A stretch of 20,164 nt of DNA, from positions 1-20,164 of IMG/VR virus record IMGVR_UViG_3300009790_000108, one strand, 5' to 3'. The notes beneath the pieces were generated by a model. It had not been told where the DNA came from and did not search any database. It saw nothing but the letters and a program-made list of their open reading frames with translations. The position numbers and the translations under genes were made by a program. Positions within the stretch are counted from its first letter, which is position 1. The number at the start of each line of letters is the position of its first letter. This document shows, piece by piece, positions 1-20,164 of this stretch. The stretch is from a virus.

Positions 1-495
1 GGTTATGACGATTTTATAACTGCATATAAAGACATTATTAAAAAGGCTTGTGACAAGCTTAATGATAATAGATTTGCCGTTTTTGTTGTTGGCGAAGTTA
101 GATCAAAGAAAGGTGGTTACTATGGATTTGTCCAGGACACGATAGATGCATTCGTGGAGGGAGGCTTAGCGTATTACAACGAACTTATATTACTTACCAA
201 TATTGGGAGTAATGCTATTAGAGCCTCAGGTCAATTCAACGCATCTAGAAAGATGGTTAAAGGGCATCAAAACGCGCTTGTTTTTGCGAAAGGAGATCCC
301 GAAGCGATAGAAATAAAAGGGCTAGCTAAATCAATATCGGACCATTTCAACGAGCACAAGCACGTATTTCAAGCTTATGACAATCTAATGGTTTTTTGTA
401 AAGGCGATCCGAAGATAGCAGCAAAGGAGATAGGCAACCCCCAGGCTGAGGACTTAGATAATATTATTGCATCTGGGGGGATGATCGATGACTAG
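1..495 (+). CDS. Phage DNA methyltransferase-like protein, C-terminal part (5' truncated)
   Basis: The reading frame is open from base 1 to a TAG at 493-495, giving 164 residues without the true start. The GTG at 154 is an internal codon, since the frame upstream of it is open and looks coding. Visible motifs are RFAVFVVGEVRSKKG, then YYNELILLTNIGSNAIRA, FNASRKMVKGHQNALVFAKGDP, and a second related GDP segment. These match the C-terminal half of phage proteins annotated as DNA modification methylases, which often sit just before terminase genes. The catalytic and SAM-binding part would lie upstream of the window, so activity cannot be judged. The stop overlaps the next gene by 8 nt. The family assignment is from pattern memory and is moderately sure. 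Confidence 0.6.
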   Translation, partial: GYDDFITAYKDIIKKACDKLNDNRFAVFVVGEVRSKKGGYYGFVQDTIDAFVEGGLAYYNELILLTNIGSNAIRASGQFNASRKMVKGHQNALVFAKGDPEAIEIKGLAKSISDHFNEHKHVFQAYDNLMVFCKGDPKIAAKEIGNPQAEDLDNIIASGGMIDD

Positions 496-946
496 CAGAA
501 AGGTGGCCGATAAAATGACAGCCGCAGAACTAACACCCAAAATGTTAGAGCTACGGCGATACGGCTTGTCCATAGCAAAGATAGCCTCACAAGTTGGCAA
601 GTCTAAAAGTTATGTGCATAAGCACATAACTAAGGCTCTAGATGAGCTAGCGGATAAGTTGACTGAAGAAACAAAAACATACCGAGCTATTCAGTTGATG
701 CGGTATGAAGGCCTTCTAACGCCATTGCAGTCAAAAATAGTTAAAGGGGAACCCCCAGCAATAGACACTGCACGCAGGATATTAGACAGCATAAACAAAA
801 TCACAGGTGTAGAAACGCCACAGAAGGTCGCCCCAACTACCCCAGATGGTACAGAGCCATACAGCGACCCAGCAGCAGCGATGACGGAAGACGAAAGGCT
901 CAAGCGCATTGCAGAATTGCAGAAAAAACTCGATGACGGCAAATGA
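488..946 (+). CDS. Terminase small subunit-like protein
   Basis: A 152-residue protein with an N-terminal helix-turn-helix (about residues 10-55, including LRRYGLSIAKIASQVGKSKS) followed by a helical region and a charged C-terminus (ERLKRIAELQKKLDDGK). Size, HTH and position directly before the large terminase fit the small terminase subunit, which recognises the packaging site on phage DNA and presents it to the large subunit. The ATG at 488 follows a G-rich stretch at 475-480 and overlaps the upstream stop. The 3' end overlaps the large subunit start by 14 nt, suggesting translational coupling. The protein is too divergent for a family to be named, so the role rests mostly on synteny. Confidence 0.7.
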   Translation: MTSRKVADKMTAAELTPKMLELRRYGLSIAKIASQVGKSKSYVHKHITKALDELADKLTEETKTYRAIQLMRYEGLLTPLQSKIVKGEPPAIDTARRILDSINKITGVETPQKVAPTTPDGTEPYSDPAAAMTEDERLKRIAELQKKLDDGK

Positions 947-2585
947 GCAAATCGAACTCCTCAAATTGCTCGAACACCAGCACAAAGAACGGGCACGGAA
1001 CAGCCTCGACGCATACTGCAGGTATATCGAAATACCAGGTGCACCGCTGGTTGAAGACAGTTGTGAAAAAGGCGATGATTGTGACGATCCTAACTGTACT
1101 CTACATGAAGTTAGTAGCGCATTTTATCCTGACACGGTAGAGCCGGCAGAGCACCACAGCTTAATAAATACGACACTCGAGAAAGTAGAAAGTCGAGAGA
1201 TAGACCCCGAGACAGGCTACCGCTACGAAAACGTTATGATCTTCATGCCCCCTGGAAGCGCAAAGAGCACCTACGGCTCGGTAACGTTCCCAACTTGGTA
1301 CATGGGGAAGAATCCAAATAAGAACATCATCACGACCAGCTATGCCAGCCAACTGGCGCGCAAGTTTGGACGCAAATGCCGAACAATCACTGCCAGCAAG
1401 CAATTCACTGAGCTTTTCGACACCGGATTAAACCCCCAAAACCGTGCCGTAGACGATTGGGCCTTGCTTAATGGATCGACTTTCATGTGCGGCGGCATTC
1501 TTTCAGGGATAACCGGTAACCGCGCAGACATGCTCGTCATAGACGATCCGGTAAAAGGTCGAGAGGACGCCGACAGCCCCACAATTCGAGACAAGACATG
1601 GGAAGCATACCTATCCGACGTCAAAACTCGATTAAAGCCGAATGGCTCCCAGATAATCATCCAAACACGCTGGCACGAAGACGATCTATCAGGGCGAATA
1701 CTTCCCAAAAACTGGGATGGTAACAGCGGATGGGTGGAGAGTCGCCAAGGCGATATGTGGTACGTGATATGTCTACAAGCCCAATGTGAAAGAGAAGACG
1801 ACCCACTAGGACGCGAGATAGGCGAATACCTATGGACCGACTGGTTTAATGAGAAGTTCTGGGAAAGCACAAAGCGTGGACAAGGCACTCGAAACTGGGA
1901 TGCGCTCTACCAACAGAAACCCAAACCGGTAGAAGGCGCGCTAATAAAACGAGCGTGGCCACAACGCTACGGTGAGCCTCCCGCTGAATTTATGCGGGTA
2001 GTTTTCAGCCTAGACACCGCATACAAAGAAGACCAAATCAACGATCCGAGCGTGCTAACAATATGGGGCGAGAAAGAACATGGCAAGTACCTGCTCCATG
2101 TATGGCGGGATCGAGTAGAGTACCCAGCACTCAAGCGAATACTAGCCAATCATTACATGGCTTGGAAACCCTCAGCCGTTTTGATCGAGGACAAATCGAG
2201 CGGTCAATCACTCATACAAGAGTGCCGCGACGGTATCCTGCTCAAGCAGTACCCCAAACCAATACATATACCAGTGATAGCGATAGAGCCAGAAGGGAAC
2301 AAACTGGATCGCGCCGTCAGAGTATCGTCACAAATCGAAGCTGGGATCGTTTACCTACCAGAAGTGGCAGAGTGGCTAATGGATTACGAGTCGGAGTTGT
2401 TCGGCTTCCCCATCGCCACACACGACGACCAAGTGGACAGTACAACGCAATTCCTCGAATGGTCGCACAACAGCAGCATAAACCTCGAATTCATATCAAC
2501 AGGCAAGTCAACAACGGCACACCAAGCAGAGAATACTGGTGCGTTTGGCTTCCGAATGAAAAGCAATAAATACGGAGACTTTTAA
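933..2585 (+). CDS. terL: Terminase large subunit (ATPase/nuclease)
   Basis: A 550-residue DNA-packaging motor that pumps DNA into the prohead and cuts it. The ATPase domain shows a Walker A segment (MPPGSAKST, about residues 105-113), a Walker B segment (MLVIDDP, about 200-206) and an IIIQTRWHEDDL stretch around 241-252. The C-terminal nuclease domain shows acidic residues in FSLDT (about D361), VLIEDKSSG (E419) and THDDQVDST (D498, D499, D502), as expected for the RNase H-like fold. I chose the ATG at 933 because the upstream TTG at 909 lies deep inside the previous gene. Length is normal for the Terminase_6 type. An unusual acidic, Cys-containing insert lies at residues 44-58 (C44, C50, C55, H58), before the FYPDTVEPAEHH segment. 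Confidence 0.95.
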   Translation: MTANEQIELLKLLEHQHKERARNSLDAYCRYIEIPGAPLVEDSCEKGDDCDDPNCTLHEVSSAFYPDTVEPAEHHSLINTTLEKVESREIDPETGYRYENVMIFMPPGSAKSTYGSVTFPTWYMGKNPNKNIITTSYASQLARKFGRKCRTITASKQFTELFDTGLNPQNRAVDDWALLNGSTFMCGGILSGITGNRADMLVIDDPVKGREDADSPTIRDKTWEAYLSDVKTRLKPNGSQIIIQTRWHEDDLSGRILPKNWDGNSGWVESRQGDMWYVICLQAQCEREDDPLGREIGEYLWTDWFNEKFWESTKRGQGTRNWDALYQQKPKPVEGALIKRAWPQRYGEPPAEFMRVVFSLDTAYKEDQINDPSVLTIWGEKEHGKYLLHVWRDRVEYPALKRILANHYMAWKPSAVLIEDKSSGQSLIQECRDGILLKQYPKPIHIPVIAIEPEGNKLDRAVRVSSQIEAGIVYLPEVAEWLMDYESELFGFPIATHDDQVDSTTQFLEWSHNSSINLEFISTGKSTTAHQAENTGAFGFRMKSNKYGDF

Positions 2586-2588
2586 CTA

Positions 2589-4076
2589 ATGGCCGACGCA
2601 AAACTTAAACGCAAAGATATGATGGAATTATCCCGCGTGGATCATGGTAAGGGCATGTTTCAGGCACTAATAGACGGCATGATTCAAAATCCCGATAAAT
2701 TACTGCAGTCGAAAGGTGCGGGAAGGTTTGACGTTTACGCAGACCTGCTGCGCGACGACCAAGTAAAAAGCACGTTTCAGCAACGTAGAAGCGCGACGAT
2801 ATCATCCGAATGGTATGTAGCACCAGGCACGGAAGACAAAGAAGACACCGAGCAGTCAAAGTTCCTTAAATGGCAGCTTCAACAAATCAACTTCGACAAG
2901 ATTACAGACCAGATGCTGTACGCTGTGTTTTTTGGCTTTGCCGTCGCTGAGATAATATTCGGATACGATGAAGGTACAGGCTGGATATACGCCAAAGAAA
3001 TCAAGGTTAGAGATCGCAACCGCTTCATGTTTGACGAAGATCATAACCTCTTGCTTTACGAATGCGGTGATAAAACATCACTGCCACAACATAAGTTCTG
3101 GACCATATCAACCGGAGCCAACCACAGCGACAACCCATACGGTGAAGGGCTAGCGAACTCGCTTTACTGGCCGGTATTCTTTAAGAGAAATGGTATTAAA
3201 TTCTGGATGGTTTACCTTGAAAAATTTGGTATGCCAACGGTCAAAGCTGCACTATCACAATCGCAATTTCAGGACCCCGAACAACGTGGGATCGCGCTTC
3301 AAATTATCGAAGCCATACACGCCGACTCTGGCGTAGTGATGCCAGCAGACATTGAAATGGAGCTTATCGAGGCAAGCCGATCAGGTACCGCTACCTACGA
3401 AAAGCTGTACGACAAAATGGACGCGGCAATAAGTAAAATTGTTTTAAGCCAAACCATGACCACTGACGACGGCAGCAGCAAGAGCCAAGCCGAAGTGCAT
3501 AAGGGCGTGAAGGACGAAGTTATAAAATCAGATGCCGACCTGATATGTGAAACCTTCAATAGCGACATTGTGCGCCAACTTATAGACCTCAATTTTGCAA
3601 ACACAGAGTTCTACCCCGAGGTGTGGCGAAGAACCGAGCCAGAGCAAGACCTGAAGGATATCGCAGAGCGCGACACCAAGATAAAGTCACTCGGGGTTAA
3701 ACCAACCGAAGAATACATCAAAGATACCTACGGCGAAGGCTGGGTAATTGATGAAAACGCCAACCAGCCTCCAACCATGCCACCCAATGCCGATCCCGAA
3801 TTTGCGGAACCAGGCATACGCACACAAAAGTCGAACCAACACAGACAGGATCAGCACGCCATAAACAATGGCGCCTCGATGTTAGCAACCGCATACAACG
3901 AGCTACTTACGCCAAAGATTGAACAGATACTTGCACTCGCAGAAGAAAGCGGCGACCTCGAGAGCATGAGAGATAACCTCTTTGACTTAGTCAACGACTC
4001 TAGCGACGAGAACGTGAAGAAAATAGAGCGTGCCACTTTTGCAGCACGCATAGCCGCAATATTTAAGGGCCGATAA
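2589..4076 (+). CDS. Portal protein, DUF935 family (Mu gp29-like)
   Basis: A 495-residue protein expected to form the dodecameric portal at one head vertex, through which DNA enters and leaves and to which the terminase docks. The N-terminal half shows the DUF935 pattern: DVYADLLRDDQVKSTFQQRR, then SSEWYVAPG, then FFGFAVAEIIFGYDEG, then IKVRDRNRFMFDE, and in the middle KFGMPTVKAA and VLSQTMTTDDGSSKSQAEVH. This is characteristic of Mu gp29-type portals. A GGAG at 2575-2578 precedes the ATG at 2589. The stop shares one base with the next ATG (TAATG). Order terminase, portal, gpF is that of Mu-like phages. Confidence 0.92.
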   Translation: MADAKLKRKDMMELSRVDHGKGMFQALIDGMIQNPDKLLQSKGAGRFDVYADLLRDDQVKSTFQQRRSATISSEWYVAPGTEDKEDTEQSKFLKWQLQQINFDKITDQMLYAVFFGFAVAEIIFGYDEGTGWIYAKEIKVRDRNRFMFDEDHNLLLYECGDKTSLPQHKFWTISTGANHSDNPYGEGLANSLYWPVFFKRNGIKFWMVYLEKFGMPTVKAALSQSQFQDPEQRGIALQIIEAIHADSGVVMPADIEMELIEASRSGTATYEKLYDKMDAAISKIVLSQTMTTDDGSSKSQAEVHKGVKDEVIKSDADLICETFNSDIVRQLIDLNFANTEFYPEVWRRTEPEQDLKDIAERDTKIKSLGVKPTEEYIKDTYGEGWVIDENANQPPTMPPNADPEFAEPGIRTQKSNQHRQDQHAINNGASMLATAYNELLTPKIEQILALAEESGDLESMRDNLFDLVNDSSDENVKKIERATFAARIAAIFKGR

Positions 4077-5296
4077 TGATAGCAGGTGAAACCTTCAATC
4101 TAGCGCCAGAGAAGGCAATAGAGTTCTATAAGGACAAAGGGCTACGCCGATCATTTGCATGGCAAGATATGATCAAGGAGGAGCACGCCTACGCCTTCAC
4201 AGTTGCAAAAATGATGGACAGAGACTTACTCGACACCACAAAGCAGCTTATCGACACCATGATAGCCGAAGGTAGAACGATCCAAGACTTCAACAAAGAG
4301 TTAATACCTCACCTGCAAAAGAAAGGGTGGTGGGGTAAAGACGATGTTATCGATCCATTGACCGGCATGGTCACAAACGCGCAGCTAGGAAGTCCAGCAC
4401 GGCTAGAAACAATATTTAGAACAAACATGCAAAGCGCTTATGCCGTGGGCGCATGGGAAGCGATAGAAGCTAGTAAGGAGAGTTTGCCGTACCTTATGTA
4501 CGACGCAATAGACGACGGACGCGCCAGGGAAGAACATGCCAAGTTTGATGGGCTCGTTTTGCCCGTTGATCATCCATTCTGGAAAGAACACTACCCACCA
4601 AATGACTACAACTGCCGGTGCGGTACCATTCAAATGGACGAGGACGACGTAGAGGACGAAGGGCTAGAAATTAGCGACGACCCAGTGATAGAGCGTAAGC
4701 CATGGACCAACCCCCTCACCGGCATAACGGAGCAGCTACCAGTAGGCGTAAGCCCCAGCTTTAACTTTAATGCAGGACATGAGCGCATGCGAATACTCGC
4801 AAATGCTTACATGGGAAAGGTAAAGCGCCAAGGTTCACCTGCAGACGAGGTAGGCCACTTGTTAAGCAGTTCAACGATAAATGCCGCGTTTCGTTCCTGG
4901 CTTGATAACAACCGCACAGCCACCGACGAAAGAGTATGGCCGATAGGTACCTATTCACCCAGGGCATTGAAAAAGCTGGACGACGAAGGGATCACGCCAA
5001 CCACAGGCATGATAGAGCTAAACACTGCAGTCGCCAGGCAAAGCAACCTGACCAACGCCGAGCTATACGAACTACCTGACATTATAGCCTCACCAGACGC
5101 GGTCTATTTTCACAAAAGCCGTCGCACCGTCATATACACCCGCACCAATGACGATGGCACAGTAACCATGGTGACAACTAAAACCAATGGTAGAGCGGGA
5201 GGTCGCGCATACGACTACGTGAAAGCAGCAGAAATAACCACGCAAGACACCCTCGATAAGCGCATAGCACGCGGCACGTTCCTAGTTTGGCAATAA
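4076..5296 (+). CDS. gpF-like head morphogenesis protein fused to a C-terminal BECR-type nuclease-like domain
   Basis: A 406-residue, two-part protein. Residues about 30-235 match the phage Mu gpF (minor head protein) family, with MYDAIDDGRAREEHAKFDG, then HPFWKEHYPPNDYNCRCG (C180, C182), then LPVGVSPSFNFNAG. After a linker, residues about 285-406 form a second domain. It contains VWPIGTYSPRALKKL, then AELYELPDIIASPDAVYF, then TVIYTRTNDDGTVTMVTTKT and a Lys/Arg-rich end. This resembles the phage-barnase-EndoU-ColicinE5/D-RelE (PBECR2-like) nuclease domains known to be fused to phage head proteins. Such domains are thought to be carried in the virion. The nuclease assignment is from pattern memory, and no catalytic residues are claimed. 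Translation is likely coupled to the portal gene through the TAATG overlap. Confidence 0.85.
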   Translation: MIAGETFNLAPEKAIEFYKDKGLRRSFAWQDMIKEEHAYAFTVAKMMDRDLLDTTKQLIDTMIAEGRTIQDFNKELIPHLQKKGWWGKDDVIDPLTGMVTNAQLGSPARLETIFRTNMQSAYAVGAWEAIEASKESLPYLMYDAIDDGRAREEHAKFDGLVLPVDHPFWKEHYPPNDYNCRCGTIQMDEDDVEDEGLEISDDPVIERKPWTNPLTGITEQLPVGVSPSFNFNAGHERMRILANAYMGKVKRQGSPADEVGHLLSSSTINAAFRSWLDNNRTATDERVWPIGTYSPRALKKLDDEGITPTTGMIELNTAVARQSNLTNAELYELPDIIASPDAVYFHKSRRTVIYTRTNDDGTVTMVTTKTNGRAGGRAYDYVKAAEITTQDTLDKRIARGTFLVWQ

Positions 5297-5323
5297 AAAA
5301 GTTCACTAAAACGAACGAAAATA

Positions 5324-5380
5324 GTTGATAAGTTCGGTTTATGGGTAAATACTAAGCACCGTAAACCGAACTTAACCAAC
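5324..5380. promoter_or_regulatory. Inverted repeat with possible promoter upstream of the accessory block
   Basis: In the 97-bp gap after the gpF-like gene, TAAGTTCGGTTTA (5329-5341) is matched by a perfect 13-bp inverted copy at 5362-5374. The match extends to GTTG/CAAC at the outer ends with one extra base on the right arm. The 20-base loop and absence of a T-run argue against a simple terminator. A TTGATA at 5325-5330 with TAAATA or AATACT 15-17 bases downstream could be a weak promoter inside the repeat. This would make the site an operator for the genes starting at 5394. The repeat is seen directly, and its function is inferred. Confidence 0.5.
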
Positions 5381-5393
5381 AAGGCCAACCGAA

Positions 5394-5666
5394 ATGAACG
5401 AGCTATCCCAATACGAGAATCTAATAGATTGTTTGTTAGAACTCATGGACAAAATAATTCCTCTTGAATTTGCCAAATGCGATCCAGTACCACCAGGTGA
5501 TGTTATGTGGGAAGGAAGATCACGCAAGCTAATTGTCACAGCTACCTACACAGATATAAGCACTATAAGCATTACAGACAGCGCTTATAGAGTTTTGGAA
5601 GCAGAAGAATTAAGCATTTCAAATATTTATACATTAGTTGGCAAATTCATAGACATGGAGGCATAG
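5394..5666 (+). CDS. Small hypothetical protein (90 aa)
   Basis: A 90-residue acidic protein with no signal peptide, no membrane segment and no motif I recognise. It starts with a helical stretch (ENLIDCLLELMDKIIPLEF), has a central basic patch (WEGRSRKLIVTATYTD) and ends with a helical segment. An AAGG at 5381-5384 serves as a modest ribosome-binding site before ATG 5394. It is the first gene after the inverted repeat at 5324-5380 and ends one base before the next gene, so the two probably form one transcript. Function is unknown. It is likely real because of spacing, ribosome-binding site and coupling. Confidence 0.6.
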   Translation: MNELSQYENLIDCLLELMDKIIPLEFAKCDPVPPGDVMWEGRSRKLIVTATYTDISTISITDSAYRVLEAEELSISNIYTLVGKFIDMEA

Positions 5667-5667
5667 C

Positions 5668-6879
5668 ATGGCGCACCAAAAAATGTACGTAACCCTCAAG
5701 TTTGGCTTTTCAGCCGTAGTGGGGGAGGCGGTATACGACAGCGGTGCCGTGATCATCTTTAACGGTACCAGGCAAGAGATTTATAGCTTATTCGGCACTA
5801 AAAACGTAAGGCGTTTTATTGACCCTGACAGATGGTCGGGGCCTGACATTCAGCAATACCCCAAAGGCTGGATGCATCTAAGCCGCGAAACCTACACCGC
5901 AGAAATGCAAGAGAAAGACAAACCTAACCAACGGAGCAAAACCATGACAGAGAAAAGCACAACAGCCATCAGCATCAAAAAGCCAGAAACTGCACTAAAC
6001 CGAGCGCAAACCGAAGTAGGCAGCATTATCGAGCAGATCGAAGCGAAGATCGCTGACAAAGAAGAAAACTATCAGGGCCTTGTTTACGACGCCACCACGC
6101 CAGAAGGGTACGAGAACTGCCGCGAAGTCTGCAAAGAATTACGCCCCCTGCGCGCCGATGTTGAAAAGACCCGCAAGGCATTGAAAGCACCGGTCACGGC
6201 TTTAGGCAAAAAGGTAGACACAGGATTTAAAACGCTTATACAGCGCATGGATAAGCTACTCGAAGCACCCCAGGAGGCATACCGAGCCGAAGACGAACGC
6301 AAAGAGCGTATAGAAGCGGAGCGCATCGAGAAGGCACAAAACGCCATGACCTGGATGCGAAACCTTTGCAACACCGCAATGCAAGTGGACAGCGCCAAAA
6401 TTCAGGAACTGCTCAATAAGCTGGAAGAAAAAGAAATAGACCCCGAACTATTTCAGGAGCTACTCGCAGAGGCAACCAGCCTCAAAGAGCAAACACTGCA
6501 GAGCCTTAAAATGGCCCTTTCATTGAAGCAGCAAGCGGAAGAAAACGAGCGCAAACTAGCGGAAATGCAGAAAGAAGCAACCCAGCGCGCCCAGGAGGAA
6601 GAAAAGCAACCGGAGCCAAGCAAACAGACAGAGACACTAAAACCTGCCTCAGAAGCAACGCACAGGAACGATAGTGACGACGCAGCCAGCTACATGGCTC
6701 ACCCTTCAAACAAAAAAGCCCCCGCGGTACAAGCACAAAGTTATTCGCCTCTAGAGCTTTGGCCTAGCGACACGGACCGCGCAGAAAACGAAGCGCTAGA
6801 CGAAGTATGCATCAAGCTTCAAGAAGCTGAGGAATACATCGAATTTTTAAGCCGGCAGATAGGGCAACTATTTATATAG
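5668..6879 (+). CDS. Coiled-coil phage protein, DUF1351-like pattern, with extra N-terminal segment
   Basis: A 403-residue protein in two parts. Residues 1-90 are a small, probably beta-rich segment (MYVTLKFGFSAVVGEAVYDSG). Residues from 93 on are long charged helices: SIIEQIEAKIADKE, ELRPLRADVEKTRKALKAPV, then EAYRAEDERKERIEAERIE, then Gln/Glu/Lys-rich coils to about 330, a low-complexity linker, and a final helix. The middle part resembles DUF1351-type phage proteins, often found beside recombination genes, but this is only pattern similarity. An in-frame ATG at 5944 has its own GGAG seven bases upstream and could give a separate 311-residue product. No recombinase gene is visible nearby. 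A terminator follows at 6899-6920. Confidence 0.7.
   Translation: MAHQKMYVTLKFGFSAVVGEAVYDSGAVIIFNGTRQEIYSLFGTKNVRRFIDPDRWSGPDIQQYPKGWMHLSRETYTAEMQEKDKPNQRSKTMTEKSTTAISIKKPETALNRAQTEVGSIIEQIEAKIADKEENYQGLVYDATTPEGYENCREVCKELRPLRADVEKTRKALKAPVTALGKKVDTGFKTLIQRMDKLLEAPQEAYRAEDERKERIEAERIEKAQNAMTWMRNLCNTAMQVDSAKIQELLNKLEEKEIDPELFQELLAEATSLKEQTLQSLKMALSLKQQAEENERKLAEMQKEATQRAQEEEKQPEPSKQTETLKPASEATHRNDSDDAASYMAHPSNKKAPAVQAQSYSPLELWPSDTDRAENEALDEVCIKLQEAEEYIEFLSRQIGQLFI
5933..5946 (+). promoter_or_regulatory. Internal ribosome-binding site and in-frame start
   Basis: GGAG at 5933-5936 lies seven bases before an in-frame ATG at 5944, inside the coiled-coil gene and exactly at the junction between its N-terminal segment and the helical part (MTEKSTTAISIKKPE). 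It could be a second translation start, or the remnant of a former separate gene start after a fusion. Confidence 0.45.
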
Positions 6880-6898
6880 GCACAATTTAAAACAATGG

Positions 6899-6920
6899 AA
6901 GCGGCGTAAAGCCGCTTTTT
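6899..6920 (+). terminator. Intrinsic terminator after the coiled-coil gene
   Basis: AAGCGGC (6899-6905), a 5-base loop, GCCGCTT (6911-6917), then T residues to 6920. A perfect 7-bp stem followed by a T-run is a classical rho-independent terminator. It lies 19 bases after the stop at 6879 and 12 bases before the next start. Confidence 0.85.
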
Positions 6921-6932
6921 ATCGGAGTAAAC

Positions 6933-7370
6933 ATGAATACTTCAAGCGTACATTTCAGCCCAAGAGAAAAGCAGGTTTACGACTTGATGATAACAGGCGT
7001 AAGACAGAGAGTTATCGCTCAGGAAGTTGGAATATCAGTTAGAACAACTAAATTCTACTATTCATCTATTTTCAAGAAACTTGGCGTTCATTCATCCCGT
7101 GAAGTAGTGGCGAAGCACTACATGAAATTAAATGCTATTAAAGAAAATCGCACACCAGGCATAGAATTGCTATCTAAAGCCGAGCGCCGTGTTTATGACC
7201 AAGCCGTTACAGGAGTTAGCAGAAAAGAAATAGCTTCAAGGCTTTTTCGTTCAGAAAGCACGGTTATATTTCACTTGAAAAATATAAGCAAAAAACTAGG
7301 AGGCGTCTCAATGCTTGAAATGGTGATTTCTCGCTACAGGGAAAATGAAAGTCATTTTAATGCAATGTAA
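6933..7370 (+). CDS. Tandem double LuxR-type HTH protein without sensor domain
   Basis: A 145-residue protein built from two copies of a LuxR/GerE-type helix-turn-helix. The first spans about residues 8-65 (FSPREKQVYDLMITG, then IAQEVGISVRTTKFYYSSIFKKLGV). The second spans about 79-136 (LLSKAERRVYDQAVTG, then IASRLFRSESTVIFHLKNISKKLGG). The repeats are offset by about 71 residues. No autoinducer, receiver or other sensory domain is present. It is probably a DNA-binding regulator in which the second copy supplies the dimer partner within one chain. GGAG at 6924-6927 precedes the ATG. Terminators flank the gene on both sides, as in a moron-type insert. Targets are unknown, and the inverted repeat at 5324-5380 is one candidate. 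Confidence 0.88.
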   Translation: MNTSSVHFSPREKQVYDLMITGVRQRVIAQEVGISVRTTKFYYSSIFKKLGVHSSREVVAKHYMKLNAIKENRTPGIELLSKAERRVYDQAVTGVSRKEIASRLFRSESTVIFHLKNISKKLGGVSMLEMVISRYRENESHFNAM

Positions 7371-7377
7371 TTAACTA

Positions 7378-7402
7378 AGGCGCTTTACTAGCGTCTTTTT
7401 TT
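7378..7402 (+). terminator. Intrinsic terminator after the LuxR-type gene
   Basis: AGGCGCT (7378-7384) pairs with AGCGTCT (7390-7396) through six Watson-Crick pairs and one G-T pair. The loop is 5 bases and a T-run follows to 7402. It starts seven bases after the stop at 7370. Confidence 0.75.
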
Positions 7403-7413
7403 AGGCTGATAAT
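7384..7413 (+). promoter_or_regulatory. Possible promoter for the lipoprotein gene
   Basis: TTTACT (7384-7389), an 18-base spacer and GATAAT (7408-7413) give a plausible sigma70 promoter. It would overlap the preceding terminator and drive the lipoprotein gene starting at 7446. The match is weak and unsupported by other evidence. Confidence 0.3.
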
Positions 7414-7445
7414 AGGCCTTAACCAACGCCAAAGGAAAATTTATT

Positions 7446-7964
7446 ATGACTAAGATAATAGCCATGCTCGCCATATGTTTTTCGCTTTTTGGTTGTGCAA
7501 ATAGCACAGGATTAAAACCAAAATTGTCAAAAACAGGTTTTGATGACGCAACTGTTGTAAGTGTTCCTCCGCATGGTATGGGTTGCAAGTCTTACCCGTG
7601 CATCATGTTGGGCGCACAATGGCAAAGCAACGTCCAGGGTATAGTTTACCTCGATTTTAAAACCATGTATGAGTTCACCAATATGTACAGTGCTCGGTTG
7701 AATATTGACGGTGATATTGTTGAACTTATAGATATCAGTAATGTTACTAATCACGATGTGGATACACTGAATAATAGATATTCGTTACACACGTTCGCGA
7801 TTAAAGAGGAAAAATTTGAAAAAATCTTGAGTGCCAAAAAAGTATGGGTTCAAATTAAAACCGACGGAGGCAATGTAGAAGATTATATTGTCGATGGCGA
7901 AAACGATACGAAAGCCATACATGCTCTAAAGCGGTTTAAAAGAATGAAAGAGAGCAATTCTTAG
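7446..7964 (+). CDS. Putative lipoprotein, moron-type
   Basis: A 172-residue protein starting with a lipoprotein signal: MTKIIAMLAICFSLFGC, with a hydrophobic core and a lipobox LFGC whose cysteine 17 would be lipidated after signal peptidase II cleavage. The mature part is soluble-looking and mostly beta/alpha, with two cysteines (GMGCKSYPC, residues 47 and 52) that could form a disulfide. I do not recognise the family. A GGA at 7434-7436 precedes the start. It lies between two intrinsic terminators and is not a structural gene, which suggests a lysogen-expressed gene that alters the host envelope, for example surface exclusion. That role is inference only. Its A/T-richer codon use differs from the neighbouring structural genes. 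Confidence 0.75.
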   Translation: MTKIIAMLAICFSLFGCANSTGLKPKLSKTGFDDATVVSVPPHGMGCKSYPCIMLGAQWQSNVQGIVYLDFKTMYEFTNMYSARLNIDGDIVELIDISNVTNHDVDTLNNRYSLHTFAIKEEKFEKILSAKKVWVQIKTDGGNVEDYIVDGENDTKAIHALKRFKRMKESNS

Positions 7965-7971
7965 CAAATAT

Positions 7972-7994
7972 AGGCCTCATACGAGGCCTTTTTT
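7972..7994 (+). terminator. Intrinsic terminator between convergent genes
   Basis: AGGCCTC (7972-7978), loop ATAC, GAGGCCT (7983-7989) and T residues to 7994. The perfect 7-bp stem lies between the rightward lipoprotein stop (7964) and the leftward stop at 7994. The T-run favours rightward termination. The reverse side has only a weak T-rich flank, so leftward function is less certain. Confidence 0.85.
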
Positions 7995-8278
7995 CATTTC
8001 ATCAACTCGGCTTTACGAGATATCCGAGGATCTAATCCTACGGCCACAACAGCTTTGTATTTCATGACCTCCTTTCTCGCTTCTGCCAAGGTCATTACCG
8101 GATATCGACCAAGCGTCATTTTAATCCTCTGACCTGACTTAAGACGTGGGCGAAATATAAAACTGATTGCGCCATTTCTCAGCCTGGCCTCAAGCCCGCC
8201 ACCATCGGATTTTGTTATTTCCTTTTCCAGTTCCACGCCGGAGTAGCGTCGCAGCCATGTATCAGTCAGCCTGTTCAT
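7994..8278 (-). CDS. Stand-alone integrase arm-type DNA-binding domain protein
   Basis: A 94-residue protein matching the N-terminal arm-binding domain (DUF4102 type) of P4-like tyrosine integrases. It shows LTDTWLRRYSG, then SDGGGLEARLRNGAISFIFRPR, then MTLGRYPVMTLAEARKEV and GLDPR. In integrases this domain binds arm-type sites, and the core-binding and catalytic domains follow. Here the protein ends after the arm domain with a proper TGA/TAG-free close and no catalytic remnant downstream. It therefore looks like a genuine short DNA-binding protein rather than decay in progress. It overlaps the antirepressor gene by ATGA, so translation is probably coupled. The role could be regulatory or accessory to recombination. 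No integrase is seen in the window. Confidence 0.8.
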   Translation of the reverse strand: MNRLTDTWLRRYSGVELEKEITKSDGGGLEARLRNGAISFIFRPRLKSGQRIKMTLGRYPVMTLAEARKEVMKYKAVVAVGLDPRISRKAELMK

Positions 8279-9009
8279 GACTTGTCCTCCAGAATCATCC
8301 TGTTTGTGGGCAGCTTCAGCATGTCGAACAAAGCGCTAAGCCCTTTCCCGGTAATACATGGCTTAGGGAAAAAGTTACCCTCCGTTTTATCGTGAACGAG
8401 GTTTAACTCCATATAACCAAGCTTGATCGCGTACTGATATGGCGTGAAATCACGCCGCAGCCATTTCATCTTAAACAAAAAGGCATCAAGCTTACGTGGG
8501 CCACACCCTAGAAGCTTCGCAGCCGTAGAGAGCGATACAGCGCCATTTGCGCCCCTGAGTGCTTCTGCGAACTCAGCGTCACTTTGGTGAAGGGATAGCT
8601 GCTCTCGAAGCTTCTCGTTTTCCTCCTCGGCATCCATCGCCAGCTTCAAGATCTCACGACGTGATAACTCAGGCATATGGTTGGTGTGCAACCGGCCAGC
8701 GCGATAATCAAGGAACACCTGATTGACCTTCAACTGAAAGGCTGGGCTTATCCAGCCAGCATAGCTGATCGCCAGCAGTTCGTGGGCGTAGGTGCCGGGG
8801 GATGATCCACCTTTCGTAACGCTAAGTACCTCAAAGGCAGAATTCTGCCTTAGCTCATTCACCAGATCTTGAGCCTGTTTTGTGTTAAGCCATGTTTTTG
8901 GCCGCTTGGAATCTCTGCCGCCACTAGCCTTATGCAGCGCATTCAGATTAAAGCGCCCCTGATCATCGGTGTTTACGGGCACACCAGCCACTACGGGTAA
9001 ATTGTTCAT
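8275..9009 (-). CDS. ant: KilA-N / ANT domain phage antirepressor
   Basis: A 244-residue protein with an N-terminal KilA-N domain (about 1-110: GRFNLNALHKASGG, then KTWLNTKQAQDLVNEL, GGSSPGTYAHELLAISYAGWISPAFQLKVNQVFLDYR). A coiled-coil linker follows (about 118-145: AEEENEKLREQLSLHQ), then a C-terminal ANT/KilAC domain (about 150-240: VSLSTAAKLLG and KPCITGKGL). Such proteins inactivate phage repressors and promote lytic growth. An AGGAGG ribosome-binding site (9015-9020) overlaps the stop of the upstream leftward gene, and CACTAG beside it is complementary to part of the C4-like RNA at 9375-9451. This fits C4-type antisense control as in phage P1. The gene name is by family and not by orthology. 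Confidence 0.88.
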   Translation of the reverse strand: MNNLPVVAGVPVNTDDQGRFNLNALHKASGGRDSKRPKTWLNTKQAQDLVNELRQNSAFEVLSVTKGGSSPGTYAHELLAISYAGWISPAFQLKVNQVFLDYRAGRLHTNHMPELSRREILKLAMDAEEENEKLREQLSLHQSDAEFAEALRGANGAVSLSTAAKLLGCGPRKLDAFLFKMKWLRRDFTPYQYAIKLGYMELNLVHDKTEGNFFPKPCITGKGLSALFDMLKLPTNRMILEDKS

Positions 9010-9018
9010 GACGGCCTC

Positions 9019-9330
9019 CTAGTGCAGATCGCCAGAGAGCGCAAGGCCAACAGTCATCAGACGGTTGATACAGACGTTTGTTAACTCCAGTAGTGCGTCA
9101 AGCTGTAGCCGATATTCTTCAGCTGTGTCGAGTAAATCGAAAACGGTATCTGGGTCTTTAGCGCATTGTGAAAGTAGTTCTTCGCCGGACAGGGTGAGCA
9201 GTTGCAAGGTCGCAATGCGATTAGCTTTATGCTCACTGGCCGTCATTTCGCGGCGATACAGGTCGTTAAGCGTGATTTCAGGCTTAAATGATAATGCGCT
9301 AAGGCTGCGCGATGTGGTTGTGTTAGTCAT
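9019..9330 (-). CDS. Hypothetical protein between C4-like RNA and antirepressor (icd position)
   Basis: A 103-residue, mostly helical acidic protein (ITLNDLYRREMTASEHKANRIATLQLLTLSG, then DPDTVFDLLDTAEEYRLQLDALLELTNVCINRL). No family is recognised. GGAG (revcomp of 9337-9340) gives a good ribosome-binding site, and its flank TCATACGGAGT is complementary to the C4-like RNA over 11 consecutive pairs counting G-U wobbles. The stop overlaps the ribosome-binding site of the antirepressor gene, so blocking this gene could block the antirepressor too. Position corresponds to icd in the P1 c4-icd-ant operon, but sequence similarity to Icd is not claimed. Confidence 0.7.
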   Translation of the reverse strand: MTNTTTSRSLSALSFKPEITLNDLYRREMTASEHKANRIATLQLLTLSGEELLSQCAKDPDTVFDLLDTAEEYRLQLDALLELTNVCINRLMTVGLALSGDLH

Positions 9331-9374
9331 GATTGACTCCGTATGATATTAGAAATTTGCCACTTTTAGATGGT

Positions 9375-9451
9375 GGCGGGTCTCACTAGAGCTCATACGA
9401 AACTCGGGCCTATTCCCCTTGCGGGTCTTATATTACGCCTCTCAACCCGCC
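9375..9451 (-). ncRNA. C4-like antisense RNA upstream of the antirepressor operon
   Basis: On the minus strand the region starts GGCGGGTTGAGAGGCG and ends GAGACCCGCC, so the ends pair (9445-9451 with 9375-9381) and enclose 77 nt, the length known for P1 C4 RNA. An internal AGACCCGC copy (9421-9428) repeats the terminal one (9376-9383), so the 5' GCGGGT can pair with either, giving alternative folds. A segment (revcomp of 9393-9403) pairs with the ribosome-binding site of the gene starting at 9330. CTAGTG (revcomp of 9384-9389) pairs with CACTAG at the antirepressor ribosome-binding site. Location ahead of a KilA-N/ANT gene matches C4 RNAs of P1/P7 and related prophages. Exact ends are inferred. 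Confidence 0.75.
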
Positions 9452-9485
9452 ATGGAAACTGGCTAGGGTGCTGTCGAACAGGCAC

Positions 9486-9504
9486 AAAAAAACCGCAAGG
9501 TTTT
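9486..9504 (-). terminator. Terminator-like or attenuator hairpin in the leftward leader
   Basis: On the minus strand, AAAACC, loop TTGC, GGTTTT followed by further T residues forms a 6-bp stem with a T-run, located between the leftward promoter candidates and the C4-like RNA. The stem is A/T-rich, so termination may be partial. It may act as an attenuator or help define the 5' side of the antisense RNA. Confidence 0.45.
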
Positions 9505-9542
9505 CGGATGCGGCTGGCCGCGTATGATGTCTAGTGTTTTCA

Positions 9543-9571
9543 ACATTAGTCCCTTCGAAATTGGTTTGCAA
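9543..9571 (-). promoter_or_regulatory. Candidate leftward promoter for the C4-antirepressor operon
   Basis: On the minus strand TTGCAA (9566-9571), a 17-base spacer and TAATGT (9543-9548) form a reasonable sigma70 promoter. It would start transcription near 9535, upstream of the C4-like RNA. No experimental support. Confidence 0.45.
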
Positions 9572-9584
9572 GTGGTTTTTGATT

Positions 9585-9643
9585 CGAGGATTGAAAAGTA
9601 CCGCATGAGGAACTTTTTTGCAAATATGTTTTGTTTGAGGAAC
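9585..9643 (+). repeat. Three phased GAGGA motifs over the leftward promoters
   Basis: TGAGGAAC occurs at 9606-9613 and 9636-9643, and the related CGAGGA at 9585-9590. Spacings of 21 and 30 bases are close to whole helical turns, so one protein could bind all on the same DNA face. They surround the candidate minus-strand promoter at 9595-9623, which suggests an operator cluster. Function is inferred. Confidence 0.4.
9595..9623 (-). promoter_or_regulatory. Second candidate leftward promoter
   Basis: On the minus strand TTGCAA (9618-9623), a 17-base spacer and TACTTT (9595-9600) give a second possible promoter 52 bp upstream of the first. P1 immI also has two promoters ahead of c4, but the match here is weak. 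Confidence 0.35.
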
Positions 9644-9709
9644 AAAAAATCTCGCGCGCGTTATATATCTTCTTCTCTTTTAAATCTTTAAGTCGGATAT
9701 GTGTCTGTG

Positions 9710-9985
9710 TGTCGTGTCGGTGTTACCCTTGAAAGCCGCATTACTAAAGGGTTTAACCGTGTCGATGTGCAGTGCCGGTGTGAAAATATTGCGTGTCGGT
9801 GTCACAGCTTCCAGCCCAGTAAATACGGAGGGCGTGCCGTGTCGCTCTAAAAATAACCAAACATTAAACTCGGGTAATAAATGCTCAAAATAACGTTTAT
9901 TTTAAAGAACTTGTCGCTGTGAGTGTCGGTGTTATCGATACAAGCCACGTTAATAAAGGGTTTATACGTTTCGGTGTGAGTGTCG
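9710..9985 (+). repeat. TGTCG repeat cluster with 56-bp imperfect direct repeats
   Basis: TGTCG occurs eight times on the plus strand (from 9710, 9715, 9760, 9794, 9840, 9912, 9924, 9981). Two 56-bp units (9714-9769 and 9923-9978) align without gaps at 44 of 56 positions. They share GTGTCGGTGTTA, AGCC, TAAAGGGTTTA and a terminal GTG. A third, weaker copy starts at 9793 and lacks the TAAAGGG part. A short ORF can be read across part of it (9699-9893), but it has repeat-derived composition and no clear ribosome-binding site, so I treat the region as non-coding. It could be a binding array for a repressor, partition or replication protein. None is proven. Confidence 0.6.
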
Positions 9986-10095
9986 TTGTGGGTAAATCAA
10001 GTGAGAAATAAAAAAATAATTACTGCCGACCCCCACACTAAAAACTCGCATGAAAAAACTAATAATATTGAAATATAAAGCCGGTTAAAAATCGA

Positions 10096-10134
10096 AAAAT
10101 CACTGTAGCACGGTGATCGTAAATAGGTGATTTT
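10096..10134. repeat. Inverted repeat AAAATCAC / GTGATTTT
   Basis: AAAATCAC (10096-10103) is matched by GTGATTTT (10127-10134), with an additional GTGAT at 10113-10117 between them. It could be a repressor site in the non-coding control region. Nothing else recognisable is seen in the A/T-rich stretch from 9990 to 10250. Confidence 0.35.
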
Positions 10135-10251
10135 GAATCAATAAATACATGGCAAATAGCGTTCCTAACATTCTCGCGTCTATTAGAAGGAATGGCATTA
10201 ATAATTTATAACCTTATGTTTTTATTAAATATTGTTCCCTTCGGTAATGAA

Positions 10252-10281
10252 TTGTACAACTGTATGTATAAACAGTATTAA
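10252..10281 (+). promoter_or_regulatory. Candidate LexA-regulated rightward promoter
   Basis: TTGTAC (10252-10257), an 18-base spacer and TATTAA (10276-10281) form a plausible promoter whose spacer is the LexA-like box. A bound LexA would block it. Strength is uncertain. Confidence 0.4.
10258..10277. promoter_or_regulatory. LexA (SOS) box-like operator
   Basis: AACTGTATGTATAAACAGTA agrees with the gammaproteobacterial consensus LexA box at 17 of 20 positions, including the CTG-N10-CAG core. It lies about 90-110 bp ahead of the start of the rightward morphogenesis operon. It occupies the spacer of a candidate promoter (TTGTAC at 10252-10257, TATTAA at 10276-10281). This suggests direct SOS control by the host LexA. 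Binding is untested. Confidence 0.6.
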
Positions 10282-10282
10282 G

Positions 10283-10325
10283 TTGACTTTTGTGTTTGAG
10301 GTAGTAAATTTTAAACATTTATAAT
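10283..10325 (+). promoter_or_regulatory. Rightward promoters of the capsid and tail operon
   Basis: Two overlapping sigma70-like promoters follow the LexA-like box. One is TTGACT (10283-10288) with a 16-base spacer and TAAATT (10305-10310). The other is TTGAGG (10296-10301) with an 18-base spacer and a perfect TATAAT (10320-10325). Either would transcribe the small ORF at 10366 and the head-tail genes that follow. Confidence 0.55.
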
Positions 10326-10365
10326 CTGTCACATAATTCATATTATTTCGAATAAGGAAGTCTTA

Positions 10366-10530
10366 ATGTTTGTATCGGATATCGTTTTAACACTGCCACG
10401 CAAAGACATCAATAGCCACCAACACATAGCCCATGTGACGATCACAGAAGACACAGAAGCCGAAATGAATGAGCAGATAGAAGACCTTAGAACCGAGTTT
10501 CCCGACCTAAAGGTTGACCCCACCAAATAA
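10366..10530 (+). CDS. Small acidic protein (54 aa), first gene of the rightward operon
   Basis: A 54-residue ORF starting MFVSDIVLTLPRKDINSHQH and continuing ITEDTEAEMNEQIEDLRTEF to PTK. An AAGGAAG ribosome-binding site (10354-10360) lies six bases before the ATG, which strongly supports expression. It sits directly after the promoter pair at 10283-10325 and before the protease gene. No signal peptide, membrane segment or family is recognised. Because it is the first gene behind the LexA-like site, a regulatory or host-directed role is possible, but nothing in the sequence proves one. Confidence 0.6.
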   Translation: MFVSDIVLTLPRKDINSHQHIAHVTITEDTEAEMNEQIEDLRTEFPDLKVDPTK

Positions 10531-10565
10531 ACGCGGGTAAAACACCAGCGGCAAAACCGATAAAA

Positions 10566-10598
10566 CATGCCTAACTAAACTGAAAGCGGTTAGGCATG
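10566..10598 (+). promoter_or_regulatory. Hairpin covering the start codon of the protease gene
   Basis: CATGCCTAAC (10566-10575) and GTTAGGCATG (10589-10598) form a perfect 10-bp inverted repeat with a 13-base loop. The right arm contains the ATG of the protease gene at 10596-10598. No T-run follows, so it is unlikely to be a terminator. The structure could hold back translation or be a protein-binding site. No strong ribosome-binding site is visible between loop and ATG. Confidence 0.5.
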
Positions 10599-11723
10599 AA
10601 AAACCTTCACATATTTAAGCGCGGTACCCATACCGACTCAGGCGGCAAAACCCTAGACTTTGGCGACGATATGCTAAACAACGTCGTCGACTCATACGAT
10701 CCATCACTTCACGAAGCCCCCATCGTCATAGGACACCCTGCAACAGACGACCCAGCAATGGGATGGGTGGAAAGCCTAAAGGTTACCGAGCAAGGGCTAC
10801 ACGCAGAGCCAAAGCAAGTAAATGCTGACTTTGAAGAACTTGTCAAAGCTGGCAGTTACAAAAAAATTAGCGCCAGCTTCTACATGCCCGACTCACCTAG
10901 TAACCCATCACCAGGCAACTGGTACCTGCGCCATGTAGGTTTTTTAGGTGGACAAGCGCCAGCTATTAAAGGGTTAGGAAATATTCAATTTTCAGCAGCC
11001 GAAGAAGGCGTGCTCGAATTTGAGGACAGCTTCGAGAATGGTTACTCGCTAGGCACTATTGCCACCCTAATGCAGAACATTAAAAAGTTCATTATCAAAA
11101 GTTCTGGCATAGAAGACGCCGACTCACTGATCCCCGATTACATGGTGAAGGAGCTAGAGCGATCATCCGAGCGAATGATTAACCCACCTACACCCGAAAC
11201 CAACCAGTTCAATGAGGAAAACGAAATGGATCTGGAACAAGCAAAAGCGAAAATCGCGCAGCTAGAAAGTGACAACGAATCGCTAACCAATGAAAACGGC
11301 ACTTTAAAAGGCAAAGTTACCGAGTTCGAAGAAGCCAGCCAAACCGCAGCAGAAGCAGCGCGTAAAACGGCAATAGCGAATGAAGTAGAAGCCCTTGTCA
11401 AAGGTGGTCATATCGCACCGGCAGAGCGCGAGAACATCACAGCATTTTGTGAATTGTTAGATGGAACGGATCGTACCGTTTCATTCGGTGAAGGCGATGC
11501 AGCCGTGGAAGTACAAGGCCGCGAATCGTTTATCAAATTCCTACAGTCGAAAACCGTGGTGGACTTTAACGAGCGCACCCGAGAGGAAGGTAAGCCAAAC
11601 GGCCCAATGACCTCTGCAGACTTGTCGCGCCGTGCAGTAGCGTACCAAGAAGAACAGAAGAAAGCCGGCAACCACGTAGACATTGTGGACGCCGTAAACC
11701 ATATCCAAAACCAAGCGGAGTAA
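10596..11723 (+). CDS. Phage head maturation protease with C-terminal scaffold (Mu gpI-like)
   Basis: A 375-residue protein. The N-terminal part (about 1-130) matches Mu gpI-like proteases: MKNLHIFKRGTHTDSGG, YDPSLHEAPIVIGHPATDDP (H47), KKISASFYMPDSPSNPSPG (S92, S94) and WYLRHVGFLGGQAPAIKGL. It would cleave scaffold and head proteins during maturation. The C-terminal part (from about 211) is a charged coiled coil (MDLEQAKAKIAQLESDNESL) resembling a scaffold. An in-frame ATG at 11226 with GAGG upstream could make this part separately, as gene Z is nested in gene I of Mu. The start fits the family N-terminus even though it lies in a hairpin and lacks a strong ribosome-binding site. Confidence 0.9.
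   Translation: MKNLHIFKRGTHTDSGGKTLDFGDDMLNNVVDSYDPSLHEAPIVIGHPATDDPAMGWVESLKVTEQGLHAEPKQVNADFEELVKAGSYKKISASFYMPDSPSNPSPGNWYLRHVGFLGGQAPAIKGLGNIQFSAAEEGVLEFEDSFENGYSLGTIATLMQNIKKFIIKSSGIEDADSLIPDYMVKELERSSERMINPPTPETNQFNEENEMDLEQAKAKIAQLESDNESLTNENGTLKGKVTEFEEASQTAAEAARKTAIANEVEALVKGGHIAPAERENITAFCELLDGTDRTVSFGEGDAAVEVQGRESFIKFLQSKTVVDFNERTREEGKPNGPMTSADLSRRAVAYQEEQKKAGNHVDIVDAVNHIQNQAE
11226..11723 (+). CDS. Possible nested scaffold protein (in-frame internal start)
   Basis: ATG at 11226 is codon 211 of the protease gene and is preceded by GAGG (11214-11217) at good spacing. It would yield a 165-residue protein starting MDLEQAKAKIAQLESD, consisting mostly of coiled coil plus a helical C-terminus. 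In Mu the scaffold Z is made the same way from within gene I, and in lambda Nu3 from within C. Whether the internal start is used here is inferred. Confidence 0.5.
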   Translation: MDLEQAKAKIAQLESDNESLTNENGTLKGKVTEFEEASQTAAEAARKTAIANEVEALVKGGHIAPAERENITAFCELLDGTDRTVSFGEGDAAVEVQGRESFIKFLQSKTVVDFNERTREEGKPNGPMTSADLSRRAVAYQEEQKKAGNHVDIVDAVNHIQNQAE

Positions 11724-11726
11724 ATC

Positions 11727-12086
11727 ATGACTATGAGAAATACAGGCTTAGTAAAAGCCTTTATCGCCGCCACAGCAATCGCACGATACAGCGTAGTCAA
11801 ACTAGACTCCGCTGATGATTCGGTCGCTCTGGCAACAGCTAAAACGGATCGCTTAGTGGGCGTGTGTGCCGATCCAAAAGACGTGCCAGAGGGCAAGCGT
11901 GCTGACGTAATCCTAGAAGGCATCGCGGAAGTTCGAGCAGGTGCAACTATCGCCAAGGGAGCAGACGTAACCGTCGACACTCAAGGACGCGTAGTTACCG
12001 CAGCCTCAACAGACGAAGTAGTCGGCTGGGCTACCGAAGCCGCGAATGCAGTTGGCGACGTCATCAGCATTAAATTAACCGTGTAG
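11727..12086 (+). CDS. DUF2190 head protein (capsid decoration-like)
   Basis: A 119-residue protein with the DUF2190 pattern: TAIARYSVVKLDSADDSVALAT, then LVGVCADPKDVPEGKRADVILEGIAEVRAGATIAKGADVTVDTQGRVV, then VGWATEAANAVGDVISIKL. Members are small beta-rich proteins beside the capsid gene and are thought to decorate or stabilise the head. GGAG at 11717-11720 precedes the ATG at 11727. An ATG three codons into the protein is an alternative start. The gene sits 13 bases before the capsid gene. Confidence 0.85.
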   Translation: MTMRNTGLVKAFIAATAIARYSVVKLDSADDSVALATAKTDRLVGVCADPKDVPEGKRADVILEGIAEVRAGATIAKGADVTVDTQGRVVTAASTDEVVGWATEAANAVGDVISIKLTV

Positions 12087-12099
12087 AAAGGGGAAAAAC

Positions 12100-13032
12100 A
12101 TGCCTACACCATTTGTACAAGACACAAAACTCACTGCCATCGCAGTCGGTTTTAAAAATGCAGAATTCATCGCTGACCAGGTAGCACCTCGCATCGATGT
12201 TATGTCCGAAGATTTCCGATGGACTGAATACAACAGCCACGAAATGCTGACAATCCCAGACACACTTGTTGGTCGCAAAGGCGTTCCTAATGAAGTTGAA
12301 TTCACCGGTGAAGAACGCTCTGGTCACACTAAAGACTGGGGCCTTTCAGACGGCGTACCTCAAAGCGATATCGACAAAGCTGCAAATCACCCATCATTCG
12401 ACCCATTAGGCCGAGCGACAAAAGGTGTTACACAGCTTGTAGATTTAGCGCGAGAAATGCGCGTGGCTAACTTTGTGCGCAATGCAGATAACTACAACCA
12501 CAAGCAAGCGCTGACCTCTGGTAATAAATTCAGCGATTACGATGCTGACTTTTTTGAAATTCTTGGTCTAGCACTAGAACAGCCTCTAATGCGCCCTAAC
12601 ACTGCTATTTTAGGCCATACCGAATGGTTCCACTTAAGCCGCAACAAAGCGCTACTGAAAGCCATGGGCCGCAATGTAGACACTCAAGAAGGTAAGATCA
12701 CTCGTCAAGAGTTTGTCGACCTTATAGAAATCGACAAACTGATCATCGGTAAGTCGCGCTACAACACCGCTAACAAAGGTCAAGGTGCAAATCTTTCTCG
12801 CCTTTGGGGTGGCACTGCAGCATTCCACTACGTCAACCCTAACCTAATGAGCCTAGAAGAAGACCTCACCTTTATGGCGACGGCTTCATATCTAGGCAAG
12901 GTGGCTTATCAGAAGGCCATAGAGCCAGGCGAAATGGGGCTACGCGGCGGTAAGAAAGTGACGGTAGGTGACTCTTGCAACGAGGTGCAAATCTCGAAAG
13001 AAGCTGGCTACTTATTAACAGGCGTTCTTTAA
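12100..13032 (+). CDS. Major capsid protein
   Basis: A 310-residue protein that by position and length is the shell subunit of the head, probably of HK97 fold. Features include an N-terminal VAPRIDVMSEDFRWTEYNS segment, a helical middle with REMRVANFVRNADNYNHKQAL, the PNTAILGHTEWFHLSRNKALLKAMG segment and a C-terminal EPGEMGLRGGKKVTVGDS stretch. This pattern is common to phage capsids annotated in this position of Mu-like and related siphophages. A strong GGGG ribosome-binding site (12090-12093) precedes it, fitting high expression. The protease/scaffold and DUF2190 genes lie immediately upstream. Confidence 0.85.
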   Translation: MPTPFVQDTKLTAIAVGFKNAEFIADQVAPRIDVMSEDFRWTEYNSHEMLTIPDTLVGRKGVPNEVEFTGEERSGHTKDWGLSDGVPQSDIDKAANHPSFDPLGRATKGVTQLVDLAREMRVANFVRNADNYNHKQALTSGNKFSDYDADFFEILGLALEQPLMRPNTAILGHTEWFHLSRNKALLKAMGRNVDTQEGKITRQEFVDLIEIDKLIIGKSRYNTANKGQGANLSRLWGGTAAFHYVNPNLMSLEEDLTFMATASYLGKVAYQKAIEPGEMGLRGGKKVTVGDSCNEVQISKEAGYLLTGVL

Positions 13033-13070
13033 GGACGCCCCCCTAACCTTTCAACGCTAGAGGAACCCTC

Positions 13071-13331
13071 ATGACAGCAGCGAAGAAACCAACTGCAGCA
13101 GAAGTGGCAGCAGCGAAAGCAGCCGAAGAAAAAGCTGCAAAAGATAAAGCGGAAGCGGATAAGAAAGCAGCGGAAGAAAAAGCCGCACAGACTTATTCTG
13201 GCACGCTTTTATATCCAGCACGCGTCGGTGATAAAACCCTGCAAAAAGGCGAAATCGACGGATTAAGCGAAGCAGAATATAAAGAGCTAATAGCTCTTAA
13301 ATGCTTAAAGCCAGCGGAAGAAGGCGAGTAA
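13071..13331 (+). CDS. Small Ala/Lys/Glu-rich head protein (gp35-like position)
   Basis: An 86-residue protein. Residues 1-40 are a very regular Ala/Lys/Glu helix (AAEVAAAKAAEEKAAKDKAE), and residues 41-86 form a small compact part (TYSGTLLYPARVGDKTLQKG, then LSEAEYKELIALKCLKP). Position between capsid and DUF1320 genes corresponds to Mu-like gp35 (HI1506-like). The role in head assembly is unknown. A GAGGAA ribosome-binding site at 13060-13065 precedes it. Confidence 0.7.
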   Translation: MTAAKKPTAAEVAAAKAAEEKAAKDKAEADKKAAEEKAAQTYSGTLLYPARVGDKTLQKGEIDGLSEAEYKELIALKCLKPAEEGE

Positions 13332-13332
13332 A

Positions 13333-13737
13333 GTGGCATACGCAACAGAGTCCGATTTAATTACTAAGTTTGGTGAAACCGAGATAGACGATCTTATCGA
13401 TCAGGAAACCCCAAACAAACTGCAGGACGCCCTAGACGACGCAGAGAGCGAGGTTAACTCATACTTAGCCCAGCGTTACACTGTGCCGCTTTCTACGGTT
13501 CCCAATACAATTAAATCAGCCTGTTGCGACATTGCGCGTTACCGGCTTTATTCGCATAACGCGACCGAAGAAGTTAACCAGCGATACAAGGATCGTATCG
13601 CTTGGTTAAAGCTTCTATCAAAAGGTGAGCTCAGCATAGGCGTAGCCGAGCAATCATCAAAGAAAAGCTTAAAAGCGATCACTACAACTGGTGGCAGTTC
13701 TCGCATATTTACCAGCGAAACACTAAGAGACTTCTAG
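13333..13737 (+). CDS. DUF1320 (gp36-like) head-tail connector protein
   Basis: A 134-residue protein matching DUF1320: MAYATESDLITKFGETEIDDL, then ALDDAESEVNSYLAQRYTVPL, then IKSACCDIARYRLYSHNATEEVNQRYKDRIAWLKLLSKGELSIGV. Members are thought to form part of the head-tail joining ring. The start is GTG at 13333, since no ATG fits and MAYATESDL is the expected family N-terminus. It begins one base after the previous stop, and its last base is two bases before the next start. Confidence 0.88.
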   Translation: MAYATESDLITKFGETEIDDLIDQETPNKLQDALDDAESEVNSYLAQRYTVPLSTVPNTIKSACCDIARYRLYSHNATEEVNQRYKDRIAWLKLLSKGELSIGVAEQSSKKSLKAITTTGGSSRIFTSETLRDF

Positions 13738-13739
13738 CC

Positions 13740-14282
13740 ATGGCAAAGTCTCCTGTTCGTGTCGATGAAGCGCAATTCACGCGCATTCAAACATTATTAA
13801 ATAAATTTAGAGCCGACATTTTAACGCCGTTTTTACGTGACGTAGGTACACGGCTAGTTAATGATTTTAAATTAGGTTTTCGTAACAGCAAGGCCCCCGA
13901 TGACAGCAAATGGGAATCAGTAGAGAGAGAAGGCAAACCCCTACTCGATACCGGCAGACTTAGGAGCTCAATTCACGCCATTGTCACACCAGGACGACTC
14001 GAAGTCGGAACCAACGTGATATACGGGCCAACCCACCAATACGGCGACGACAGCATAGTCACAGCCAACGTGCCAGAGCACACACGGCTAATCAATCAAG
14101 CATTCGGTAGACCTTTAAAGTTTGGCGTTTATGCCACTGTAAGAGCGCACAGCAAGCAGCAGCAGCGCAACGTCACTGCTCGTCCATTTTTAGGCATTGA
14201 GCAGCGTCAAAAGAGAAAAATAATAAAAGAATTTGCTCGACACGTTGAGATCATAACTAACGGAGAGGCCCGAGGAATATGA
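13740..14282 (+). CDS. Phage virion morphogenesis protein (Mu gpG-like tail completion)
   Basis: A 180-residue protein of the phage virion morphogenesis/tail completion type: FNSK-like KLGFRNSKAPDDSKWESV, then KPLLDTGRLRSSIHAIV, then LEVGTNVIYGPTHQYG, and ARPFLGIEQRQKRKI near the C-terminus. These proteins act at the head-tail interface and are required for joining. The ATGA overlap (14279-14282) couples it to the next gene. Confidence 0.85.
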   Translation: MAKSPVRVDEAQFTRIQTLLNKFRADILTPFLRDVGTRLVNDFKLGFRNSKAPDDSKWESVEREGKPLLDTGRLRSSIHAIVTPGRLEVGTNVIYGPTHQYGDDSIVTANVPEHTRLINQAFGRPLKFGVYATVRAHSKQQQRNVTARPFLGIEQRQKRKIIKEFARHVEIITNGEARGI

Positions 14283-14716
14283 ATTACGAAGCATTAGAAG
14301 ATTTGCTCGGAGCCATTCAACTAAATGGATCAAACGTTTTCGCAGACGTGATGACAGCCGTAGACGAGCAGACCGTTATTAAAAACGGGATTGTTAAGCG
14401 AGATAGCGCCTTCGTTATCCCAATGGCAGACGAAGCGCGAGGCGAAGCTATACACACCATGTACCACGCCCAAGACATTGCAACCACTGTCGGCATTATA
14501 TACAGCGTGCGCGCTATCAATGACGTATATGGGCGAAACGTTAACTCACGTTTAAACACGATAAAAGATGCAGCCAGAAAAGCTATTGCAGGTTACCAAA
14601 TCGACGAACTACACGATCCTTTTAATTTCGCCAGTGGCGAGGGGATCGCGTTTATGAAAGGTGGCATTTTTTGGATGGATATATTCACAACTACATACAG
14701 ATTTGACCAGGAGTAA
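14279..14716 (+). CDS. gp37-like (DUF1834-type) putative tail terminator
   Basis: A 145-residue protein whose size, composition and position (after the virion morphogenesis gene and before the tail tube gene) match Mu gp37-like proteins. The visible segments are SAFVIPMADEARGEAIHTMYHAQD, SVRAINDVYGRNVNSRLNTI and GIFWMDIFTTTYRF, with a beta-strand-rich end. Such proteins probably cap the tail tube and stop its growth. The exact family is inferred with moderate confidence. Confidence 0.7.
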   Translation: MNYEALEDLLGAIQLNGSNVFADVMTAVDEQTVIKNGIVKRDSAFVIPMADEARGEAIHTMYHAQDIATTVGIIYSVRAINDVYGRNVNSRLNTIKDAARKAIAGYQIDELHDPFNFASGEGIAFMKGGIFWMDIFTTTYRFDQE

Positions 14717-14719
14717 CCC

Positions 14720-15634
14720 ATGAGCCGCAAAACCAGAAAGACGCTACTAACAGCCGCAATAAATAATGCCGTATATGGTACGGACGCAATAGATACCGGC
14801 ACACCTAAAGCCATGCTTACATCAGGCTTTGATTTAACACCTATTGAAGGTGATGACCTCGAGCGCGACCTCGACACAGGTGAAGGTGGCCACACTGAAA
14901 TGATCCCAGTCGGTACCCACGTAAAAGCGTCGGGTAATATCGAAATAACGGGATCAGGTACGCCAACCACACCAGTAGCATACGAGCCTATTCTTGTGGG
15001 CGCTGGATACCTAACGACTACCGAAACCGGCAGCGTCGAGTATGTACGCATCCACGACAACAGTGAAAAGGACGTTACATTCTACGGCTACAAAGACGGG
15101 GCGATCCACATCATCACTGGGGCGCGTGTGACCTTCACTACCAACATTAAGGTTGGGGAGATAGCTAAACAGGAATTTGAAATCACCGGCCTATACGGTG
15201 GAGTGCTGGCAGGTAACGTGCCGGCTGCAGATTTTAGTGCTTTTGTGAAGCCAGTCAAAGTAGGGCACACATACACAGACATAAAGCTAGACGGCGTCAC
15301 TTACAAAATGCTCGAGTTTAGCTGCACCGAAGGCAATGAAATCGTCTATGACGAAAACACCGTCGAAGAAGCAGTACACATCACAGACTGGAAGTCGGAA
15401 GGTACGATCCTAATCGAAGCCCCAGATTTAGCCACCTTCGACCCATTCACCAAAGCGCTAGACGCCTCAATCATGCCGATAATCGTCACGCATGGAATAA
15501 CGGCGGGTAATATTTACCAGTTCATCGCTGACAGAATACAACTTGGACGCACAACCTATGGCGACAAAGAAGGGAGACTGACTTACTCAATCCCTTACCG
15601 CGTCATAGGTGAGCACAAGCACGTAACCAAGTAA
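14720..15634 (+). CDS. Phage tail tube protein (major tail protein)
   Basis: A 304-residue protein of the tube type found in long-tailed phages. It starts with SRKTRKTLLTAAINNAVYGTD and includes HVKASGNIEITGSGTPTTP, then YEPILVGAG, then GARVTFTTNIKVGEIAKQEFEITGLYGGV, and ends with QLGRTTYGDKEGRLTYSIPYRV. It would stack as hexameric rings around the tape measure. A GGAG ribosome-binding site at 14709-14712, inside the end of the previous gene, precedes it. No tail sheath gene is present, so the tail is non-contractile (siphovirus-like), unlike Mu itself. Confidence 0.85.
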   Translation: MSRKTRKTLLTAAINNAVYGTDAIDTGTPKAMLTSGFDLTPIEGDDLERDLDTGEGGHTEMIPVGTHVKASGNIEITGSGTPTTPVAYEPILVGAGYLTTTETGSVEYVRIHDNSEKDVTFYGYKDGAIHIITGARVTFTTNIKVGEIAKQEFEITGLYGGVLAGNVPAADFSAFVKPVKVGHTYTDIKLDGVTYKMLEFSCTEGNEIVYDENTVEEAVHITDWKSEGTILIEAPDLATFDPFTKALDASIMPIIVTHGITAGNIYQFIADRIQLGRTTYGDKEGRLTYSIPYRVIGEHKHVTK

Positions 15635-15646
15635 TAGGAAAAACCA

Positions 15647-15982
15647 ATGGGATTCATAGTAAAGCGCGGTGAGAAAAAAGTTAAATGGCCGGTTCGCGTA
15701 CAAGAGCCAGTAGATGGAGGTAAGACCGAGGAATCAGAGTTTATCGGTCACTTCGTCTTACTAGACCAAAAAGAGTACGACAAAGCCATGAAAGACAAGT
15801 TGTCAGACCCAGAATTTATAAAGAAATTCTTAAAAGGCTGGGAAGGGCTAACTGATGAAGAAAACACAGCGATCCCATTTAACGATGAGAACATCGAATT
15901 GCTTGCGTCGTTACCATATTGTCGCCGTGCGCTATTAACGGCATACCACGAAGCTACATCGGGCATCGCAGTAAAAAACTAG
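15647..15982 (+). CDS. Tail assembly chaperone (gpG-like)
   Basis: A 111-residue protein between the tail tube and tape measure genes, the usual place of the G chaperone. It contains PVRVQEPVDGGKTEESEFIGHFVLLDQ, then DPEFIKKFLKGWEGLTDEENTAIPFNDEN and CRRALLTAYHEATSG, a pattern common among such chaperones. They bind the tape measure protein and keep it soluble for tail assembly. Its last codons carry the slippery sequence A-AAA-AAC directly before TAG, so a fraction of ribosomes probably continues in the -1 frame (see 15973-16015). Confidence 0.85.
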   Translation: MGFIVKRGEKKVKWPVRVQEPVDGGKTEESEFIGHFVLLDQKEYDKAMKDKLSDPEFIKKFLKGWEGLTDEENTAIPFNDENIELLASLPYCRRALLTAYHEATSGIAVKN

Positions 15983-16015
15983 AAGACGTGGCTCGGCACT
16001 GGGCGGTCGGGCCAC
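15973..16015 (+). other. Programmed -1 frameshift site for the G/GT fusion
   Basis: The slippery heptamer A-AAA-AAC spans 15973-15979 in the frame of the G-like gene and is followed directly by its TAG (15980-15982). Slippage by -1 leads into CTA-GAA-GAC and the open frame ending at 16350. GTGGC (15988-15992) and GCCAC (16011-16015) form a possible stimulatory stem, starting 8 bases after the heptamer. This corresponds to the G/GT frameshift of lambda and many other long-tailed phages. Confidence 0.8.
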
Positions 16016-16350
16016 AACTCACATCAGACAATCAACGCGACATCATAGAACAGATGCGCGAATGGGGAGCATCCCAAGCCCAGATAGAACAATACACGGC
16101 GTCGGAAGAACCTGATGACTGCGAAGTCATAGAGGAAAACGAAGCAGCAGTAGCATGGTTTTTAAGTGTTGACGACCTATGGCAATGGGCCTTTACAGAT
16201 AGAAGCGTGACCATGCTAGGGCTAGACGTTAAAGCCGTCCACGCTGACGCTCAAATGCGCGGCCTAGAAACCCAACCGGAGGATTACAACAAGCTCCGCA
16301 TCATCGCTAGAGCCGCAGCAAACCACTACAACGACAAAGCGAGAGACTAG
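15979..16350 (+). CDS. T extension of the G-T tail chaperone (DUF1799-like), made by -1 frameshift
   Basis: This frame encodes 123 residues (LEDVARHWAVGPQL to NDKARD) joined to the G-like protein by frameshifting, giving a fusion of about 234 residues. The middle part (CEVIEENEAAVAWFLSVDDLWQWAF, then GLDVKAVHADAQMRG) resembles DUF1799 phage proteins. The open frame continues upstream over the G gene (to 15919) but lacks a convincing start; GTG 15988 is an alternative with a weak AGAAG upstream. The T part of lambda binds tail tube protein. The tape measure gene follows two bases after the stop. Confidence 0.8.
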   Translation, partial: LEDVARHWAVGPQLTSDNQRDIIEQMREWGASQAQIEQYTASEEPDDCEVIEENEAAVAWFLSVDDLWQWAFTDRSVTMLGLDVKAVHADAQMRGLETQPEDYNKLRIIARAAANHYNDKARD

Positions 16351-16352
16351 CC

Positions 16353-18548
16353 ATGGCGATGAAATTAAGTGTACTTTTTGACGGAGACACGGCTCGACTT
16401 AAAGCCTCATCAAAGCAAGCACAAAGTTCACTAAACAGCGTTAAATCAACTGCAGTAAGCGTAGCGAAAAGCGTCGGTGCAGCGTATGCATCCTATATCT
16501 CGTTATCTCAAATTGTCGACGTCACAAAACGGTACCAAAGACTCGAAGCGCAACTAAGAACATCAACCGGCAGCGTCGAAGGTCAGGCTCAAGCCATGGC
16601 TATCCTAAGCGAGTTCGCCTACGCGACAGGGCAAGATTTAGAAGGCTTAGTAGAAGGTTTTAATAAACTGGTAAACCTAGGCCTCGACCCCAGCCAAGAT
16701 GCCCTACTAGCTTATGGAAACGTCGCAGCCGGTACCGGTAAAACGACCATGGACTTTATCGAAGCCGTAGCCGACGCCAGTGTCGCGGAGTTCGAGCGAT
16801 TAAAAGAGTTCGGTATCAAGGCAGCTAACGAAGGTGACACCGTAACCTTTAGATTTAGAGGCGTGACTACCAGCGTCAAAAACAACTCAGAAGAAATACA
16901 GCAGTACTTGATCGGGCTAGGACAAACCAAGTTCGGTGATGCAATAGCGAACCAGGCAACAACACTCGAAGCAGCACTGAACCGAGCAGGGCAGAAATGG
17001 GATGAATTCATGTTCAACCTAAGCAATGCCGGTCCAGGTAACATCATGACGCAGACCGTCAACCAAGCCGCAGAAGCACTCGACGAGCTAGGCTCAATGC
17101 TAGCCAGTGGTGAAATGCAAATAGCAGCCGAGGCATGGATCGGTCAATTCGACCAGATAGGGCAAGCCGTAGAAAACACCACAGACTTTTTATACGACAA
17201 CTACATGCAAATGTTCTTTGATGCTCGGCAGTTCGAACAAATGACAGCCGACATTAAACCCTTTTCTCACATGCCAACAAACATATCCACCATGGTTCAA
17301 CTAATGACCGTTGAACTAGCAAAAATGGTCGATATCGGCGTGACATACGGGCAAGCCTATGCAACAGGGTTCCTTTCTACCCTCACGCTACTCAAAGACC
17401 GGACAATGGCTATCGTTTACGAGATAAACGACATACTTAACCCATTGAACGGATCAACTTACAATTTTAAAGAGGCATGGGATCAGGCCGGTGAAGCCTT
17501 CGATGACACCCGTAACACACTGCTAGATAACGCAGACGCACAAAGCGAGGTATTCAACAAAGCAGCGGCAGATACAGTCAGCGACATACTCACAAACTCG
17601 CAGAAGGCGATAGATGCCTACGAAAGGAAAATGGCCGAGTCGAGAGAGGTACGATCGCGCTGGCAATCTGAAATGGACGAGTTAAAACAAGGCGACCTCG
17701 GACAGTTTAACCAAGCCAGCGATCCTGCAGCTAATGATTCCAGTTATGGCCCAACGGCAGACCAGAACTTAAATTACAACAAACTCATGGAACGCTATGC
17801 GAGTGAAGAAGAGTTATTAATTCTTCATGCGCAAAAAGAAATGCAGATCATTGCTGAAGCGATGGAGCAAAAGAGAATCACCGAGCAGCAAGGGTTAGAT
17901 TTAATTTTTGCAGCTCGCAAAAAGCATGAAGATGAATTAGCAGCGTTAGAAGCAGCCAAGCGTAACATGATACTAGGCAGTTCGGCTCAAATATTCGACG
18001 GACTCGCAAGTATTACGGGTGCATTCGCGGGTAAACAGTCAAAAGCCTACAAAGTTCTTTTTGCCATTAGTAAAGGTTTTGCTATTGCGCAAGGCGTTAT
18101 GAATTTATCAACAGCCGTCAGTAATGCGATGGGGCTACCCTACCCTTTAAATATTCCAGAGATGGCTAAGGCCGCAGCAACAGGAGCAAGCCTAATTGCG
18201 AATATTAAAGGCGTCACAATGCAAGGCCAAGCGCACGGCGGTCTATCGAGAGTGCCAGCAGCCAATGAAGGCACATTCATGCTGCGCCGTGATGAAATGG
18301 TAATGAACCCACGCCAACGCGAGAACTTCGACAAAATGCGCGACACAGTTGAAAACGGCGGTGGGCAGGGCAAGTCAGTTACCTACTCGCCAATTATTAA
18401 TATTGACGCTACCAACGCTACACCAGGCATGGAACAAATGATCAGCGACAAAATAGAGCAGTCGCAAGAACAGACATTTGCAACCATCGCAGAGGACTTT
18501 AGTAATGGCGGCAGTCTTTCACAACGACTCAACGGATTAGCAGCATGA
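16353..18548 (+). CDS. Tape measure protein
   Basis: A 731-residue protein that sets tail length. N-terminal part (1-130) has the usual ARLKASSKQAQSSLNSV and a hydrophobic segment (SVAKSVGAAYASYISLSQIV), then KRYQRLEAQLRTSTGS. Long helical regions fill the middle, a Glu/Lys-rich coil is at about 480-540, and small-residue hydrophobic segments are at about 540-620. The C-terminus (SYSPIINIDATNATPG, then SLSQRLNGL) is like gpH-type proteins. With the known relation of about 0.15 nm per residue, a tail near 110 nm is predicted. ATGs at 16353 and 16359 are both possible starts. It ends with an ATGA overlap with the next gene. Confidence 0.9.
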   Translation: MAMKLSVLFDGDTARLKASSKQAQSSLNSVKSTAVSVAKSVGAAYASYISLSQIVDVTKRYQRLEAQLRTSTGSVEGQAQAMAILSEFAYATGQDLEGLVEGFNKLVNLGLDPSQDALLAYGNVAAGTGKTTMDFIEAVADASVAEFERLKEFGIKAANEGDTVTFRFRGVTTSVKNNSEEIQQYLIGLGQTKFGDAIANQATTLEAALNRAGQKWDEFMFNLSNAGPGNIMTQTVNQAAEALDELGSMLASGEMQIAAEAWIGQFDQIGQAVENTTDFLYDNYMQMFFDARQFEQMTADIKPFSHMPTNISTMVQLMTVELAKMVDIGVTYGQAYATGFLSTLTLLKDRTMAIVYEINDILNPLNGSTYNFKEAWDQAGEAFDDTRNTLLDNADAQSEVFNKAAADTVSDILTNSQKAIDAYERKMAESREVRSRWQSEMDELKQGDLGQFNQASDPAANDSSYGPTADQNLNYNKLMERYASEEELLILHAQKEMQIIAEAMEQKRITEQQGLDLIFAARKKHEDELAALEAAKRNMILGSSAQIFDGLASITGAFAGKQSKAYKVLFAISKGFAIAQGVMNLSTAVSNAMGLPYPLNIPEMAKAAATGASLIANIKGVTMQGQAHGGLSRVPAANEGTFMLRRDEMVMNPRQRENFDKMRDTVENGGGQGKSVTYSPIINIDATNATPGMEQMISDKIEQSQEQTFATIAEDFSNGGSLSQRLNGLAA

Positions 18549-19156
18549 CAAAAATATTCGACTTTCCAGCACTGCCGGCAAGTAAGTGCTTATTTGTTCC
18601 AATGTTTAACACGCAAATTTCACGAAGTGCATTTTCAGGCTTTGATCACGTAATAGAAAACCCGGGTGAACGGTGGGTAATTCAATACCAATTCAAAGTG
18701 CTGACCAATGCCCAAGGTAAGCTTTTAAAGCAGCACCTATCTCAGCTACGAGGATCGGTCAACCAGTCTCGCCTTTATGATACGAAATTTAAAACGCAAG
18801 CTGGCACTTGGGCAGGAGTACCTCGAGTAGCAGGAGCAAATCAATACGGTTTAATTTTAGAAACCGACGGATGGAACGCTAACCAACTAGTAGCGGCAGC
18901 GATGGACCGATGCTTGGTGGGTTCTCAATTAATGGAAATAAACGAAGACTGTCACTCTGACGAGTTTGGCAATGCAACACTTAGATTCACTAACGAACTA
19001 CGCGAACCCCCATCAGATAACGAAACTCTCATAAGCGACACCAGTGCATTAAAAACCATAGGCCGATGGAGCAAGCCAGAGCAAATCCAACAACTCTCAG
19101 GTGATGCCCGAGTTTATAGAAATATAACGCTAGATTTTGAGGAGTCGTTCGCATGA
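18545..19156 (+). CDS. Minor tail protein of the tail tip (family not identified)
   Basis: A 203-residue protein immediately after the tape measure, with SGFDHVIENPGERWVIQYQFKVLTNAQ, then SRLYDTKFKTQAGTW, and WNANQLVAAAMDRCLVG, DEFGNATLRFTNELREPP near the C-terminus. This position is normally that of distal tail or tail-tip proteins in siphophages. I do not recognise a named family with certainty. It starts in an ATGA overlap with the tape measure gene and ends in another with the next gene (19153-19156), so the block is tightly coupled. Confidence 0.7.
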   Translation: MTKIFDFPALPASKCLFVPMFNTQISRSAFSGFDHVIENPGERWVIQYQFKVLTNAQGKLLKQHLSQLRGSVNQSRLYDTKFKTQAGTWAGVPRVAGANQYGLILETDGWNANQLVAAAMDRCLVGSQLMEINEDCHSDEFGNATLRFTNELREPPSDNETLISDTSALKTIGRWSKPEQIQQLSGDARVYRNITLDFEESFA

Positions 19157-19788
19157 TAGAGCGCGCCGTCACATCAGCAATGATACAAGCAGCAAAAGCG
19201 ACCCCCTCGCGCCTTTTAGCTTTCTTTGAGCTCGACTTCCCTAGTGGCTGGGTTCGTGTCCATTCAGGGCTAGGTACGCGCATATACAACGGAGAAAGCT
19301 ACATAGGTATAGGCGAACTAGGGGGTATGGGCACAGTGACCGAGAACGCCTCGACAAGCGGCAACAGGACCACGCTAACCCTCAAAGTAACAGACCAATC
19401 GCTACTAGCAGAAGCTATGAACGAAGATCCCGATGGACGTGACTGCTTTGGGCACCTGGTCGCATTTGATGAAGACCGACAAATAATAGACGGTGCGGAT
19501 TACTTTATTGATGCTGAAATGGTCGACATGACCATCAAGCGAGGGAAGCAATCAGCAGGAGTGCCAGCAGTTATAAATATAACAATAAACGACTGGCTAG
19601 AACGATGGGCTCAACCGGTAGAAATAATTAAAACAACCGACCAGGCGCAGCAATTTCTACATCCAGGAGATCGCTTTTTTGACCTAGTGGAAATTATCGC
19701 GGGTTCACCTCTGTCCAGTTTACCCGTTAAAACTAACTACGGAACAACGAGTACACGAACGACAAAAACAGGCCGATACGCACGATGA
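19153..19788 (+). CDS. Tail-tip / baseplate hub-type protein
   Basis: A 211-residue protein with WVRVHSGLGTRIYNGESYIGIGELGGMGTVTENAS, then DQSLLAEAM and a late DQAQQFLHPGDRFFDLVEI segment. This pattern recurs in tail-tip (baseplate hub-like) proteins of siphophages lying between tape measure and the NlpC-like gene. The N-terminal TPSRLLAFFELDF is typical of the start of these proteins. It ends with an ATGA overlap with the following gene. The precise structural role is inferred from synteny. Confidence 0.75.
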   Translation: MIERAVTSAMIQAAKATPSRLLAFFELDFPSGWVRVHSGLGTRIYNGESYIGIGELGGMGTVTENASTSGNRTTLTLKVTDQSLLAEAMNEDPDGRDCFGHLVAFDEDRQIIDGADYFIDAEMVDMTIKRGKQSAGVPAVINITINDWLERWAQPVEIIKTTDQAQQFLHPGDRFFDLVEIIAGSPLSSLPVKTNYGTTSTRTTKTGRYAR

Positions 19789-20164
19789 GAAAACCAAACT
19801 GGGCACCACTACTCAACAACTATATCACCGACAATAGGAATACCCCATTTGAGTGGGGGAAATTCGATTGCTGTTTATTTGTGGCTGGCGCAATAGAAGC
19901 TATGACAGGTCAAGACTTTGGCGCGCCTTTCAAAGGGGAGTACTCCACTGCAAAAGGATCTCTTAAAGCACTTAAAAAACACGGCGGCGGCGATCTTAGA
20001 GGTACATTTACTCAGCTTTTTGGTGACTTTAAACCGAGACTTCATGCGAAGCGTGGCGATGTTGGCCTTATTGATACAGACATGGGTGAGGCTGTAGGAA
20101 TTATGTGGGGGGGCTCAGTTTGGGTAGTGACCGAAGAAGGGCTCACCTCATTACCTCAATATAA
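19785..20164 (+). CDS. DUF6950 / NlpC-P60-like tail-tip protein, 3' truncated
   Basis: The ATG at 19785 opens a frame of 126 complete codons to the window end without a stop. It reads MRKPNWAPLLNNYITDNRN, then FEWGKFDCCLFVAGAIEAMTG, then FKGEYSTAKGSLKALKKHGG, and RGDVGLIDTDMGEAVGIMWG. The FDCCLF segment places cysteine at the catalytic position of NlpC/P60 cysteine peptidases, and the pattern matches DUF6950 phage proteins of the tail tip. These are thought to help in cell wall penetration or tail assembly. The end of the gene is outside the window. Confidence 0.75.
   Translation, partial: MRKPNWAPLLNNYITDNRNTPFEWGKFDCCLFVAGAIEAMTGQDFGAPFKGEYSTAKGSLKALKKHGGGDLRGTFTQLFGDFKPRLHAKRGDVGLIDTDMGEAVGIMWGGSVWVVTEEGLTSLPQY

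Follow-up and report, generated by a model that had tools for sequence, protein, structure and literature searches.

A minus-strand locus in the window, the 20,164-base virus record analysed here, is very probably a self-contained silencing module of the C4/CI type in a Mu-like temperate phage, as judged from its sequence. A putative small RNA homologous to sRNA-Xcc1 (Rfam RF02221) was found at this locus, with two antisense segments complementary to targets in its own leader and, for one of them, to the ribosome-binding site (RBS) of the next gene. Changes in the loop are matched by changes in the targets, both in a close relative and family-wide.

Organization of the minus-strand module

The plus strand of the window carries Mu-like terminase, portal, capsid and tail genes. 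Between Mu-like genes of that strand, the minus strand bears the RNA, a gene for a 103-aa protein, a gene for a KilA-like protein and a gene for a 94-aa arm-type domain. Listed from the 5′ end of the minus strand, the features are:

9543-9571, minus strand: sequence resembling a promoter, TTGCAA-17 nt-TAATGT, which immediately precedes the leader target (detected by visual inspection and with a regular expression)
9531-9536, minus strand: leader target a1, CACTAG, perfect complement of antisense segment a′
9521-9527, minus strand: leader target b1, TCATACG, perfect complement of the loop segment b′
9510-9521, minus strand: predicted antiterminator hairpin GCGG-CCAG-CCGC
9486-9513, minus strand: predicted intrinsic terminator CCGCA...TTGCGG-TTTTTTT
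9375-9451, minus strand: putative C4-type antisense RNA of the sRNA-Xcc1 family, RF02221 (Rfam alignment 9451-9367)
9393-9399, minus strand: antisense segment b′, CGTATGA, located in the second hairpin's loop (complement of 9527-9521 and 9346-9340)
9384-9389, minus strand: antisense segment a′, CTAGTG, flanked by the second hairpin and the closing stem (complement of 9536-9531)
9350-9355, minus strand: possible weak a2 site, TTTCTA, with three Watson-Crick pairs and two more in the predicted duplex, and one break
9340-9346, minus strand: RBS target b2, TCATACG, complement of loop b′, abutting the SD sequence GGAG of the 103-aa gene
9019-9330, minus strand: 103-aa protein without family assignment, in the position of P1 icd
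8275-9009, minus strand: KilA-like protein with KilA-N and ANT/KilAC domains (Pfam E 2.8e-21 and 2.2e-14)
7994-8278, minus strand: 94-aa stand-alone integrase-type arm DNA-binding domain (Arm-DNA-bind_3, E 6e-18)

The 103-aa protein had no match in Pfam, PHROG or phage records, and a homologue was found in one viral contig only (L245, 87% identical). Because the stop codon of its gene overlaps the SD sequence of the KilA-like gene, the two may be translationally coupled. The original prediction had called the next gene an antirepressor gene; its KilA-like product is a full-length homologue of P1/P7 KilA (42% identity over 94%), not of P1 Ant, and its KilA-N and ANT domains fit the controlled gene of an antirepressor operon. 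A sequence search revealed no relatives of it among solved structures. The KilA-like proteins of the window (8275-9009) and of L246 (3001-3741) are 58% identical, with the first ~25 residues near-identical, although the phages are otherwise close; this pattern suggests that domains were exchanged along with a change in RNA specificity. The gene for the arm domain overlaps the end of the KilA-like gene; this domain, without a catalytic domain, is kept in the relative phage contig.

Elsewhere in the window, the small product encoded at 6933-7370 (plus strand) of this Mu-like phage has two helix-turn-helix domains of the LuxR/GerE type, and positions 5318-5386 form a long intergenic inverted repeat, probably a terminator or other hairpin. 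An animal microRNA model matched this repeat, a chance family assignment; the mir-190 and rox1 matches were discarded as chance.

The RNA is a divergent sRNA-Xcc1 homologue

The predicted 77-nt region with GGCGGGT/ACCCGCC ends is present at 9451-9375 of the minus strand. With the Rfam covariance model RF02221 it was aligned over the full length (1-87) at 47.5 bits (E 8e-6), below the curated cut-off of 53 bits; the closest relative, L245, scored 59.2 bits and the homologues in Stx phages 65-74 bits. The latter pass the cut-off, are ~80% identical to the window RNA at the DNA level and lie upstream of antirepressor genes. The core of the accepted members, UAAUA-AA-ACCCGNAAGGGGAAUA, is present in the window RNA, which by these scores is a divergent sRNA-Xcc1 homologue just under the cut-off.

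The original prediction had called the RNA C4-like and proposed a search with the C4 model, the lack of a match to count against it. That search gave no match at the cut-off (RF01695, 14.3 bits with a cut-off of 45), the best match being RF02221; the family name is therefore lost, but the mechanism is not. The RNAs of P1 (C4) and N15 scored 68.8 and 78.8 bits with the C4 model and gave no match to RF02221, and none of the RF02221 loci checked matched C4. In the Stx phages vB_EcoP_phi296 and PPwrbA_EH2201 (records L003 and L004), RF02221 loci are accompanied by a separate true C4 locus at another position. Since both are carried by some Stx phages, the two families are distinct and coexist. In PPwrbA_EH2201, two RF02221 RNAs with different loops lie 0.5 kb apart.

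As in C4-type RNAs, there are two antisense segments, b′ in a hairpin loop and a′ beside it, as seen from the covariance structure lines and the pairings. In the family-wide analysis, the segment pairing with the RBS had a higher predicted accessibility than the average of the RNA (0.64 versus 0.47 unpaired). The fold of the window RNA is not unusually stable (z -1.05). When 207 RNAs were aligned with MAFFT, misalignment of the variable regions precluded a usable consensus structure, so the structure rests on Rfam's model. The core ATANAANACCCGNAAGGGGAA (window 9430-9409, minus strand) is extremely conserved across proteobacterial phages, though it is not a pairing segment. Identity with RNA 24B_1 of phage Phi24B (PMC4426718) was considered and dismissed, since that RNA is located in the lom region and is a different hairpin.

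In EHEC EDL933, a discrete and abundant 89-nt sRNA-Xcc1 homologue has been recorded (40,293 reads, low ribosomal coverage value; PMC5331693); its locus was not at the published coordinate in the RefSeq assembly, and the paper probably uses another assembly. In Northern blots, sRNA-Xcc1 gave a band of ~100 nt (PMC2996969).

Complementarity to the leader and the first RBS

The leader sequence CACTAG-ACA-TCATACG (9536-9521), missed in the original prediction, pairs with both antisense segments in antiparallel order, giving the a1/b1 target pair of a C4-type system. The duplex was calculated at -21.8 kcal/mol, a value equalled by 0.3% of 40-nt windows. Upon shuffling, the two-part pattern was expected 0.00 times per window, and its only other match was the RNA's own complement.

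At the RBS of the 103-aa gene, the b target abuts the SD sequence, also as in C4-type systems (TCATACG|GAG at 9346-9337). Pairing over 11 positions between GUUUCGUAUGA (9403-9393) and UCAUACGGAGU (9346-9336) was found as predicted, with three G-U wobbles rather than the four claimed; it consists of seven perfect pairs (CGUAUGA/UCAUACG) and 4 weaker ones. On the minus strand of the whole window TCATACG occurs only twice, at this RBS and in the leader. The duplex energy of -13.7 kcal/mol is not unusual by itself, as 22% of 40-nt windows are as good; the match is significant because of its position, its covariation and the family-wide test, not its energy.

A predicted terminator switch in the leader

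The promoter-like sequence was not called by a consensus promoter scan; its counterpart at this position in L245 is TTGCAA-17 nt-TATTTT. Downstream of b1, folding predicted two alternative hairpins. The antiterminator had a pair probability of 0.98 in the free leader and 0.07 with a1/b1 blocked, the terminator 0.02 and 0.82, respectively. The latter was not found by a consensus scan, the loop limit of which is 8 nt. The same switch is predicted for the L245 leader.

In many family leaders, b1 is followed by GCGG-N-CCGC and then by an alternative CCGC...GCGG-T-run. The antiterminator motif GCGG-N-CCGC was present in 81 of 135 leaders versus 6.4 in shuffles, and a T-run follows the leader target in 133 of 150. 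When a1/b1 were blocked in 94 family leaders, the predicted terminator went up in 42 and down in 8. By this crude model the terminator switch is plausible but not universal: roughly half of the family leaders lack it or show the reverse, and attenuation may thus not be general across the family.

Loop and targets change together

In L245, the core, the leader hairpins and the genes are otherwise close to those of the window. Its loop reads CUUGUAGA (antisense part CTTGTAGA), its RBS TCTACAAG|GAG and its leader AACTAAAATTCTACAAG; leader and RBS both carry TCTACAAG against loop CTTGTAGA, so that three sites have changed together relative to the window. Cognate duplexes at leader/RBS were calculated at -21.8/-13.7 kcal/mol for the window and -24.7/-21.1 kcal/mol for L245. 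The swapped duplexes were weaker, -12.8/-7.8 kcal/mol for the L245 RNA on the window sites and -7.7/-10.3 kcal/mol for the window RNA on the L245 sites.

Three loops in E. coli prophages, CTTTGAAG, CTTATTTG and CTTAACTG, each have an exact complement in their own leader and RBS, and these RNAs lie upstream of an AntA/AntB or Rha-type gene. In two further E. coli loci of Rac-like context with ydaE and recE (L280, also with kilR, and L281), an unannotated leader-plus-RNA relative is located upstream of a truncated Rha gene. Of 5426 complete E. coli genomes, 339 had a match at the DNA level to the module region of the window.

For the family-wide test, loci were taken from viral and genome collections by the conserved-core pattern only, without the variable loop or the target, and gave 164 distinct variable regions and a stricter set of 135 dissimilar loci. 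For the 164 RNAs, a perfect complement of at least 7 nt was detected in 91.5% of cognate versus 26% of non-cognate leaders and in 68% versus 10% of RBS regions before the start codon; in coding controls the values were 8.5% and 9%. For the 135 loci, the score for two colinear segments was 14.15 versus 7.55 in leaders (z 28) and 10.36 versus 4.98 in the 5′UTR before the gene (z 19.8), with z of 2.5 and 1.4 in two downstream controls. The RBS matches cluster with their end 8-12 nt before the start codon.

Genes downstream of RF02221 RNAs

Pfam analysis of 90 distinct first genes, in which a protein may have several matches, gave Bro-N (18), P22_AR_C (16), Rha (12), AntA (9), P22_AR_N (9), KilA-N (9), ORF6N (8) and SymE (1). 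The genes downstream of these RNAs are thus mostly of phage antirepressor types and also include the SymE toxin. In X. arboricola (L168), the symE RBS CTCGAAG faces loop CTTCGAG; in Lysobacter (L180), the symE RBS CTCTAGGA faces loop TCCTAGAG. The same RNA-leader-RBS arrangement was seen at the SymE-type genes of L168, L180, L249 and L251. On sequence grounds, the RNA appears to be an antitoxin of SymE-type toxins that lies upstream on the same strand, unlike the overlapping SymR. Members of the symE type are among the best RF02221 matches (89-92 bits), which agrees with the finding of sRNA-Xcc1 upstream of symE in integron cassettes (PMC12444791).

Copies of the sRNA-Xcc1 type were present in each of the 35 Xanthomonas genomes searched, 1-13 per genome (L249-L278 among the loci). 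Among the best copies, the majority are followed by short genes without assigned function and have no RBS site but a co-varying leader site; at xanthomonad copies before such genes, an RBS match was found in 1 of 23 and leader complementarity in 23 of 23. In near-identical copies, loop and leader change together. Since pairing in the leader persists without pairing at the RBS, the two target functions are separable.

Proposed mechanism and alternative explanations

We propose that one transcript starts just upstream of the leader and runs through a1, b1 and the antiterminator/terminator region, the ~77-nt RNA and the 103-aa gene into the KilA-like gene. The RNA would be cut out of the transcript or accumulate as a stable species. 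Its b′ and a′ segments would pair in trans with a1/b1 of newly made leaders, breaking the antiterminator and favouring termination before the genes. In read-through mRNA, the RNA would pair with the RBS of the first gene and block its translation, and translation of the KilA-like gene would be blocked as well through coupling. Joint change of the loop and both sites would create a new specificity, as in P1/P7 heteroimmunity.

The original prediction held that one RNA silences two genes by direct pairing at both ribosome-binding sites. The match of CTAGTG (9389-9384) with CACTAG at the RBS of the KilA-like gene (9024-9019) does exist, at -16.7 kcal/mol, but it is not specific: 5.6% of random windows equal it, the L245 RNA binds this site equally well (-16.9 kcal/mol), and the window RNA binds the corresponding L245 site better than L245's own RNA does, showing no cognate preference. 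In addition, CTAGTG has a perfect, specific and far better partner in the leader (a1). Direct silencing of the second gene is hence rather improbable, and control of the KilA-like gene through the first gene and through termination is more likely. A cis role of the leader site, as a decoy or processing element whose a1/b1 pairs with a′/b′ of the same transcript and masks or matures the RNA, must be taken more seriously, though we think it unlikely: leader and RNA lie ~110 nt apart on what is presumably one transcript, their complementarity fits cis pairing equally well, and the predicted gain of terminator is not universal, but in many leaders the target abuts the antiterminator GCGG and in most it is followed by a T-run, as for an attenuator, and the CI RNA of P4 is a reported precedent for trans pairing that causes termination (cited in PMC4825925).

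It might also be argued that sRNA-Xcc1-type RNAs, that of the window included, are general trans regulators of host genes and that local complementarity is a by-product. This agrees with the description of sRNA-Xcc1 as trans-acting and under HrpG/HrpX control (Chen et al. 2011, as cited in PMC12444791) and with host targets predicted for the Xylella homologues (PMC12189769). It is very unlikely in view of cognate leader and RBS complementarity far above non-cognate with flat controls, and of near-identical Xanthomonas copies in which different loops go with correspondingly different leaders. Finally, the RBS pairing is short and of ordinary energy, as would be expected of chance complementarity around an unrelated hairpin; such an origin is hardly conceivable given the Rfam E value, the expected count of 0.00 for the two-part leader pattern and the family statistics, and is already refuted by the three-way covariation with L245.

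Significance for the sRNA-Xcc1 family

Homologues of sRNA-Xcc1 have been annotated in EHEC, Xylella and Xanthomonas, and roles in virulence or in the targeting of host genes have been discussed for them, whereas the sequence evidence places the targets of the family within ~150 nt, in the own leader and at the RBS of the next gene, an arrangement that recurs across hundreds of relatives. It is likely that sRNA-Xcc1 represents a second class of C4/CI-type RNA that silences its own operon by leader attenuation and RBS occlusion, controlling antirepressors and the SymE toxins of integron cassettes, with leader attenuation alone in some multicopy Xanthomonas lineages. An RNA family of unassigned function would thereby be linked to phage immunity and SymE toxin control, and the data suggest that the sequence of an 8-nt loop reveals the immunity specificity of Stx phages and other lambdoid phages. 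The mechanism itself is known from the C4, CA and CI RNAs; that RF02221 follows it appears to be new. Among the open-access papers searched, none was found that gives sRNA-Xcc1 a cis target or a link to C4, and priority is not certain.

Comparison with known systems

The Xanthomonas sRNA-Xcc1 is the best covariance match of the window RNA and has the same core and structure, with relatives of the same target layout, including those upstream of symE; unlike our reading of the window, it was published as a virulence-associated trans-acting sRNA. IsrK of Gifsy-1 (RF01394; PMC4825925) is likewise encoded in a prophage, directly ahead of a small ORF to which an antirepressor-like gene is coupled, but it is reported to activate translation of orf45 (PMC4825925), and the window RNA scored 11.4 bits with its model, with only the terminator tail in common. 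The CA RNA of N15 is a small RNA upstream of small ORFs that represses an antirepressor gene (Ravin et al. 1999, as cited in PMC10732415); it differs from the window RNA in matching the C4 model (78.8 bits) and not RF02221. In satellite phage P4, the processed CI RNA (seqA/seqC) pairs upstream and downstream and causes premature termination, according to PMC4825925; the window RNA belongs to a different family, and downstream it pairs with a ribosome-binding site.

The closest parallel in layout is P1/P7 C4 (RF01695, with leader c4-a1b1, RF03163), where the a1-b1 leader, the RNA, a2-b2, a small ORF and the regulator gene follow in this order; the annotated order in P1 (a1, b1, C4, a2, b2, icd) is the same as in the window, where a2 is a possible weak site. 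The original prediction had invoked the immI logic of P1, and this holds for the adjacent antisense segments, the RNA within its own transcript and the target at the first RBS, but not for direct silencing at the second. Besides the low score of the window RNA with the C4 model, two differences were noted: the first hairpin of C4 is replaced by the long conserved core UAAUANAANACCCGNAAGGGGAAUA, and the controlled gene is KilA-like, not Ant. In both systems, the RNA has a closing stem and two hairpins; b′ is in the loop of the second hairpin, which a′ separates from the closing stem, and b2 lies at the RBS of the first gene. The leaders are alike as well, b1 of P1 running into GCGG-ACAA-CCGC and then a terminator (TTAGTGCGG-ACAA-CCGCA...TTGCGGTATTTTT), as in the window.
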